From: Bacteroidota bacterium
GTDB taxonomy: Bacteria; Bacteroidota; Bacteroidia; B-17B0; Aurantibacillaceae
DNA: 64,000 bases
Reading direction: 5' to 3'
Assembly (NCBI GenBank): GCA_013298715.1
Contig: JAAFIQ010000003.1
Coordinates: 1 to 64,000, forward strand
The notes under the pieces were generated by a model. That model had not been told where the DNA came from. It made no database searches and saw only the letters and a program-made list of their open reading frames with translations. A program made the translations under genes and the position numbers. Below, piece after piece: positions 1 through 64,000 of this stretch (position 1 is its first letter; every line of letters starts with the position of its first letter).

Positions 1-1905
1 TGGGGTTCCGCCTGTAACATTGGTTACTGTTGCGCTTCCGTTAGCATTGCCACAAGCTGCATTGCTTACCGCTACGGTAGCTGCTGTTGGACCATTTACT
101 GTTGGGATATTGGCTGTAGTGCTATAGGTACAGCCGTTTGCATCTACTACTGTTATCGTTTTTGGCCCTGCCGCCAAGTTTGTCATCGTGCTTGGGGTAG
201 ATACGCCGTTTAAACTAAAGCTAAACGCAGCAACGCCACCTGTTACCCCTGTAATGCCTAATAAACCAGTGTTGGCTAAACAACTGGTTGGTGAGGTGGT
301 GAAAGTGAGGTTGGTGGGGCCAGTAGTTCCGCCAACAGTTACCGTTTTGGTAAATACACAATTATTTATGTCCTTTACTCCAACAGTATAGGTTCCTGGA
401 GCAAGATTTGTAAAGTTAGAATTGGTTGTGAATAACCCATTGTTTAAATTAAAAGAGTAGGTAGGGGTGCCTCCTACAACGCCGCTTGCAGAAATACTAC
501 CAATATTACCTAAACAAGAGGCGGGCAAGGGGGCTAGGTTAACATTTGTTATTCCTGGTGTGTTTGTAAGGTTAAAATTGAAATTAAATGGGCAACCAAA
601 ATTATTTACCATAGAAATGTTATAGGCACCTGATCCTAAATTTTGAATGTTTTGAAATCCGCCAGTTGAAACGCCATTTAGAGAAAAGTTTGTAACAGAT
701 TGTGGTGGATTTAAAGGAGAAGTGTTATTTATTTGGATTGCTCCATTGTTTTGAGAACAAGTTGGATTGGTGCCAGTAGCAGTTGCTGCGGGCATTGGGT
801 TTACTCTAATTGTCTGTGTAATAACTGAATTACAAGGAGGGTTATTTACGGTGTGCGTAATTGTGTATGTGCCAGGGGCAGAAAAAGTAACACCGTTAGG
901 ATTTGCAGCACTGGAAGTTAACGGTGTAGCATTTGGACCAAAATTCCATGTATGTGAACCACCAGTTGGTGCACCAGTGAAATTGAAAGAGTTTCCGTTT
1001 AAGCATTGTGTGCCAGCAGTTCCATTACCTGGACCACTTGGATTTGCATTTGCGGTGGTAAAATTTGCATTTACTTGGTTAACCGTAACTACAGCGGTAG
1101 CAGTGCCTATTTGATTACCACAGCCACCAGAACCAGAAACAACATAAGAAGTTGTAACCGCAGGGCTTACATTTATTGAGCTACCGCTAAGATTGCCAGG
1201 CTGCCACGTGTAGGTGTTGCCAGAAGAACCAGTAACATTGAGATTAACTGAGTTACCTTGACAAATTGTTTGGTTAGTTGTTAAAATAGGATTTGGTATA
1301 GGATTACAACTTACTTGAGCCGAACCAAAAAAGTTTAAACTTACTGCTGTATTTACACTACTAAAATTTGAAAAACAGATTACGAATTGTTGACCACAAG
1401 TTACGGCAAGACCAGAGGGAAAATTAACAGCAGAAGCTCCTATGGGAAGCGTGTTGGCTATCCCTGTTCCACCAGTACAAGGACCGTTCCAATTACATTT
1501 TACAGGCGCTACGTTACCTGCAACAATGTTAGCACAGCTATTGTTGGTAGTATTATAAGGATACATTGACCAATCATAGCAACCAGCTTGGGGGTTAACG
1601 GAGCCAGCGCCAAATGAAAATTCAAGAATACCAGTGGTTTGAACGTTTATTATCATCCACGTACTGTTAAGCGCACCAGCCAATAAACATCCGCTGCCAC
1701 CTGGTGCGCCAACTGGAGGTGCTACAGAGTTTGGATTACCAAAAGTGCCCGAAGCTGGTAAGTTGCCATTCCCATTGGGATCAATATTAAAACTGGCATT
1801 ACTGCAGATATTAACAGCCTGAAAGCATTGCGTAGCGGTTACTTGAGCTTTGTAAAAATAAGTTAACGCGAATAAACAAATCGTAATAATAATTTTTTTC
1901 ATCAT
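1..1905 (-). CDS. Secreted SprB/PKD-repeat protein, 5' part (runs off the left edge)
   Basis: The minus-strand frame is open from an ATG at 1905 (a second ATG follows at 1902) to the window edge: 635 codons and no stop. It starts with a short lysine-rich, hydrophobic signal peptide ending near YKAQ. A cysteine-containing N-terminal region follows, then a PKD-like unit with HTWNFGPNATP, then SprB-type repeats with signatures such as VTGGT and VVDANGCTYS. Such proteins are T9SS cargo or cell-surface adhesins in Bacteroidota; the expected C-terminal sorting domain lies outside the window. It starts only 4 bp after the stop of the thioredoxin-like gene, so the two are probably co-transcribed. Several apparent ORFs on the plus strand here are antisense shadows of the low-complexity repeats. 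Confidence 0.85.
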   Translation of the reverse strand, partial: MMKKIIITICLFALTYFYKAQVTATQCFQAVNICSNASFNIDPNGNGNLPASGTFGNPNSVAPPVGAPGGSGCLLAGALNSTWMIINVQTTGILEFSFGAGSVNPQAGCYDWSMYPYNTTNNSCANIVAGNVAPVKCNWNGPCTGGTGIANTLPIGASAVNFPSGLAVTCGQQFVICFSNFSSVNTAVSLNFFGSAQVSCNPIPNPILTTNQTICQGNSVNLNVTGSSGNTYTWQPGNLSGSSINVSPAVTTSYVVSGSGGCGNQIGTATAVVTVNQVNANFTTANANPSGPGNGTAGTQCLNGNSFNFTGAPTGGSHTWNFGPNATPLTSSAANPNGVTFSAPGTYTITHTVNNPPCNSVITQTIRVNPMPAATATGTNPTCSQNNGAIQINNTSPLNPPQSVTNFSLNGVSTGGFQNIQNLGSGAYNISMVNNFGCPFNFNFNLTNTPGITNVNLAPLPASCLGNIGSISASGVVGGTPTYSFNLNNGLFTTNSNFTNLAPGTYTVGVKDINNCVFTKTVTVGGTTGPTNLTFTTSPTSCLANTGLLGITGVTGGVAAFSFSLNGVSTPSTMTNLAAGPKTITVVDANGCTYSTTANIPTVNGPTAATVAVSNAACGNANGSATVTNVTGGTP

Positions 1906-1909
1906 AAGT

Positions 1910-2404
1910 TTAACGTGTTATTTGATTTAATAATAATTTAAAAACTTCTTCCTTTTTGAAATCACTTGAGATTATATCTCCTTTAGAATTAAATAGCAAG
2001 GTTTTGTTTCTATTACCGGATAATTTTAAAGAGTTGTTTAGTTCAGAGTAATCCTCTTGATTAAGTATAAAGCTTAAATTGTTAACCAAGCTATCTTTTT
2101 GAATGGCGAGTTTATGGTTAAGCTTATCTGTGTTAATACAAAAATTTAAAAAATAAACGCCCTTTGCGCCGTTAAGCAATTTTGCGTTTTCGTAAATTTT
2201 AAAAACGCGTTGCATTTCTTTTGTTGTTCCTCTTGATTCCAAATCTGAAACCGACCAAAAAGAAATCATAATAAATTTATCATCCAGTTTAGCTTTTGAA
2301 TCGTATTTATGAATGGTTTTGGTAACATTCTCAATAGAAATTTGTGAATTTATTTTTAATGGGGTTAAACAAAGCAAAAATAGGCTCAAGAATACTTGTT
2401 TCAT
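1910..2404 (-). CDS. Exported thioredoxin-fold-like protein without the CxxC
   Basis: A 164-residue protein with an N-terminal signal peptide (MKQVFLSLFLLCLTPLKINS). The middle reads FIMISFWSVSDLESRG, which aligns by pattern with the beta-strand and active-site helix of TlpA/thioredoxin proteins (typically VNFWASWCGPCR), but both catalytic cysteines are missing. The later KTLLFNSKGDIISSDF resembles the cis-Pro/strand region of the same fold. I infer a degenerate periplasmic thioredoxin-like protein without redox activity; this is pattern-based and unverified. It is directly upstream of, and probably in an operon with, the secreted repeat protein, so a role in folding or handling that cargo is possible but speculative. 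Confidence 0.6.
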   Translation of the reverse strand: MKQVFLSLFLLCLTPLKINSQISIENVTKTIHKYDSKAKLDDKFIMISFWSVSDLESRGTTKEMQRVFKIYENAKLLNGAKGVYFLNFCINTDKLNHKLAIQKDSLVNNLSFILNQEDYSELNNSLKLSGNRNKTLLFNSKGDIISSDFKKEEVFKLLLNQITR

Positions 2405-2563
2405 ATATTAAGGTTTGTAAGATTTTAAAAGGAAAAGTAAAAAACTAAAAAAATAAGTTTAATTAACACTTTTTATAGGTCTTTACTGACTATAAAGATA
2501 CTTTTCAAATGGTAGCACGTCAAGTTATTCACTCATCCAAACAAGCCCTCAACTAAACGCTAA

Positions 2564-2797
2564 CTATCTTTCTAGTATTAAAATTGGGCTAAAACAATTT
2601 AACCCAAACAGACATTTCAAAAAAAAGAACTGTCGGCGATTAATAAACTTTAAGGATTTCCAGAGCAATTTCCAGTAACAAATCCCAACAAATCCTAAAT
2701 CGGGATTATCTGCAATAAGAAGGATAGTTTGCCGATATGAACGACTTCTACTGTCTAATGGCGGTTTAAACAAATGATATAAATCGGATTTGTTCAA
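2564..2797 (-). CDS. Doubtful small ORF in a 447-bp gap
   Basis: A 77-codon minus-strand ORF in the gap between the thioredoxin-like gene and the OmpA gene. The product is basic, has no signal peptide and matches no domain I recognise. The gap also holds an imperfect hairpin near 2471-2496 (tttatag/ctataaa arms) and the OmpA terminator at 2799-2831. This ORF would be transcribed from the far side of that terminator. It may be a chance frame or a remnant of a dispersed repeat rather than a gene. Confidence 0.2.
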   Translation of the reverse strand: MNKSDLYHLFKPPLDSRSRSYRQTILLIADNPDLGFVGICYWKLLWKSLKFINRRQFFFLKCLFGLNCFSPILILER

Positions 2798-2798
2798 T

Positions 2799-2831
2799 AA
2801 AAAAACCCCTCACGTTTTGCGAAGGGTTTCT
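2799..2831 (-). terminator. Rho-independent terminator of the adhesin-PorP-OmpA cluster
   Basis: On the minus strand the arms are GAAACCC and GGGTTT, with a partly paired inner segment (TTCGC/ACGTG) around an AAAA loop, followed by a run of seven T. It lies 20-50 bp after the stop of the OmpA-family gene, as expected for an intrinsic terminator. Confidence 0.75.
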
Positions 2832-2851
2832 AATTTCATTCATATTACTTG

Positions 2852-5065
2852 TTAAGGTTTAATTTTTGTAATCTTAAATTCTGTACGACGGTTTTGTGCA
2901 TGCACATCTTCTCCACAAGTTGGTTTAACGGCTCCTTCGCATTTACAATCATTTACCAACTTACTTTCACCATAACCTTTACCTGCAATACGTGTTTTGC
3001 CAATACCTTTGCTCACAATGTAGGCTGCGCTTGATTTAGCACGTTTATCAGATAAAGATAAATTGCTTCCGGCACTACCTCTGCAATCTGTATGCGAACC
3101 CAACTCAATATTAATACTAGGATTTTGTTTCATTAACGTTACTATTTTATCCAATTCAGATGCTGCATCTGAGCGAATATTAAACTTACCTAAATCAAAA
3201 TAAATTGGTCGTAAATCTATCATCTTACCTAAATCTGCACCCAATTTAACTTTGTACATTTTTGTATTCATGTATTCATGTAATAATACATAACCCTCTT
3301 TTTTAATCGTAATATCCACAGTTTGCTCTTTCGTTAAATAACCTTCTTTTTCTAACCTAATGCTGTAAGATAAATCATCTCCAACTTTTTTATCTTTATA
3401 AATGTGTCTAAAATCACCATCTTTATTTGTTGTAAAGCTCATAAATACTTGTTTTGTAAACGCATCTATAATTGTAACTTTTACACCTTCAATTGGAGTT
3501 AAGTCATCAGCATCAGCAATTAAACCAAGTAAACCAATAATTTTTTTCTCAAGCAGCACTTCTTTTTTCTTGCCTGCTAAAGCTGCAATATCTTCTTCTT
3601 TTAACAGACCAACGCTTTCCTTAAAGCCATCTTTAGTTGCTTTAACTTTGTATCCCTTGCCGGGTATAACATTAAATTTAATTTCGCCCTTATCATTGGT
3701 TGTGCCTTCGTAAGCTGGTTTACCGTTTTCGTCAATCAACTGAACAAGCGCATTTGATAAAATTTCCTTACTTTCTTTATCAAGTGCAATCATTTCTATG
3801 CTAGAAGAAATTATTGGACGCTTTGAAACAAAACTATAAATATCATCTTTACTTTTTCCACGATTGGTTGTAAAAAATCCTGTTGTAGTAGTGCGCGCAA
3901 AAAAACCAAAATCGTCATTTGTTGAGTTAATTGGATAGCCTAAATTTTGTGCTTCAAAAAAAGATTCGCCTCCACCAGGAATAGTGTAATAAACATCTAA
4001 ACCTCCTAAGCCTACTTTTCCATCGCTTGCAAAAAATAAAATCTCATCTTCAAACAAATTGGGGAAAGCTTCTCTGCCTTCTGAGTTTACCGATTGTCCT
4101 AAATTCTCAGGTTTTGTCCAAGTATTATTTTCAAATTTACTTACCCACAAATCTAAGCCGCCTAAGGTACCTGGCATATCACTACTAAAATACATCATTT
4201 TGCCATCGCTACTTACAGTTGGATGTTCGCACGTGTAATCATCGCTGTTGTGAGGAAACTCAGTCCACTCACCCCATTTTTCTCCTTCCATTTTGCGCAT
4301 GTAAATTTTTAAATTAACGCGACTATCTTTTTGGCTTTTCTTAAGTTTGCTTCCTGCACCATTGTTACGACAAATAAATTCCATCTTGCCGTCTTTTGTA
4401 AACGATAAAGGACCTTCGTGGTACCTAGTTTTGGTACCTTCTGAAACACTTATCTCATTTTTAACATTGTCGCCTTCAATAAATCCTTTGTAAACATCTA
4501 AAAAATAACTGTTATCCCAGGAGTAAATTCTATTACTTAACGATGTGTTTCTTCGTGAAGAAATAAAATACATTTCATTGTTTACTACATAGGGGCTAAA
4601 ATCATTTTCATCTGAATTAATATCTAAACGTTTTAATGTGAAATTGCTTGAATCTTTTTTCAATTCTGCGATATCTAATTTTTTGCGTGATAAATTGTCT
4701 CTAATTAATTTATACTGGTTATTATTGATTTTATTGAATACCTCAGTAGCTTTGGTATAATTACCATTATATTTTAATACTTGATAGTAATTGTAATAAT
4801 CGTAATCTGACATACCGCTTGCAGCATAAGCTTTGTCGTAAAACAATTGTGCTTTTTTATAATTACCCATCATGTAATTGCTTTCGCCTGCGCGTACATG
4901 AAATTTAGTTTTTGCACGTTTGCTTGTAGATAGTTCTTCATACATTTCTGATGCTGAGGCAAATTCTAAATTAGCAAAACGCTTGTCTGCAATTTTTTCT
5001 TTAACTGATTGCGCTTTTAAACTAACAACCAAAAATAAAATAGGGATAAGTATTAATTTTTTCAT
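2852..5065 (-). CDS. OmpA-family outer-membrane protein, PorE-like (TPR-PD40-CRD-OmpA)
   Basis: 737 residues. The domain order seen is: signal peptide (1-18), TPR-like helices (about 20-140), a WD40/PD40-like propeller (about 150-410, with YFSSDMPGTLGGLDLWVS and similar blades), two carboxypeptidase-regulatory-like beta domains (about 425-600), and a C-terminal OmpA peptidoglycan-binding domain (about 620-735, with IELGSHTDCRG and the NRRTEF end). This order is that of PorE-type T9SS proteins and of OmpA proteins that accompany SprB/SprF cargo. The role is probably anchoring the secretion or adhesin complex to peptidoglycan from the outer membrane. It is last in a three-gene minus-strand cluster, 25 bp after the PorP/SprF gene, and is followed by a clear terminator. 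Whether it is the core PorE or a paralogue cannot be told from this window. Confidence 0.9.
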   Translation of the reverse strand: MKKLILIPILFLVVSLKAQSVKEKIADKRFANLEFASASEMYEELSTSKRAKTKFHVRAGESNYMMGNYKKAQLFYDKAYAASGMSDYDYYNYYQVLKYNGNYTKATEVFNKINNNQYKLIRDNLSRKKLDIAELKKDSSNFTLKRLDINSDENDFSPYVVNNEMYFISSRRNTSLSNRIYSWDNSYFLDVYKGFIEGDNVKNEISVSEGTKTRYHEGPLSFTKDGKMEFICRNNGAGSKLKKSQKDSRVNLKIYMRKMEGEKWGEWTEFPHNSDDYTCEHPTVSSDGKMMYFSSDMPGTLGGLDLWVSKFENNTWTKPENLGQSVNSEGREAFPNLFEDEILFFASDGKVGLGGLDVYYTIPGGGESFFEAQNLGYPINSTNDDFGFFARTTTTGFFTTNRGKSKDDIYSFVSKRPIISSSIEMIALDKESKEILSNALVQLIDENGKPAYEGTTNDKGEIKFNVIPGKGYKVKATKDGFKESVGLLKEEDIAALAGKKKEVLLEKKIIGLLGLIADADDLTPIEGVKVTIIDAFTKQVFMSFTTNKDGDFRHIYKDKKVGDDLSYSIRLEKEGYLTKEQTVDITIKKEGYVLLHEYMNTKMYKVKLGADLGKMIDLRPIYFDLGKFNIRSDAASELDKIVTLMKQNPSINIELGSHTDCRGSAGSNLSLSDKRAKSSAAYIVSKGIGKTRIAGKGYGESKLVNDCKCEGAVKPTCGEDVHAQNRRTEFKITKIKP

Positions 5066-5090
5066 CTGTATTTTTTAAGTATAATTTTTT

Positions 5091-6032
5091 TTAGAAATAA
5101 CGTGGAGATTTTAGAGCTTTGCTTTTTCTGATAAAATCAAAGCCTAACATAATTTCGTGCGAACTCGGATTGTATTGACCCATATTGGTTATTGCAAAAT
5201 CGTAGGCATATCCAATATGAAATTGTGGTGTTACATTATAAACGATGTTTGCACCTACTGCGGCGTTATGACGATAAAGCAATCCAAACCAAATCATTTT
5301 ATTATATAAAACCGAAAGATTACCATCTATCGAAATCGGCGCATTAGGTGTAAACTTTACTGCTGCCCCTGGCTTTAAATCCCATAGGCTATTCAATTTA
5401 GCAACAAAACCTGTAATTAAATAAGCATGCAATTCTTGAGTTGATTGAGCAAAAAGTGGATCTTTGCTTAACTTGTTAGCCAACATTTTTGGAACCGTAA
5501 CACCCACAAAATGCTTTTTACCATAATAATAAACTCCTGCCCCTACATTGAAGGCATTTGTATTAAAGTTAGTATTACCTGTGTTGCCATTTGTTAAAGG
5601 ATCTGCAGCATCGTTAATTTTTAGTCCATTAAAATTATTTCTAATTAAATCTGCTCCTGCTCTAATTCCAAAACACAATCTATCATTTTTGCTGTTTAAC
5701 TTTAAGCGGTATGCAAAATCACCAAATACTGCGCTTTTATTTGTTGGTCCAATTTGGTCGTTTACTGCATTTAAACCAATACCTATAGACTCATTTACCA
5801 AAGGCGTGTGAATAGTAAACATAGTTGATACAGGCGCACCTTTCCAACCCGACCATTGATTTCTGTAATTTGCAACAGCACTTAAAGCATCTCTGCTTCC
5901 TGCATAGGCAGGGTTTAGTACAGATCCGTTAAACATATAAAACGAATTCTGAATTTCTTGCTGTGCATTCGTATTTATTCCTAAAAGAATAAGTGTACTA
6001 AACACAACTCCTATTTTTATTTTGTTTCTCAT
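5091..6032 (-). CDS. PorP/SprF family type IX secretion outer-membrane protein
   Basis: 313 residues with a signal peptide ending at NTNAQ. The family signature follows: FYMFNGSVLNPAYAGSRD, then NQWSGWKGAP. Alternating beta-strand-rich sequence to the end fits an outer-membrane barrel. Family members are 300-340 residues, so it is full length. SprF-like proteins are needed for surface delivery of a partner cargo carrying a type B C-terminal domain. Here the upstream neighbour (6106-10503) has exactly such a domain and the downstream neighbour is the OmpA/PorE-like protein, so the three probably form one secretion unit. Confidence 0.93.
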   Translation of the reverse strand: MRNKIKIGVVFSTLILLGINTNAQQEIQNSFYMFNGSVLNPAYAGSRDALSAVANYRNQWSGWKGAPVSTMFTIHTPLVNESIGIGLNAVNDQIGPTNKSAVFGDFAYRLKLNSKNDRLCFGIRAGADLIRNNFNGLKINDAADPLTNGNTGNTNFNTNAFNVGAGVYYYGKKHFVGVTVPKMLANKLSKDPLFAQSTQELHAYLITGFVAKLNSLWDLKPGAAVKFTPNAPISIDGNLSVLYNKMIWFGLLYRHNAAVGANIVYNVTPQFHIGYAYDFAITNMGQYNPSSHEIMLGFDFIRKSKALKSPRYF

Positions 6033-6105
6033 GACTTCTATTTATTCTTTAAATTTCTTATTTATTTTTTCTTGATTCTGCTTGATTCAGAAACTTTATA
6101 ATTTC

Positions 6106-9100
6106 TTAATATTGCAATTGAATATAGCCTTTCAATGGTTTAATTTTATCATCGCCTAAATTAAGTATGTAATAGTAAGTCCCAGCAGGTAATTTATCAG
6201 TTCCAATGCTTGATTTATTTGGTTTCCCGTCCCAATCGTTTTTATAAGGTTTGGCACTATATACCGGATTACCCCAACGGTTGAAAATTTCAAGGCTATT
6301 GTTTGGATATGAATCTAATCCTTTAATTTCGAAGGTTGGGTTGTATAAATCGCCATTTGGTGTAAATACTTCAGGAATCTCACCCAAACCTTGTTGTACT
6401 TTAATTTCTAATGTTGTTGTACTGGCACACGCCCCGTTATATGCTGTTAACATTACAACATACGTTCCTGGTTCATTATAAATATTAGAAGGATTCTCAA
6501 GTATACTTGACGGTTGATTGTTGCCTAACGACCATGAATAAGTGATAGCTCCACTACTCGTGTTATCAAAATTAACTGTTAACGGAGCAGGACCACTGAT
6601 GACATTTGCTGTAAATTGAGCAGTAACAGTAGTTTGAACCAAAGCAACTGTTTCCGTACTTGAGCAATTTGTAAGATTATTTGTAACTGTTACAGAATAA
6701 ATTCCTCCTGCGTTTACAATTGCGTTACTCGTGTTAGAACCAGTTACAACACCAGCCCCAGCCCATGAATAACTCACATTGGTGTTGGTAGATTGAGCGT
6801 TTAGCGTTGTAGTTCCGCCCCCGCAAGGTAAACTACCCGCAGCAGTTGCTGTTAAGCTAGGCAATGCTGCATTATTTGCTACTGTAAATGTTTGATTAAT
6901 AGTGCAACCACTTGTATTATCAAAAGCTGAAACGGTGAAGGTTCCAGGATTGCTTGTGCTAATGGTAGAAGTTGTTGCTCCATTATTCCAGGTGTAATTT
7001 AATGCGGCACTTGCTGTTGCGGTTAATACAACTGTACTTGTATTAGGTTGGCAAGCAATACCTAAGCTTGAACTACTTGTTACTGTTAAGGTTGGCGCTA
7101 AATTACTTCCCGAAACTGGAACAACTAAATTATTAGCTGCACAACCTGTTAAGGTGTTAGTTACGGTTACGCTATAATTTCCGTTTTGGTTCACAGCAAT
7201 ACTTGATCCATTTGTAGCCCCTACAATTCCAGGGCCACTCCATGAATAGGTTAAATTGCTTGCAGGCGTAAAAGTTGGGGCTACGGCCGTTGTAGGATTT
7301 GTACACGAAAGCGGACTTGCTGTGCCGGTGCCAGCTACAAACGCTGGTGCGGTAGTTGCAGATGTTACTACAATAGTTGTGTTTGTTGGACAACCATTCG
7401 TTGCAATAATTAAGCCTGTATAGGTTCCTGCGGCGTTAAACACAACCACATTGGTATTTGTTGCACCTGTAATTCCTGAAGCAGGACCCCAAGCGTAGGA
7501 TTGAATTGGAACAGTAGAAGTAACCGCTACGCTTACAGAAATTGGCCCTGAAGTACAAGTAATAACAGGGTTGGAATTACTTAATGTGATTGCTGGTGCA
7601 CCTGCTGGAGCAGAAATAACTGCAACTTGCGCTGCTGAACTACAACCATTAGACCCAATAGCAAACACGCTATAAGTACCGGCTGTATTTACATTTAAGG
7701 TACTAGTTGTTGCGCTAATTAGTCCAGTCGTTGATACCCAAGAATAAGTAGCTGCACCAGTAGCATTAGCAGTTAATGTAGTACTCGGAGGTGAACACGC
7801 TAACGTAAAAGTAGCTGGTGAAAGCGACACTCCTGTTGGAACAACTGTGTTTGTAGTAACATTCAGCGTTTGTATTCCTCTACAACCATTTAAGGTGTTG
7901 GTTACTACAACCGTATAATTTGTACTTGAGGCTGGCGTTACTGTTATAGACGGAGTAGTTGCATTTGTACTCCAACTGTAAGTATAAGCACTGCTAGCAG
8001 GCGTGGCAGCTGTTGACAAAGTTGCTGTGGTATTTGAACAAGTAACTGTTTGATTTAAAGCTGATAAATTTGGAACTATATTAATTGTGGTTGTAGCAAC
8101 TACAAAAGAGTTACCAATTGAACAGTTACTACTATTTGTTAATGTGTAGTTATAGGTTCCTGCCTGAGTTATATTTACTACAGAACTAGTTGTAGATCCT
8201 TGTATTCCCGGACCTGACCAAATATATGATAACCCGCTTCCGCTATTGATGATAGAAGAAGTGACTATGGTTTGGGTACAAGAAAGTGATGGCGATGGAT
8301 TTGATAATGTTGGTGTTTGAACTCCACTAGGAGGAGATACTGTAAAAGAAATTGGAGTTGAAATACATCCGTTTACTGAATTTATTGCATAAACAGAGAA
8401 TGTGCCTGCGCTAACTGAAATGGTTGGAGTAGTTGGTCCGTTAGACCAAACGTAACCGTTTCCACCATTGCCCAAGCTTGCCCCAAGAGTAACAATAGTA
8501 GAAGCTCCTGCACAGGTTACCGAAGGATTAGTTGCTGTAGTTGGAGTAATAGTTGGAGTTAGAGTATTTTGAGTAATAGTAATGTTTGCACTTGATACAG
8601 TATTTTTACAACCATTAACTGTGTTTGTAACTACCAAAGAATAAGTGCCTGGATTAGTAACAACAGGATTAGCGGCGGTAGAAGCAAAACTTGCTGGCCC
8701 TGTCCAAGAATACGTTACACCAGTTAATGGATTACCATTCAAAGTAACTGAAGTAACGTTACAATTTAGAAGTGTTGATGAAGCTGTTAGTGCCGTTGGT
8801 GTAATTACCGAAGTGTTTACATTAACTGCAATAGTATTTGTACTGGTACAATTGTTAGTTGCATTTGTTACAGCAACTGTAAACGTGCCACCATTTGTCA
8901 TAGTTGCACTTACGTTTTGCTGGTTGTTTGCAGATAAGGTTGCGCCACCTGGGGCCGTCCAAGTAATGTTAAAAGCAGGTGTTGTAGCTGTTGTGCTTAA
9001 GTTGATATTATTAACAGCACATGTAATTGTTCCCGTTGTAGCAGGCGTATTGGTTACAAAGGTACCTTGACCAACGGTTACCGTGGCGTTTGAAGTACAA

Positions 9101-10503
9101 CCATTTGAAATATTTGTTGCAGTTACAACATAATTACCACCTGCATTACCAACAATTGAGTTACCTGTATTTGGCCCGACAATGCCAGGGCCAGCCCAAG
9201 AATAAGAAACACCACCAATATTATTTACCGAAATTGCTGTGGTTAATTGTGAACAAGTTAAAAACTGTGAACTATTTGTCCCTGTGATTACTGGAGCAAT
9301 ATTATTTGTAGGAACATTATAAGTAGCGGAATTTGTACAACCATTTGCAGTACCAATAATTGTAAATGGTCCAGATCCTGTAACTGTTGCACTATTTGAG
9401 TTTTGTGATAACACAGTGGTACCAGACCAGACGTAACTTGATGCGCCACTTGTAGTTAATGTAACTGTATTAGGATTGATACAGGTATAGCTTTGAGTTG
9501 GTGAAGCAATTGTAGGTTGTGCATTTACAACAATATTGTTTGTAACAGTTCTGCCGCAAACTGCTGTAGGACCAACTTCATAAGTTACAGCATAAGTTCC
9601 AGCCCCAACGGAAATAGGACAAAATGTATTTGAAGTAACGCCTGCACCCGAAAAGAAAGGAAAACTTGCACTGCTTGAATATCCCGTTGTTGTTGTTAAT
9701 AAACTTACACATGATGAATAAGGGCATAAATTTAATGGCGGCGTAAAATTAGAATTACCTGCCACAAATGGATTTGTGATTAGTAACGTTCTAGTTGCTG
9801 AAGTTGTACAGCCCGCTTGGCTATTAAAATTATAGGTTACTGTATAAGTGCCAGGGGACATTTGCCAAGGGTCTAAGGTGATAAAGCCACTACCGAAATC
9901 TTGATTAATTGCGGCTGCAGAAACCGTAGGTGTAATTACAAATGAAGCTGACCCAATTGCTGAATTAGCTGGCACAAATACGCCTTGGCATGTATTGGCA
10001 GGAGAATTATTCCAAGTTCCGGATACTAAAGGAATCGTAGAGTAACAACTAAAAACTGTATATGTCATAGGAGTGCCAGCAGCAATGTTACATAAGGAAT
10101 AACTATGCGATAGTGAAGGTGTTTGAAGCGAACTATATAATGTAAACAAAGAATTACTTGGAATAGAAACGGCACAAGTACCGCAAACGGTTGAAGTAGG
10201 TGAGCCACCTTGGAATAGGAACATGGAGTTATTCGCATTTGAATTTGCATTTGTTAAACTTGTTTCAATTCGTATACAAGGCGTATTACCTTGAGTTAAA
10301 GCCCCATTGGTTATTGGGCTTGGCATAATTCTAATCAATCCTGAAAAGTCGCAACCAACGGTGGCAGAAACCACAGCATTCCCGTTTGTTGGATCTGTAA
10401 ATGCTAAGTTAGGCGTTAAACAACCCAAAGGCTGACCCTTAAGCAAAGCAGAAAAAAATACTGCTAATATAATTATCGATTTAAAAATGTAGTTTGATTT
10501 CAT
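6106..10503 (-). CDS. Giant Ig-like/PKD adhesin with gliding-motility-type (type B) C-terminal domain
   Basis: 1465 residues, very rich in T, S, N, G and V. A signal peptide (MKSNYIFKSIIILAVFFSAL...) is followed by a cysteine-containing N-terminal region. About a dozen repeats of roughly 75-90 residues come next, each with a YSWxGP-like strand, a GxYxVxVTNxxxGC motif and paired cysteines. A PKD domain (SGPAPLTVNFDNTSSG, near 1310-1380) precedes a final ~85-residue type B sorting domain (EVFTPNGDLYNPTFEIKGL, LEIFNRWGNPVY, AGTYYYILNL). The type B domain marks T9SS export, and the partner SprF-like gene lies 73 bp downstream. A surface adhesin or gliding-related filament is the likely role. Long plus-strand ORFs opposite it (for example 8645-9070) are repeat shadows. 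Confidence 0.92.
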   Translation of the reverse strand: MKSNYIFKSIIILAVFFSALLKGQPLGCLTPNLAFTDPTNGNAVVSATVGCDFSGLIRIMPSPITNGALTQGNTPCIRIETSLTNANSNANNSMFLFQGGSPTSTVCGTCAVSIPSNSLFTLYSSLQTPSLSHSYSLCNIAAGTPMTYTVFSCYSTIPLVSGTWNNSPANTCQGVFVPANSAIGSASFVITPTVSAAAINQDFGSGFITLDPWQMSPGTYTVTYNFNSQAGCTTSATRTLLITNPFVAGNSNFTPPLNLCPYSSCVSLLTTTTGYSSSASFPFFSGAGVTSNTFCPISVGAGTYAVTYEVGPTAVCGRTVTNNIVVNAQPTIASPTQSYTCINPNTVTLTTSGASSYVWSGTTVLSQNSNSATVTGSGPFTIIGTANGCTNSATYNVPTNNIAPVITGTNSSQFLTCSQLTTAISVNNIGGVSYSWAGPGIVGPNTGNSIVGNAGGNYVVTATNISNGCTSNATVTVGQGTFVTNTPATTGTITCAVNNINLSTTATTPAFNITWTAPGGATLSANNQQNVSATMTNGGTFTVAVTNATNNCTSTNTIAVNVNTSVITPTALTASSTLLNCNVTSVTLNGNPLTGVTYSWTGPASFASTAANPVVTNPGTYSLVVTNTVNGCKNTVSSANITITQNTLTPTITPTTATNPSVTCAGASTIVTLGASLGNGGNGYVWSNGPTTPTISVSAGTFSVYAINSVNGCISTPISFTVSPPSGVQTPTLSNPSPSLSCTQTIVTSSIINSGSGLSYIWSGPGIQGSTTSSVVNITQAGTYNYTLTNSSNCSIGNSFVVATTTINIVPNLSALNQTVTCSNTTATLSTAATPASSAYTYSWSTNATTPSITVTPASSTNYTVVVTNTLNGCRGIQTLNVTTNTVVPTGVSLSPATFTLACSPPSTTLTANATGAATYSWVSTTGLISATTSTLNVNTAGTYSVFAIGSNGCSSAAQVAVISAPAGAPAITLSNSNPVITCTSGPISVSVAVTSTVPIQSYAWGPASGITGATNTNVVVFNAAGTYTGLIIATNGCPTNTTIVVTSATTAPAFVAGTGTASPLSCTNPTTAVAPTFTPASNLTYSWSGPGIVGATNGSSIAVNQNGNYSVTVTNTLTGCAANNLVVPVSGSNLAPTLTVTSSSSLGIACQPNTSTVVLTATASAALNYTWNNGATTSTISTSNPGTFTVSAFDNTSGCTINQTFTVANNAALPSLTATAAGSLPCGGGTTTLNAQSTNTNVSYSWAGAGVVTGSNTSNAIVNAGGIYSVTVTNNLTNCSSTETVALVQTTVTAQFTANVISGPAPLTVNFDNTSSGAITYSWSLGNNQPSSILENPSNIYNEPGTYVVMLTAYNGACASTTTLEIKVQQGLGEIPEVFTPNGDLYNPTFEIKGLDSYPNNSLEIFNRWGNPVYSAKPYKNDWDGKPNKSSIGTDKLPAGTYYYILNLGDDKIKPLKGYIQLQY

Positions 10504-10528
10504 TCGTTTGTAGTTTTGAAAATAATTT

Positions 10529-10861
10529 TTATAGCGTTATTTCTTCTATTTTTTTTGCTCGGTAGTTGTTTTTAATCAGCGCTTTGTTAGTTAGCAACCA
10601 ATTATTTAACCTACTTGTATAGGAAGATTTGTCTTCGTTAACCAATTTGCTCGGTACTTGTGTTAATATTGTGTAGTCAATTAAAATTTCCTTTAGTTGA
10701 TTATCAAAACCAAAATAAATACTCCCATCTGCGTTTTTGGTTTTTATGGAAATCTCTGACTGGGGTTGAGGGGCTATCCTTTTTTGAGGCGCTTTTTCTT
10801 TGCTTTGAGCGAGACAAGATCCGCTGGCAAGTACAATAATCAAAATAAACAAATTTTTCAT
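10529..10861 (-). CDS. Small secreted protein of unknown function
   Basis: 110 residues with a clear signal peptide (MKNLFILIIVLASGSCLAQ). The GSC could in principle act as a weak lipobox, but LAQ is a normal signal-peptidase I site. The mature part is basic, proline-rich at first (APQKRIAPQPQ), then a short globular segment ending in a basic helix. No family is recognised. It lies 25 bp upstream of the giant adhesin in the same direction and is probably the first gene of that transcript, so it may assist the cargo or its secretion, but this rests on position only. Confidence 0.65.
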   Translation of the reverse strand: MKNLFILIIVLASGSCLAQSKEKAPQKRIAPQPQSEISIKTKNADGSIYFGFDNQLKEILIDYTILTQVPSKLVNEDKSSYTSRLNNWLLTNKALIKNNYRAKKIEEITL

Positions 10862-10967
10862 CTAGTTATGTTTTTTGTTAAGCGAAAATAAACAAAATAT
10901 TAACATATACTAACAAAATAGAAAAATTTTCACTAAAACAATTCAGGTTTTTGATTGTTTCATAAGG

Positions 10968-11606
10968 TTAATTGGTAATTATCTTTTTAAAATCTTGGAT
11001 ATTTAATTGCTGATTACAGAACCAGAATTCATCTTCAATTGCGTTTGAACACACAACTATTGTTTTGTTTTTTTGAGATGATTCAATTAGATTTTTGTAC
11101 CAATTAATCGCATTCTTATCTAAATTACTAATTGGCTCATCTAATAATACCAGTTTGGAGCTTGAGCAGAGGGCCAAGCCTAGCTTTAATCGCTGCTTCA
11201 TTCCACTACTAAACTGTTTAATATATTTGTTTGAAGCGTGTGTTAGCTCAATTCTTTCTATGAAATTTTTTGTGCTTAACTCGTTTTCAAAAGGTTTTAA
11301 AGCAGTAAAATGATTCACCAATTCCGTTAATGTAAACTCTTCAATTAATTGCAAATAGGGCGATGCAAATGAAATGTGTTTAAAAACTGCATCAGAAGAA
11401 ATAACTTTTCCATCATTAAAAAAATTAACTGTTCCTGTAGTTGGTGTTACAAAGCTGCTAATAATCTGTAGTAAAGTTGATTTTCCTGACCCATTGCCTC
11501 CTTGAATTACAAGGGCTTCTCCCGCTTTTATTGTGTACGTTAGATTTTTAAAAATCCACTCCGACTTAAATTTTTTACCAACGTTATTTAATTCAACACT
11601 TATCAA
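10968..11606 (-). CDS. ABC transporter ATP-binding protein, CcmA-like size
   Basis: 212 residues forming a single ABC ATPase domain. Walker A is GGNGSGKST (about residue 36), the signature is FSSGMKQRLKLGLAL, and Walker B with the catalytic Glu is LVLLDEPISNLD. The normal switch histidine near the end is not obvious (CSNAIEDEFWF stands where xxTHD is usual). No permease is adjacent; the gene sits 4 bp after lpxA on the minus strand. Its length and single-domain form fit heme-exporter-type CcmA, and a CcmB permease is encoded 36 kb away at 47719-48369, so the two could be partners. That pairing is inference. Confidence 0.8.
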   Translation of the reverse strand: MISVELNNVGKKFKSEWIFKNLTYTIKAGEALVIQGGNGSGKSTLLQIISSFVTPTTGTVNFFNDGKVISSDAVFKHISFASPYLQLIEEFTLTELVNHFTALKPFENELSTKNFIERIELTHASNKYIKQFSSGMKQRLKLGLALCSSSKLVLLDEPISNLDKNAINWYKNLIESSQKNKTIVVCSNAIEDEFWFCNQQLNIQDFKKIITN

Positions 11607-11610
11607 AGTT

Positions 11611-12384
11611 CTATATTCCTTTAATAATTCCGTCTTTTTGAGCTTTGATGAATTCTAAAATTTGAGTTCTTATTGGTGTTTCGGGCATTTCGTTTTCTAC
11701 AATATCTAAAGCATTACTAATGTTATGGCCACGTACAAAAATAATGCGATATATATCTTCTATTTGTTTTATAACTTCCTTATCAAAACCTCTGCGCGCT
11801 AAACCAATTGTGTTTACACCAATAAACTGTAACGGTTCGCGTGCAACCCTTATATAAGGTGGAATACTTTTTCTTACGAGTGAGGCGCCCGCTACAAAGC
11901 TGTGTGCACCAATGGTAACAAATTGTTGCGCTGCTACAACGCCTTCAATAATTACATAATCTTCAACAGTTATATGACCTGCTAAGCTGCCGTTGTTTGC
12001 AATGATGACATTGTTTCCAATTAAGCAATCATGTCCTAAATGGGTGTATGCCATAATTAAACAATTATTTCCAACTTTAGTAGTCATGCGATCTGCCGTA
12101 CCCTTGTGTATTGTAGCGTATTCTCTAATTACTGTATTGTTTCCAATTACAGTGTTAGATTTTTCGCCTTTGTATTTTAAATCTTGATTAACCACACCAA
12201 TAATTGCTCCTGGAAAAATTTGACAATTGTTACCTATTACGGTATCTGGATAAATTACAGCATTTGGATGAATAAACGTGTTGTCCCCAATTTCAACATC
12301 CTCATAAATGGTTGCAAATGCTGATATTGTCACATTATTACCAATTTTTGCTTTTGGGCTTACGTTTGCTAAATTAGAAATCAT
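11611..12384 (-). CDS. lpxA: Acyl-ACP--UDP-N-acetylglucosamine O-acyltransferase
   Basis: 257 residues, the normal LpxA length. It is built from left-handed beta-helix hexapeptide repeats (IGNNVTI, IGDNTFI, IGNNCQI and so on). The catalytic-histidine region YATIHKGT and the C-terminal helical bundle with IGVNTIGLARRGF are present. LpxA transfers an R-3-hydroxyacyl chain to UDP-GlcNAc in the cytoplasm, the first step of lipid A synthesis. It follows lpxC-fabZ with a 1-bp gap, the usual Bacteroidota order, and the ABC ATPase comes directly after it. Confidence 0.97.
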   Translation of the reverse strand: MISNLANVSPKAKIGNNVTISAFATIYEDVEIGDNTFIHPNAVIYPDTVIGNNCQIFPGAIIGVVNQDLKYKGEKSNTVIGNNTVIREYATIHKGTADRMTTKVGNNCLIMAYTHLGHDCLIGNNVIIANNGSLAGHITVEDYVIIEGVVAAQQFVTIGAHSFVAGASLVRKSIPPYIRVAREPLQFIGVNTIGLARRGFDKEVIKQIEDIYRIIFVRGHNISNALDIVENEMPETPIRTQILEFIKAQKDGIIKGI

Positions 12385-12385
12385 A

Positions 12386-13804
12386 TTAGGCTAAAACGGG
12401 TTTCTCAATTCCTTTTACTTTAACAATTTGCGCCATCATTTCTGCTTCCATTACGGGCTTGTTGGCTACATAAGCTACTCCACGCATGTGGCAAATACCG
12501 CGACGGATTGGTGTAATTAAATTTAAACTAAAAATAACTGTATCGCCTGGTACTACTTTTTGTTTAAACTTAACCCCATCTATTTTCATAAAATAGGTTA
12601 GGTAATTTTCAGGATCGGGTACAGTTTTCAAAACTAATACGCCACCGCATTGTGCCATGGCTTCAATTAACATAACACCTGGCATTACTGGCTCTCCGGG
12701 AAAGTGGCCTTTAAAAAATTCTTCGTTTAAGGTTACGTTTTTTACCCCAATAACGTGTTCGCCACTCAACTCCATTATTTTATCTACCAACAGCATTGGC
12801 TGACGGTGAGGTAAAATTTTCATTATGTCGTTAATGTTCAGTAATGGTGGTTTGTTCAAATCAACTTTAGGAAAATCTTTTTCTATACGTTGTTTTTTTA
12901 TTAATTCTTTTATTTTTCGCGCAAAGGCTACATTGCCATTGTGACCAGGGCGTGCCGCTAACACGTGTATTTTTAGAGGGCGACCAACCAAGGCTAAATC
13001 ACCAATAATATCTAATAATTTATGACGGGCGGGTTCGTTATAAAAATGAAGGGCTGTGTTATTTAGAACTCCTTTGCCTTTCACCTCAACGTGCTCTTTG
13101 TTAAATACTTTTCTTAAATGATCTAATTTATCTTTTGGTAATTCTTTATCTACTAAAACAATTGCGTTATCTAAATCGCCACCTTTTATAAGGTTGTGTT
13201 GCAACAGCATTTCTAATTCGTGCAAAAACACAAAGGTTCTGCATTTGCTTATTTCATTTTTAAACTGCGATATATCGTATATCCCGGCGTGTTGGGTCCC
13301 TAATACTTCGCTGTTGTAATCAACCATAACGGTGCAGCGGTAGGTTTCTTGAGGCACGGCAAGCATTTCTACTTTTTTAATTGGATCTTCGAAAGTTAAA
13401 TTTTCTGTTAATTCAAAATAAACGCGATCTTCCTCTTGTTCTTCAATTTCAGCGGCTTCAAGAGCTTCAATAAACTTCCAAGAGCTTCCATCCATAATTG
13501 GCATCTCAGCGTCTGTCATTTGAATTAAGCAATTATCTATTCCTAGACCAACCAAAGCGGCCAATACGTGTTCGGTAGTGTATACTCTTACTCCATTTTT
13601 TTCTAAAGTGGTACCTCGACTGGTATCAACCACCAAGTCTGCATCTGCATCAATAATTGGTTGCCCATCAACGTCCATGCGCTGAAATTTGTACCAGTGA
13701 TTAACTGGGGCAGGATTAAACGTAATGGTAACAGGTTTTCCTGTGTGCAAACCTTTTCCTGTAACAGAAACTGCTTGTTTTATAGTTTTTTGTTTATCAC
13801 CCAT
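12386..13804 (-). CDS. lpxC/fabZ: Bifunctional LpxC deacetylase / FabZ dehydratase
   Basis: 472 residues. The N-terminal part (about 1-305) is LpxC, the zinc UDP-3-O-acyl-GlcNAc deacetylase: TTEHVLAALVGLGIDNC with a zinc histidine, HKLLDIIGDLALVG with the second His and Asp, and the HNGNVAFA loop. The C-terminal part (about 325-472) is FabZ, the 3-hydroxyacyl-ACP dehydratase: ILPHRQPMLLVD with the active His and GHFPGEPVMPGVMLIEAMAQ with the active Glu. This fusion is characteristic of the Bacteroidota and ties lipid A committal to fatty acid elongation in one polypeptide. The 180-bp gap upstream has an inverted repeat (cttatcg at 13878, cgataag at 13930) and probably holds the promoter. Confidence 0.97.
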   Translation of the reverse strand: MGDKQKTIKQAVSVTGKGLHTGKPVTITFNPAPVNHWYKFQRMDVDGQPIIDADADLVVDTSRGTTLEKNGVRVYTTEHVLAALVGLGIDNCLIQMTDAEMPIMDGSSWKFIEALEAAEIEEQEEDRVYFELTENLTFEDPIKKVEMLAVPQETYRCTVMVDYNSEVLGTQHAGIYDISQFKNEISKCRTFVFLHELEMLLQHNLIKGGDLDNAIVLVDKELPKDKLDHLRKVFNKEHVEVKGKGVLNNTALHFYNEPARHKLLDIIGDLALVGRPLKIHVLAARPGHNGNVAFARKIKELIKKQRIEKDFPKVDLNKPPLLNINDIMKILPHRQPMLLVDKIMELSGEHVIGVKNVTLNEEFFKGHFPGEPVMPGVMLIEAMAQCGGVLVLKTVPDPENYLTYFMKIDGVKFKQKVVPGDTVIFSLNLITPIRRGICHMRGVAYVANKPVMEAEMMAQIVKVKGIEKPVLA

Positions 13805-13983
13805 GATAAAAAATTATGATAACTGTAAATATATGGAAAAAAAATTAAATAGTTTACTCATGAAATATATTGAGAATCTTATCGGATAAAAAATCTTTAG
13901 TTTTGGAAGTTTTTATTTTGTGTGAACATCGATAAGTTCGAAGATTTTTATTTTTACGGACTTAATTATAAGGCATACTTTAA

Positions 13984-15165
13984 TTACTCGTCTTTAAAAA
14001 ACGTTAACTTATGTAAATCAATTAACTGTATGTTTTTATAGTAAAAATTTAATACATCAACATATTTGTAACCAAGTTTGCACATACGCATAGCGCCTTC
14101 TTGGCACATTCCTAATCCGTGACCATAACCTTTTCCTTTAAATAGCACGCTATCTTTCCCAATTTCTGATATACTAAAATAGGTTGATTTTAATTGCAAA
14201 TCGGTGCGCACATTTTTTAGAGGTACTTTACTTGTGCTACACTCTAAATAAACTTTTCTTGTATCTTGTTTGAAGTTAAAAGCGGCCTCCCTGCCTTCTT
14301 CTTTATCTGATGGATAATTATGTTTTATTTTTAAATAGGATAACCAATCGTCTTTCAACATTTTTCGTTCCCACTTGCTGTTTGGCATTTTTACACTAAA
14401 ACTATCTGTTACACTTTTTAAGTAACTTGTGCGCGACCCCCACACATCTTCGCTATTAGCAGTTTGTCCGCCACAATTGCTATGAAATGCTGCAACAATT
14501 AAATTTAAACTTTCATCTACAACTACCAAATTTTTTGTTGCCTCTATTGCTGTAAACGTATTCAAATCTTTTGGCTTGCCATAATACGCTTGGCAATGCA
14601 CTTGATCACACAAACTAAACCCTTCAGTTATGTGTTTGTTAATATGCGCTAAGGCAAACGTGCGTGCTAAAACAGATTGTACTTTGTAAAACTCCAAACT
14701 TGAACGCGAGCCAGCCTCGGCCTCGGTAACGCCGGCAATGTAGTTGTCTAATAATACTTCATTAATAATTTTTAAGTAACCATCTAAAGAACTAAAGCTT
14801 AAATTGTTTTGATAAATACGTGGCTTCCTATCAGGATTAATTAATTTTACTTTTAGCTCACTTAAATTATCGCCACTTAATTTTATGTATTTGTATTTGC
14901 CATAATCTTTATCGTCAATAATTAGTTGAACACTATCAACTTTATTAAAAAGTTTAATTGTATTTTCTGGTGTAACTTTTTGAAGTAAATTTCCATCGGC
15001 AATAATTTTATAAACACCAGCATTGGTATTAAGCATTAATGCTGTAATTTTTGTTTGTGTTAGCACACATATTTGTATATTATCTGTTGGTATAAACAAA
15101 CTTGTACTAACCAGCCAAAAACTTATCAGGGTTACTATAAAAACTATTTTTGTAATTACTCTCAT
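13984..15165 (-). CDS. SpoIID/LytB domain protein
   Basis: 393 residues. An N-terminal hydrophobic signal or anchor segment (about 5-28) is followed by a beta-rich region and the SpoIID domain. Signatures are YIAGVTEAEAG, FYKVQSVLARTFAL (the family's QAVAARTYA motif), the AFHSNCGGQTANSEDVWG cysteine motif, and the end GYGHGLGMCQEGAMRM (family GHGVGMSQYGA). SpoIID enzymes are lytic transglycosylases acting on peptidoglycan glycans; non-sporulating Bacteroidota carry homologues whose substrate is not settled. The start ATG overlaps the lpxB stop by 4 bp (ATGA), so the genes are translationally coupled. Confidence 0.9.
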   Translation of the reverse strand: MRVITKIVFIVTLISFWLVSTSLFIPTDNIQICVLTQTKITALMLNTNAGVYKIIADGNLLQKVTPENTIKLFNKVDSVQLIIDDKDYGKYKYIKLSGDNLSELKVKLINPDRKPRIYQNNLSFSSLDGYLKIINEVLLDNYIAGVTEAEAGSRSSLEFYKVQSVLARTFALAHINKHITEGFSLCDQVHCQAYYGKPKDLNTFTAIEATKNLVVVDESLNLIVAAFHSNCGGQTANSEDVWGSRTSYLKSVTDSFSVKMPNSKWERKMLKDDWLSYLKIKHNYPSDKEEGREAAFNFKQDTRKVYLECSTSKVPLKNVRTDLQLKSTYFSISEIGKDSVLFKGKGYGHGLGMCQEGAMRMCKLGYKYVDVLNFYYKNIQLIDLHKLTFFKDE

Positions 15166-16286
15166 TTTATTAAATCGGCTACAATTGCCTCTGCAATGCG
15201 TTTGCTGGCTCCGCTTCCGCCTAAAAATGTTTTTAGTTGTTTGTACTCGTTAAGTTGTGAAGTTCTGTAATTGGTATCATGCAACAATAAATTTAATTCG
15301 CTACAAATATTTTCAACGGTTAATGCTTCTTGGATAAGTTCTTTTACAACTGGCCTATCCATTATTAAATTTGGTAGGCTAATGTATTTTACATTTACAA
15401 AAAACTTAGCGATTTTTATTGAAAGAGCGCCAGCTTTATAGCAAACAACTTGTGGTAATTCAAACAAGGCACTTTCTAAAGTTGATGTGCCTGATTTAAT
15501 AATTCCTGCATCGGCATAGCGCATTAATTCGTAGGTTTGATTGTAAATTACTTCAACATTCATGAGGCGTGCAGGCTCATACACTTCTTTTGGTAAATTG
15601 TGCGTGCCTGCAATTACAAATTGATAGTTGCTGAATTTTGGAATTACTTGCAACATTAAATTAAACATGTAATGAATTTCTTGCTTACGACTACCAGGTA
15701 ATACAGCAATTATAGGCTTTTGTGATAATGAATTTTTAGAAATAAACTCTTTTTTGCTTGGTAAATTGGGTAATTTATTTTCGATAGCATCTATGAGTGG
15801 ATGCCCTAAAAATTTTGCAGGATAATTGTGTTTTTCTTTGTAAAAAGGCTCTTCGAAAGGGAGTATAACAAAAAGTTGGCTTACGTATTTTTTAATGATT
15901 TCTACTCGGCCTTCTTTCCAAGCCCAAACTGTTGGTGAAATGTAATAAGCAACTTTAATTTTATTTTCGTGTGCCCATTTGGCCATGCGCAAATTGAAGC
16001 CTGGGTAATCTACTAAAATCAACACATCTGGCTTATACTTTAAAATTGCTTGTTTGATAGTTTTAAAATTTTGCTTTATAGCCCCAATGTTTTTTAAAAC
16101 CTCAACAAAGCCCATAAAGGCCATTTGTTTAATATTTACAACTGGTTGTTGTTTTGTAACCTCCATCAAATAATCGCCACCAGTAAATGCGAATTGGGCA
16201 TTTGAATCGAATTGCTGAATATATTTTGCGCAATTAGATGCGTGCATATCGCCACTCACTTCGCCAGTTATAAAAAAATACTTCAT
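15162..16286 (-). CDS. lpxB: Lipid-A-disaccharide synthase
   Basis: 374 residues, typical for LpxB. The N-terminus has FFITGEVSGDMHASN, the family GExSGD motif. KPDVLILVDYPGFNLRMAKW, YYISPTVWAWKEGR and the PGSRKQEIHYM nucleotide-sugar motif are all present. The enzyme joins UDP-diacyl-GlcN and lipid X at the inner membrane. It lies within a tight minus-strand operon surE - small membrane protein - lpxB - spoIID. As in many Bacteroidota it is not beside lpxA or lpxC, though it is only a few kb away here. Confidence 0.97.
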   Translation of the reverse strand: MKYFFITGEVSGDMHASNCAKYIQQFDSNAQFAFTGGDYLMEVTKQQPVVNIKQMAFMGFVEVLKNIGAIKQNFKTIKQAILKYKPDVLILVDYPGFNLRMAKWAHENKIKVAYYISPTVWAWKEGRVEIIKKYVSQLFVILPFEEPFYKEKHNYPAKFLGHPLIDAIENKLPNLPSKKEFISKNSLSQKPIIAVLPGSRKQEIHYMFNLMLQVIPKFSNYQFVIAGTHNLPKEVYEPARLMNVEVIYNQTYELMRYADAGIIKSGTSTLESALFELPQVVCYKAGALSIKIAKFFVNVKYISLPNLIMDRPVVKELIQEALTVENICSELNLLLHDTNYRTSQLNEYKQLKTFLGGSGASKRIAEAIVADLIK

Positions 16287-16289
16287 GAA

Positions 16290-16607
16290 CTATACTTCAA
16301 ATGGTTCTATATAGTACATAACATAAGCAACTAAAGCCACATAAAATAATAAACTAATAATTATTCCTTTATTAAAACTATCCATCTTTTTTTGTAAACC
16401 TATATAAAAAAGTAATAAGTTGCCAATGCCACAACCCTTGATATAACTGCCTAGTAGCTGACCACCAATTAAATATTTAGTGAATCTAACCGGAAAAGAA
16501 AGTTGATGTTGTGTAAACATCCAAATAAAAAAATACACTATTGCAGGAAAAATTAAGCCTATTATTAGGCCTTTCCAGACATTATCTAATTTAAATAACC
16601 AATTCAT
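16290..16607 (-). CDS. Small membrane protein between surE and lpxB
   Basis: 105 residues with three likely transmembrane segments: WKGLIIGLIFPAIVYFFIWM, LLGSYIKGCGIGNLLLFYIG and GIIISLLFYVALVAYVMYYI. There is no enzymatic motif. It fits tightly between surE (1-bp gap) and lpxB (3-bp gap), a position where Bacteroidota often have a short uncharacterised membrane gene. An envelope role is suggested only by the operon. Confidence 0.75.
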   Translation of the reverse strand: MNWLFKLDNVWKGLIIGLIFPAIVYFFIWMFTQHQLSFPVRFTKYLIGGQLLGSYIKGCGIGNLLLFYIGLQKKMDSFNKGIIISLLFYVALVAYVMYYIEPFEV

Positions 16608-16608
16608 T

Positions 16609-17376
16609 TTACTTCTCGAATTCTTTTATTTTTTCAAGTGCTTTGTAATCTGTTAAATCTACCTGCGTAGGCACAACAGATAAGTAACCGTTTGCAAGCG
16701 CCCACTCATCAGTATCCGTGGCTTCTTTTTCAAAATTTATAAATTCGCCTGTAAGCCAGTAATAATCTCTACCGTACGGATCTTGTCTTGCGTCAAATTT
16801 CTCAACCCAACTGGCTTTGGCTTGACGAACAACTTTTATGCCTTTAATATTCTCTTTTGATAATTTAGGAATATTTACATTTAAACACGTTCCTTTTGGC
16901 ATTCCGTGTTTTAAACTTTTCTCAATAAGTTTAGCAATGTAATTTTCTGCTTGAAAAAAATCTGCTTCCATGCTATAGTCGCACAAACTAAAACCTATGC
17001 TGGGAGCGCCTTCTAAAGCACCTTCAATTGCAGCGCTCATTGTACCACTATAAATCACATTTATTGAACTGTTGCTACCATGATTGATGCCGCTCAGAAT
17101 TAAATTTGGTTTTTGAGGCAACACTTCGCAGATGGCCATTTTAACACAATCTACTGGTGTTCCTGAGCAGGCTAACTCTATATCTGTTGAATGATAGTGT
17201 GTTTTTTGCAAACGCAAAGTTGAATTTATAGTAATAGCGTGCCCCATGCCACTTTGTGGTTTATCAGGTGCAATTACGGCAATGGTGCCAAATTGTTTGG
17301 CTATTTTAACCAAAGCAGAAATGCCAGGTGCATAAATGCCATCGTCGTTTGTTACTAGGATTAATGGTTTGTTCAT
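16609..17376 (-). CDS. surE: 5'/3'-nucleotidase SurE
   Basis: 255 residues. The N-terminal metal-binding motif is VTNDDGIYAPGI (DD plus later Ser and Asn ligands), followed by APDKPQSGMGHAIT and the ILSGINHGSN signature. SurE is a cytosolic metal-dependent nucleoside monophosphatase active on survival in stationary phase. It is the first gene of the four-gene operon running to the SpoIID gene and is divergent from the plus-strand zinc peptidase across 152 bp. Confidence 0.97.
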   Translation of the reverse strand: MNKPLILVTNDDGIYAPGISALVKIAKQFGTIAVIAPDKPQSGMGHAITINSTLRLQKTHYHSTDIELACSGTPVDCVKMAICEVLPQKPNLILSGINHGSNSSINVIYSGTMSAAIEGALEGAPSIGFSLCDYSMEADFFQAENYIAKLIEKSLKHGMPKGTCLNVNIPKLSKENIKGIKVVRQAKASWVEKFDARQDPYGRDYYWLTGEFINFEKEATDTDEWALANGYLSVVPTQVDLTDYKALEKIKEFEK

Positions 17377-17528
17377 TCGTCTTATAAAACTAAAGCTAAT
17401 TATGCTTACTTTTAGGGTAGGTAAATGTAATTACTAAGGTGCAAATGTTAATACCTGTAAAAAATCTGCAAAATTGTCAGAGAAACAAAATGGCATTTAA
17501 CTTGTTATATATTTACAAAACTTAGATT

Positions 17529-18233
17529 ATGTATTTCGATCCAATTTTATTAATAATTAGCGGTGTTTTTATGGGGCTTGGTTTATTGGCCAGTAGCCGT
17601 TTAAAAGCAAAATTTAAAAAGTATTCTGCACACCGAATTAGCACGGGGCTAACTGGCAAGGAAGTGGCAGAAAAAATGTTAAAGCAATATGGCGTTTTTG
17701 ATGTAAAAGTTGTAAGCGTGGGGGGGATGTTAACAGACCATTACAACCCTGCTAACAAAACTGTAAATTTAAGCGCAGACGTTTATAACAACGCAACTAT
17801 AGCAGCAGCAGCCGTTGCAGCGCACGAATGTGGGCACGCCGTGCAACACAATACAGCCTACGCTTGGTTAACTATGAGAAGTAAATTAGTACCTGTAGTT
17901 AATATTGCAAGTATGGCAATGAATTTTTTAACTTTTGGACTGGCTATAATAGCTTATTCAATGCCAAGTTTAATGAATTCGATGCTATTGGTTTTTATTG
18001 TATTACAAGGAGCAATAACCTTGTTTAGTGTTATGACGTTGCCTGTTGAGATTGATGCAAGTAAGCGTGCCGTTGCTTGGTTAGAAGATGCACGCATTGC
18101 TGGTTACCAAGAAGTTGATGAGGCTAAAGATGCCTTAAAATGGGCTGCCTATACATATATAATTAGTGCTTTAGGAAGTGTGGCTACCTTGTTGTATTAT
18201 ATTTGGAGGTTTACCAGTAATAACCGTGATTAA
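17529..18233 (+). CDS. Zinc membrane metallopeptidase, YugP/DUF-type (Peptidase M-like, PF04298)
   Basis: 234 residues. The zinc motif AAHECGHAVQH places His99, Glu100 and His103 in HExxH form. Transmembrane segments are at the N-terminus (IISGVFMGLGLLAS), in the centre (FLTFGLAIIAYSM; LLVFIVLQGAITLFSVM) and at the C-terminus (YIISALGSVATLLYYIW). DASKRAVAWL after the central segments supplies the family's third-ligand region. These are integral membrane zinc peptidases of unknown substrate. A TATATTTA box about 20 bp upstream of the ATG is a possible -7 element. Confidence 0.88.
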   Translation: MYFDPILLIISGVFMGLGLLASSRLKAKFKKYSAHRISTGLTGKEVAEKMLKQYGVFDVKVVSVGGMLTDHYNPANKTVNLSADVYNNATIAAAAVAAHECGHAVQHNTAYAWLTMRSKLVPVVNIASMAMNFLTFGLAIIAYSMPSLMNSMLLVFIVLQGAITLFSVMTLPVEIDASKRAVAWLEDARIAGYQEVDEAKDALKWAAYTYIISALGSVATLLYYIWRFTSNNRD

Positions 18234-18240
18234 TTGTGGT

Positions 18241-18450
18241 CTGCTCATAAACTCAAAAATCTTTTTTCTTTTAACTTTTTTTCTTGGATAAAAAAAGTTT
18301 CAAAAAAATCAAGTCGCCGCAAGCGCCTACCCGCAATTAATTTTTCTTAGGGAAATTATCCAGTGGATAATTTAGGCAGCTTGTGCGCAAGCAATCGACG
18401 TAACTTTTATTTTGCCAAGATAATTTTTTTAAAGCAAAATAAAAAAACGC
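18241..18450 (+). repeat. Dispersed intergenic repeat, copy A
   Basis: This stretch reads the same, with scattered substitutions, as the reverse complement of 47189-47414. Shared blocks include ctgctcataaactcaa at the start, the hairpin aactttttttcttg-ataaaaaaagtt, atcaagtcgccgcaa, ttttcttagggaaattatcc, and gcaatcgacgtaactttt. No ORF is preserved. It sits just downstream of the zinc peptidase, in a 463-bp gap; the rest of the gap (18451-18696) shows nothing I can name. Confidence 0.85.
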
Positions 18451-18696
18451 AAGCGCCCTCGATGAATTTTTAAAGAAAAATTAATTCTCGCCTTCCTAGC
18501 TCCGCGCGGCGACATGCCAACACACAAAATCCGTCATCGTTCAAAACGTATAAAAAAAGTAATCACTTTCAATAAATTAATGCAAACCTTTGCATGAATT
18601 TACAAGCTTGTGTCTCAATTTACCTTGCGTAATATTTATCGTATTTCAACGTTAAGCCTTACAATTGTTGACTTTTATTTACTGAGCACGTCCTAT

Positions 18697-19602
18697 TTAC
18701 TTCTTGGTTAACTCTTTAAACACATCTTCAATTTTTTGTTCTTGTTTGTTTAAGGTTAATACACTTAGGTTGTTTTTCACTGCGAATTCAAAAATTGCCT
18801 TTCTAACGTCATCTTTACTTGAGCTAATTAGTTCCCAAGTTGTTTCTGATTTTGATTTTGCCGACTCAATATCTTTGATTTGTAATAACAATTTTTCTGA
18901 TATAGCTTTGTCAAACTCAACAGTTATAATTTGCTGGGTTTTATTTTGCTGAAGTGATTTTGTTTCTTCATCAGCAACTATTTCACCGTTGTTAATAATT
19001 ATTACTCTATCACAAATGGCTTCCACTTCTTGCATAATATGCGTGCTAAGCATCACAGTTTTTTGTTTTCCCAAATTTTTTATTAGGCTGCGTATGTCTT
19101 CTAATTGATTTGGATCTAAGCCAGTGGTTGGCTCATCCATAATTAATACTTTAGGATCGTGAATCATTGCTTGGGCTAAACCAACGCGTTGGCGGTATCC
19201 TTTGCTTAAGGCGCCAATTTTTTTATTTTGTTCTATTTGCAAGCCTGTTAATTCAATCATTTCTGTAACGCGTTGCTTGCTATTTTTAATTTTATAAATG
19301 CCACCAACAAACTCCAAAAACTCTTTCACATACATATCTAAATACAAAGGATTATGTTCTGGTAAATAACCAATGTTTTTTCTCACATCAATACTTTGCG
19401 TAGCTACGTCAAAATTGCATACCTTGGCAACGCCTTCTGTTTGAGGGATGTAGCAGGTAAGAATTTTCATCATGGTACTTTTTCCTGCTCCATTAGGCCC
19501 TAAAAATCCCACAATTTCGTTTTCGCCAACATTAAAACTTACATTGTTTAATGCTTTTTGTTTGCCGTATATTTTGGTAATATTAGTTACTTGAATTGAC
19601 AT
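18697..19602 (-). CDS. gldA: GldA-type ABC transporter ATP-binding protein
   Basis: 301 residues. Walker A is GPNGAGKST, the signature is LSKGYRQRVGLAQAM, Walker B is VLIMDEPTTGLDPNQ and the switch His is in LSTHIMQEVEAICD. Length, the IGYLPEHNPLYLDMYVKEFL segment and the roughly 80-residue C-terminal extension match GldA, the ATPase of the GldAFG complex linked to gliding in Flavobacteria. The partner permeases gldF and gldG are not in the window. It could be a close paralogue of GldA, since these ATPases resemble each other strongly. Confidence 0.85.
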   Translation of the reverse strand: MSIQVTNITKIYGKQKALNNVSFNVGENEIVGFLGPNGAGKSTMMKILTCYIPQTEGVAKVCNFDVATQSIDVRKNIGYLPEHNPLYLDMYVKEFLEFVGGIYKIKNSKQRVTEMIELTGLQIEQNKKIGALSKGYRQRVGLAQAMIHDPKVLIMDEPTTGLDPNQLEDIRSLIKNLGKQKTVMLSTHIMQEVEAICDRVIIINNGEIVADEETKSLQQNKTQQIITVEFDKAISEKLLLQIKDIESAKSKSETTWELISSSKDDVRKAIFEFAVKNNLSVLTLNKQEQKIEDVFKELTKK

Positions 19603-19671
19603 TTTCTGTATTCTTTATTAATAGTTCTTTCTGTTAAGAGGTTTTATTTTTATTTTACTACATACCCACTT

Positions 19672-20670
19672 TTAATGCACTTTAAAAACATTTGTTTCTA
19701 CCCAGCCTTTGCCCCAATCGGCTTTTTCTTCTTCTGTCCAAATTGTTGGGTAAAAAATTCGTTTTTGAAAACGTGGTGGTAGATATTTCTGCCAATTGGT
19801 TCCGCCCGTTGCAGCAATGTCTTGTGTGTTTTGCTGTAAGTAGCGAACAGCGCTTTTATAATGCATTAGAGGCCAATTAATATTTACATTTACATCTAAT
19901 TGTTTTAAAGCGTTTATTAATGGCTGATGTTCTTGTTCTTCTTTAGTTAAGCTTAAATATTTTTGCCAAACATTTTTGGTTTTATATTCGTTTGCTAAAT
20001 CAATAAATTTTTGTCCGTATTTATTTTCAAATTGCTTTAGGGTTAATGTTTTTTTGCCGGTTGCAATTTCAGTGGCGCCTTTATTCCAATAAATGTTTTC
20101 AAATAATTCTTCAATTGAAGCGTTTTTGTTTTCAAAATTTACGCGTACATCTTTATCCACCAAATTTATAAAATCGGTGCTACAAATTTCAATCATTCGG
20201 TATTGTGCGCTTTGAAAGCCACTGGCTGGAAGCAATGCCATGCGGTAACGTAAAAACTGCTCTTTCTCCATACCATCTACCATTATTTCAAAACTTTTTG
20301 TGAGCGATTCAAAATACCTGTTTACACGGGTAATTCTTTCAGTAAGAAATTTAGCATCAATTTTTTCTTTCCAGCCATTATCTTTTCCGTTAGGTAAAAT
20401 TTCTTTTCCATTATTTGCAATTTGGTTTAATTCATGCAAACTTAGCTTAAAATATAACTCGGTAATTTGATGATACATTATAAAAATCACCTCATCAGGA
20501 TAATCTGTTTTTGGATTTTGTAGCGTTAATAGGGTATCTACCTGTATATAATCCCAGTAAGTTAAATAATTTGAAAGCAATAGACCATCTAAATAGCTAT
20601 GTAAATCTTGCCCCATTTGAGCATATTTATCTTCCAGTAATTTTACTTTATCAATCAATGTATTATCCAT
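19672..20670 (-). CDS. kynA: Tryptophan 2,3-dioxygenase
   Basis: 332 residues. It shows LTYWDYIQVDTLLTLQ, FIMYHQITELYFKLSLHEL and GFQSAQYRMIEIC, the diagnostic motifs of heme TDO. A C-terminal HYKSAVRYLQ probably supplies the proximal heme histidine, and GTNWQKYLPPRFQKRIF closes the domain. The enzyme opens the indole ring of L-tryptophan to N-formylkynurenine, the first step of kynurenine catabolism or quinolinate synthesis, and requires oxygen. The other kynurenine genes are not nearby. It lies 17 bp after the NtrC-like regulator in the same direction. Confidence 0.96.
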   Translation of the reverse strand: MDNTLIDKVKLLEDKYAQMGQDLHSYLDGLLLSNYLTYWDYIQVDTLLTLQNPKTDYPDEVIFIMYHQITELYFKLSLHELNQIANNGKEILPNGKDNGWKEKIDAKFLTERITRVNRYFESLTKSFEIMVDGMEKEQFLRYRMALLPASGFQSAQYRMIEICSTDFINLVDKDVRVNFENKNASIEELFENIYWNKGATEIATGKKTLTLKQFENKYGQKFIDLANEYKTKNVWQKYLSLTKEEQEHQPLINALKQLDVNVNINWPLMHYKSAVRYLQQNTQDIAATGGTNWQKYLPPRFQKRIFYPTIWTEEEKADWGKGWVETNVFKVH

Positions 20671-20687
20671 TTTATTAATTTTATATT

Positions 20688-21839
20688 TTAAGCAAATTGT
20701 TTAACATCATTTGCACTAATTTCTTTTCCTCCTAAAATCACCAAACGTTCAATCACGTTTCTAAATTCTCTAATATTTCCTGGCCAGTTGCGTTCTTGTA
20801 ATAATTTTATTGCCTCTGAAGAAATATCTTTTTTTATTGCATGTGTATCTTCGCTAATTTGTGTGAGGAAAAAATCTGCAAGCAAAGGTATGTCTTCTTT
20901 CCTATCATTCAAACCTGGAACATGTATTGGAATTACCGCCAAGCGGTGATATAAATCCTCTCTAAAATTTCCTTGCTCTATTTCTTTCAATAAATTTTTA
21001 TTGGTTGCTGCAAATACACGTACATTTACTTTAATTTCTTTATCCCCTCCAACGCGTGTAATTTTTTGTTCTTGTAAGGCGCGCAAAACTTTGGCTTGAG
21101 CGCTTTGGCTCATATCGCCTATTTCATCTAAAAATAAAGTACCACCTTCTGCCAATTCAAATTTTCCTTTGCGTTGGGCTATAGCACTTGTAAATGAACC
21201 TTTCTCGTGTCCAAATAATTCGCTTTCAATTAACTCGCTTGGAATAGCGGCGCAATTTACCTCAACAAGTGGCGCAGCATTTCTATTACTTTTTTCGTGT
21301 AATAATTTTGCAACTAATTCTTTGCCACTGCCGTTCCCACCGGTTATTAAAACACGCGCATCGGTTGGTGCAACTTTATCAATCATTTCTTTTATTTGAA
21401 TTATGGCGTTTGATTGGCCAACAATATCAACGGATTTAGATATTTTCTTTTTTAAGTTTTTTGTTTCCGTTACAAGTTCAGTTTTTTCGAGTGCGTTTTT
21501 TATACTCACCAATAATCTATTCAAATCAATTGGTTTTGGTAAATAATCGTATGCTCCTTTTTTTACGGTAGCCACGGCTGTATCAATATTTCCGTGTCCG
21601 CTCATCATAATTATTGAAGAATTAATTCCTGCTTCTAATAATTTATTTAATAACTCTTCACCATCTAATTTTGGCATTTTAATATCACACAATATGATGT
21701 CGTAGTTGTTTTTTAATGCCAATGTTTGTCCTACTAAACCATCTTCTGCTTCCTCAACTACATGTTTCTCGAATTCTAAAATTTCTTTTATACTTCTTCT
21801 AATCGCTTTTTCATCATCTATAACCAAAATTTTTGCCAT
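20688..21839 (-). CDS. NtrC-family sigma-54 response regulator lacking a DNA-binding domain
   Basis: 383 residues. Residues 1-120 form a receiver domain with phospho-acceptor Asp52 (CDIKMPK) and the acidic pair VIDDE. Residues 140-375 form the AAA+ activator domain: Walker A is GGNGSGKE (usual GESGTGKE), the sigma-54 contact loop is GSFTSA (usual GAFTGA), Walker B is GGTLFLDEIGDM, and the arginine finger region is FREDLYHRL. The protein stops at SANDVKQFA where a Fis-type helix-turn-helix normally follows. It may act on sigma-54 from solution or in a hetero-oligomer; the lack of the HTH is seen directly. No histidine kinase is adjacent. Confidence 0.92.
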   Translation of the reverse strand: MAKILVIDDEKAIRRSIKEILEFEKHVVEEAEDGLVGQTLALKNNYDIILCDIKMPKLDGEELLNKLLEAGINSSIIMMSGHGNIDTAVATVKKGAYDYLPKPIDLNRLLVSIKNALEKTELVTETKNLKKKISKSVDIVGQSNAIIQIKEMIDKVAPTDARVLITGGNGSGKELVAKLLHEKSNRNAAPLVEVNCAAIPSELIESELFGHEKGSFTSAIAQRKGKFELAEGGTLFLDEIGDMSQSAQAKVLRALQEQKITRVGGDKEIKVNVRVFAATNKNLLKEIEQGNFREDLYHRLAVIPIHVPGLNDRKEDIPLLADFFLTQISEDTHAIKKDISSEAIKLLQERNWPGNIREFRNVIERLVILGGKEISANDVKQFA

Positions 21840-21848
21840 GCTGTAAAA

Positions 21849-22784
21849 TTACTTTTTTTGTTGAATAAATTCCCACAAAGCGCCTTCTTTAAGTGAATAT
21901 GTTGAAACTCTGATTTTTCTGAGATTGCAATTTTTAAGTATATGATGAATTAAAAAACATGAAATTACAATCATATCAACGCGCATTGGGAGTAGTCCTT
22001 TTATATTTTTTCTTTCTAAAATTGTAGAAGCAATAATTTTATCATAAATTATATAAAAATTTTCAATATCAACTATGTATCCCGTTTTGCCATCAAGTAA
22101 TGGTTCTCCTTCTAATTCACCACAAATCATTTCTATAATTGAATCAAAAGCTCCAGAAGAGCCAATAAGTTCTATTGGTTTATAAATTCTTATTGCCTCA
22201 AATAAATCAACTAATTGTTCGCTTAAATAATTATCCAAATTTGAGATTGTGGTTTCTGAGATTGGATCTTCAGGATTGAATTTTTCGAGTAACCTAGCTG
22301 CGCCAAGTTTAAAACTTTGTTTCCAGAAAATAGTGGTGTTGTTAGCCAAAATGAATTCATTGCTTCCGCCGCCAATATCCATGATTAAAGAAATATTTTC
22401 ATTCATTGGGAGCGCTAATCTGTTGCCAAAATAAATAAGTTCCGCCTCGTTGTTACCATCTATCAATTTTATTTCAATGCCCGTTTTTTTAATTACTTCA
22501 CTAATAAAATCTGAACCATTACTTGCATCTCTTAGAGCAGAGGTTCCAAATGCAAGTACATTTTGAACGCATTCTTTCTTTATAATTTTATTAAATTCAA
22601 CCAAAGCGCTAACGCCTCTTTCAAAAGCTGTAGCGCTAATAAAACCTTTATTAATTCCACCTTCACCTAGCTTAACCGCTGAGCGTGTACTTATTTTTTT
22701 AATGGGCATTCCATTTTCTTGCTGGTGAGCAATTAACAAATTGAACGTGTTAGTACCACAATCTATTACCGCCAATAGAGCCAT
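21849..22784 (-). CDS. Ppx/GppA family phosphatase
   Basis: 311 residues. The actin-like ASKHA fold signatures are IDCGTNTFNLLIA (phosphate loop 1), MDIGGGSNEFILA (phosphate loop 2), FGTSALRDASNG and LIGSSGAFDSIIE. Family members hydrolyse polyphosphate or pppGpp in the cytoplasm. The short form without the C-terminal HD domain points to a Ppx1-type exopolyphosphatase but does not settle the substrate. It lies 9 bp upstream of the NtrC-like gene and is co-directional with it and kynA, suggesting one transcript starting in the 111-bp divergent gap. Confidence 0.93.
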   Translation of the reverse strand: MALLAVIDCGTNTFNLLIAHQQENGMPIKKISTRSAVKLGEGGINKGFISATAFERGVSALVEFNKIIKKECVQNVLAFGTSALRDASNGSDFISEVIKKTGIEIKLIDGNNEAELIYFGNRLALPMNENISLIMDIGGGSNEFILANNTTIFWKQSFKLGAARLLEKFNPEDPISETTISNLDNYLSEQLVDLFEAIRIYKPIELIGSSGAFDSIIEMICGELEGEPLLDGKTGYIVDIENFYIIYDKIIASTILERKNIKGLLPMRVDMIVISCFLIHHILKNCNLRKIRVSTYSLKEGALWEFIQQKK

Positions 22785-22835
22785 AAAGCCGTTAAAAATA
22801 TTTTCTTAAAGCTAATAAATATTATTTCACAAAAC

Positions 22836-22866
22836 TTGATTATTAATTTAAAACGTTGTATTTTTA
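22836..22866 (+). promoter_or_regulatory. Candidate Bacteroidota promoter for the subtilisin gene
   Basis: ttg at 22836-22838 and tattttta at 22859-22866 are separated by 20 bp. This fits the Bacteroidota pattern of a -33 TTG and a -7 TAnnTTTG box with one mismatch, 30 bp before the ATG. Confidence 0.45.
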
Positions 22867-22895
22867 TTCTATGCAACTTCTAAACACACTAAAAA

Positions 22896-25800
22896 ATGAA
22901 AAAACTTTTATTATCAATTTCAACTTTTGCAACAGCAGTTACATTAAATGCACAAACGGTTGATAAACATAAAGTTGATGGTGAGATATACATCAAGGTA
23001 AAACCAAGTTTATTAAGTGAGGTAAAACTTGATAACCCAAACAACTTGCAAATAACTAAAGTAAGTAGTTTAAGAAACACCTTATTTAAGTATGGTGCCA
23101 ACAAACTAGTAAAACCATTTTATCAAGCCGATGATGATGCGGTTTTGCCTTATATACTAAAAGCAAAATTTACTCAAATCAACCAAGTACATGAATTAAT
23201 AGAGGAGTTACAAAAAATTAAAGGGGTTGATTATGCAGAGCAAGTTAACCTGGTAACGGTGGATGCTACTCCAAATGATCCGACTATTGGCGCACACCTA
23301 ACACAAATTGGTGCGCAGTTGGCCTGGGATACTTGGAGCGTAACATCAAACATAACCTGCGCTGTAGTAGATAATGCTGTAGCATGGACACACCCTGATT
23401 TGGTGCAAAATACATTTACCAACACTGCTGAAATTGCTGGTAATGGCGTTGATGATGATTTGAACGGTTATATTGATGACAGAAATGGCTGGGATGCAGC
23501 TGATAATGATAATAACCCTATCCCTACGAATAATGCAATGGACCATGGAACGCATTGTGCTGGTATTGCTGGTGCAAGAACAAACAATGGAATTGGAGTA
23601 GCCTCTATTGGTTGGAATATTAAAATAATACCTGTAAAATGCCAAACAAACGGCGGTAGCACAATTGGTATAGCAAACGGATACGGTGGAATTCTTTATG
23701 CTGCGAAAATGAAAGCCCGCGTTATTTCTTGCTCTTGGGGAGGTGCTGGTACGGCCTCAGCGGCAGAGCAATCTGTTATTGACTACGCTTGGAATAAAGG
23801 TTGTATAGTAATGGCTGCTGCCGGAAATAGTAATGTTAATACTTTAACTTACCCTGGGGCTTACAATAGAGTTTATTGTGTTGCTTCTTGCAATGGCGCT
23901 AATGCAAAATCTGGTTTTAGTAATTATGGCGCGTGGGTTGATATTACTGCTCCAGGTGAAAATATTAGTAGTACCGTACCAGGAAATACTTATCAAAGTC
24001 AATCTGGTACTTCAATGGCCACGCCTTTAGTTGCAGGTCTTGCTGCACTTATGCTATCACGTTCACCACAAATGACGCAAACAGATGTACTTAATTGTAT
24101 AAGCTCAACTGCATTAAATATTGCGGCTGCTAATAGCGCCAGTTTAGCTGGTCAGTTAGGTGCAGGTAGAATTAGAGCAAACTTAGCTATGAGCTGTGCG
24201 GCTGGCTTTTCGGCAACGCCTGTTGTTTCTAACTTTTATTCGTTAATTAGGAATACTTGCCCCAACACACCAATTGTATTTACAGATAGTTCGTTGTATT
24301 TACCAACAGCCTGGAGCTGGACGTTTCAAGCCGGAATGCCTGCTACATCAACATCTTCAGCCCCGAGTGTGCAGTGGACAACCCCAGGAACCTATTCAGT
24401 TGCGATGCAAGCCACAAATATTAACGGAGGAAATACCGCAACTAAAGTATCTTACATAACTGTTGCCGGACCTATTGCTCTTCCGTTTTCACAAGGTTTT
24501 CAAGCAGCACAGTTTTTACCTCCCAATTGGTCATCTCTAAACATAGGAAACGATAACTATTATTGGGAAAGGGCTACCGGATTTGGTGGATTTATTACCA
24601 GTACTGCTTGTGCTGTTTTTGACAATTATAACGACGATGTTACGAATGAGCGCGATGAAATGCGCTCTCCTAAATTAATTTTTACAAATGTACCTACAGC
24701 CCGATTAAGATTTGACGTAGCTTACAGGCAATACGACAATCAATATTCTGATAGTTTAGAGGTTAAAATTTCGACCAATTGTGGTGCTACATGGAATCAA
24801 ATTTATTTAAAAGGAGGTCAAACTTTAGCTACCAATGCTACGACTTTACAAAATGCACAATTTACACCAACTACCGCTGCCTTATGGCGTAGAGATACAA
24901 TTGATATAACACCATGGGCTGCTGGTCAGCAAAACGTTTTGGTAAGTTTTGTTAATAGAGGACATTACGGGCAAGCCGTTTATTTAGATAACATTAATAT
25001 TGTTAACACTGCAATTAATGCAAATTTCAATGCAATTTCTTCCGCCTGCGCAAACGCTATTGTTAATTTTACAAACTCGAGTACCAACTCTAGCACGATA
25101 GCGCCAAGTTATAGTTGGTCTTTCTCAGGAGGAACACCTGCAACTTCAACAGCTTCAAATCCATCGGTTACTTTTGCTACACCAGGAACTAAAACTGTTA
25201 CACTAATAATGAATGCTGGAGGTGCTTCATCAACAATTACACAAACTATGACCGTTGCAGGTGCGCTTGCGCTTACTGTAAATAATAGCACATTGTGTTC
25301 AGGCAATTCTGCAAGTTTAATAGCTAGTGGTGCAAGTTCTTATACTTGGAATACTGGAGCTACAACGAACTCGATTTCTGTTTCCCCAAATGCAACCACT
25401 TCTTACACCGTAACCGGCAGTAACGGTGTTTGTTCTGGTTCAATTACAAGTAATGTTAACGTAACCACTACACCTACAGTAGCCATAAACAATCAAACTA
25501 TTTGTAGTGGCGGCACTGCTACCTTGCAAGCCACAGGCGCTGCGACCTACAGCTGGAATACCGGTTCAACTTCAAATCCTATATTGGTTGCCCCAGCTTC
25601 TAATACAACTTACGTTGTAACAGGAAATAATGGCCCCTGTTCTAATACCAAAACTGTTACTGTAACAATAGGTACAGGTATCTCAATTAATATTCTACCA
25701 ATAAATCCGCAACTTTGCGCAGGAAGTTCGTTAACACTCAATGCTGGTGGAGCTACAACTTATACATGGAACACTGGATCTAACGCATCAAGTATTATTA

Positions 25801-27053
25801 TATCTCCTTCCGCAACTACTAACTACACAGTTTCGGGTAACAATGGTGCTTGTAGCGGAACAGCTATTTTTTCAGTTGGTGTAAATCCTCTACCAATTGC
25901 GGCAATTACATCTTCAAATATTTCGTGTAATGGTTTAACCAATGGTTCTGCTAATGCTAACATATCTAGCGGTACGGCGCCATTTACTTACTCATGGTCA
26001 GGTGGACAAACCACACAAAATATTGGTGGTCTTGGCGTTGGAGCTGTAACCTATACAGTTACTGATAGCAAAGGGTGTAAAGCTAATGCATCCACAAATA
26101 TTACTCAACCTACGGCTTTAACTGTTGCAAACTCCAATACTACACAAGCTTTATGTAATCAAGCAAACGGAACAGCGAGCGTTACTATTAATGGAGGAAC
26201 AAGTCCTTACAATTACAGTTGGAATACATTACCAGCTCAATTAACAGCTAACGCTAACAGTTTAACGCCTGGTAGCTGGGTATTAACAACTACTGATAAT
26301 AAAGGATGTGTAATTACAACAACTGTAACCATTTCTGGTGCAACCACAGCGAGCAATGTTGCAATAAAAAACAATATTACCTGTAATGGCTTAGCTAATG
26401 GTAGCGCTACTGTAACATCTACACCACCTTCAATAGGCCCATTTACTTACCAATGGTCTACAGGTGCTACTACTAGCGTAATTAGTAGTTTAACTGGCGG
26501 TGTAAAATCGGTTACTGTTACCGATGTTAATGGTTGTAAAACTTTTACTAACGTAAACATTATTAATCCTAGTGCTATAGTTTTGGGAGCTTCAAGTACA
26601 AATGCCTCATGCGGAACTTGTGCTGATGGATCTGCTATAGTTTTGGCTAGTGGCGGAACTGGTGCTTATACATACACATGGAGCCCCGCAGGAGGAAATA
26701 CAGATACACCAAGTGGTTTAGTGCCAGCTTGCTACACAGTTTCAGTTGCCGATGTAAATAATTGTATTGCTACAACTACTACTTGTGTTAGTTTTGCTTC
26801 TAACATTGGCGTGAATGTGCTTAATAATATTTTAAATATCTATCCAAATCCAACTAATGGAATATTAACGATAAAACTTGTTGGATTAACATATAATTAC
26901 TTTGTTTATAATGCTGTTGGTCAAATTATCTTGAACAAACAAAATAATGAAAACATTTCTGAATTAAATTTAAGCACCTTTGCAAGAGGAGTTTATGTTG
27001 TGAAATTGGAGAGTAATGGTCAACATATATTCAAAAAAATTGTACTGGAATAA
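22896..27053 (+). CDS. T9SS-secreted subtilisin-like (S8) protease with PKD, SprB repeats and type A sorting domain
   Basis: 1385 residues. Signal peptide is 1-20, then a propeptide-like region. The S8 domain spans about 130-435 with Asp159 (CAVVDNAVAW, where DTG or DSG is usual), His217 (DHGTHCAG), oxyanion Asn311 (AAAGNSN) and Ser373 (GTSMATP). After it come a PKD domain, a jelly-roll choice-of-anchor-like domain (about 530-705), another PKD, Ig-like repeats with YSWNTG, and SprB-type repeats with VTDVNGCK. The last ~80 residues are a type A sorting domain (LNIYPNPTNGILTIKL ... GVYVVKLES ... KKIVLE). It is an exported protease, probably anchored to the surface through T9SS. A clear terminator follows 22 bp after the stop. 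Confidence 0.95.
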   Translation: MKKLLLSISTFATAVTLNAQTVDKHKVDGEIYIKVKPSLLSEVKLDNPNNLQITKVSSLRNTLFKYGANKLVKPFYQADDDAVLPYILKAKFTQINQVHELIEELQKIKGVDYAEQVNLVTVDATPNDPTIGAHLTQIGAQLAWDTWSVTSNITCAVVDNAVAWTHPDLVQNTFTNTAEIAGNGVDDDLNGYIDDRNGWDAADNDNNPIPTNNAMDHGTHCAGIAGARTNNGIGVASIGWNIKIIPVKCQTNGGSTIGIANGYGGILYAAKMKARVISCSWGGAGTASAAEQSVIDYAWNKGCIVMAAAGNSNVNTLTYPGAYNRVYCVASCNGANAKSGFSNYGAWVDITAPGENISSTVPGNTYQSQSGTSMATPLVAGLAALMLSRSPQMTQTDVLNCISSTALNIAAANSASLAGQLGAGRIRANLAMSCAAGFSATPVVSNFYSLIRNTCPNTPIVFTDSSLYLPTAWSWTFQAGMPATSTSSAPSVQWTTPGTYSVAMQATNINGGNTATKVSYITVAGPIALPFSQGFQAAQFLPPNWSSLNIGNDNYYWERATGFGGFITSTACAVFDNYNDDVTNERDEMRSPKLIFTNVPTARLRFDVAYRQYDNQYSDSLEVKISTNCGATWNQIYLKGGQTLATNATTLQNAQFTPTTAALWRRDTIDITPWAAGQQNVLVSFVNRGHYGQAVYLDNINIVNTAINANFNAISSACANAIVNFTNSSTNSSTIAPSYSWSFSGGTPATSTASNPSVTFATPGTKTVTLIMNAGGASSTITQTMTVAGALALTVNNSTLCSGNSASLIASGASSYTWNTGATTNSISVSPNATTSYTVTGSNGVCSGSITSNVNVTTTPTVAINNQTICSGGTATLQATGAATYSWNTGSTSNPILVAPASNTTYVVTGNNGPCSNTKTVTVTIGTGISINILPINPQLCAGSSLTLNAGGATTYTWNTGSNASSIIISPSATTNYTVSGNNGACSGTAIFSVGVNPLPIAAITSSNISCNGLTNGSANANISSGTAPFTYSWSGGQTTQNIGGLGVGAVTYTVTDSKGCKANASTNITQPTALTVANSNTTQALCNQANGTASVTINGGTSPYNYSWNTLPAQLTANANSLTPGSWVLTTTDNKGCVITTTVTISGATTASNVAIKNNITCNGLANGSATVTSTPPSIGPFTYQWSTGATTSVISSLTGGVKSVTVTDVNGCKTFTNVNIINPSAIVLGASSTNASCGTCADGSAIVLASGGTGAYTYTWSPAGGNTDTPSGLVPACYTVSVADVNNCIATTTTCVSFASNIGVNVLNNILNIYPNPTNGILTIKLVGLTYNYFVYNAVGQIILNKQNNENISELNLSTFARGVYVVKLESNGQHIFKKIVLE

Positions 27054-27074
27054 AATTGGTTTCAATTAAAAAAT

Positions 27075-27105
27075 AAAAGCCATCTTTGCAAAAAGATGGC
27101 TTTTT
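27075..27105 (+). terminator. Rho-independent terminator after the subtilisin gene
   Basis: A perfect 13-bp stem (aaaagccatcttt / aaagatggctttt) with loop gcaa, ending in five T. It is symmetrical, so it could work on either strand. It ends 7 bp before the next ATG, at 27112. Confidence 0.88.
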
Positions 27106-27111
27106 AATGTT

Positions 27112-28437
27112 ATGACAAAACTTTTAATTATAGGCGCAGGTCGCTCCACAGGTTCGTTAGTAGATTATTTACTTCAACACTCAGCTGAATTAAATTTAGA
27201 ACTTACAGTTGCAGATTTAGATATAAAATTAGCACAAGAAAAAGTTCAAGGCAATAATCGCGCAAAAGCAATTAGCTTAAATATTGAAGACAAGGAACAA
27301 CGACAAGAAGTAATAAAAAATCATGATTTTATAATTTCTATGTTACCTGCTTTTATGCATGGCAACGTGGCAAAAGATTGTTTATCATTTAATAAACACA
27401 TGGCAACTGCAAGTTATGTAAGCGCTGAAATGAAAATGATTAATAAAGAAGCGCAACAAAATGGACTTTTATTTTTAAATGAATGTGGACTAGACCCAGG
27501 CATAGACCACGCAAGCGCTATGAAACTAATACACGAGATTGAAGCCAAAGGAGGAACAATAACCAGTTTTAAATCGTATTGTGGTGGGTTGGTTGCGCCC
27601 GAAAGTAATGATAACCCGTGGGGGTATAAATTTAGTTGGAACCCTAGAAATGTAGTATTAGCTGGGCAAGGAACTGCACAATACTTAAAAGAAGGAAAAA
27701 TAAAATATTTACCATACAATAAATTATTTAAACAAACTGACTTAATAGAAATTGAAGGCTATGGAAGATTTGACGCCTATGCTAATCGTGATAGTTTAAG
27801 TTATATTGATGTGTACGGCTTATCACACGTAAAAACAATGCTAAGAGGTACATTAAGGCAAGAACATTACTGCAAAGCATACGACATTTTTATAGACTTA
27901 GGATTGACGGATGATAGCACCAGATTATTTCATACAAATAAATTAACTTATACTGACTTATTACTTGCTTTTTTACCAAGTACATCAAACGATTTAAAAA
28001 CAGTATTAAAAAATGTTTTTGAAAAAAGATTTGATAACGATATTGAAAAAATGTTTGATTACTTAGAACTTTTTAATCATAAAAAAATAACATTATCTGA
28101 AGGAACACCGGCACAATTATTACAAAATTTACTAGAAGAGAAATGGAAATTAAACGAAACAGATAAAGATATGATTGTGATGCAACACCTTTTTGAATAT
28201 GAGCTTAACAATACAACCAAAAAAGTAACTTCTTCTTTAGTAGTAAAAGGAGTAAACAATAAAACCACTGCCATGTCTAAAACAGTTGGCTTGCCATTGG
28301 CCATTTGTGTGAAAAATTTCTTAACCAAAAAATACACAGCAAAAGGTGTTGTAATACCTACCGTTAAAGAAATTTACAACCCTTTACTTGCTGAATTAGA
28401 AAATTATGATATAACATTTCACGAAAAATTTGATTAA
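27112..28437 (+). CDS. Saccharopine dehydrogenase family protein
   Basis: 441 residues. The N-terminal Rossmann motif is LLIIGAGRSTGSLVDYLL, followed by the NAD-domain motif DFIISMLPAFMHGNVAKDC. The family signature is NECGLDPGIDHASAM, then the catalytic-domain segment SYCGGLVAPESNDNPWGYKFSWNP. These motifs are those of saccharopine dehydrogenase (glutamate-forming type, Lys9-like), which acts in lysine breakdown or synthesis through saccharopine. No lysine-ketoglutarate reductase partner is adjacent. Its ATG is 7 bp after the preceding terminator hairpin, so it needs readthrough, a promoter inside the upstream gene's end, or a leaderless start. Confidence 0.9.
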   Translation: MTKLLIIGAGRSTGSLVDYLLQHSAELNLELTVADLDIKLAQEKVQGNNRAKAISLNIEDKEQRQEVIKNHDFIISMLPAFMHGNVAKDCLSFNKHMATASYVSAEMKMINKEAQQNGLLFLNECGLDPGIDHASAMKLIHEIEAKGGTITSFKSYCGGLVAPESNDNPWGYKFSWNPRNVVLAGQGTAQYLKEGKIKYLPYNKLFKQTDLIEIEGYGRFDAYANRDSLSYIDVYGLSHVKTMLRGTLRQEHYCKAYDIFIDLGLTDDSTRLFHTNKLTYTDLLLAFLPSTSNDLKTVLKNVFEKRFDNDIEKMFDYLELFNHKKITLSEGTPAQLLQNLLEEKWKLNETDKDMIVMQHLFEYELNNTTKKVTSSLVVKGVNNKTTAMSKTVGLPLAICVKNFLTKKYTAKGVVIPTVKEIYNPLLAELENYDITFHEKFD

Positions 28438-28612
28438 TTTTTTTATTGATTATTAGTTTTTTCAAGTCTTTTACGCTGAATTTTAAAACAAGTAAAATAC
28501 AAAATTCTTATATAGCTTTATATTTCTTATATGATTCAAAATAATAGTTGCGTTTAGTTATCTATCCCTTTTAAATTTTCGATGACTATTTTTTTGATCC
28601 CCAAAAGCACTA

Positions 28613-28643
28613 TTGTCTTTTCAATGCATTATTCGTAAATTTA
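28613..28643 (+). promoter_or_regulatory. Candidate promoter for the tandem-repeat protein
   Basis: ttg at 28613-28615 and taaattta at 28636-28643, spaced 20 bp, fit the Bacteroidota TTG / TAnnTTTG pattern with one mismatch, 19 bp before the ATG. The spacing is the same as at 22836-22866. Confidence 0.45.
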
Positions 28644-28662
28644 CAGTTCAAACCTTATAAAA

Positions 28663-29076
28663 ATGAAAATTTTTTTTATCATTTGTTTTTTATTTATTTC
28701 CCTCATCGGAGTAGCTCAAACTGTACAAAACGGAAATTACTCCACAGTAGGTTACATTAAAGATGACGGTACCGTGCAAAACCAAAATTATTCAACTATT
28801 GGTTACATTAAAAAAGATGGTACTGTTCAAAACCAAAATTATTCAACAATTGGTTATCTTAAAAATGATGGAACAGTTCAAAATCAAAATTACTCTACTG
28901 TTGGTTATATAAAAAATGACGGAACAGTTCAAAACCAAAACTATTCAACAATTGGCTACATTAAAAACGACGGTACTTTGCAAAATCAAAATTACAGCAC
29001 TGTTGGTTACGCTAAAAATATCAATAAGCAATGGGCAGCAGCAGCAGCTTTCTTTTTCTTTTTCAATTTAAAATAA
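28663..29076 (+). CDS. Secreted 17-residue tandem-repeat protein, beta-flower-like
   Basis: 137 residues. After a signal peptide (MKIFFIICFLFISLIGVAQ) there are six near-identical repeats of 17 residues, consensus VQNQNYSTIGYIKNDGT, with STVGY/STIGY alternating. The end is AKNINKQWAAAAAFFFFFN. The pattern of short GxI/GY-x-(4-6)-DGT repeats and the WAA...FFFF tail resemble the four-fold beta-flower proteins of Bacteroidota, which form small closed beta structures; this assignment is from memory of the family. The copies differ at synonymous positions in the DNA, so the repeat is not freshly duplicated and appears selected. It is 17 bp upstream of the HPPD gene. Function unknown. Confidence 0.75.
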   Translation: MKIFFIICFLFISLIGVAQTVQNGNYSTVGYIKDDGTVQNQNYSTIGYIKKDGTVQNQNYSTIGYLKNDGTVQNQNYSTVGYIKNDGTVQNQNYSTIGYIKNDGTLQNQNYSTVGYAKNINKQWAAAAAFFFFFNLK

Positions 29077-29093
29077 TATAAAAATCAAAACCC

Positions 29094-30257
29094 ATGTCAA
29101 CTCAACCAATTAAAAATGTAGAATACGGCTTAGAAAAAATTTTTGATGGAGCTCAAGATTTTTTACCGTTGTTAGGAACAGATTACGTAGAGTTTTATGT
29201 TGGTAACGCCAAACAAAGCGCCCACTACTATAAAACCGCTTTTGGTTTTCAAAGTTATGCATACGCAGGACTAGAGACCGGATTAAGAGACAGAACAAGT
29301 TATGTTTTAAAACAAGATAAAATCAAACTCGTATTAACTACTGCATTAACCAGCGATTCAGTTATTGGTGAGCATGTAAAAAAACATGGCGATGGTGTTA
29401 AAGTTATTGCACTTTGGGTAGATGATGCAACAAAATCTTACGAAGAAACGACAAAACGAGGGGCCAAATCTTTTATGAAACCTACTACAGAGAAAGATGA
29501 ACATGGAGAAGTAGTGCGAAGTGGTATTTATACTTATGGCGAAACAGTACATTTATTTGTTGAAAGAAAAAATTACAAAGGCACATTTTTACCCGGCTAC
29601 AAACCTTGGGTAAGCGATTATAACCCTACGCCAGTAGGATTAAAGTTTATAGACCACATGGTGGGTAATGTTGGTTGGAATGAAATGAACCCAACTGTAA
29701 AGTGGTACGAAGAAGTGATGGGTTTTGTAAACTTTTTAACCTTTGATGATAAACAAATTACAACTGAATACTCTGCTTTAATGAGCAAAGTAATGAGCAA
29801 TGGCAATGGTAGAATAAAATTCCCAATTAACGAACCAGCCGAAGGAAAGAAAAAATCGCAAATCGAAGAATATATTGATTTTTACGAAGGCGCAGGTGTG
29901 CAGCATTTGGCCTTGGCTACAGATGATATTATAAAAACAGTTTCTGAATTAAAAGCGCGCGGTGTAGAATTTTTACCACCACCACCACAAGCTTATTACG
30001 ATGATATTCCACGCAGATTAGGTAGCCACATGAGCATTATGAAAGAGGATATAAAACAATTACAAAGTCTTTCCATTTTAGTAGATGCTGATGAAGAGGG
30101 TTATCTTTTACAAATTTTTACAAAACCAGTAGAAGACCGCCCAACTTTATTTTACGAAATTATACAACGCATGGGCGCCAAAGGCTTTGGTGCTGGCAAC
30201 TTTAAAGCCTTGTTTGAAAGTATTGAAAGAGAGCAAGCTTTAAGAGGGACGTTGTAG
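29094..30257 (+). CDS. hppD: 4-hydroxyphenylpyruvate dioxygenase
   Basis: 387 residues with two vicinal-oxygen-chelate domains. Metal ligands are recognisable in the C-terminal domain: His in FIDHMVGNVG, His in GVQHLALATDDI, and Glu in the LLQIFTKPVEDRPTLFYEII stretch. The end RMGAKGFGAGNFKALFESIE is the conserved C-terminal gate helix. It turns 4-hydroxyphenylpyruvate into homogentisate in tyrosine catabolism, using iron and oxygen. Homogentisate dioxygenase is not in the window. Length is as expected for bacterial HPPD. Confidence 0.97.
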   Translation: MSTQPIKNVEYGLEKIFDGAQDFLPLLGTDYVEFYVGNAKQSAHYYKTAFGFQSYAYAGLETGLRDRTSYVLKQDKIKLVLTTALTSDSVIGEHVKKHGDGVKVIALWVDDATKSYEETTKRGAKSFMKPTTEKDEHGEVVRSGIYTYGETVHLFVERKNYKGTFLPGYKPWVSDYNPTPVGLKFIDHMVGNVGWNEMNPTVKWYEEVMGFVNFLTFDDKQITTEYSALMSKVMSNGNGRIKFPINEPAEGKKKSQIEEYIDFYEGAGVQHLALATDDIIKTVSELKARGVEFLPPPPQAYYDDIPRRLGSHMSIMKEDIKQLQSLSILVDADEEGYLLQIFTKPVEDRPTLFYEIIQRMGAKGFGAGNFKALFESIEREQALRGTL

Positions 30258-30515
30258 AGATTTTAATTGAATGCTAGGATTTATTTAAATTGCAAATTTA
30301 AGTTTGAATTATTGAACTTATAATTGAGCTAAGACAAGCTTTCCAACAGACTGGTAATCAAGGCGACAATAAGTTCATCTAAACTAATATTCTTCATACG
30401 GATAGGCAATTCAATTATTCCAAAAATAAATCTTTGCTTCATAAGCCAAACTTACTCTCACTTTTTTTTTCAAACTATTCAGCTAACTTCGCATTAACAA
30501 TTCCATGCAACAAAA

Positions 30516-31844
30516 ATGAATTTTAGCGAACTTAACCTAAGCAAACAACTTCTAAATGCCTTAACAGACTTAGGCTTTAGCGAAGCAACACCCATTCAAC
30601 AAAATTCATTTAACCAAATTATGAGTGGTCGTGATGTAGTAGGAATTGCTCAAACAGGTACTGGTAAAACCTTTGCCTACTTATTGCCCATATTAAGACA
30701 GTTAACTTTCTCTTACCAACGCAACCCACGTGTAATAATTTTAGTACCAACGCGTGAATTAGTAGTGCAAGTTATTGAATCAATTAATAAACTTAGCAAA
30801 TATCAAACAGTACGTGTAGCAGGTATTTACGGCGGTGCAAACATAAACACACAGCGTAATTTAATTTTAGATGGCTTAGATATTTTAGTGGCCACACCTG
30901 GTCGAATGATTGATATGTTGATAGATAGAGTTGTAGTTGTAAATCAACTTCAAAAATTAGTAATTGATGAAGTAGATGAAATGCTGAGTCTTGGTTTTAG
31001 AACGCAATTAAATCGAATACTAGAAATGATGCCTGTTAAGCGACAAACGCTTTTGTTTTCGGCTACTTTAGATGAAGAAATTGAAAATTTAATTAACAAC
31101 TATTTTACTGAACCTATTTATATTGAAACCACGCAGCGCGGAAAAACAGTTGCAAAAATTACGCAAAGCGCTTATGCTGTTCCTAATTTTTATACAAAAG
31201 TAAATTTGTTGGAGTACTTACTTACAGATAAAAAAACACTAAAAAAAGTATTGGTGTTTTGTAAAAACAAAACGGAAGCAGATGCCGTTTACAAAGAATT
31301 AGCACCTGTTTTTGAAGAAGAAATTTCTATAATTCACTCTAACAAATCGCAACCGCAACGTTTTGAAGCTATTGCACGTTTTTCAAAAAAAGATTTACGC
31401 ATTTTAATTGCAACAGATGTAATTGCGCGTGGCATAGATTTTGAGAACGTTAGTCATGTTATAAATTTTAACTTGCCTTTACAGACAGAAGATTACGTGC
31501 ATCGTGTAGGAAGAACAGGCAGATCGGGCAAATCAGGTGAAGCGATTTCATTAGTTACAGAAAAAGAAAAAATATTGTTCGAAAAAATTGAACAATTTAC
31601 AAAACAAAAAATCAAACTACTTCAAATTCCTGAAGAGGTAGAAATAACTGACGTTTTAACCAAAGAAGAAAGGCCAGTTTATAAAGATAAAAGTTTAAAA
31701 AAGCTCCCGAAATTTGTTCCTAAAACAGGCGCTTTCCACGAGAAAAAAGCAAAAAATAAAAAGAAACATTTAGGCGGAAAACGCAAACAAGAAACGCTGA
31801 AACGAAAGTACGAAGCCCAAATTAAGTTGAGAAGCAAAAAATGA
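30516..31844 (+). CDS. DEAD-box RNA helicase
   Basis: 442 residues. Motifs in order: Q motif (GFSEATPIQQNSF), I (AQTGTGKT), Ia (PTRELV), Ib (ATPGR), II (DEVD in place of DEAD), III (SAT), IV/V (ATDVIARGIDF) and VI (HRVGRTGRSG). A lysine-rich tail (residues about 395-442: KKAKNKKKHLGGKRKQETLKRK) probably binds RNA. RhlE/DeaD-type helicases remodel RNA during ribosome assembly or cold stress. The gene stands alone after a 258-bp gap in which I see no other feature. Confidence 0.95.
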   Translation: MNFSELNLSKQLLNALTDLGFSEATPIQQNSFNQIMSGRDVVGIAQTGTGKTFAYLLPILRQLTFSYQRNPRVIILVPTRELVVQVIESINKLSKYQTVRVAGIYGGANINTQRNLILDGLDILVATPGRMIDMLIDRVVVVNQLQKLVIDEVDEMLSLGFRTQLNRILEMMPVKRQTLLFSATLDEEIENLINNYFTEPIYIETTQRGKTVAKITQSAYAVPNFYTKVNLLEYLLTDKKTLKKVLVFCKNKTEADAVYKELAPVFEEEISIIHSNKSQPQRFEAIARFSKKDLRILIATDVIARGIDFENVSHVINFNLPLQTEDYVHRVGRTGRSGKSGEAISLVTEKEKILFEKIEQFTKQKIKLLQIPEEVEITDVLTKEERPVYKDKSLKKLPKFVPKTGAFHEKKAKNKKKHLGGKRKQETLKRKYEAQIKLRSKK

Positions 31845-31917
31845 GTTTCTTAAAATAGAGACTGCTATTTGTTTAATTGCGTAATTAATATTAATTTTGT
31901 GACAAGTTCTTTATTAT

Positions 31918-32093
31918 ACTTATTTAGAAAAGCAGAGGGATACGCCCTGTGAAGCTTTACCAACCCTTATAATTAAGTTAAAAATTTTTAGTTTAAAATT
32001 TCAAAGAAATTCATCTTTTAGATTTTAACTTGTAGTTTTTAGCTTTCGAAAAGAAGGTGGGAATTCGTTCCGATTTTATCGGAAAAAATAAGT
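31918..32093 (+). promoter_or_regulatory. SAM-I (S-box) riboswitch aptamer
   Basis: P1 is formed by acttattt (31918-31925) with aaataagt (32086-32093). Between them are the S-box core segments: agagggatacgccctgtgaa (31934-31953; consensus GAGGGA..GCCC..UGAA), then gctttaccaacc (consensus GCAACC with one change), an extended P3 with aagttaaaa / ttttaactt arms, gaaggtgggaattcg (consensus AAGGUGC.AAUUCC), and a P4 hairpin ttccga-tttta-tcggaa (32068-32084). The distal 7-nt agtcaga (32091-32097) overlaps P1 and can instead pair with tctgact (32139-32145) in the terminator arm, giving a mutually exclusive antiterminator. Ligand-bound RNA should terminate. metH lies downstream in the same operon, consistent with SAM control. 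The cobalamin class was considered and fits worse. Confidence 0.85.
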
Positions 32094-32131
32094 CAGACAC
32101 ATTAGTAAAATTAAACATTAACAAATATGCT

Positions 32132-32167
32132 AATCCCTTCTGACTAAAAAACAGAAGGGATTTTTTT
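32132..32167 (+). terminator. Riboswitch-controlled intrinsic terminator
   Basis: An 11-bp perfect stem (aatcccttctg / cagaagggatt) is followed by a run of T up to 32167. The next base begins the ATG of the AlbA_2 gene. The left arm contains the tctgact that the aptamer tail can capture. Confidence 0.9.
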
Positions 32168-33493
32168 ATGGTAAAAAAGGAAAATCAAAATATTGAATTT
32201 AAAGAATCTTGGTCAGATGATTATTTAAAGTGGGTTGCTGGCTTTTGTAATGGACTTGGTGGTAAAATCTACATTGGTATTGATGATAATGGAAACTATG
32301 TGGGTTTAAAAAACAAAGCGCAAAAACTGTTAGAAGATATTCCAAATAAGTTGGTACAGCATCTAGGTGTTGTTTGTGAAGTTAATCTAAAACATAAAAA
32401 TAAAATAGAATATTTAGAAATAAAAGTTCCAAAATATACTGTACCTATTTCTTACAATGGCAAGTATTACTTTAGAAGCGGCGCTACTAAACAAGAACTA
32501 AAAGGTAAGGCACTTGAACAGTTTTTGCTTAAAAAATCAGGTAAAACCTGGGATATGATGCCCGAAAATTTAGCATCGTTAAAAGATATTGATACAAAAG
32601 CTATTGCCCGTTTTAAAAAATTAGCGTCGAATAGCTTGAGATTAAAAAGTATTGCACAAGAAAGAAATAATTTAGCTGTATTAAACAACTTAAATTTATT
32701 AGATGGCAAAAAACTTAAACGAGCTGCGGTTTTATTATTTGCAAAAGATCCTCAAAAGTTTTTTATTGGCTCTTCTCTTAAAATTGGGAAGTTTGGGAAT
32801 TCAGATAACGATTTAATTTTTCAAGACGAAGTTTCTGGTAATCTTATAGAAATTACTGAGCGTGCAATAGAATTGCTTGATAAGAAATATTTCCCTTCTT
32901 TAATAAGTTACCAAGGCATTTATAGAAAAGAAGAGTGGCCTTACCCATACGAGGCTATACGCGAAGCTATTTTAAATGCCATTGTTCATCGAGATTACAG
33001 CGGCGATACAACATTAATAAGTATTTACAACGATAAAATTGTTTTTTGGAATGATGGTAAACTACACGAAGATATTTCGTTAGAAGATTTGAAAACAAAG
33101 CATCCTTCTCGCCCCAATAATCCAAAAATAGCCGAAGTATTTTATAAAGCCGGATTAATAGAAGCTTGGGGAAGGGGTACATTAAATATTATTCAGTTAT
33201 GTAAAAAAGAAGCAAATAAAGAACCTTACTTCGAGTCGATAAGTGGAGGAACACAGCTAACCATATATAGTAAAGTTAGCGCAATTAAAAAAGACGAAAA
33301 ATTAAATGCACGACAAATTAATACACTCAGCTACATAAAGGAGCATGGAGAAATTAATAATTCAACATATCAAATAATAAATAAGACAAACGAAAAAACA
33401 GCCTATAGAGATTTAAGCGAACTAGTATCACTCAATTTCTTAGTAAAACTGGGTCAAACGAAACAATCTACAATTTATAAATTAAAAAAATAA
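32168..33493 (+). CDS. AlbA_2 / RecG-like ATP-binding putative regulator (COG2865 type)
   Basis: 441 residues. The N-terminal AlbA_2 (Schlafen-type) nucleic-acid-binding domain (about 8-115) has IEFKESW, GFCNGLGGKIYIGIDDNG and YYFRSGATKQ. A central region leads to a GHKL-like ATPase segment (about 250-340) with AIREAILNAIVHRDYSG, the N-box-like helix, and GLIEAWGRGTLNI. A winged helix (about 375-441) ends the protein. These proteins are usually called transcriptional regulators or ATP-dependent helicase-like; their roles are poorly known, and some belong to accessory islands. The ATG abuts the T-run of the riboswitch terminator. It stands between a SAM riboswitch and metH, an unusual place. 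The stop codon is preceded by a heptameric A run. Confidence 0.9.
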   Translation: MVKKENQNIEFKESWSDDYLKWVAGFCNGLGGKIYIGIDDNGNYVGLKNKAQKLLEDIPNKLVQHLGVVCEVNLKHKNKIEYLEIKVPKYTVPISYNGKYYFRSGATKQELKGKALEQFLLKKSGKTWDMMPENLASLKDIDTKAIARFKKLASNSLRLKSIAQERNNLAVLNNLNLLDGKKLKRAAVLLFAKDPQKFFIGSSLKIGKFGNSDNDLIFQDEVSGNLIEITERAIELLDKKYFPSLISYQGIYRKEEWPYPYEAIREAILNAIVHRDYSGDTTLISIYNDKIVFWNDGKLHEDISLEDLKTKHPSRPNNPKIAEVFYKAGLIEAWGRGTLNIIQLCKKEANKEPYFESISGGTQLTIYSKVSAIKKDEKLNARQINTLSYIKEHGEINNSTYQIINKTNEKTAYRDLSELVSLNFLVKLGQTKQSTIYKLKK

Positions 33494-33681
33494 TGAAAAC
33501 TTCATCGGACATTTCATCGGACATTTCATCGGACATTTCATCGGACATTTCATCGGACATTTCATCGGACATTTTTAAAATAATATTTCTCTATAACCCT
33601 TTAAAATCAAGTCTTTCAGTGAAAATTTTATCGGACATTTTTAAGTTAAAATCATCGGACATTTCATCGGACAAAAATTAA
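33493..33681 (+). CDS. Short SSDI-repeat ORF, possible frameshifted tail of the AlbA_2 protein
   Basis: 62 codons starting at an ATG that shares one base with the previous stop (TAATG). The product begins with six copies of SSDI encoded by perfect 12-bp units, then FKIIFLYNPLKSSLSVKILSDIFKL and two more SSD units. Runs of a four-residue repeat are, from general knowledge, common beside winged-helix ends of COG2865-type proteins in Bacteroidota, so this may be a displaced C-terminus of the AlbA_2 protein. It is in the -1 frame relative to that gene and could be read by slippage at 33484-33490, by reinitiation, or not at all. metH begins 3 bp after its stop. Confidence 0.5.
   Translation: MKTSSDISSDISSDISSDISSDISSDIFKIIFLYNPLKSSLSVKILSDIFKLKSSDISSDKN
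33502..33573 (+). repeat. Six perfect 12-bp tandem repeats (tcatcggacatt)
   Basis: The unit tcatcggacatt is repeated six times without change, and partial copies recur near 33631 and 33652-33676. Perfect identity suggests recent expansion by slippage; copy number may vary between strains. The unit is a multiple of three, so changes keep the frame. Confidence 0.9.
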
Positions 33682-33684
33682 ATT

Positions 33685-36600
33685 ATGAGTAACATAAATA
33701 CAATACAACAAGAATTAGAAAAAAGAGTATTAGTAATTGATGGGGCAATGGGCTCTATGATTCAGCAATACAAATTAACTGAAAAAGATTTTAGAGGGAA
33801 ACGTTTTGCCGACTGGCACAAGGATTTACAAGGTAATAACGACTTGCTATCCATTACGCAACCGCATATTATTAAAACTATTCATAAAGAATATTTAAAA
33901 GCGGGTGCCGATATTATTGAAACCAATACGTTTAGCGATACTTCTATTGCTATGGCTGATTACGATATGCAAGAGTTTGTATATGAACTCAATTTCGAAT
34001 CAGCTAAAATAGCGAAAGAAGCGATTACTGAGTTTAAAACAGAATTCCCTGAATTTGCTTCTATTCCAAAATTTGTTGCTGGAGCAATTGGACCAACTAA
34101 CCGCACCTTATCCTTATCTCCCAATGTAAACGACCCTGGTTATAGAGCTATTACATTTGATGAATTAGTAGAAGCTTATACCGAGCAAGTGCGTGGCTTA
34201 ATTGATGGTGGTGCTGATTTATTATTAATCGAAACAATTTTTGATACGCTAAATGCTAAAGCGGCTTTATTCGCTATTCAAAATTACTGCGAAAAAATAA
34301 ATAAAAAAATGCCCGTAATGGTTTCGGGAACTATTACTGATGCAAGTGGTAGAACCCTTTCGGGACAAACAACCGAAGCGTTTTTAAATTCTGTTTCGCA
34401 CGTAGAGTTATTAAGCGTAGGCTTAAATTGCGCGCTAGGAGCGAAAGATATGCGCCCATACTTAGAGGAGTTATCTAATAAAGCTCCGTTTTATGTTAGT
34501 GCTTACCCAAATGCCGGTTTGCCAAATCAGTTTGGTGAGTATGATCAGGATGCGCATGAAATGGGACATCAAATAGAAGATTTTTTAAAAGCAGGGTTTT
34601 TAAATATTGTTGGTGGATGTTGCGGAACAACTCCTTCACATATTAAACGCATTGCCGAGTTAGCAAAGGATGCAAAGCCTCGTAAAAAACCTCAACCTAA
34701 TACCTTGATGCACTTAAGCGGATTAGAGCCATACACGCTCACGCCTGAAAGCAATTTTTTAAATGTAGGTGAACGCACAAATGTTACTGGTTCTAAAAAG
34801 TTTTTACATTTAATTAAAGAAGGAAATTTTGAAGAAGCTTTATCTATTGCCCGCGAGCAAGTAGAAGGCGGCGCACAAGTAATTGATGTTAACATGGATG
34901 AAGGGATGTTAGATAGCGAACAGGCAATGACAACCTTTTTGAATTTAATTGCATCCGAACCAGATATTTCTCGTGTACCTATTATGATTGACTCAAGCAA
35001 ATGGAGTGTAATTGAAGCGGGATTAAAATGTGTACAAGGGAAAGCCATCGTTAATTCTATTTCATTAAAAGAGGGTGAAGAAAAATTTATTGAACAAGCT
35101 AAAAAAATAAAACAATATGGTGCGGCTGTTATTGTTATGGCGTTTGACGAAGTTGGACAAGCAGATACATTAGAGCGAAGAAAAGAAATTTGTAAACGTG
35201 CGTATGATGTATTGGTTGATAAAGTTCATTTCCCAGCACAAGATATTATTTTCGATCCCAATATTTTTCCAGTAGCAACGGGAATGGAGGAGCATCGTTT
35301 AAATGCGCTTGACTTTTTCAACTCAACAAAATGGATAAAAGAAAATTTACCTTATGCTAAAGTAAGCGGTGGTGTAAGTAATGTGTCGTTTTCGTTTAGA
35401 GGAAATGATCATGTACGCGAGGCAATACACTCTGCGTTTTTATTCCATGCTGTAAAACATGGTATGGATATGGGTATTGTAAATCCTTCGCAGTTAGTGG
35501 TGTATGACGATATTGATAAAACATTGCTAGAATTAGTAGAAGATGTTTTATTAAATCGTAGAGATGATGCTACAGAACGTTTAGTAGAGCATGCCGAATC
35601 ATTAAAAGGTGTTACAAAAGAGAAAACCGAAAAAGATGAGGCTTGGCGCAAAGGTACAGTAGAAGAGCGTTTAAGCTATGCTTTAGTAAAAGGAATTGTT
35701 GAACACATTGATGTTGATACCGAAGAGGCTCGTCAAAAATTAGGAAGACCCTTGCACGTTATTGAAGGTCCTTTAATGGATGGAATGAATGTAGTGGGCG
35801 ATTTATTTGGAAGCGGAAAAATGTTTTTACCTCAAGTTGTAAAAAGTGCACGTGTAATGAAAAAAGCAGTGGCGTATTTAGAACCGTTTTTATTAAAAGA
35901 AAAAGAAGATAATGCCAAAGCAGGAATTGTTGGCGATGGCAGAACCAACGCTGGTAAAATATTGATGGCAACGGTTAAAGGCGATGTACACGATATTGGA
36001 AAAAATATTGTAGGCGTTGTATTAGCTTGTAATAATTATGAAATAGTTGATTTAGGTGTAATGGTTTCTTGCGATAAAATTTTAGAAGAAGCTAAAAAAC
36101 ACAATGTTGATGTTATTGGATTAAGTGGATTAATTACACCTTCGTTAGATGAAATGGTTCATGTGGCAAAAGAAATGGAGCGATTAAATTTTAAAATTCC
36201 GTTAATAATTGGTGGTGCTACAACATCTAAAGTACATACAGCGGTTAAGATTGCTCAAAATTATTCAGGACCTGTTATTCATGTTAACGATGCTAGTAAA
36301 TCTGTTCCTGTTGCTAGTAGTTTAATTTCAAACGAATTGCGTGATGCGTTTATGGCTGAAATTAGTAAAGATTATGAGCGTGTACGTGAACAAAATAAAA
36401 ACGCACAATCTCAAAATAAATTAATTTCGTTGGCAGAAGCTAGAGCAAATAAATTCCCAATTGATTGGAGTAAAACAGAAATTACTAAACCAAATTTTAT
36501 TGGCAACAAAGTATTTGATAATTACGATTTAAAAGAAATTGCTGAATACATTGATTGGACACCGTTTTTTATTTCTTGGGAAATGAAAGGTTCGTATCCA

Positions 36601-37416
36601 AAAATTTTAACAGACCCAGCCCGTGGAGCAGAAGCCACTAAGTTATTTAATGATGCACAAGGCATGTTAAATAAAATAATTTCCGAAAAATGGTTGCAAG
36701 CAAAAGCGGTGATAGGTGTTTATCCTGCAAATACAGTAAACGATGATGATACCGATGTGTATGATGAAAAAGGAAATGTTATTGCAACATTTTATTCATT
36801 ACGTCAACAAAGTAAAAAACCTGCTGGTCAATACAACATTGCGTTAAGTGATTTCATAAAACCAAATCAAGCGAGCCCTGAGGCTCTCGAAGGGCGAGAA
36901 GCCCCCGATTATATTGGTTCCTTCGCTTTAACCACAGGCATAGGCATTGATGAGCACGTGGCTCGTTTCGAAAAAGAACACGATGATTATAGTGCTATCA
37001 TGCTAAAAGCCTTGGCAGACAGATTAGCCGAAGCCTTTGCCGAGTTAATGCACAAAAAAGTTCGTACAGAAATTTGGGGTTATGCCAAAAATGAAAATCT
37101 GAAAAATGAAGATTTAATCAAGGAAGAGTATGCGGGTATTCGTCCTGCACCAGGCTACCCAGCGCAACCCGATCATTTAGAAAAACTAACTATTTGGAAA
37201 TTATTAGATGTAGAAAAAAATACGGGTATTACTTTAACTGATAGTTTAGCAATGGTTCCTACTGCGGCTGTAAGTGGCTTGTATATTGCGCATCCACAAT
37301 CTCATTATTTTGGTATTGGAAAAATTAATAAAGAGCAAGTGGAAGATTACGCTAAACGTAAAGGAGAACCATTTGATAAAATTGAAAAATGGTTGGGGCC
37401 AGTGTTAAGTTATTAG
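33685..37416 (+). CDS. metH: Cobalamin-dependent methionine synthase
   Basis: 1243 residues with all four modules. The homocysteine module (1-330) has the zinc cysteines ([18 protein letters not shown]). The pterin module (about 345-610) has [14 protein letters not shown] and VINVNMDEG-like sequence. The cobalamin cap and Rossmann module (about 650-880) has [10 protein letters not shown] with the cobalt-ligand His769. The activation module (about 905-1235) ends with [12 protein letters not shown]. It remethylates homocysteine to methionine using methyltetrahydrofolate. Regulation is probably by the SAM-I riboswitch 1.5 kb upstream, through the AlbA_2 gene. In the activation module an in-frame palindromic insertion (36871-36907) adds a stretch that usual MetH lacks. 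Confidence 0.97.
36871..36907 (+). repeat. Palindromic repeat inserted in frame in metH
   Basis: gagccctgaggctctcgaagggc holds nested inverted repeats (gagcc/ggctc and gccct/agggc). Its look is that of the widespread small palindrome ccctgagcctgtcgaaggg. It encodes [11 protein letters not shown] between FIKPNQ and [12 protein letters not shown], where MetH proteins normally run almost directly from FI.PK to DYIG. It is GC-richer than the surrounding gene. Confidence 0.6.
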
Positions 37417-37471
37417 ACTAAGACATATTTTGGCGTAGTATGTTTTTATTTTTGAAATAAATTATTAAATT

Positions 37472-37978
37472 ATGTATTTATTTCATTTAAAACCTCGTAA
37501 CCAGCTGTTAGATTTGCTTAATGCAAAAATTTCAGAGTACATTGAATTAAGTCAGTGTAAATTAGGATATGATTGGACTGAGTTGAGAAATCTGGAAGAT
37601 CAAATCAACGTAATACTAAAAGAATTAATTTCTCTTAAATTTAAATTTTATGAAATGACCTTCCGTGGCGCTGATAGTATCGTTGGGGTTGGATATGATG
37701 TATTGGAAGCTGGCTTGGAAGAAAAATTAGGCGAAACATTTATGTCAAAAGAAGACGCAGTCTGTTCGCAAAGATATGAGTTTGCATCCAGGCTCAGGGA
37801 TGAGGAGAATACTTTAATAATAAAATGGAAACTCCTATTTAGGAAAAAATATGGCGCATTTTTATCTTCAAAGGTAGATTTAAAAGAAATATACTATATC
37901 AAAACATTTAACCAAGTTGACGCAATAATTCATAGATTAGTTGAACCTTGTATGCATGAGATAAATTATGATGAATAA
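37472..37978 (+). CDS. Protein with a UVR-like motif, unknown function
   Basis: 168 residues, mostly helical with charged residues and no signal peptide or membrane segment. Residues near 98-120 (EDAVCSQRYEFASRLRDEEN) fit the UVR motif of UvrB/UvrC-type proteins, in which a helical hairpin carries YExAAxLRDE and mediates protein contacts. The rest is not recognised. It is 55 bp after metH and its last codons overlap a possible ATG of the following reading frame, so it may be the first gene of a three-gene unit with the next two. The role is unknown; binding to one of its neighbours is a guess. Confidence 0.65.
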   Translation: MYLFHLKPRNQLLDLLNAKISEYIELSQCKLGYDWTELRNLEDQINVILKELISLKFKFYEMTFRGADSIVGVGYDVLEAGLEEKLGETFMSKEDAVCSQRYEFASRLRDEENTLIIKWKLLFRKKYGAFLSSKVDLKEIYYIKTFNQVDAIIHRLVEPCMHEINYDE

Positions 37979-38104
37979 ATTTAAAGAAATATATGACGTT
38001 GAGTATTTAAGTTTACTGCTTCGTTTAAAGATAAATTATTAAATAGTGATTTAAAGTATGTTAATTTTTACCCATCTTTTGGCACTAACTCAGAGGTCAA
38101 ATAT

Positions 38105-38782
38105 TTGGTATTAGGGCAAGCGGTAAATGGTTGGGAACAATCATTTGATAAATATACTGAGATTGATTCTGGTTTTGTGAATGAGGCTTTCAAAACATCA
38201 AATAGGCAGGCAATACTTGATATAGGCCTTAATCCAATTGATATTGTGAATGTTCTTTGGTCTAATTCAAGTTATTTAAATCAGACTGAAGCGGTTAAAG
38301 AATGTTTTAAAGCACAGTTTACGTATCAATATTTTTATTCGCGCTCATTATTTTGGAATGTGATTTACAAAAGTATGTGCATGGTAGATTTTGGTGGCGA
38401 CCTAAACAATTGTGGTTGGTCAAAAAAAATGGTTTGGAGTAATTTATACAAAATTGCTCCCGACGGCAAAAATCCTAACCTCGATGAACAAATTTGGCAA
38501 AGAGAACAGGCGATTAAATTAATTAAATTAGAGTTAGATTTGTTAAGGCCAAAATTTTGTTTAGTACTCACAAACGATTCATGGTGGAAACCTTTTAGAG
38601 ATGAACTGAAAACGGAACAATTAAAAACTCTCTTTGAATCAGAATTTATAGAATCTTTAGAAAGTTATAATCAAGGACAAACCAAAATTATTGTTACCAA
38701 ACGACCATTTATTGGCAATACAAATAAGATGAGCGACGAAATAAGAAAAATTATCGAAGAATGTCAAGGAGAGAATCGTTAA
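38105..38782 (+). CDS. Unknown conserved-looking protein, probably with a 5' frameshift
   Basis: The frame is open from 38003 but contains no ATG before residue ~90; the nearest start is TTG at 38105, in the middle of what looks like a beta-strand (EVKYLVLGQAVNGW). An ATG at 37968 or 37971, overlapping the end of the previous gene, starts MMNKFKEIYDVEYLSLLL in another frame that stops at about 38040. Joining it to SFKDKLLNSDLKYVNFYPSFG at about 38010-38030 restores a natural N-terminus and needs one base. The protein has a LGQAVNGW start and a LLRPKFCLVLTNDSWW segment that faintly recall uracil-DNA-glycosylase-like folds; this is not firm. It overlaps the WYL gene by 22 bp. Confidence 0.6.
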   Translation: MVLGQAVNGWEQSFDKYTEIDSGFVNEAFKTSNRQAILDIGLNPIDIVNVLWSNSSYLNQTEAVKECFKAQFTYQYFYSRSLFWNVIYKSMCMVDFGGDLNNCGWSKKMVWSNLYKIAPDGKNPNLDEQIWQREQAIKLIKLELDLLRPKFCLVLTNDSWWKPFRDELKTEQLKTLFESEFIESLESYNQGQTKIIVTKRPFIGNTNKMSDEIRKIIEECQGENR

Positions 38783-39591
38783 TTCGATATAGATTAATTA
38801 TAAGTTTTTTGAAAAGAAAACCTTCCTCGTTCGAAGAAATCCTTAATCATTTAGAGGATAAGTCGACTTTTTATGATTACAAGCTTATTATTTCAAAACG
38901 TACGTTTAAAAGAGATTTGTTGGAAATAGCATCACTTTTTGATATTGAAATCGAGTACGATTTTAGACGGAAAGTTTATTGTTTAACTGAGGGAACTATT
39001 TTAAACAAGAGTCAAAGCTTTTTGCTTGACGAACTTTTGTTATTAAATTTAAATCCATCGATAAAAAGCAAAATTTGTTTTGATGAGAGATTCTCACACA
39101 CAGATGACTTGGAAAAATATTTACCAATAATAAATTCAAAGAAACAAATAAAACTAACTTACAAAGCATTTAACTCTAAAAAGGCAAAGATTTATTTTGT
39201 AAATGTTTATGGTTTAAAACAAGCATGTGGCTTTTGGTACTTAATTGCTTCAGATGCCAATGATGAGCTAATTGTAAAATCTTTTGGAATAGACAGAATT
39301 GTCGAATTTGAAGTTACTAAATTTAAAGCAAAGCGCAGTTCAAATTTTTCGATTTCTGAATATTACAAACATTGTTTTGGGGTTATTAATTTTGCTGATC
39401 AATTACCTGAACGACTTAAAATTAAATTTTGCGGGTATCACGTAAATTATATCAAAGCACATCCATTTCACAATTCGCAAAAAATTATCTCCGAGAAGAA
39501 AGACGAAATTGTTATTGAGCTTTTTATTAAAAAAACAATTGATTTGGAGATGGAATTGAAAAAGTATGCTGGTTATTATGAAATTTACTAA
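38761..39591 (+). CDS. WYL-domain-type transcriptional regulator
   Basis: 276 residues. The N-terminal winged helix (about 5-75) includes ISKRTFKRDLLEIASLFDIEIEYD, the usual YafY/WYL opening. The WYL-like domain (about 125-200) has KKQIKLTYKAFNSKKAK and VYGLKQACGFWYLIASDAND, followed by FGIDRIVEFEVT. A C-terminal beta-rich segment (about 215-276) is the WCX-like extension. WYL proteins bind nucleic-acid-derived ligands and often regulate accessory or defence loci (BrxR and CapW are examples). It overlaps the upstream gene by 22 bp, which suggests they are co-translated. Confidence 0.82.
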   Translation: MSRRESLIRYRLIISFLKRKPSSFEEILNHLEDKSTFYDYKLIISKRTFKRDLLEIASLFDIEIEYDFRRKVYCLTEGTILNKSQSFLLDELLLLNLNPSIKSKICFDERFSHTDDLEKYLPIINSKKQIKLTYKAFNSKKAKIYFVNVYGLKQACGFWYLIASDANDELIVKSFGIDRIVEFEVTKFKAKRSSNFSISEYYKHCFGVINFADQLPERLKIKFCGYHVNYIKAHPFHNSQKIISEKKDEIVIELFIKKTIDLEMELKKYAGYYEIY

Positions 39592-39631
39592 TTTGATTAT
39601 TCCTTAAAATTTCTACTAAAAAATTAAATAA

Positions 39632-40267
39632 TTAAAACATCCCCAACGAATTTTTAATTTGTTCATAAAAGTTAATTACAATTCCTGGCTTAACAGCTAT
39701 TATAAAAATTACACCAAACAATGCACCAAAAAAATGGGCTTCGTGGCCAATGTTGTCCCTATGCAAACCTTTTTGTTTCCTTATAATTAGTAAATAACTC
39801 ACAACAAGGATAAGCAAACCAGCTATCCAATTATACATAGGGATAAAATAAATGTACATTTTGCCTACTGGGTTAATCATAATGCTACAAAAAACTACCG
39901 CACTAATAGTGCCACTTGCACCAAGGCTATAATAGTACGAGTCGTTTTTATGTTTCTTGTAAATAAATATGTGCGAGGCATAAATACCCAGTGTATAAAG
40001 TAAAATATAATAAATTTTACCTATAATTTCTCCGAACGAATATTGAAAATAGGATTCTAAACTTAATCCAAAGCTCCAGAGCGCAAGACAATTAAAACCC
40101 AAGTGTATTAAATCACCGTGTATAAATGCACTTGATAAAAAACGGTAATGCTCTTTATTATGATTAACACTGTACGGATGAAACATGTATTTTTGTTTTA
40201 AACTTTCGTTTTGCAAACAATAAAAAGATGCAACGGCTATTACTACTAAAAGTGTGTATGTTATCAT
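39632..40267 (-). CDS. Rhomboid-family intramembrane serine protease
   Basis: 211 residues with about six transmembrane segments. The catalytic Ser is in LGASGTISAVVF (GxSG motif), and the His is in IGHEAHFFGALFG (AHxxG motif). An early HLGFNCLALWSFG is the usual H-x-x-x-N motif of TM2. Rhomboids cut transmembrane substrates inside the membrane. It faces the WYL gene tail-to-tail over 40 bp. Confidence 0.93.
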   Translation of the reverse strand: MITYTLLVVIAVASFYCLQNESLKQKYMFHPYSVNHNKEHYRFLSSAFIHGDLIHLGFNCLALWSFGLSLESYFQYSFGEIIGKIYYILLYTLGIYASHIFIYKKHKNDSYYYSLGASGTISAVVFCSIMINPVGKMYIYFIPMYNWIAGLLILVVSYLLIIRKQKGLHRDNIGHEAHFFGALFGVIFIIAVKPGIVINFYEQIKNSLGMF

Positions 40268-40343
40268 ATTAAATTTTTAAACCAACGGTTAATTTTATTA
40301 CTTCATTATTTATCAGATAGAAACTTTTCATTAATCGTTAAAG

Positions 40344-41000
40344 TTAACCTTCTTTTTTGCTTAAATATTTATCAATTAAATTATGTGCTAAATAAATAAG
40401 CGGTATTAAGGCTAAGGCAACCAATAATTTGAATATATAACCCCAACTCGCATTATGTAAAAACGTTGAAATTGTCCAGTACCCAGGTATAACAAAGGCA
40501 ACAAATTGTACTATAAATGTATCTACCAATTGGCTAATCACAGTGCTAAACGTAGCTCGTAGCCAAATGTGTTTTGAGCCAGTTCTATCTTTTACTTTAT
40601 TAAAAACAAAAACATCTACCAATTGTGAAACTAAAAATGCAATTACGCTTCCAATAATTATCCACTGACTTTGACCAAAAATAGTTTTAAAAACAGTATC
40701 GTTTACTGGGCTGCCAGTTATTGCAGGAATTTTAATAGCAATAGTTAGTAAAATAAAAGTGTATATAATTAATCCAACTGTTATGTAGGTTAACTTTTTT
40801 ACGCCATCTTTTCCAAAATACTCATTCAATAAATCGGTTAATAAAAAAACAAAAGGCCATAAAATTATACCAATGCTTTGTGTAAAAATGCCAAAAAAGT
40901 TTACCAATTTTCCGCCAATTAACTCTGCAACTATAGTGTTTGTTACAAAAAATCCTGCAAGTACTACAAAAATTAAATCTTTTCTGTTTTTAAAGTTCAT
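40344..41000 (-). CDS. Queuosine precursor transporter (YhhQ/VUT family)
   Basis: 218 residues with six likely membrane segments. Family motifs are VTNTIVAELIGGKLVNFFG, WPFVFLLTDLLNEYFGKDGVKK, and the C-terminal KHIWLRATFSTVISQLVDTF. Members import 7-cyano-7-deazaguanine or 7-aminomethyl-deazaguanine for tRNA queuosine. It is separated from crcB by one base and probably in one transcript with it. Confidence 0.93.
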   Translation of the reverse strand: MNFKNRKDLIFVVLAGFFVTNTIVAELIGGKLVNFFGIFTQSIGIILWPFVFLLTDLLNEYFGKDGVKKLTYITVGLIIYTFILLTIAIKIPAITGSPVNDTVFKTIFGQSQWIIIGSVIAFLVSQLVDVFVFNKVKDRTGSKHIWLRATFSTVISQLVDTFIVQFVAFVIPGYWTISTFLHNASWGYIFKLLVALALIPLIYLAHNLIDKYLSKKEG

Positions 41001-41001
41001 G

Positions 41002-41364
41002 TTAGTTGGTGGCGTTTTGTTTAATTAGAATGAAGAATATGCCAATACAAATTACAAAATTTAAAACAATGTTGAGTATCCCCCAATTAAAATTTGTTTT
41101 AAGTAATAAAAATGTTTCGTAACTAAAACTACTAAAGGTGCTTAAGCCCCCGCAAAAACCTATTAATACAAGACATTTTAAGGAGTCTGTATAAAAATTA
41201 GTGAGTGTTAGTTTTAAGCCAATTGCAAAAATTAAACTTGCTAAAATATTCGAAAGCAATGTTGAAATAGGTAAATTGATTTGAAAATTTGCCATTAAAA
41301 TTCCGAGTAGATATCTTAATACGCAACCCAATCCTCCACCAATAAAAACTAATAAGTAATTCAT
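41002..41364 (-). CDS. crcB: Fluoride ion channel CrcB/Fluc
   Basis: 120 residues from the ATG at 41364; a TTG at 41379 would add five residues (VYLK) and is less likely because MNYLLVFIGGGLG is a normal start. Four membrane segments are visible. The signatures are GGGLGCVLRYLLG at the start and GFCGGLSTFSSFSYE in TM3, which contains the pore Phe and Ser residues. Fluc dimers export fluoride. No fluoride riboswitch was seen upstream. Confidence 0.94.
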   Translation of the reverse strand: MNYLLVFIGGGLGCVLRYLLGILMANFQINLPISTLLSNILASLIFAIGLKLTLTNFYTDSLKCLVLIGFCGGLSTFSSFSYETFLLLKTNFNWGILNIVLNFVICIGIFFILIKQNATN

Positions 41365-41382
41365 TTTTAAATATACCAAAAA

Positions 41383-41853
41383 TTATAAAACACGTATAGT
41401 TTTAACAAAGCGCTTTTTGTAATTTGCAAATAAATAGTAATTAGAAATTTTAACACCACTATGCCTCTTATCACTTGAACTATGAATAAACAATAATTCT
41501 GTTTCATTTTTTGAAACTACAATTGCTACATGCCCTGGTTTTTCAAACAATAACACATCGCCGATTTTTACTGAATCTAATGCAACTGTTTTTCCGTAGT
41601 TGTAATACTCTTTAGAAGAGCGAGGAACATTAACTTTAAATTCTCTAAAAACATAATACAATAAACCCGAACAATCAAATCCATAATTAGGGTTGTAGCT
41701 TCCATATTTATAATTTATTCCAATTTGTTTTTTTGCAAATTCAATAATGCTATCCGTTTTATTAATTAAAATTTGCGCAATAAATTTTTGAGAAGTCAAG
41801 CCTAGAAAAAGTATAAATATGTTTTTTCTGAAAAAATTAGTCCATCGCACCAT
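41383..41853 (-). CDS. NlpC/P60 family cell-wall hydrolase
   Basis: 156 residues. An N-terminal hydrophobic export segment (NIFILFLGLTSQKFIAQIL) is followed by a compact NlpC/P60 domain. The catalytic Cys is in YGFDCSGLLYYVF, and the His is in EKPGHVAIVVS. A third polar residue is probably in LLFIHSSSDKRH. These enzymes cut D-Glu-DAP bonds in peptidoglycan. It lies 18 bp upstream of crcB (minus strand), divergent from the M48 gene. Confidence 0.92.
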   Translation of the reverse strand: MVRWTNFFRKNIFILFLGLTSQKFIAQILINKTDSIIEFAKKQIGINYKYGSYNPNYGFDCSGLLYYVFREFKVNVPRSSKEYYNYGKTVALDSVKIGDVLLFEKPGHVAIVVSKNETELLFIHSSSDKRHSGVKISNYYLFANYKKRFVKTIRVL

Positions 41854-41869
41854 TTTTTAAAAATAATTA

Positions 41870-41877
41870 TATATTTG
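41870..41877 (+). promoter_or_regulatory. Perfect TAnnTTTG -7 box, 6 bp from the M48 start codon
   Basis: tatatttg matches the Bacteroidota -7 consensus exactly. With transcription starting about 4-8 bp beyond the box, the RNA would begin at or next to the ATG at 41884. No good -33 TTG was seen at the usual distance. Confidence 0.5.
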
Positions 41878-41883
41878 TGAGTA

Positions 41884-44232
41884 ATGAAATTTAGTTATTT
41901 ACTTCCGATTTTTGTTTGCTTAAATTTATTTTCACAAAATCAAGATTTAACCAAAAATTATATCCCATTAAAATCAAGTGGTAAGTTGCCAGATATTTAT
42001 ACACAATCTGCCGCACAAAAAACCAATAACGATATAGCCACACTTAATCGCAAAAAAGGCGAAACAAATAAATCTGATAAACGTAAGTTTTACTTAGAAT
42101 CTAATTTCTATCAGGATAAATTGTTACGTTCGGGTAGAATTCTCTTTGGCGATCCTATATCTAATTTTGTAAATAAAGTTGCCGATGAAGTTTTTAGAGG
42201 CAATCCTGAGTTACGAAGTAAACTTCAAATTTTTGTTGTAAAAAGTAACGTTGTAAACGCCTTTTGTTTTGATAACGGAATTATTTTATTGAATTCAGGC
42301 TTAATTGCTCAACTCGATAATGAAGCACAATTGGCAAGTATTTTGTGTCATGAGGCTAGTCATTTTACCAAAAAACACTCCATAGAAAGTTTTGTTACAA
42401 TACGAAACGAGAGCAGAAAAAGATACAGTGATGGCTCTGAATTTGACGAGTATCAGCATAGTAAAGAAAGTGAATTGGAAGCAGATGTGGAAGGAGCAAA
42501 ATTATTTAAAAACTCTAACTATAGCTACAAGGGAGTGGTTGGTGCTTTTAATCTTTTAAAATATGCTTATTTACCATTTGATGAAGTTATTTTTGATAAG
42601 TCTTTTTTAGAAGATTCAAATCTAGTTTTTCCGAATTCGTATTTCTTGAAAGAAACCGCTAGTATTAAAAAGGAAGAAGAGTACGATGACGCTAAAAGCA
42701 CGCATCCTAATATTAAAAAACGTAAAGAGGCAGTAAGTAATGAATTAGGAGCAATTGATGATTCGGGCAGAGAAAAATTTTTAGTTAGCCAAACAGAGTT
42801 TAATACCATTAGAGAACTAGCTCGCTTTGAGAGTTGTAGAATTGGCTTGCTATATAAAGATTATGTGGAATGTGTTTATAACAATTATTTGCTGCTTAAG
42901 AAATATCCTAAAAATGTTTTTTTAAAAACAACTTTGGCAAAAGCCCTATTTCAAATTGCTGCCTACAAAAGCCCAACAGAATCTGATTACAATGATGTTT
43001 TAAAAGTTGAAGTATTAGAAGACAATTCAAGTTACAATATTGATTTTGAGTATGACTCTAAAGAAGGTAACTCACAACAAGTATACCATCTTTTTAATAA
43101 ACTTAATGCCACACAAAGCACCGCTCTTGCACTAAATTATACCTGGAAATTAAAAAAAGAATTAAATGATACTTCCAAACTAATAAATCAACTTTGTGAT
43201 TCATTATTTGTTCTTGCAGCAGTAAATAATAAAGTAAATTCAGATTATTTTAGGAAAGTTACACCCCAGCAGTATTTAAAACAATTAGAAGAAAGAAATA
43301 AATTGTTTAAGAATGAATCTAGTGATATTAAAGTTAATGAGCCAAAAAAGTACACTGCACTCGACGAAATTGCTGAGACCGACAAAGACAGTAAAATTGG
43401 TAAAATTGAAAATCAAAAAGTAAAAGAAGAAATAAAAATACTCGAGAAAAAAGATACAACTCTAGTAGCAAAAATTGACGAAAGTGAATTTGAACGCTTT
43501 GCTTTTGTTGATTTTTTTAAACAGCCAGATTTTGTTTCTAAACTTTCAAAAGCAATTAATTTAAGAATACAAATAGATAAAAAAAGTAACGATAGAGAAG
43601 GCAGGACACACAGAAACAGAGGTGGCTTAGGAATTGACTCTTTGGTAATCCTAGATCCTTTCTACGTCAAACTAGATGAGCGTAAGCGTGATGGTTATAA
43701 GTATTTTGCATCAGATGAAAAATTAGATGAGTTTGGAGTTATTTTAAAAAATAATGCCGATTTAGCAGGACTTAAATATGCATATATCGACTCTAAAAGT
43801 TTAAAAGCCGACGATATAGATGTTTACAATGATTTTACCTTGTTTAACGATTGGAAAAACGAATTCTTGTACAACGATTTTCATAAAACGGCATTAGTTT
43901 TAAACAACAATGCTTATGATGTACTCAGAAAAAAATATAACACAAATTATGTGCTATGGAATGGAATCGTAAATACAAGAATGCGAAAAGAGTATTTAGC
44001 TTATGCCTTACTTGGTACGGTTTTTATTTATCCAGCCCCTTTTACCATTCCTTACTTATTGCGCAAAGAGTATAGCACTTACTATTTATCTGTTTTGTTT
44101 GATTTAAAAACAAATCAAGTTGTATACTATAAATCATTATATCTTAAAATGTCTGATACTGAAGATTTTTTAAATGCCTTTACCTACGATGTAATGAACA
44201 GAATTAAAACAGAAGTAAAATATAAAAAATAA
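41884..44232 (+). CDS. M48-family metalloprotease, large form
   Basis: 782 residues with a signal peptide (MKFSYLLPIFVCLNLFSQ). The N-terminal third (about 60-290) is an M48 peptidase: zinc motif ILCHEASHFTKKHS and third ligand in ESELEADVEGAKLF. The remaining ~480 residues have no family I recognise; they include lysine- and glutamate-rich linkers (about 470-530) and a hydrophobic stretch (AYALLGTVFIYPAPFTIPYLL) near 700. The protease part resembles BepA-type periplasmic proteases involved in outer-membrane quality control. It is followed after 1 bp by a barrel-like protein, possibly a partner. Confidence 0.88.
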   Translation: MKFSYLLPIFVCLNLFSQNQDLTKNYIPLKSSGKLPDIYTQSAAQKTNNDIATLNRKKGETNKSDKRKFYLESNFYQDKLLRSGRILFGDPISNFVNKVADEVFRGNPELRSKLQIFVVKSNVVNAFCFDNGIILLNSGLIAQLDNEAQLASILCHEASHFTKKHSIESFVTIRNESRKRYSDGSEFDEYQHSKESELEADVEGAKLFKNSNYSYKGVVGAFNLLKYAYLPFDEVIFDKSFLEDSNLVFPNSYFLKETASIKKEEEYDDAKSTHPNIKKRKEAVSNELGAIDDSGREKFLVSQTEFNTIRELARFESCRIGLLYKDYVECVYNNYLLLKKYPKNVFLKTTLAKALFQIAAYKSPTESDYNDVLKVEVLEDNSSYNIDFEYDSKEGNSQQVYHLFNKLNATQSTALALNYTWKLKKELNDTSKLINQLCDSLFVLAAVNNKVNSDYFRKVTPQQYLKQLEERNKLFKNESSDIKVNEPKKYTALDEIAETDKDSKIGKIENQKVKEEIKILEKKDTTLVAKIDESEFERFAFVDFFKQPDFVSKLSKAINLRIQIDKKSNDREGRTHRNRGGLGIDSLVILDPFYVKLDERKRDGYKYFASDEKLDEFGVILKNNADLAGLKYAYIDSKSLKADDIDVYNDFTLFNDWKNEFLYNDFHKTALVLNNNAYDVLRKKYNTNYVLWNGIVNTRMRKEYLAYALLGTVFIYPAPFTIPYLLRKEYSTYYLSVLFDLKTNQVVYYKSLYLKMSDTEDFLNAFTYDVMNRIKTEVKYKK

Positions 44233-44233
44233 T

Positions 44234-45016
44234 ATGAAAAAAATTGCCACAATTATTTTTGTTGTTGTTGCTTTTGTTTCTAATGCACAATTAACCCCAG
44301 GTTATCAAGGAAAGAAAAACATTTTTTCTTTTCAATTAAATGTCTCACCAACTTTTCTACACCCAAATTACCAAAAGCGGAAATTTAGTTCATACGATGG
44401 CAAAACTACTTTTAAACCTTTATTAATTGTACCATTTAATGTTACGCCATCTGTTTATTACGAGCGTGTATTGGGTAGAAAATTTTCTTTGAGTGCCAAT
44501 TATAGCTTTGTGAGAACACGTGCGTTTACAGATGTAAAACTTTCGGTCATTGATCCAGCTACTAATACTTCTGAAATACTTTTTCAAGAAGTACCGTTAA
44601 AACTAAATGCACATTATGTTAACGCCTCTATGATTATTTATGGCAGAAGGGCTTTAGCGCCGTTTGGTAAATATTTTAAATTACACCTTGGTTATGTTAA
44701 TATGCGAAGTAAATTTGAAGTGGACAGCTTAACTACTGAAAGAGTTAATAATAATGGACTTACGATTACAACTTACAAAATTAATACAGGCGATTTGATA
44801 CAACAGTTACAGTCATTAAACTATGGACTAAGTTTTGGAATGAACAGGATTTACAAAAGTAAAGTTGTAATTAATAGAGGAATTACATTAAGCAATATTA
44901 GAAATCCTTTTGGCGCATTTGAAGAGGGCTCACAGCGGAGTTCTTACACTATTTTTAATAGAATTCGCCGACATGATGTGCTGAGTTTTTATATCAGTGT
45001 GGGTTATTTGTTATGA
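44234..45016 (+). CDS. Outer-membrane beta-barrel-like protein
   Basis: 260 residues with a signal peptide ending FVSNAQ. Repeated amphipathic strands (FSFQLNVSPTF, PSVYYERVLGRKFSLSANYSFV, LHLGYVNMRS, DVLSFYISVGYLL) fit a small barrel; the last residues end in a membrane-compatible strand. No named family is recognised. It starts 1 bp after the M48 gene, so the two are co-translated. Its 3' end overlaps the convergent lipoprotein gene by 6 bp. Confidence 0.7.
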   Translation: MKKIATIIFVVVAFVSNAQLTPGYQGKKNIFSFQLNVSPTFLHPNYQKRKFSSYDGKTTFKPLLIVPFNVTPSVYYERVLGRKFSLSANYSFVRTRAFTDVKLSVIDPATNTSEILFQEVPLKLNAHYVNASMIIYGRRALAPFGKYFKLHLGYVNMRSKFEVDSLTTERVNNNGLTITTYKINTGDLIQQLQSLNYGLSFGMNRIYKSKVVINRGITLSNIRNPFGAFEEGSQRSSYTIFNRIRRHDVLSFYISVGYLL

Positions 45017-46072
45017 AGAAATATGATACAACGTTTCGTCGTCAATAACAAATAACTTATCATTTATTATTTCTAAATCTTTAATTGAAATGCAATTCAC
45101 ACTCGTTTTTTGTATCCAATCTATACCGTTACTACTTAAAAAATAAACCTCATTACCTGTGGCTGCATACAAAACATTTTTGTACATACAAATGTCAGTT
45201 ATCAAAGCTGGTGCATTAATTCCAACAGGCAACCATTGTGAATTGTTTGCATCATACGTTACAACACCTTCAAATTTAGTACGGTATATTTTACCATAAG
45301 CATACAAAGTATTATTAAAATTTTTTAAACCTAAATAAGAGCCACCGGCGCCTGGTCCATTATTTAAAACCCCCCAGCTATTTGAGTTAGGCGTTAATAC
45401 ATATGAATTTGTACTTGTCATATACCACTTATTATTTAAAACTTCTAAACTACTTAAAATAAAACTACCGCTTGTTGGTGGAGCCGGACTAACAGAAAAA
45501 TTGGGTGTAAATTTCATAAACGAATACGATTGAAAAAATGTATTCTCAGTAACTCTCCCACCAAAATAAACTACTCCATTATATTCTTTAAACGAATTGA
45601 TAGTTCCGCTTAAGTTAAATGTAAGTGTTTGCACATTTGGTGAATTCCGCTTCAAAATAAGCGGGTAGTTCTGGGAGTTATAAATTATTTCCCCACAAAA
45701 ATAATCATCGCCATTGGCAGAATGGTAATAACTTATAATATTTGTTCCGAACGAAAAGTTGCTGAACGAACTAAATGTAGAATTTAACGTATTGTATTTT
45801 ATAATCCCTCTTGAGATCACATTTCCAGAGCCAAAAAAGTCACCCGTAATTATAAGATTATTTTTGTCAATACTATCCACAAACAATTTGTTAAGTTGCC
45901 CCGAAGTCATTATCACGGTTTTAGCTCTTAAAAGTGTAGGATCATATCCTGGAACAAAACTTTCGCGTTTTGTTAGTGGCAATGGCTCTTTTGCTGATAC
46001 TGCTTTTTTGCAAGAATTAAAAACTATTAATAATAAAACTAGTGAAATAAAATAAGCGAATTTCGTTTTCAT
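45011..46072 (-). CDS. Propeller-like lipoprotein
   Basis: 353 residues. The lipobox is LLLIVFNSC with Cys21 after a hydrophobic signal, so it is an outer-membrane lipoprotein. The mature part has about six repeats with a hydrophobic strand then YxGxV/YANNxGW-like turns (YNGVVYFGGRVTEN, FNNTLYAYGKIYR, YKNVLYAATGNEVYF), which suggests a beta-propeller of Kelch/galactose-oxidase type. Function is unknown. Confidence 0.7.
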   Translation of the reverse strand: MKTKFAYFISLVLLLIVFNSCKKAVSAKEPLPLTKRESFVPGYDPTLLRAKTVIMTSGQLNKLFVDSIDKNNLIITGDFFGSGNVISRGIIKYNTLNSTFSSFSNFSFGTNIISYYHSANGDDYFCGEIIYNSQNYPLILKRNSPNVQTLTFNLSGTINSFKEYNGVVYFGGRVTENTFFQSYSFMKFTPNFSVSPAPPTSGSFILSSLEVLNNKWYMTSTNSYVLTPNSNSWGVLNNGPGAGGSYLGLKNFNNTLYAYGKIYRTKFEGVVTYDANNSQWLPVGINAPALITDICMYKNVLYAATGNEVYFLSSNGIDWIQKTSVNCISIKDLEIINDKLFVIDDETLYHISS

Positions 46073-46106
46073 TTTTAATTCTTAAATTCATGCTAAGATA
46101 ACAAAA

Positions 46107-47123
46107 ATGAATCAAAGAAGAAATTTTATAAAATCAACGGCAGCAGCGGTTTTATTACCTCAATTTTTATTTTCAAATAACGAAATTAATTTTCAAAATC
46201 AGTTATCAATAATAAAACCACCTGCACTAAAAATAGGTGATACCGTGGCACTTTGCTGCCCAGCCGGCGCTGTGTGGGACGATAGCTCTGTTACAAATTT
46301 TATTTCTATTCTAAAAAATATGGGCTTTAATGTTGAAGCTCAAAAAAGTTTAACAGCCAAGCACGGTTATTTTGCAGGTACTGATATTGAACGCGCCAAC
46401 GAAATAAATTCCTTATTCGGAAACCCAAAAATTAAAGCCATTTTTAGCATGAAGGGAGGCTGGGGCTGCGCACGTATTTTAGATAAATTAAATTATGAGC
46501 TTATTAAAAAAAATCCAAAAATTATTTTAGGCTTTAGCGATGTTACCTCTTTGCTAAATGCAATCACTTGTAAAACTGGTTTACTTACTTTCCACGGCCC
46601 TAGCGGCAATTCAAGTTGGGGCGATTTTACAAAAAAAAGTTTTGTAGATGTATGCATGCTAAAACAAACACCCAATTTTATAACTGACGAAAAAGAAATT
46701 ACAGTTTACAGTCACGGTAAATGCACAGGTGAGTTAATTGGAGGCAACCTCACTGTATTATGCGGTATTGCAGGCAGTACTTATTTGCCTTCATTTAAAA
46801 ATAAAATTTTATTTATTGAAGAAACCAAAGAAGAACCATACAGCATTGATAGAATGCTTACACAATTAAAATTAAATGGAACCTTAAATTCAATAAATGC
46901 ATTAGTATTTGGTAAGTGTAATAAATGTTTAGCCGAAGAACCCGAAAAATCATTCACTTTAGAACAAGTATTCGAACAACATTTTAAATCACTTTCAATC
47001 CCTGTAATTTCGGGACTCAGTGTTGGGCATATTGAAAATAAATTAACCTTACCAATTGGAAGCAAAGTTGAGTTAGATACAAAAAAAATGCTCTTTAAAA
47101 TGAACGAATCTGCTGTTAGTTAA
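46107..47123 (+). CDS. Secreted S66-family LD-carboxypeptidase-like protein
   Basis: 338 residues. It starts NQRRNFIKSTAAAVLLPQFLF, a Tat-like twin-arginine signal with a hydrophobic core. The catalytic Ser is in LGFSDVTSLLNA, the Glu in IEETKEEPY and the His in SVGHIENKL, the usual S66 order. Family members remove the terminal D-alanine from peptidoglycan tetrapeptides or process microcin peptides; most Gram-negative ones are cytosolic, so the export signal here is notable. It stands alone, followed by the repeat-rich gap. Confidence 0.88.
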   Translation: MNQRRNFIKSTAAAVLLPQFLFSNNEINFQNQLSIIKPPALKIGDTVALCCPAGAVWDDSSVTNFISILKNMGFNVEAQKSLTAKHGYFAGTDIERANEINSLFGNPKIKAIFSMKGGWGCARILDKLNYELIKKNPKIILGFSDVTSLLNAITCKTGLLTFHGPSGNSSWGDFTKKSFVDVCMLKQTPNFITDEKEITVYSHGKCTGELIGGNLTVLCGIAGSTYLPSFKNKILFIEETKEEPYSIDRMLTQLKLNGTLNSINALVFGKCNKCLAEEPEKSFTLEQVFEQHFKSLSIPVISGLSVGHIENKLTLPIGSKVELDTKKMLFKMNESAVS

Positions 47124-47188
47124 AGTCTGCCTAAAAACTTAAAAAGCTAGCACTAGTGAGGCTTAGACTTAAAATAATAAAAATTTTC

Positions 47189-47414
47189 CGCTTTTTATTT
47201 TACCTTCGGAAATTTTCTAGACAAAATAAAAGTTACGTCGATTGCTTGTGCACATGCTGGCTAAATTATCCACAGGATAATTTCCCTAAGAAAAATTAAG
47301 CGTGGGTAGGCGTTTGCGGCGACTTGATTTTCCTACCTACTACAGGTAGGTTTGCAACTTTTTTTATTCAAGAAAAAAAGTTAAAAGAAAAAGGATTCTT
47401 GAGTTTATGAGCAG
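47189..47414 (-). repeat. Dispersed intergenic repeat, copy B (inverted relative to copy A)
   Basis: The reverse complement of 47414-47189 matches 18241-18450 block by block, starting with ctgctcataaactcaa and ending at the aaaataaaa...cg region. This copy carries an extra 19-bp palindrome (cctacctactacaggtagg, 47332-47350) inside. It lies between the S66 gene and the MITE-like element. Confidence 0.85.
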
Positions 47415-47423
47415 TTTCTAAGT

Positions 47424-47704
47424 AGGGTTCACTCAAAAACGCAAATATGCCAACTGATAAGAGATGTAAGGGTTAAATCCATTTTTATGTGCAAAGTTTT
47501 TTGAACTATTTTGAGAAAATCCTTACAGAGAAAAATAGATTTTTATTTGCGTTTTTGGCTTGATAAAAATTAACTGACTCGTCGTTAGCCCTGCTTGCCG
47601 CAGGCAGGTCAGCTCGAAGTATTTCCATACATCTTCACTTCACAGCCCGTGCCCGCCGTAGGCAGGTCGATTCAGTTAATTTTTATACATTTTGAGTGAA
47701 CCCT
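47424..47704. mobile_element. 281-bp MITE-like element with nested inverted repeats
   Basis: Perfect 15-bp terminal inverted repeats (agggttcactcaaaa, 47424-47438, and ttttgagtgaaccct, 47690-47704) are flanked by aagt on both sides (47420-47423 and 47705-47708), a likely 4-bp target duplication. Inside are two further perfect hairpin pairs: aaaaacgcaaat (47435) with atttgcgttttt (47545), and aaaaattaactga (47565) with tcagttaattttt (47672). The two enclose arms, so the single strand can fold into a three-way junction. The second arm carries two small palindromes (47590-47608 and 47650-47670, ccgcaggcagg type). No ORF fits. No transposase is in the window. Confidence 0.75.
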
Positions 47705-47718
47705 AAGTAGTTTTTAAA

Positions 47719-48369
47719 CTAATCCTTCCACAAAAAAGGGAAAAGAATAAAAGCCAAGGCCAATGTTATTATGTTTAATGCAATGAGAATAAAAATAAAA
47801 TTATAGTTCACCCCTGCCCATTCTATGCCATCTACAGCTTGTTTGCTTAATTTTATAACCACTAATATTAATGGCAGCACAACCGGAAAACTTAAAATAC
47901 TCATCATTGCAAAACCACTATTAGCTTTACTTGCAATGGCGCTCATTAAACTTAAAATACCAGCAAGGCCTGTGCTGGCAAGCGCAACAACAATTACAAA
48001 TAAACCTAAATTATCAACTTCGTTGGCAATAAAAAACGAATAGCATAAAAATGTTATAAAAGAAAGTACCAACATAAAAAGCATGTTGTAAAATATTTTT
48101 GCTGCAATAAATTGTTGAGGTTTATAAACCAAATAATTAAAAAGTGCTGTGCCACCCGTTTCTTTTAAAAAACTTTTACTGCTTAAATTTATGGATGTAA
48201 ACAATGTTATAATCCAAAACAAGGCGTTCCACGTGGGTTTATCTAGCTTACCTCTAAAGCACAAGGCGCTTACAAAAACAGTTCCAATTATATAAACAAG
48301 CACCCCACCCAGAGCAGTTTTTTGTCTGAACTCTAAAAGGAATTCTCGTTTTATAATTTCTTTAAACAT
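47719..48369 (-). CDS. ccmB: Heme exporter permease CcmB-like
   Basis: 216 residues with six membrane segments (GVLVYIIGTVFVSAL, MLFMLVLSFITFLCYSFF, GLFVIVVALASTGLAGILSLM, FPVVLPLILVVIKL, YNFIFILIALNIITLALAFILF). IKREFLLEFRQKTALGG at the start is the usual CcmB/ABC2 N-terminus. In cytochrome c maturation, CcmB works with the CcmA ATPase. A CcmA-sized ATPase is found at 10968-11606, but no other ccm gene is seen here. The gene ends 14 bp beyond the MITE-like element. Confidence 0.85.
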   Translation of the reverse strand: MFKEIIKREFLLEFRQKTALGGVLVYIIGTVFVSALCFRGKLDKPTWNALFWIITLFTSINLSSKSFLKETGGTALFNYLVYKPQQFIAAKIFYNMLFMLVLSFITFLCYSFFIANEVDNLGLFVIVVALASTGLAGILSLMSAIASKANSGFAMMSILSFPVVLPLILVVIKLSKQAVDGIEWAGVNYNFIFILIALNIITLALAFILFPFLWKD

Positions 48370-48409
48370 TTCGTTAGTTTATTTCAAAATTATTTGGCAC
48401 TCAGTTAAA

Positions 48410-51400
48410 TTAAAAACTTCTGTTTATGCCAAAAATCCATCTAAATTGAAAATAATCTTTTTCAGCAAATGGTAAACGATTAATAAAAAACGGACAATCG
48501 AAACGAATGGTTAGAGGTTTTATTCCGCTGAGTGGGCCGTATCGCATCACGTTAAGTGTTATTCCAGCTCCGGCATCTAACATTACATCGCACATTACCG
48601 TTGCTTTGCCAGGTGCATTGGTATTAATAATTCCGGCATCGGCAAATAAATAAGGTTGTAATTTAATATGGTTTTTTAAGAATTTAGGATTAACTTTTTT
48701 GAAGAATTCTCCAAATTCAATTTCCGTGTTAAAGGCTGCGCCGGTTGTTCCTTTATAATTAAAATTATAAGATCCATCTGGATTTAAACTGGCGAGCAAA
48801 TATCCGCTGTAGCCTCTTAAGCCTAAGCCACCACCAGCAGTAAAATGATTTGTTGTTGTTCCAAAGCCTCCCCAAACTGCAGGAATAATCCCCATAGAAC
48901 GGGTGTATTTATTATCCATTAATTCTTCGTTATTAGCACCGGCAACAAATAACATACTTTCGCTTGGTAGTCTTTTACCAAACCCTAATTGACCAAACAC
49001 ACGGGTATTAATATTTATTTTCCCTAAATCATTTTTATTTACAGTAGTAATTGTGGCTGCACTAAAATCATAATCGTTTGTAAACGCATTTGAACGGAGG
49101 TTAATTAAGATATTTCCAACTCCTCTTTTGTACCTGTAGTTATGCTCTAATCCCACATGCAACGCACTATTTAATTTTTGAATTTCCCATTCGTTGTTGT
49201 TTAGCAAATAAGCAGTGTTATTTGGTAAATCGCGTAACATGCCTTTTAAATGGGTGTAGTAGCGTGTTTTATCGTTATTGCTTTTTTTCTCAAAACCTAA
49301 TGTTAAGCCTCTTAAACCATCTAAACTTTTTACTTGTAAATACATGTTAGATTTTTTCACAAAACGATTGAGGTTGGTTTTGTAATCGAGAAGAAAATTT
49401 ATTAAATCATAACCATTAATTTTTGGCATATAAGCAGCATAACGTTGCTTTAAATCGTCATTACCCGCAGTATCTATATACGATTGACCAAGTCCTGTAT
49501 TAAACCAAACGCCTAATTCAAAAACATGCTTTGTGTTTAAATAATCGCCACTGAGCATTGCACCAAATTTCACACCATCGTATCCATTGTACCATAAGCT
49601 AGGACGCACGCGCATATCGTATTGTTTCCAATTGGGCGGATTATAAATTTTTGAATCGAAGTGTAGATTGATTTTTCCTTTTTTAATGTTATTCGTCATA
49701 TCAACATCCGCAAGTCTTCTTGAAGGGTCAATTATTACATTTTTAATTTTATTATTAATAGTAATTGTTGCGGTATAACTCGGTTTTAATTTTGGTCCCC
49801 AACCAATCCAGCGTGGCAACACATTTGCCCTTGTTGGCTTTTCAAACCAGGTGTTAGGAATATGATAATGATGTGCACTATCGTTCTCATCAATTGCCAC
49901 AAAATCTAATGGCATTTGCATTGAGCCTTTGCGCTTAAATTTTATGGTATAGGTATTGTCGTTTACTTTTTTGATTTTTCCAATTTTATAATCTATTGTT
50001 TTTGATGTTTCTAGCCATTGATCAAAAAACCAATTCAAGTCTACACCTGTGTAGCCAATAATTGAGTTTCTAAAATCTTCAGGGTAGGGGTGGCAAAATT
50101 TCCATTGATTAAAATAGTGCTGCATGGCTTTATCAAATAGTGCTCTGCCTAGTACATATTCCATGTTTTTAAGCATGGTTGCCGTTTTGGTATACACCTG
50201 TCCGTAACCTCCGCCATGCCTTATGCCGCCATTGTAATCGTCGCTATGGGTATTTAGAGTAGCTTCTTCGCCACGCATAACAGTGTTTACATAGTAGCTA
50301 TTATAAATTTCGTTATCAATTACTTTTTTGGGTTCGGTAAAGCGTGCAGCATATTTATTTTTTGGTTGAGGTTCTAATTCAATTGGTCCATCAATAAATT
50401 GGTAGGTATCTGCTGTGTAAAATTGCGTAAACCCTTCATCTAAAAATGCACGGTAGTTTTCATTACTACCAAGCATTCCCATAAACCAATTGTGCGTCAT
50501 TTCATGAATAAATAAGGTTCTATAACCTGGGTCAGTTCCTCCATCTAAGGTTAGCATGGGATACTCCATGCCATCTTGTGCATCGGCACAAATCATTTTA
50601 GGATAATGGTAAGTACCAATATTATAGGAATTTACATCAATTACTTTAGCAATGTAGCTGGCTGCATTTTGCCAACCAATAGCGTGTGGCTCTTGCACCA
50701 AAGCAATACAACGTACGTTATTAAAAGTAGTTTCCCCAATTCTATAATTTGGGTCGCAGGTATAGGCTACATCATGAACGTTTATAGCACTAAACTTCCA
50801 AGTCTTTTTTGTGCCATCAGGTTTAATAACTTGGCTTGGAGGTTGGTTGTAGGGCTTGGTTATAAAATTTGAGATGTCTAATTTTTTTCTTAATTCTTCA
50901 GGTAAGGTTTCATTTTCGTTGGTCATAACTCCCGTGCCATCCAATATGTATTGATTTGGTAAAGTTAACTCAACGTGAAAAGAACCGAAATCGCCATAAA
51001 ATTCATGATCCATGTGTTGATCTGTATTCCAAACAAATTTTTGATCAATAACTGTTATACGTGGGTACCAATGCACAATATCGTAATGCTTGCTTCCAAA
51101 AGAATTAAATAATTTCATTCGGTTGCGAATAGCTTCTTTATCAAAATATGTTTTAAAGTTAATGTTGAATGTTGCTGATTCGCCCGATTTTAGAGGTTTT
51201 GGTAAGTATACCTTTAAAATTGTATTATCTAATTCTGTTTTTACTTCTTTACCATCTACTAAAATTTTATTTACTTCTGTTCCCTTTCCTTCTTTGCGGT
51301 ATTTTCCAAATTTTAAATCGTAATTGTTGTTTTTATATAAATCTTCGGCATAGGAGCCCTTAGTTTGAGCATTATTGTACAAATGAAAATAAACAAAGCC

Positions 51401-51640
51401 TAAATCGTAGGGAGAATTATTCCAATAAGTAAGTTCTTCTGTACCAGTAATGATATCAGTTGTATCATCCAAATTTGCTTTAATGTTATAGTGAACATCC
51501 TGTTGCCAGTAGCCTTCTACAGGTTTTCTGTTTTTCCAATACAAGGGGTTTGTAGTACTTCTGTAATCAATGTATTCGTTTTGTGCAATTGCATTAAAAC
51601 AAATAATTAATAAAAATGAAAGTAATAAGTTTTTTAGCAT
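48410..51640 (-). CDS. M1-family aminopeptidase fused to a probable Omp85-like beta-barrel
   Basis: 1076 residues. A signal peptide (1-20) is followed by an M1 metallopeptidase region (about 25-620): His379, Glu380 and His383 in HEMTHNWF, and Glu402 in LDEGFTQFY. The usual GxMEN substrate motif is seen as DGMEYPML. From about 660 to the end the sequence is beta-rich and outer-membrane-like, with a GLRGYSGY motif near 941 as in Omp85 C-terminal barrels and a terminal aromatic Phe (FGINRSF). So the peptidase domain is probably carried to the outer membrane by its own barrel. The gene stands alone between CcmB and a zinc-ribbon protein. Confidence 0.85.
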   Translation of the reverse strand: MLKNLLLSFLLIICFNAIAQNEYIDYRSTTNPLYWKNRKPVEGYWQQDVHYNIKANLDDTTDIITGTEELTYWNNSPYDLGFVYFHLYNNAQTKGSYAEDLYKNNNYDLKFGKYRKEGKGTEVNKILVDGKEVKTELDNTILKVYLPKPLKSGESATFNINFKTYFDKEAIRNRMKLFNSFGSKHYDIVHWYPRITVIDQKFVWNTDQHMDHEFYGDFGSFHVELTLPNQYILDGTGVMTNENETLPEELRKKLDISNFITKPYNQPPSQVIKPDGTKKTWKFSAINVHDVAYTCDPNYRIGETTFNNVRCIALVQEPHAIGWQNAASYIAKVIDVNSYNIGTYHYPKMICADAQDGMEYPMLTLDGGTDPGYRTLFIHEMTHNWFMGMLGSNENYRAFLDEGFTQFYTADTYQFIDGPIELEPQPKNKYAARFTEPKKVIDNEIYNSYYVNTVMRGEEATLNTHSDDYNGGIRHGGGYGQVYTKTATMLKNMEYVLGRALFDKAMQHYFNQWKFCHPYPEDFRNSIIGYTGVDLNWFFDQWLETSKTIDYKIGKIKKVNDNTYTIKFKRKGSMQMPLDFVAIDENDSAHHYHIPNTWFEKPTRANVLPRWIGWGPKLKPSYTATITINNKIKNVIIDPSRRLADVDMTNNIKKGKINLHFDSKIYNPPNWKQYDMRVRPSLWYNGYDGVKFGAMLSGDYLNTKHVFELGVWFNTGLGQSYIDTAGNDDLKQRYAAYMPKINGYDLINFLLDYKTNLNRFVKKSNMYLQVKSLDGLRGLTLGFEKKSNNDKTRYYTHLKGMLRDLPNNTAYLLNNNEWEIQKLNSALHVGLEHNYRYKRGVGNILINLRSNAFTNDYDFSAATITTVNKNDLGKININTRVFGQLGFGKRLPSESMLFVAGANNEELMDNKYTRSMGIIPAVWGGFGTTTNHFTAGGGLGLRGYSGYLLASLNPDGSYNFNYKGTTGAAFNTEIEFGEFFKKVNPKFLKNHIKLQPYLFADAGIINTNAPGKATVMCDVMLDAGAGITLNVMRYGPLSGIKPLTIRFDCPFFINRLPFAEKDYFQFRWIFGINRSF

Positions 51641-51730
51641 AGCATTATTTCAGAAATTAAATATACAAAAAGCATAGAATCATAGCCGATTTCAGAGGTT
51701 GGTTGTGGTTATAAATAAACACGGGGATAG

Positions 51731-52846
51731 TTAATGTTTAAAATGCTTAAACAAAGCTATTCCTCCAATTATAATTGCCAAAATCATAAGTACAAACAAA
51801 ATAATTTTAATGGCACTATACGGTCTTTCTCCTTGCACTTCACCAGTTCTGGCGTTTACTGTAAATCTAAAAACTTTATCGTTGTACTTGTAAGCGCTAA
51901 TCCAAAGTGGCAATAAAATGTGTTTAAACGTAATATCATTATAATCTGTATTTAAACTGGTAATTTGCTGCGTATCGCCTCCAATATCAGAATGAACGCT
52001 AGATCGAATGACAGACTCCATTCTTTTTTTTGCCATTTCGAATCCACTTTTTATTTCTATTTGATAGGTTTCAGTTAAAAAACCTGCTAAAAATTTATCA
52101 TCGTATTTAATCAACTCTTGCACATCCCAAGGTTCCAATTCTTGAACTAATTTTTCTGGTAATGATTTTGATGCACAAACCAGAATATCATCAAAGCTAT
52201 TATTAACATGGCCACTTGCTGGCGACCATCGTGTATGCTTTACACTGCGTGTTTGGGTATTTCCATTAGCATCCGTATACGTTTGTGTGGTGTAATAATA
52301 ATCGCCACGTAATCCAGAATAATCGGTAGCAGTTTCTGTGTCGTACGTCCAGTAAGGCATGTAAATACCTTTTAATTTTTCTGCACTTTGTTCAGCGTAT
52401 TGTTTTAATTTATTTGGAGCAAACCATAAGCTGGCAACCCATTTAATAAATTCATCGCGCGATTTGTTTCTATCAATCTTAAAAGGTAATAAGTAACTTG
52501 GCTTGATTATACTGCATGGTGAGGCATTTTTTACTACTAATGGTGTATCGCAATAAGGGCATCCGCAGCTACTAACATTTGGCGGCAGCGTAGTATTGGC
52601 ACCACAGTTACTACATTTTACTGTGCTTACCGTTTGTTGCTCTGCTTTATTTTCGTTTTCAGATAAAAAAGTATTGTAATCATTTTCTACAATTTCTGTT
52701 TTTTCTACCGTAATTTCATTCACGGCTTGGCAATACTCACAGGCCAAGCTTTGAGCGCCAGGAGAATACTTAAGATTTGCGCCACAATCTTTACACTTTA
52801 TTGTATTTGCAACTTCTGCATTTGTTTCAAAATTATCTTGGCTCAT
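51731..52846 (-). CDS. Zinc-ribbon membrane protein, unknown function
   Basis: 371 residues. Two zinc ribbons are at the N-terminus: CKDCGANLKYSPGAQSLACEYC (residues about 18-40) and CSNCGANTTLPPNVSSCGCPYC (about 77-99). A linker with acidic residues separates them. A central domain (about 110-335) has WYTYDTETATDYSG-like beta-strands, and a single C-terminal membrane segment (IKIILFVLMILAIIIGGIAL) anchors it, with the bulk probably in the cytoplasm. Such proteins are widespread as 'zinc ribbon domain-containing' proteins but their function is unknown. It is transcribed divergently from the TraB/GumN gene. Confidence 0.8.
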   Translation of the reverse strand: MSQDNFETNAEVANTIKCKDCGANLKYSPGAQSLACEYCQAVNEITVEKTEIVENDYNTFLSENENKAEQQTVSTVKCSNCGANTTLPPNVSSCGCPYCDTPLVVKNASPCSIIKPSYLLPFKIDRNKSRDEFIKWVASLWFAPNKLKQYAEQSAEKLKGIYMPYWTYDTETATDYSGLRGDYYYTTQTYTDANGNTQTRSVKHTRWSPASGHVNNSFDDILVCASKSLPEKLVQELEPWDVQELIKYDDKFLAGFLTETYQIEIKSGFEMAKKRMESVIRSSVHSDIGGDTQQITSLNTDYNDITFKHILLPLWISAYKYNDKVFRFTVNARTGEVQGERPYSAIKIILFVLMILAIIIGGIALFKHFKH

Positions 52847-52938
52847 AACAAAATTTCAACTTTAAATATAGTTAAATTTCGTATTAATTTCTTTTGTAAC
52901 CAAAATTTAATAGTTAAGTTTATAGTATAAATTAATGT

Positions 52939-55900
52939 ATGAAGAAAATCGTTGCTCTCCTCCTTGTTATTCCTTTTATAGCCTTATCACAAAACAATAA
53001 AAAGTACCCAACCTTGCTGTGGAAAATTTCTGGAGGCGGACTTAGTAAACCCAGTTACTTGTATGGAACAATGCATGTGAGTAATAAAGTGGCGTACCAT
53101 TTATCTGATCAATTTTTTGATGCGCTTAAAAGTGTGGATGTTGTTGGCTTAGAAACTAATCCTGGCGAATGGCTTCAAAATATGGAATTAACGGGCGAAT
53201 TATCACAATTAAATCAATTCTCAAATCCATATAATTACGGAAAAGACTTTTATAGAAATTCGTTTTCAGTAACTAAAATTGATAAAAAAATGTTGCAAGG
53301 CATTTTAAGTTACGACCCTGATATCATTAACGGTTTGCTATACCGCCACAACCGAAGCAGAGAGAATTTTGAAGAAAACACCTATATAGATTTGTTTATT
53401 TTTCAGGCGGCATCAAAACTTAATAAAAAGGTTATTAGTTTAGAAGATTTCGTTCAATCAGAAATTTATGCACGTTTATCATCCTTGCCAGACAAAGAGA
53501 CCAGCGATAGTGCTGAATTTCAAAATAACTATAAAGATTTTTACATTAATTCTCAAAAAATTGAAGACTCTTATCGTAATGGTGATTTAGATCAGTTAGA
53601 TAGTATAAGTAAACTAACAAGTACTAAAAATACCCAACGTTTCTTAATTAATGAAAGAAACTTTGCTTTTGTAAGAACTATAGATTCTGTGTTAAAAACC
53701 AAAACATTATTTAGTGGTGTTGGCGCTGCACATTTGCCAGGCGAAATGGGTGTTATTGAATTGCTAAGAAAGAAAGGGTATAAAGTTGAGCCTGTTATAC
53801 CTAAGTTGAGTAAAAAAGCAGATGTAGCAAAGGATGAATTGGATGCAATGGTAAAACCAGTTTCGTTTCAAAAACAGTATCCAATTGACTCAACTTACAC
53901 CGTAATGCTTCCGGGCAAGTTATCTCAAATAGTAAATTTAGAAAACGTAAGTTATAATTTGTACGCAGATATGGTAAATGGCTCGTTTTACACAATAGTG
54001 CGTGTAAAAACACATGGACCTTTGGCACACGCAACACCACAACTTTTAAAAGAACGTGTAGATAGTTTATTATTTGAATATGTTCCAGGAAAAATTTTAA
54101 GTAAAAAGGAAATAACCTCCAATAATGGAATGATAGGTTACGATATTTTAAACAAAACACGACGTGGCGACGAACAACATTACCAAATCTTTTTTGGGGA
54201 TATGGATTTGTATTTATTTAAACTTGGTGGAAAAAATAATTATGCCTCTGGTAACGAAGCAAAGCAATTTTTTTCGTCAATAAACTTTATTAACAAATCA
54301 GAAAATTTGGTTTTATTTAGCCCTAAAACAAAAGGCTTTAGTGTAAAAATTCCTAGTAATTACGAGTACGTAAAAAATGATGGATCTTCGTATTCGGGCT
54401 TGGTAGAGGATTTAGTAGCTTATAGTAAAACATCTAAAAAATATTATGGTATTAAACAGGCAGTTTATAACGATTTTAATTATTTAGAAGAAGATACCTT
54501 TGAACTAAATTTATTAGCGAAAAATACACTTAAAAATTTTGAATTTAAAAACAATATAAAGTACGAGCTTCAAAAAATAAATAATCTGCCTAGCATTAAA
54601 TTTTCTGGCACAAATACTAAAAACGATAATTTTGTTGGAACTATTGTTATTAAAGGGATACATTATTATTTACAGTACTTAATCTCACCTAATCAAATTA
54701 ACCACCAGGATGAGTTCTTTACTTCTTTTAAAATAACCAATTACGAGCACATTAATCCTATAAAAGAAATTACAGATGAGGATGCATATTTTAAAGTTAA
54801 AGATGAGGTAAGCGAAAGCACTTTAAGTAAGTTTAATGAAAATTATGTAAAACAATACAAGGCTATTAAAACCGCTAAAAAAATTGATAATTACGAATAC
54901 GATTACAAGAGTGCTAATAAGACATATTATTCACCATCAAGTAACGAGTATGTAAATATATTTTTTGAAAAGTATAACGACTACGATTTTAAAACCACAA
55001 AAGATTTTGAGGAAAGCTTTATTCGAAATGTGAAAAATGCAGGATTGCTTGCCGCAAAGGTAAAAACTTCCGGGGCTGCAAATAGTTTAACTTGCACCAT
55101 TACTGCCAAAGACACAGCCACATCAAAAGCATTAGACTTAAAAATATTTGTAAAGAATGGCTGTCTTTACGAGATATCAGCCCCATATGATACAACCCTA
55201 GGATACAGCGGCTGGACAAAATCTTTTATGGAATCTTTTACTCCAAAAGATACAGTTATTGGGAAAAATATTTTTGAAAATAAATTTAAAAACTTACTCA
55301 TTGATGTTACAAGCACAGATACTACCGTTAAGAAACGTGCCAATAGTTCCTTATTAAATTCTTTAACCTTTAAAAAGGAATACAATAATGATTTTGTGGA
55401 CTTTATTAAATCAAATAAATTAAGTTTGGTATCAGAAGAAGCACGCGCACAACTATTTGTAAATGGTGGTACTACAAATAATGAAGCAATTATAGAACCT
55501 TATAAAAACATCTACAAGCAATACACAGATAGTTTTTATTTGCAATTGTGCGTGCTTAAAGGATTAGGATATTTAAAAACACCAAAATCATACAATGCTT
55601 TTTTAGGGTTGGTTACTTCAGAGGCACCTTTGGTAGGAGAAGCGGGAATTGTAAATGATGTTTTTTCAGTATTAAATGATAGTTTAGAACTCTGTAAGAA
55701 TTTTTTCCCGAGTATGTATAGCCTTACAAAATTTGATGAATATAAAAATGCAACTTACACCTTATTAGCAAACTTAACTAAGAAAAAAATTATTACCACA
55801 ACAAATTATCTTACGCAAAAAGAAAACATTTTAGCGGATGCTAACCTGGCTCTTAAACGTTACAATTCATCTAACAAAAGCACAAGCAATAAAGAGTATG

Positions 55901-56688
55901 GCGATTTTGAGCATTTAGGTAACGTTGAAAAAGAAATTGCTGAGGCACTTAAAGTGAGTGTAGAAAATATGGCCAACAACAGTATGTATAAAAGTAACAA
56001 TGATTATTTAACAACATTGGATTCTTATGCCCGCCCAGAATTGGTTAATTATGCTATAATTTTAGCACCATTTTATAAAACCGATGAAAAGGTAAAATTG
56101 TTTTTCACCAAACTCTCAAAATTAAAAGCACAAAACATAATTATGCCTTCTATGATTGAATTGCTAAAACAAAACGTTCAATTAAATGATACGTTGCTTA
56201 AATATTATTGCAAAAATAAAACAACACGCGCATATTTTTATTCAGAATTAGAAAAAGAAAAATTGACTGAACAGTTTGATAAATCTTACTCAAGTCAACA
56301 AGCCATAGTGGAATCAATACTTCAAAGCCAAAAGCAATTAACCAATTACATGAGTTATGAAAAGGATAAATCTAAGCGCGAAGAGTTAGTATTTGTAAAA
56401 ACATTAGATGCCAAAAATAAATACCAAACTGGTAAAATTTATATATACAAACAAGCTAAGTATAAAAACGATGATGAAGGCTGGGCGCTTGCGTTTGTTG
56501 CTAATACTAAAAAAGGAGAAATAAATTCTAATGTAGAAGTGCTAAATGTAAATTACAGTTTAGATAAAACCAAAACAGTTACCGAAATGGAAAATGAAAT
56601 TTTAGAAGATTTTTCTTTACTTTTTCGTAAACGAGCTATTGCCACTAGTCAAGGTAATTATTACGACGAAGGTGGCTATGAATATTAA
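52939..56688 (+). CDS. Giant TraB/GumN-family protein
   Basis: 1249 residues with a signal peptide (MKKIVALLLVIPFIALSQ). The TraB/GumN (Tiki-like) domain covers about 20-300: LLWKISGGGLSKPSYLYGTMHV with the GTxH motif, VVGLETNPGEW, and FSGVGAAHLPGEMGVIELL with the second motif. Most family members end there, near 300 residues; this one continues for about 950 residues. The extra part has two or three PsbP-like beta modules (about 310-790) and then an alpha-helical, HEAT-like region (about 790-1130). Family members are thought to be metal-dependent proteases or hydrolases. The extension is not recognised. Confidence 0.82.
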   Translation: MKKIVALLLVIPFIALSQNNKKYPTLLWKISGGGLSKPSYLYGTMHVSNKVAYHLSDQFFDALKSVDVVGLETNPGEWLQNMELTGELSQLNQFSNPYNYGKDFYRNSFSVTKIDKKMLQGILSYDPDIINGLLYRHNRSRENFEENTYIDLFIFQAASKLNKKVISLEDFVQSEIYARLSSLPDKETSDSAEFQNNYKDFYINSQKIEDSYRNGDLDQLDSISKLTSTKNTQRFLINERNFAFVRTIDSVLKTKTLFSGVGAAHLPGEMGVIELLRKKGYKVEPVIPKLSKKADVAKDELDAMVKPVSFQKQYPIDSTYTVMLPGKLSQIVNLENVSYNLYADMVNGSFYTIVRVKTHGPLAHATPQLLKERVDSLLFEYVPGKILSKKEITSNNGMIGYDILNKTRRGDEQHYQIFFGDMDLYLFKLGGKNNYASGNEAKQFFSSINFINKSENLVLFSPKTKGFSVKIPSNYEYVKNDGSSYSGLVEDLVAYSKTSKKYYGIKQAVYNDFNYLEEDTFELNLLAKNTLKNFEFKNNIKYELQKINNLPSIKFSGTNTKNDNFVGTIVIKGIHYYLQYLISPNQINHQDEFFTSFKITNYEHINPIKEITDEDAYFKVKDEVSESTLSKFNENYVKQYKAIKTAKKIDNYEYDYKSANKTYYSPSSNEYVNIFFEKYNDYDFKTTKDFEESFIRNVKNAGLLAAKVKTSGAANSLTCTITAKDTATSKALDLKIFVKNGCLYEISAPYDTTLGYSGWTKSFMESFTPKDTVIGKNIFENKFKNLLIDVTSTDTTVKKRANSSLLNSLTFKKEYNNDFVDFIKSNKLSLVSEEARAQLFVNGGTTNNEAIIEPYKNIYKQYTDSFYLQLCVLKGLGYLKTPKSYNAFLGLVTSEAPLVGEAGIVNDVFSVLNDSLELCKNFFPSMYSLTKFDEYKNATYTLLANLTKKKIITTTNYLTQKENILADANLALKRYNSSNKSTSNKEYGDFEHLGNVEKEIAEALKVSVENMANNSMYKSNNDYLTTLDSYARPELVNYAIILAPFYKTDEKVKLFFTKLSKLKAQNIIMPSMIELLKQNVQLNDTLLKYYCKNKTTRAYFYSELEKEKLTEQFDKSYSSQQAIVESILQSQKQLTNYMSYEKDKSKREELVFVKTLDAKNKYQTGKIYIYKQAKYKNDDEGWALAFVANTKKGEINSNVEVLNVNYSLDKTKTVTEMENEILEDFSLLFRKRAIATSQGNYYDEGGYEY

Positions 56689-56716
56689 AATATAAGCGAT
56701 TGTTTTTTAGCCTGTT

Positions 56717-58144
56717 TTAACGCTTAACGAACAAATCATTGAGAGTAACCTCTTTCTGAATATTACCTATGTAATGCATATTTTTTTCTCCACCAAAAGG
56801 GGTTATTAGTATTGGAAAAATGCTTTGGCGTGCTTTAATTTTAGTTTGTAAATCTGCCATTTTTTCGCGAAGTTTTGTGGCCTCTGTTTCTTTTATTTTG
56901 TAAACAGAATTGGCAAATTTAATTTCACATAAATTAAAAACATTATCCGCTCTTTCAATAAGCATATCAATTTGTGAAGTAGCTTTTTTGTTTGGCCCAA
57001 ATAATGTAAGGTGCGTAAAGTAACTGTTTAACCCACTAATACCTAATGTTTTTTTAATCTCATCTTGGTGCATAAAGCAAACGCGTTCAAAACTTAAGCC
57101 ACACCAAATTTTGTAGGATGATGTTTCTATAGCAGCCAACCAATTTTTATAATTAGCAGGCTCTACAAAGTTTAAATAAAATAGAGAGTAAAAATCATTT
57201 AATACATACTTAGCACCATTTTTGTTTTTGCCTAAAGGAATCATTTCCTCTATATATCCTGTAAGTACGAGGTCTTCTAATATTTTACTGCCACCGCCAG
57301 AGTTAGTAATTTTTGCTAGTTTTAAAAGTGTTGTTCTGTTAAGGCCGTACCTGTGTTTTGCTAAAATGCGCACTACTCTCACATACGCATCTGCTTTAAA
57401 AAATATAGCTTTATATAAGTATTGAAATTCAGTTTTTAATAAGCCCCCCGATTTAAAAAATAAACGTTGTATTGTTTGGGCAGCACTTTCTCCTTGTTTT
57501 ATTTCGTTTAAATAAAAGGGTATGCCGCCAATTGCCATATATAGCAAGGTAATTTCATATCGACTAATAGTTACTTTTTTACTTTTTAAAAAATCTTCTG
57601 TTTGTTGTAAGGTAAATGGTTTTAACCAAATACGCTTGGTTACTCGGTTGTGCAAGCCACCTCTATCGTTAAATATTTTATTCACTATCCATGAGGTAGA
57701 TGAGCCAGCTATTACCAGTATAATATCTTTCGACCAAGCTGCGTAAGAGTTCCAGAAATAACCAAATTCTTGCACAAAATTTGATTTTGGCGCATCCATC
57801 CAAGGTAGTTCATCTAAAAAAATTACTTTTTTCTTTTTGGTTCTCTTTTTTTCTAAATAACCTCTTAGCATATTAAACGCATCTAACCAATTTTTAGGTG
57901 GCTCAACGTGTTTTTTTTGTCTGCGAGATAATTCTTGAGTAAAGGCATTTAATTGTGTTTCTTTTGATCCATCTTGCACGCCAGTTAGGTAAAAGCATAA
58001 TTCATCGTTAAAATAGTTATTTACTAAAAATGTTTTGCCAATACGTCTTCTCCCAACAATGGCAATAAATTCAGAGCTGCCTGATTCTAATGCTTCAAGA
58101 AATGTTTCGCAAGCATCGTCTCTTCCTATAATTTTATTGTTCAT
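56717..58144 (-). CDS. AAA-family ATPase with DUF234/PD-(D/E)xK-like C-terminus
   Basis: 475 residues. The ATPase domain (about 5-230) has Walker A IVGRRRIGKTFL, Walker B KKVIFLDELPWMD and a sensor region LVIAGSSTSWI. A winged-helix-like middle (about 260-330) has YGLNRTTLLKLAKIT. The C-terminus (about 345-475) is DUF234: GLSFERVCFMHQDEIKK, then QIDMLIERADNVFNLCEIKFA, which fits the D...ExK pattern of PD-(D/E)xK nucleases. Such ATPases are common in archaea and mobile regions of Bacteroidota; their role is unknown. The promoter region carries three palindromic operators. Confidence 0.88.
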   Translation of the reverse strand: MNNKIIGRDDACETFLEALESGSSEFIAIVGRRRIGKTFLVNNYFNDELCFYLTGVQDGSKETQLNAFTQELSRRQKKHVEPPKNWLDAFNMLRGYLEKKRTKKKKVIFLDELPWMDAPKSNFVQEFGYFWNSYAAWSKDIILVIAGSSTSWIVNKIFNDRGGLHNRVTKRIWLKPFTLQQTEDFLKSKKVTISRYEITLLYMAIGGIPFYLNEIKQGESAAQTIQRLFFKSGGLLKTEFQYLYKAIFFKADAYVRVVRILAKHRYGLNRTTLLKLAKITNSGGGSKILEDLVLTGYIEEMIPLGKNKNGAKYVLNDFYSLFYLNFVEPANYKNWLAAIETSSYKIWCGLSFERVCFMHQDEIKKTLGISGLNSYFTHLTLFGPNKKATSQIDMLIERADNVFNLCEIKFANSVYKIKETEATKLREKMADLQTKIKARQSIFPILITPFGGEKNMHYIGNIQKEVTLNDLFVKR

Positions 58145-58149
58145 ATTAC

Positions 58150-58295
58150 TTGACTAAAATGTGTACAAATATACAATTTTTAGTCAACTGATATTATATC
58201 ACTTAACTTAAATTATATAGTATTTACTAGTTTTAGTCAATTTATTTTTTTTGTTACCTAACTAAAATAGGTATAAAATTACTAGTTTTAGTCAA
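58150..58295 (-). promoter_or_regulatory. Array of three imperfect palindromic operators
   Basis: The pattern is ttgactaaaa - 18 bp - ttttagtcaa. Copy 1 has perfect arms at 58150-58159 and 58178-58187. Copy 2 has arms ttaacttaaa (58203-58212) and ttttagtcaa (58231-58240). Copy 3 has arms ctaactaaaa (58258-58267) and ttttagtcaa (58286-58295). The spacer is 18 bp in all. Centres are 53 and 55 bp apart, about five helical turns. Copy 1 brackets the -7 box of the ATPase gene. In the 406-bp gap (58145-58550) this array and the TetR operator are the only structured parts I see. Confidence 0.7.
58166..58173 (-). promoter_or_regulatory. Perfect TAnnTTTG -7 box of the ATPase gene
   Basis: On the minus strand tatatttg matches the Bacteroidota consensus. 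It lies 22 bp before the ATG at 58144, inside operator copy 1, so a bound repressor would block it. Confidence 0.55.
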
Positions 58296-58514
58296 CTAAT
58301 AATTTCATTTTTTCAGTTTTTATAAGGATTTTGTTGATTTTATAAAGCCTATTTTATTCTTTAGGAATTGTATTTAGAAAATAATTTATTACGTACTTAT
58401 AATGTAATGCCAAGTTTATTATAGTTAATCCTCGAGTTTTCTCTCCCCTTTTTTCTGTATTCGAAGAATAGTTAATGCAATTAAACTTAAAATTTTAATA
58501 ATTATTATTTTATA

Positions 58515-58539
58515 AATGAATAATTATTCATTAATTTTG
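58515..58539 (+). promoter_or_regulatory. Perfect 18-bp palindrome overlapping a -7 box (TetR operator)
   Basis: aatgaataattattcatt (58515-58532) is a perfect palindrome. It runs directly into taattttg (58532-58539), a perfect TAnnTTTG box, 12 bp before the TetR-family ATG. This is the layout of an autorepressed promoter. A degenerate related site, tgaatattagttca, lies at 59142-59155 ahead of the SDR gene. Confidence 0.65.
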
Positions 58540-58550
58540 GAAAATTATTT

Positions 58551-59126
58551 ATGGCAAGATTAAAAGACGATACTAAAATACAAAGCATTCATGATGCGGC
58601 TTGCAATTTGTTATTAAAAAAGGGTTTTGATGGTTTAAAAATGGCAGATGTAGCTAAGCAAGCCAAACTCGCTACTGGTACTATATACATCTATTATAAG
58701 ACTAAGGAGGACTTAATAAATGCGTTATTCACAGCGATTAAGCAAGAAATTAGTAATGAATTACTCCATCCAAAAAATCAAAAGACAGATTTTTTTAGTA
58801 CGTTTAAAAGTATGTGGTTCGCTTACTTCAACTACTGCATTAATAAACCACAAAACATGTTGTTTGTAGAGCAATTTTATCACAGTGGATTATTAACTTC
58901 TCAAACCCTTACAATTACCGATACATTAATGCAGCCTGTATATAAGTTTATTGAATTAGCACAAAAAAACGATATCGTTAGAAACTTAGATGTTTACTTT
59001 ATTCAAGCACAAATTGCAGGAGCTATTCATGAAATAGTAAAAGTAAGTTTAACTAAAAAAGCTAAATTAACTAAAACCAGCATTCAACATTGTTTTTATA
59101 TGGCTTGGAATAGCATACGAAAATAA
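58551..59126 (+). CDS. TetR/AcrR-family regulator
   Basis: 191 residues. The N-terminal helix-turn-helix (about 10-58) has IHDAACNLLLKKGFDGLKMA then VAKQAKLATGTIYIYYKTKEDLINALF, the canonical TetR signature. The C-terminal helices (about 70-191) form the ligand domain, with no specific match. It is followed by an SDR gene 47 bp downstream with the same orientation and a possible second operator, so the SDR enzyme is the likely target together with itself. Confidence 0.93.
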   Translation: MARLKDDTKIQSIHDAACNLLLKKGFDGLKMADVAKQAKLATGTIYIYYKTKEDLINALFTAIKQEISNELLHPKNQKTDFFSTFKSMWFAYFNYCINKPQNMLFVEQFYHSGLLTSQTLTITDTLMQPVYKFIELAQKNDIVRNLDVYFIQAQIAGAIHEIVKVSLTKKAKLTKTSIQHCFYMAWNSIRK

Positions 59127-59173
59127 TTTTTTATTAAATAAATGAATATTAGTTCACTAAAAAATATATAAAT

Positions 59174-59950
59174 ATGAAACAAACAGCCTTAATTACAGGA
59201 GCCTCATCAGGCATAGGACTAGAATTAGCAAAACTTTTTGCTCAAAATAAACAAAATTTAATTTTAGTTGCACGTAGCACGGATAAGCTAACGCAACTCT
59301 CAAACGATTTAAAATCGAAGTATGGAATTGATGTCCATGTACTTTCAAAAGATTTGAGTAATTATAATGCAGTTAAAGAGATTTTTGATTATACAAAACA
59401 ACAAAATATTTCTATAACTCATTTAGTTAACAATGCAGGTTTTGGAGATTTTGGCTTTTTTATTGAAAGCAATTGGGCCAAGCAAGAGCAAATGATTAAT
59501 TTGAATATAACAGCACTTACTTATTTAACGCATTTGTTTTTGCCAGAAATGAAAAACAATAAGTTTGGTAAAGTATTAAATGTGGCATCTACCGCTGCGT
59601 TTCAGCCAGGACCAACTATGAGCGTTTACTACGCAACAAAGGCTTATGTGTTGCATTTTAGTGAAGCTATTGCAAACGAGTTAGAGGGTACAGGTATTAC
59701 AGTTACTGCTCTTTGTCCTGGTGCTACCGAAAGCGGTTTTCAGACCTTAGCAGCCATGGAAGAAAGTAAATTAGTTAAAGGAAAAAAATTACCAACATCC
59801 GAAGAAGTTGCTCAATATGGCTATAGAGCTATGAATAAAGGGAAAAAGGTGGTAATTCATGGTGTTATGAATTACATAATGGCAAATAGCATTCGATTTA
59901 CGCCGCGCGCATTGGTTTTAAAAGTTGTGCGGGCAATGCAAGATAAGTAA
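59174..59950 (+). CDS. Short-chain dehydrogenase/reductase
   Basis: 258 residues. Cofactor motif TGASSGIGLELAKLF, the NNAG motif in LVNNAGFGDFG, the catalytic Ser region in NVASTAAFQPG and YxxxK in YYATKAYVLH are all present; PGATESGF follows. These features place it in the classical SDR family, close to uncharacterised YdfG/DltE-like members with a C-terminal helix. NADP(H) preference is suggested by Arg in VARSTDKL after strand 2. Substrate unknown. Its position after the TetR gene suggests ligand-controlled expression. Confidence 0.92.
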   Translation: MKQTALITGASSGIGLELAKLFAQNKQNLILVARSTDKLTQLSNDLKSKYGIDVHVLSKDLSNYNAVKEIFDYTKQQNISITHLVNNAGFGDFGFFIESNWAKQEQMINLNITALTYLTHLFLPEMKNNKFGKVLNVASTAAFQPGPTMSVYYATKAYVLHFSEAIANELEGTGITVTALCPGATESGFQTLAAMEESKLVKGKKLPTSEEVAQYGYRAMNKGKKVVIHGVMNYIMANSIRFTPRALVLKVVRAMQDK

Positions 59951-60192
59951 ATTATGTTTTGGTTCATAGGAATATTAGCTACTTAGCTCTGCAATTCATT
60001 GATTAATTTTTTACTTATACGAATTGGAATTATTAAGTAGTCCGAAGATGCGAAGTTATTTTTTATTTAAACGATCAAAAAAGTAAGTAGATTGGACTGT
60101 ATAAAAGTTACAATTGGTGTTAATAAGTATTTTTGCTTTTGTAAAATTTACAGGGTGTTATAAAATGAAGGGAATTAATTATAACTGCAGTA

Positions 60193-61311
60193 TTAAAGGG
60201 CAATGAACCTTTTCAATTCCTGTTCTAACATTCCTTTACAATAGCCATTTATTTTATGAATAATAATCCCTTTTGGATTAATTAAAAAAAAGGTTGGCAC
60301 ACCATTAATTTTGTATGTTAAACAAGTTTTTCCCTCCAAACCGTTGCCATCCCAAAGGCTTTGCCAATTTATTTTATCTCTTTGTAATGAGGCTTGCCAA
60401 ACATCTTTTGCTTTATCAGTATTATAACTAACAATAACTAATGAATCACTAAATTTCTTATTAATTATTTTCAATTCGTCAATTGCTAAAATACACGGAA
60501 CACAATAAGCGCCGGTAAACTCCAACAGTATATGTTTGTTTAAAAAATTGGAAAGTTTAACGTCTTCACTTTTTTGGTTAATCGCAGTAAAATCAAAAAA
60601 TTTGTCACCAACATCCACCGTCTTAGTTTTTAAATAAAGTTCAATTGTTTTCGCATATTCACTGTTTTTAATTTCAACATCTAAATTACTGTACAACTTC
60701 TTAATACTGTCATAAGGTATTTGTTCCTTTAAATTGTTTAGGTTAATTAAGGAGTTTATTGACTTTTTGTGTGTTTTAATATAGCTAATTGTTATATTTT
60801 GCACAATGCTGTCTATAACTTTAATCGGCATGTTCATAAGATAGTTAGCTTCATTTTCTTTTTTTAGAGCAGCGAGTTCAAAAAATTTACTTACTAATGA
60901 ATCGCGTTTTTTATCATATTTTTTTGTTAAATCCCTTAGTTCATTATACTCATCTTGTGTTTTTGAACCTGCAATTTTTACATCAAAAGGAAAATCTTTA
61001 ATATCACCCTGTACAGAAACATTTTCATTTCCAATAAGCAAAACGGTATAGATAGATTTATTATTTACCTCAGTTTGCAGCCAAAGCAAAGCGGGAGTAT
61101 TTGAAAAGAAGCCTTTGAATTCAAATGAATTGTTTTTAATTTCGCAACTATCAATAGTCTTTTCTGTATTTAAATCAAAAAGGTAAATAACTGTTCCATC
61201 TTTAAAACCAGTTAAATCGCCATTAATTCTATAACCTACTTCTTGGTTGCAAGAAATAAAAAGAAAAAACACACAGAAGAGAGCTAAACTAAGATAAAAA
61301 GTAGTTTTCAT
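60193..61311 (-). CDS. TlpA/thioredoxin-like lipoprotein with DUF4369-like N-terminus
   Basis: 372 residues from the ATG at 61311. An ATG at 61374 would add 21 residues and overlap the previous stop as ATGA; I prefer 61311 because MKTTFYLSLALFCVFFLFISC is a normal lipoprotein signal (Cys21). The N-terminal beta domain (about 25-120, INGDLTGFKDGTVIYLFDL) is DUF4369-like, followed by helices. A thioredoxin-like domain at about 230-372 has the redox motif GAYCVPCILAID and VPTFFLINPKG with cis-Pro. Bacteroidota use such proteins in periplasmic disulfide exchange, cytochrome maturation or stress. It sits 59 bp after the next gene in the minus-strand series. Confidence 0.9.
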   Translation of the reverse strand: MKTTFYLSLALFCVFFLFISCNQEVGYRINGDLTGFKDGTVIYLFDLNTEKTIDSCEIKNNSFEFKGFFSNTPALLWLQTEVNNKSIYTVLLIGNENVSVQGDIKDFPFDVKIAGSKTQDEYNELRDLTKKYDKKRDSLVSKFFELAALKKENEANYLMNMPIKVIDSIVQNITISYIKTHKKSINSLINLNNLKEQIPYDSIKKLYSNLDVEIKNSEYAKTIELYLKTKTVDVGDKFFDFTAINQKSEDVKLSNFLNKHILLEFTGAYCVPCILAIDELKIINKKFSDSLVIVSYNTDKAKDVWQASLQRDKINWQSLWDGNGLEGKTCLTYKINGVPTFFLINPKGIIIHKINGYCKGMLEQELKRFIAL

Positions 61312-61370
61312 ATCATATAGTTTGGTTAGTATAAAATTAAGTAATCTACTTATAATACGCCCAATAAAAC

Positions 61371-62102
61371 TCATTTTTCTTTATTAATTAAACCTTGAAT
61401 GTATTTTGTGTTAGGCATTAGTGCTTTTTGGATATGATGTGCATAACGCATACTCTCTAAAATTTCTTTTTGTTTATCCTCAATTAACTTATTTTTTTCT
61501 TCCAAATTTTTTAAAGTAAGTTTTAATTTCTCTTCTGCTTCAATTTTTAAGGTTACTTCTTTTTTAAATGAGATATTCCAACCAAAAATAGAAACTACAA
61601 GGAGTAATAAACCCAACGGAATAATTGCGGGCCAACCTGGCCAGTGCATGAATTTGAAGAGCGCACCTAAGCCTAAAAATAGAATAGCAAATAAATCTGT
61701 AAAACTCCAAACAAAAGACGTTTTTGACAGAATTGTTTTTCTGTTTTCATATCTAATTTTAATTATTAAAGGCAAACAAGCAAACAGAAATAAAAAAATT
61801 GAAAAAATAACTTCAACACTAGCGCCTGCCCAACGCATAGTCTTACTATACATACCAAAGGCTAAACTAATACAACAAATTATAGATAAGGTTATTATTA
61901 TGGTTTTTTGTTTATTTCTGGGGCTGTTAAAGTAAATTAAAGCTATCCCAGTGTTGATACAAAGTAGAGAAATTAGGACACACAATTTAATTAATTGATT
62001 AATCGTGAGTTCTAATTCTTCACCGAAAATAGTTGAGAAAGTTATCAGTAGAATTAAAACCGTAGCACTTACAAAAAATAAATATTTACCAATTTTATTC
62101 AA
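61371..62102 (-). CDS. Membrane protein with GldL-like motif and SpoIIE-linker tail
   Basis: 243 residues. Six membrane segments (about 5-175) are followed by a coiled coil (about 180-243). The third-last membrane region has LGLGALFKFMHWPGWP, similar to the FKxxHWPGA motif of GldL-type and related Bacteroidota membrane proteins. The tail is KNKLIEDKQKEILESMRYAH then HIQKALMPNTKYI. This same helix is usually the linker just before a SpoIIE-type phosphatase domain in Bacteroidota two-component proteins, but here the protein ends 9 residues later. The next gene upstream (62368-63804) ends the same way. Confidence 0.75.
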   Translation of the reverse strand: MNKIGKYLFFVSATVLILLITFSTIFGEELELTINQLIKLCVLISLLCINTGIALIYFNSPRNKQKTIIITLSIICCISLAFGMYSKTMRWAGASVEVIFSIFLFLFACLPLIIKIRYENRKTILSKTSFVWSFTDLFAILFLGLGALFKFMHWPGWPAIIPLGLLLLVVSIFGWNISFKKEVTLKIEAEEKLKLTLKNLEEKNKLIEDKQKEILESMRYAHHIQKALMPNTKYIQGLINKEK

Positions 62103-62367
62103 CTTTATACTAATTTCAAAAACAAAAAATTAAGATTATCAATCTTTGAGAAGTTTAGTAAATATAAAAATAAATTTGGAAAGGCAATTGAACGCCTATT
62201 TGGAATTAATAATGGGGGAAATTATAAACATTATCAGTTAAGCTTTTGGCGTACACTATTCAGAAATAAGATTAATGAATTTTTGAAATGGTAAATAGGT
62301 AACTAGAGATAATGTTTTGATTTTTTGCAAGTCAAATGTAAATTACACGTCTTGTTTACTTTAGACT

Positions 62368-63804
62368 TTAACCTTTTAAAATTTTGGAGATGTATTTTTT
62401 GCTCGGCAACATAGCCTGCTGAATCCGCTTTGCGTAGCGAATGCTATCTAAAATTTCAGCTTGCTTTTCTTCAATAAATTCTTTTTGTAGTTTGGTTTCT
62501 TTTTCTTTTAGCTCAATTATTTGTTTTTGTTTTTGCGTTAGTTTAAAGCGGCGGTATAAAAATATTGAGAATATTATGACCACTAATAAAATGCCTAAAA
62601 CGGCAAAAATAATTATGTACTGTCTCTGCTGCTGCTCGTTTGCAATGGCTTTAAGTTTTTCTTTTTCAGCTTCCGATTTTATTTTTAATTCAGCTTCTTT
62701 TTTTTCAACCTCCAGTTGGGTTTTCATATCGCCCAATTGTTTACTGTTTTCAACGTTAAAAATACTATCGTTTAATCGTGTAAACTCAACATGGTAATTG
62801 TAAGCTTTTTCAAATTGTTTGTTGAGTGCGGCTATTTTTGATAAACTTTTGTAACATGATTTTGCGCCTTCAAGATCTTTTAGTTTTAACGAAATAGCTA
62901 AACTTTTTTGGTAGTATTCTTCTGAAAGTTTGCGGTTATTTTTTCTTTCGTAAACAGCAGCTAAATTCATATAAGCCAATGATAAGCCATATTCATCATC
63001 AATTTTCTCAAAATATTCTTGGGCTTTTAAATAATTTTCCTTAGCCTTATCATATTGTTTTAATTCATCTTGTGTTAATCCTAGGTTCAAATAGGCACCG
63101 CCAATATCTTCAATATTATTACTCGCAATATGCGATTTTAGCACCAAGTTTTGATAAATCAATGCTGTATCAAATGAGCCCATATCATAATAGCATGAGC
63201 CTAAATTGGCATATACATTATCAATAACATTATTTATTTCATTTTTTTTAGAAATTTCAATAGCCTGCTTAAAATAATTAGTGGCAGTTTTAAAACTGCG
63301 TTGGCTTTTAAAAACCAAACCGATACTATTTAAACATAATGTCATGCCTTCGTAATTATTTGATTCTCTAGCAAATGTTAACGATGAATCCATATACTTT
63401 AACGCTTTAGGGTAATTAGCGCGCATGGCGTATATGTTACCTATTCTTAGGAGTGTATTAGTTATCTTATCTTTGTTGTTCAGTTTTTTATAGCCTATTA
63501 AGGCCATGTTAAGGTAGGAAATTGCCGAATCATTTTCTTCAAGAATATTAAAAACGATGCCTATTTTTAAGTTAGAAGATGCCTCATATTTTAAACTTTT
63601 AATTTTTTTGGCAATTACTAAGCCTTTTCTAAAGTATATGAAAGAAGAATCAAATTGTGAATTAAGTTGACAGCGAATGCCACTTTTATTTAAAGCAATA
63701 ATTTCTATAGTATCACCAATAGTTTTTGATGAGTTGTTTATTTGAGCAAAGGTTTGGCTTATGCTAAAAAATAAAATGGATAATGTTATCAGCTTAACCC
63801 GCAA
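62368..63804 (-). CDS. TPR signalling protein ending in a SpoIIE-linker helix (no phosphatase domain)
   Basis: 478 residues. The best available start is TTG at 63804, which overlaps the gcvP stop by about 10 bp; no ATG is close. Signal-like segment ([17 protein letters not shown]), then six or seven TPR units (about 45-330), each with YxxxLxYxxxAL patterns, a coiled coil, one membrane helix ([22 protein letters not shown]) and a cytoplasmic coiled coil. It ends [20 protein letters not shown] then [17 protein letters not shown], without the SpoIIE domain that usually follows. The 265-bp gap to the next gene holds only a short open frame without ATG. Confidence 0.88.
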
Positions 63805-64000
63805 CCGCTTCCTCCATATAATTTTCTATAGGCGCACAACTACATACTAAATTTCTATCGCCATAAGCATTATCAACACGGGCAACGCTTGGCCAAAATT
63901 TATTTGCTTTTACATACGGTAATGGAAAGGCAGCTTTTTCACGGCTATAAGGCTTATCGTAATTATCTGATATAATTAATTTTGCGGTATGAGGTGCATT
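63794..64000 (-). CDS. gcvP: Glycine dehydrogenase (decarboxylating), C-terminal end (runs off the right edge)
   Basis: The last 68 codons on the minus strand read [20 protein letters not shown], then [20 protein letters not shown], then [20 protein letters not shown] and a short end. This is the well-conserved C-terminus of the PLP-dependent P protein of the glycine cleavage system. The stop at 63794 overlaps the TTG start of the TPR protein. Nothing else of the glycine system is in the window. Confidence 0.95.

What the first reader, a model, noticed from the sequence alone, without database searches (positions are those of the whole stretch)
31918..37416. SAM-I riboswitch operon with an AlbA_2 gene between riboswitch and metH
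A well-formed S-box aptamer with competing antiterminator and terminator controls a transcript whose first gene is an AlbA_2/GHKL/winged-helix protein, not a methionine gene; metH comes third. The AlbA_2 start codon directly follows the terminator T-run and metH starts 3 bp after the intervening ORF. So the AlbA_2 module looks inserted precisely between leader and metH and would itself be SAM-controlled. This could be a recruited regulator or a selfish insertion.
Basis: partly seen in the sequence, partly recalled or inferred. Interest (0 to 1): 0.8.

Follow-up and report, generated by a model that had tools for sequence, protein, structure and literature searches.

The report
Schlafen gene carrying private DNA array
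A Schlafen-type gene has dropped in between a SAM-sensing RNA switch and the methionine synthase gene it normally controls, and it brings its own row of DNA sites that fit its own DNA-binding helix, a pairing also seen in dozens of related bacterial genes where helix and sites change together.

Summary
In detail: a real SAM-I riboswitch (53 bits) with terminator, then an AlbA_2/GHKL/wHTH gene, then metH. In 28 of 34 genus relatives only 40-211 nt separate leader and metH; 5 hold a methyltransferase there and 1 (G036) a 77%-identical AlbA_2 gene. The two AlbA_2 carriers lie apart in a metH tree, so insertion is likelier than ancestry. The "intervening ORF" is mostly a tandem array; its nine ATCGGACA sites are the only ones in 64 kb. 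Main result: in 70 of 80 named homologues a short-repeat array (mostly 11 bp) lies within 270 bp of the stop codon, usually at it; 47/80 versus 0/336 other genes at a strict score. Units differ between loci but follow the recognition helix of the C-terminal winged helix (partial Mantel, 0/1000 permutations), not the AlbA_2-ATPase body. Near-identical bodies carry different helix-plus-array cassettes, and one clear case keeps the displaced old tail and array downstream. Eighteen Fic loci with a related winged helix lack such arrays. Best reading: a mobile Schlafen-family gene whose winged helix binds a private array at its own 3' end. Binding and function (3' self-control, DNA latch or metH operator) are inferred.

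The parts
31869..31899 (+). Bacteroidota-type promoter-like match (TTG, spacer, TAnnTTTG; consensus recalled) upstream of the leader
   Evidence: the only match of the full pattern between 31700 and 34000 on the + strand
31917..32094 (+). SAM-I riboswitch aptamer (RF00162)
   Evidence: 53.4 bits, above gathering score
32132..32167 (+). intrinsic terminator hairpin and T-run of the riboswitch
32168..33493 (+). AlbA_2 (Schlafen)-GHKL ATPase-winged-helix gene, 441 aa, open throughout
32180..32500 (+). SLFN_AlbA_2 domain (residues 5-111)
   Evidence: E 4.9e-14
33011..33262 (+). HATPase_c_4 (GHKL-type ATPase) domain (residues 282-365)
   Evidence: E 9.6e-17; one search also matches GHKL kinases
33308..33484 (+). 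C-terminal winged helix (helices 381-393, 398-405, 409-421, wing strands 425-428 and 436-439)
   Evidence: alignment A2
33392..33430 (+). recognition helix (residues 409-421); residues 408-415 are the stretch whose identity follows the array unit
33501..33574 (+). array 1: six ATCGGACA sites every 12 bp (TTCATCGGACAT x 6.2), first base 8 bp after the stop codon
33630..33673 (+). array 2: three more ATCGGACA sites, the last ending 11 bp before the metH start; arrays 1 and 2 share eight sites with G036
33493..33681 (+).
33685..37416 (+). metH, B12-dependent methionine synthase, full length

Best explanation
A mobile, solitary gene of the Schlafen (AlbA_2)-GHKL ATPase-winged-helix family has been inserted between the SAM-I leader and metH, so that it is transcribed from the riboswitch promoter and should be switched off by SAM. 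It carries its own DNA target: an array of short direct repeats directly behind its stop codon that its C-terminal winged helix binds. SHOWN by sequence: the riboswitch, the insertion, the array, the link in most homologues between the gene's 3' end and an array, the fit of array unit to recognition helix, and the exchange of winged helix plus array as one cassette. INFERRED: that the protein binds the array, and what binding does. The mechanism I favour is self-control that does not depend on the promoter: protein bound across the stop codon blocks RNA polymerase at the end of its own gene, giving mRNAs without a stop codon and damping its own output whichever promoter it landed behind. In the window this would also throttle read-through into metH. 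Free protein would act as the effector, perhaps an anti-phage RNase as proposed for Schlafen-GHKL-wHTH proteins. The confidence is for the whole statement; I give the 3' roadblock step alone about 0.3. The rivals below are not all exclusive of it.
For: Insertion. Array in the window: 9 ATCGGACA sites in 64 kb, all in 33504-33673, none in the reverse sense; the two-unit pattern (up to 2 mismatches) was found only at this locus in G000 and at the matching locus of G036 among 60 genomes, own included. In the G000/G036 alignment the eight shared sites are identical while the spacers differ. Family: 70 of 80 homologues have an array of period 9-14 within stop-30 to stop+270; within stop-30 to stop+120 at TRF score >=50, 47/80 against 0/336 other ORFs of the same loci. 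Unit fits helix: partial Mantel r 0.27, 0 of 1000 permutations, 69 loci; after collapsing similar winged helices (46 loci) unit match is 8.25 of 12 with the helix-nearest locus, 6.43 with the body-nearest, 6.16 overall, 0 of 500 permutations. Cassette exchange: L164/L167 body 96%, winged helix 33%, different units, and L167 keeps the L164-type gene tail and array downstream. Core sites upstream of the genes are no commoner than background: 1 in 26.8 kb against 34 in 459 kb elsewhere. Domains and fold. A 2026 paper describes Schlafen RNases fused to a minimal histidine kinase and wHTH near BREX loci (PMC12839542, passages).
Against: No binding, expression or phenotype data. The window's array has a 12-bp step, not the canonical 11-9-11-11. 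Unit similarity also follows the rest of the winged helix (partial 0.20 given the helix), so the helix is not the only correlate. These genes do not sit closer behind their upstream gene than controls (gap under 120 nt and co-directional in 38 of 74 against 125 of 230), and the downstream gene is co-directional in 45 of 74 against 187 of 241 controls: they tend to end operons, so this mid-operon case is less typical, and lack of an own promoter is not shown. No PADLOC family is hit by more than 3 of 132 neighbours; overall defence enrichment was not tested. Ten of 80 homologues show no array by TRF, among them L185, L189 and L193, whose C-terminal domains look different.
Confidence: 0.5

Rival explanations
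1. DNA latch: the protein is an RNase held inactive on its own array; when a phage degrades or takes over the chromosome the array is lost and the freed protein acts. The array serves as an antitoxin made of DNA.
For: Sites are not enriched upstream of the genes, and arrays occur in both orientations, as expected of a DNA anchor. Schlafen-type fold; anti-phage role of some Schlafen-linked systems stated in print (passages).
Against: No evidence that bound protein is inactive. In several distant members in-frame arrays lie inside the coding region, a place a latch would not need.
Confidence: 0.2
2. Recruited metH regulator: the array between AlbA_2 and metH is an operator through which the protein controls metH on top of the riboswitch.
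For: Array 2 lies right before metH and its sites are conserved in G036.
Against: Across the family no neighbour family within three genes is shared by more than 3 loci and the downstream gene is on the other strand in 29 of 74, so arrays go with the gene itself. No promoter of the recalled Bacteroidota pattern lies directly before metH.
Confidence: 0.15
3. Selfish passenger: gene and array spread as a unit by recombination, the array being a recombination or insertion site, with no benefit to the host operon.
For: No constant neighbours; 3' part of the upstream gene duplicated behind the insert in the clear cases L114 and G080; cassette exchange with leftovers.
Against: Such duplications are few (10 of 86 against 5 of 128 controls). 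No transposase domain in the protein. The fit of unit to helix points to a binding function under selection.
Confidence: 0.15
4. Ancestral operon order, lost in most relatives.
For: Two carriers in one genus share the place and the array layout.
Against: G000 and G036 are far apart in the metH tree and both have nearer relatives without the gene; 28 of 34 relatives have no room for a gene there.
Confidence: 0.06
5. Chance minisatellites with no function.
For: TRF lists 18 rows of tandem repeats over the 64-kb window, so repeats as such are not rare.
Against: 47/80 against 0/336 at the strict score, units following the recognition helix, 18 Fic loci with a related winged helix lacking such arrays.
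Confidence: 0.02

Closest known systems
SAM-I (S-box) riboswitch upstream of metH
   Same: Rfam RF00162 match above cut-off, terminator, leader directly before metH in 28 of 34 genus relatives
   Different: Here another gene lies between leader and metH
Schlafen-family RNase fused to minimal histidine kinase and wHTH (BREX-linked; PMC12839542, passages seen)
   Same: SLFN_AlbA_2, GHKL ATPase, C-terminal winged helix
   Different: No array mentioned in the passages seen; here in a metabolic operon; RNase activity untested
TrlG of Photorhabdus (AlbA_2 + HATPase_c_4; PMC7554251, passages seen)
   Same: Same two Pfam domains; patchy distribution
   Different: TrlG lies in a putative three-gene operon and is linked to temperature restriction; no array mentioned in the passages seen
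Fic proteins with a C-terminal winged helix (SoFic model of PADLOC, PDB 8cil)
   Same: Related C-terminal winged helix
   Different: No 3' array of three or more copies in any of the 18 Fic loci examined
Rhs/CdiA displaced ('orphan') C-terminal tips (recalled)
   Same: Constant body, exchanged C-terminal cassette, displaced old tails left downstream
   Different: The partner of the exchanged tip is a DNA array, not an immunity gene
Iteron arrays of plasmid initiators (recalled)
   Same: Several direct repeats about one helical turn apart near the gene of the presumed binding protein
   Different: No replication domain found; array placed at the stop codon

Membership tests
SAM-I riboswitch (RF00162) | covariance-model score above gathering cut-off | tested here: met
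   53.4 against 44.4 bits
SAM-I riboswitch (RF00162) | expression platform (terminator) directly downstream | tested here: met
   terminator z -5.1; a simple arm finder found a fully paired hairpin before a T-run in 21 of 24 leaders
SAM-I riboswitch (RF00162) | SAM binding and SAM-dependent termination | not testable with these tools
   needs in-line probing or transcription assay
Schlafen-GHKL-wHTH proteins | SLFN_AlbA_2 domain | tested here: met
   E 4.9e-14; Foldseek to SLFN11/12/14/5
Schlafen-GHKL-wHTH proteins | GHKL ATPase domain | tested here: met
   HATPase_c_4 E 9.6e-17; Foldseek to HK853 and PDK
Schlafen-GHKL-wHTH proteins | C-terminal winged helix | tested here: met
   AlphaFold secondary structure at 381-439; profile match to the winged helix of 8cil
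Schlafen-GHKL-wHTH proteins | acidic active-site residues of Schlafen RNases | tested here: inconclusive
   E5, E10, D40 are among the positions 90% or more conserved in 36 sequences; that they match the SLFN triad is recalled
Schlafen-GHKL-wHTH proteins | RNase and anti-phage activity | not testable with these tools
   needs assay
Promoter-autoregulated transcription factor | binding sites at its own promoter | tested here: not met
   1 core site in 26.8 kb of upstream DNA over 53 loci, background 34 in 459 kb
Transposon / insertion sequence | transposase domain | tested here: not met
   Pfam finds SLFN_AlbA_2 and HATPase_c_4 only
Transposon / insertion sequence | target-site duplication and terminal inverted repeats | tested here: inconclusive
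   none noticed in the joined-flank alignment; not searched systematically
Rhs/CdiA-like polymorphic tip system | constant body with exchanged C-terminal cassette and displaced remnants | tested here: met
   winged-helix remnants within 200 nt downstream in 5 of 76 (2 of 76 upstream, 2 of 52 further downstream)
Rhs/CdiA-like polymorphic tip system | cognate immunity gene after each tip | tested here: not met
   an array, not a gene, follows the stop codon in most loci and neighbours are not shared

The most novel reading that the evidence does not exclude
A new kind of polymorphic DNA-specificity system: a mobile Schlafen-family effector gene with its own 3' binding array, by which it controls itself at its stop codon behind any promoter (or is latched there until host DNA is damaged), and which diversifies by exchanging recognition helix and array together as one cassette, leaving displaced cassettes behind.
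Probability: 0.4. Interest if true: 0.9.

Novelty: new variant of a known kind. Interest (0 to 1): 0.8.

Why it matters
It links a large, poorly understood protein family (Schlafen-GHKL-wHTH) to a definite DNA target that can be read off next to most of the genes examined. That makes binding, specificity and function directly testable in cultured bacteria, and gives a natural data set of dozens of matched pairs of winged-helix recognition helix and DNA unit. It also shows how a foreign gene can settle between a riboswitch and its target.

Tried and rejected
Rejected: the intervening ORF as a gene (no domain, largely repeat); an ancestral order; a promoter operator; arrays acting mainly as RNA, because they occur in both orientations; a constant operon partner; one dominant defence partner. 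Led nowhere: literature searches for AlbA_2, HATPase_c_4, COG2865, divergent AAA, bacterial Schlafens or iterons with repeats; in the listings shown I saw no paper on the arrays. The library holds only openly licensed PMC papers. Of papers I saw passages of PMC7554251, PMC7641849 and PMC12839542, the rest as listings; the Schlafen anti-phage preprint cited in PMC12839542 was not seen. PHROGs and the viral structure library were not searched. Homologues in 19 plasmid and 37 phage records were not examined for arrays.

The site finder looked only from stop-25 to stop+80, allowed steps of 9, 11 and 12 only and favoured G+C-rich cores, so it cannot speak about other steps or places. L121 was dropped as a mis-called core. 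The shuffles keep single-base composition only. Array sites are high by construction; the informative comparison is upstream against elsewhere. Neighbours over 900 aa and those of L118, L126, L157 and L182 were left out. In the metH tree G013 was not put in and G022 was dropped for short coverage; G023 and G026 had no metH in the stretches fetched. 'No gene' between leader and metH rests on gap length; ORFs were listed only for gaps over 260 nt. The secondary-array count (9 of 76) and the distant-homologue count (20 of 31, some weak or far from the winged helix) have no matched control. L131 (in one swap pair) has an interrupted frame.
Full report
WHAT IS IN THE WINDOW. The SAM-I riboswitch scores above the Rfam cut-off at 31917-32094. 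Leader and terminator fold better than shuffles. The gene at 32168-33493 is SLFN_AlbA_2 + HATPase_c_4, and metH follows at 33685-37416. The 62-aa ORF between them has no Pfam match and consists largely of TTCATCGGACAT repeats. The 8-mer ATCGGACA occurs nine times in the 64 kb, all in 33504-33673, and never in the reverse sense.

INSERTION. RF00162 is present in 56 of 60 genomes searched, own included. I fetched riboswitch loci of the 36 genus relatives and recovered the metH locus in 34 (G023 and G026 not found in the stretches taken). Between riboswitch match and metH lie 40-211 nt in 28, an ORF of 252-263 aa resembling a methyltransferase in 5 (G003, G008, G021, G029, G032) and an AlbA_2 gene in 1 (G036, 77% identical) (Methyltransf_11 tested and found for G032 only). 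In a metH tree of 33 tips (own and 32 relatives; midpoint-rooted, no support values shown) G000 groups with G031 and G002, and G036 with G027 and G014, all four without insert. Joined flanks of the window align to the empty sites of G031 and G002, with the insert between the terminator T-run and the metH start. So the slot between terminator and metH has taken up genes more than once. How the two AlbA_2 copies got to the same place (two insertions or transfer between lineages) is not settled; they share the array layout.

THE ARRAY IS A FAMILY FEATURE. In 70 of 80 a tandem array of period 9-14 bp, mostly 11, lies in stop-30 to stop+270. In stop-30 to stop+120, TRF score >=36 is met by 68/80 homologues against 11/336 other ORFs of 200 aa or more from the same loci, score >=50 by 47/80 against 0/336; single-base shuffles give 4/400 and 0/400. 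A site finder limited to stop-25..stop+80 and to steps of 9, 11 and 12 found three or more sites in 69 of 86 loci, with 166 steps of 11, 69 of 9 and 11 of 12. In 34 of the 69 the order of steps is decisive: 26 read 9-11-11 (canonical 11-9-11-11) and 8 the mirror 11-11-9; in 7 of these 8 the unit too reads in the reverse sense, L159 being the exception, and L124, L131 and L187 also depart from the scheme. The first site lies within -14 to +12 of the stop end in 65 of 68 such loci. The window and G036 have 12-bp steps.

UNIT FITS RECOGNITION HELIX. Units differ between loci, for example TTGGCTC with SKATATRD or SKPTATRD, TTGGCC with GKTTATEE, TTGCAC(A) with SRNTA, TTGCGCC with RRTATRD, AACGCC with ERTASRD, TGGCGG with SDRTSSRD, TGTCCGAT with TDRTARRD. 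AlphaFold (mean pLDDT 87) places the matching window residues (408-415) at the start of the third helix of the winged helix, 409-421. Unit similarity correlates with identity of this stretch given the rest of the protein and the rest of the winged helix (partial Mantel r 0.27, 0 of 1000 permutations, largest 0.15, 69 loci), also with the rest of the winged helix (partial 0.20 given the helix), but not with the AlbA_2-ATPase body (rho -0.08). With similar winged helices collapsed to 46 loci, the unit of the helix-nearest locus matches at 8.25 of 12 positions, that of the body-nearest at 6.43, the overall mean is 6.16, and 0 of 500 permutations reach the first value. Window and L187 share KTA(Y/F)RD and the same unit, in opposite sense relative to the gene.

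CASSETTE EXCHANGE. L164 and L167 share 96% of the body but 33% of the winged helix, with units TGTCCGAAG and GCCCGCA (89% over the whole protein). Their DNA is near-identical up to the start of the winged helix, diverges, and in L167 resumes downstream with the tail and array of the L164 type. Other pairs: L152/L170 92% and 49%, L144/L188 88% and 39%, L131/L138 93% and 52% (L131 with an interrupted frame). Winged-helix 3' remnants lie within 200 nt downstream in 5 of 76 loci, against 2 of 76 upstream and 2 of 52 further downstream, so the count alone is weak; second arrays at +70 to +420 occur in 9 of 76, without a matched control. L164/L167 is the direct proof.

CONTROLS AND LIMITS. Core sites upstream of the genes (1 in 26.8 kb) are no commoner than elsewhere (34 in 459 kb; 53 loci). 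Of 27 loci examined from a search with the winged-helix profile, 18 encode Fic proteins and none of these has an array of three or more copies at its 3' end (two 2-copy TRF calls of period 14 and 10); of 8 AlbA_2 genes or winged-helix orphans 7 have an array at the stop (2 to 5 copies; one, L232, is a locus already counted) and the pseudogene L241 one at +100; the fragment L259 has none. Among 31 distant AlbA_2-HATPase_c_4 proteins 20 have a TRF call of period 8-14 in or behind the gene, several being in-frame 12-bp repeats about 190-310 nt before the stop; no matched control. Neighbour families within three genes are shared by at most 3 loci, and no PADLOC family is hit by more than 3 of 132 neighbours, though 409 families have some hit and overall enrichment was not tested. 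Upstream genes are co-directional in 62 of 74 (controls 168 of 230, p 0.06), with a gap under 120 nt in 38 of 74 (controls 125 of 230, no difference); downstream genes in 45 of 74 (controls 187 of 241, p 0.006): these genes tend to end transcription units, so this mid-operon case is less typical. Upstream sequence is repeated behind the insert in 10 of 86 loci against 5 of 128 controls, clearest as a 3' gene part in L114 and G080, which hints at recombination anchored in the upstream gene. Homologues also occur in 19 plasmid records (E <= 1e-20) and 37 phage records (E <= 1e-5), not examined further.

WHAT IT IS. Fold and domains place the protein with DIP2311 (3lmm), human Schlafens and GHKL kinases. 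[quoted passage not shown] In nine literature searches I saw no listing on the arrays, within a library that lacks preprints and most subscription journals.

HOW IT MAY WORK. Sites at the stop codon, in either orientation, not enriched upstream, with no constant partner, suggest that what matters is protein bound at the end of its own gene. I favour a roadblock that limits the gene's own output whichever promoter it lands behind; a DNA latch that frees an RNase when host DNA is lost is the chief rival. Neither is tested. In the window either would put the protein between a SAM sensor and metH.

Noticed in passing
L065, L068, L079, L082, L097 (G003, G008, G021, G029, G032): A methyltransferase-like gene of 252-263 aa (Methyltransf_11 tested for L097 only) sits between the SAM-I leader and metH in five genus relatives, in the same slot as the AlbA_2 gene here.
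   Followed up: partly
L114 (143-1102 and 2756-3094); L231 (3397-4389 and 5972-6364): The 3' part of the gene upstream of the AlbA_2-type gene is duplicated behind it, as if the gene arrived by recombination anchored in the upstream gene.
   Followed up: partly
L010, L011, L016, L022, L028, L029, L032, L200-L203: Distant AlbA_2-HATPase_c_4 genes carry in-frame 12-bp repeats inside the coding region (KDVE, GGTI, TPQV, DQVS, KVTD and others), and L029 an 11-bp repeat read in shifting frames.
   Followed up: partly
L243-L258, L260, L261: Fic proteins share a related C-terminal winged helix but lack the 3' arrays.
   Followed up: partly
L030, L031, L241, L152:4124-4364: Winged-helix fragments or pseudogenes without AlbA_2 body, followed by short repeats of their own.
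   Followed up: partly
L085 and L086 (G004, G005): metH matches in two pieces with about 430-450 nt between them; an insertion or divergent stretch inside metH.
   Followed up: no
G000:C34:20204-20331 (L001, L101): A second SAM-I riboswitch elsewhere in the genome; its target gene was not worked out.
   Followed up: no
window 28663-29076: A small gene made of 51-bp repeats (Pfam Bflower_2) just before the gene at 29094.
   Followed up: no
window 38105-39591: A gene with a sub-threshold uracil-DNA-glycosylase match overlapping a WYL-domain gene, downstream of metH.
   Followed up: no
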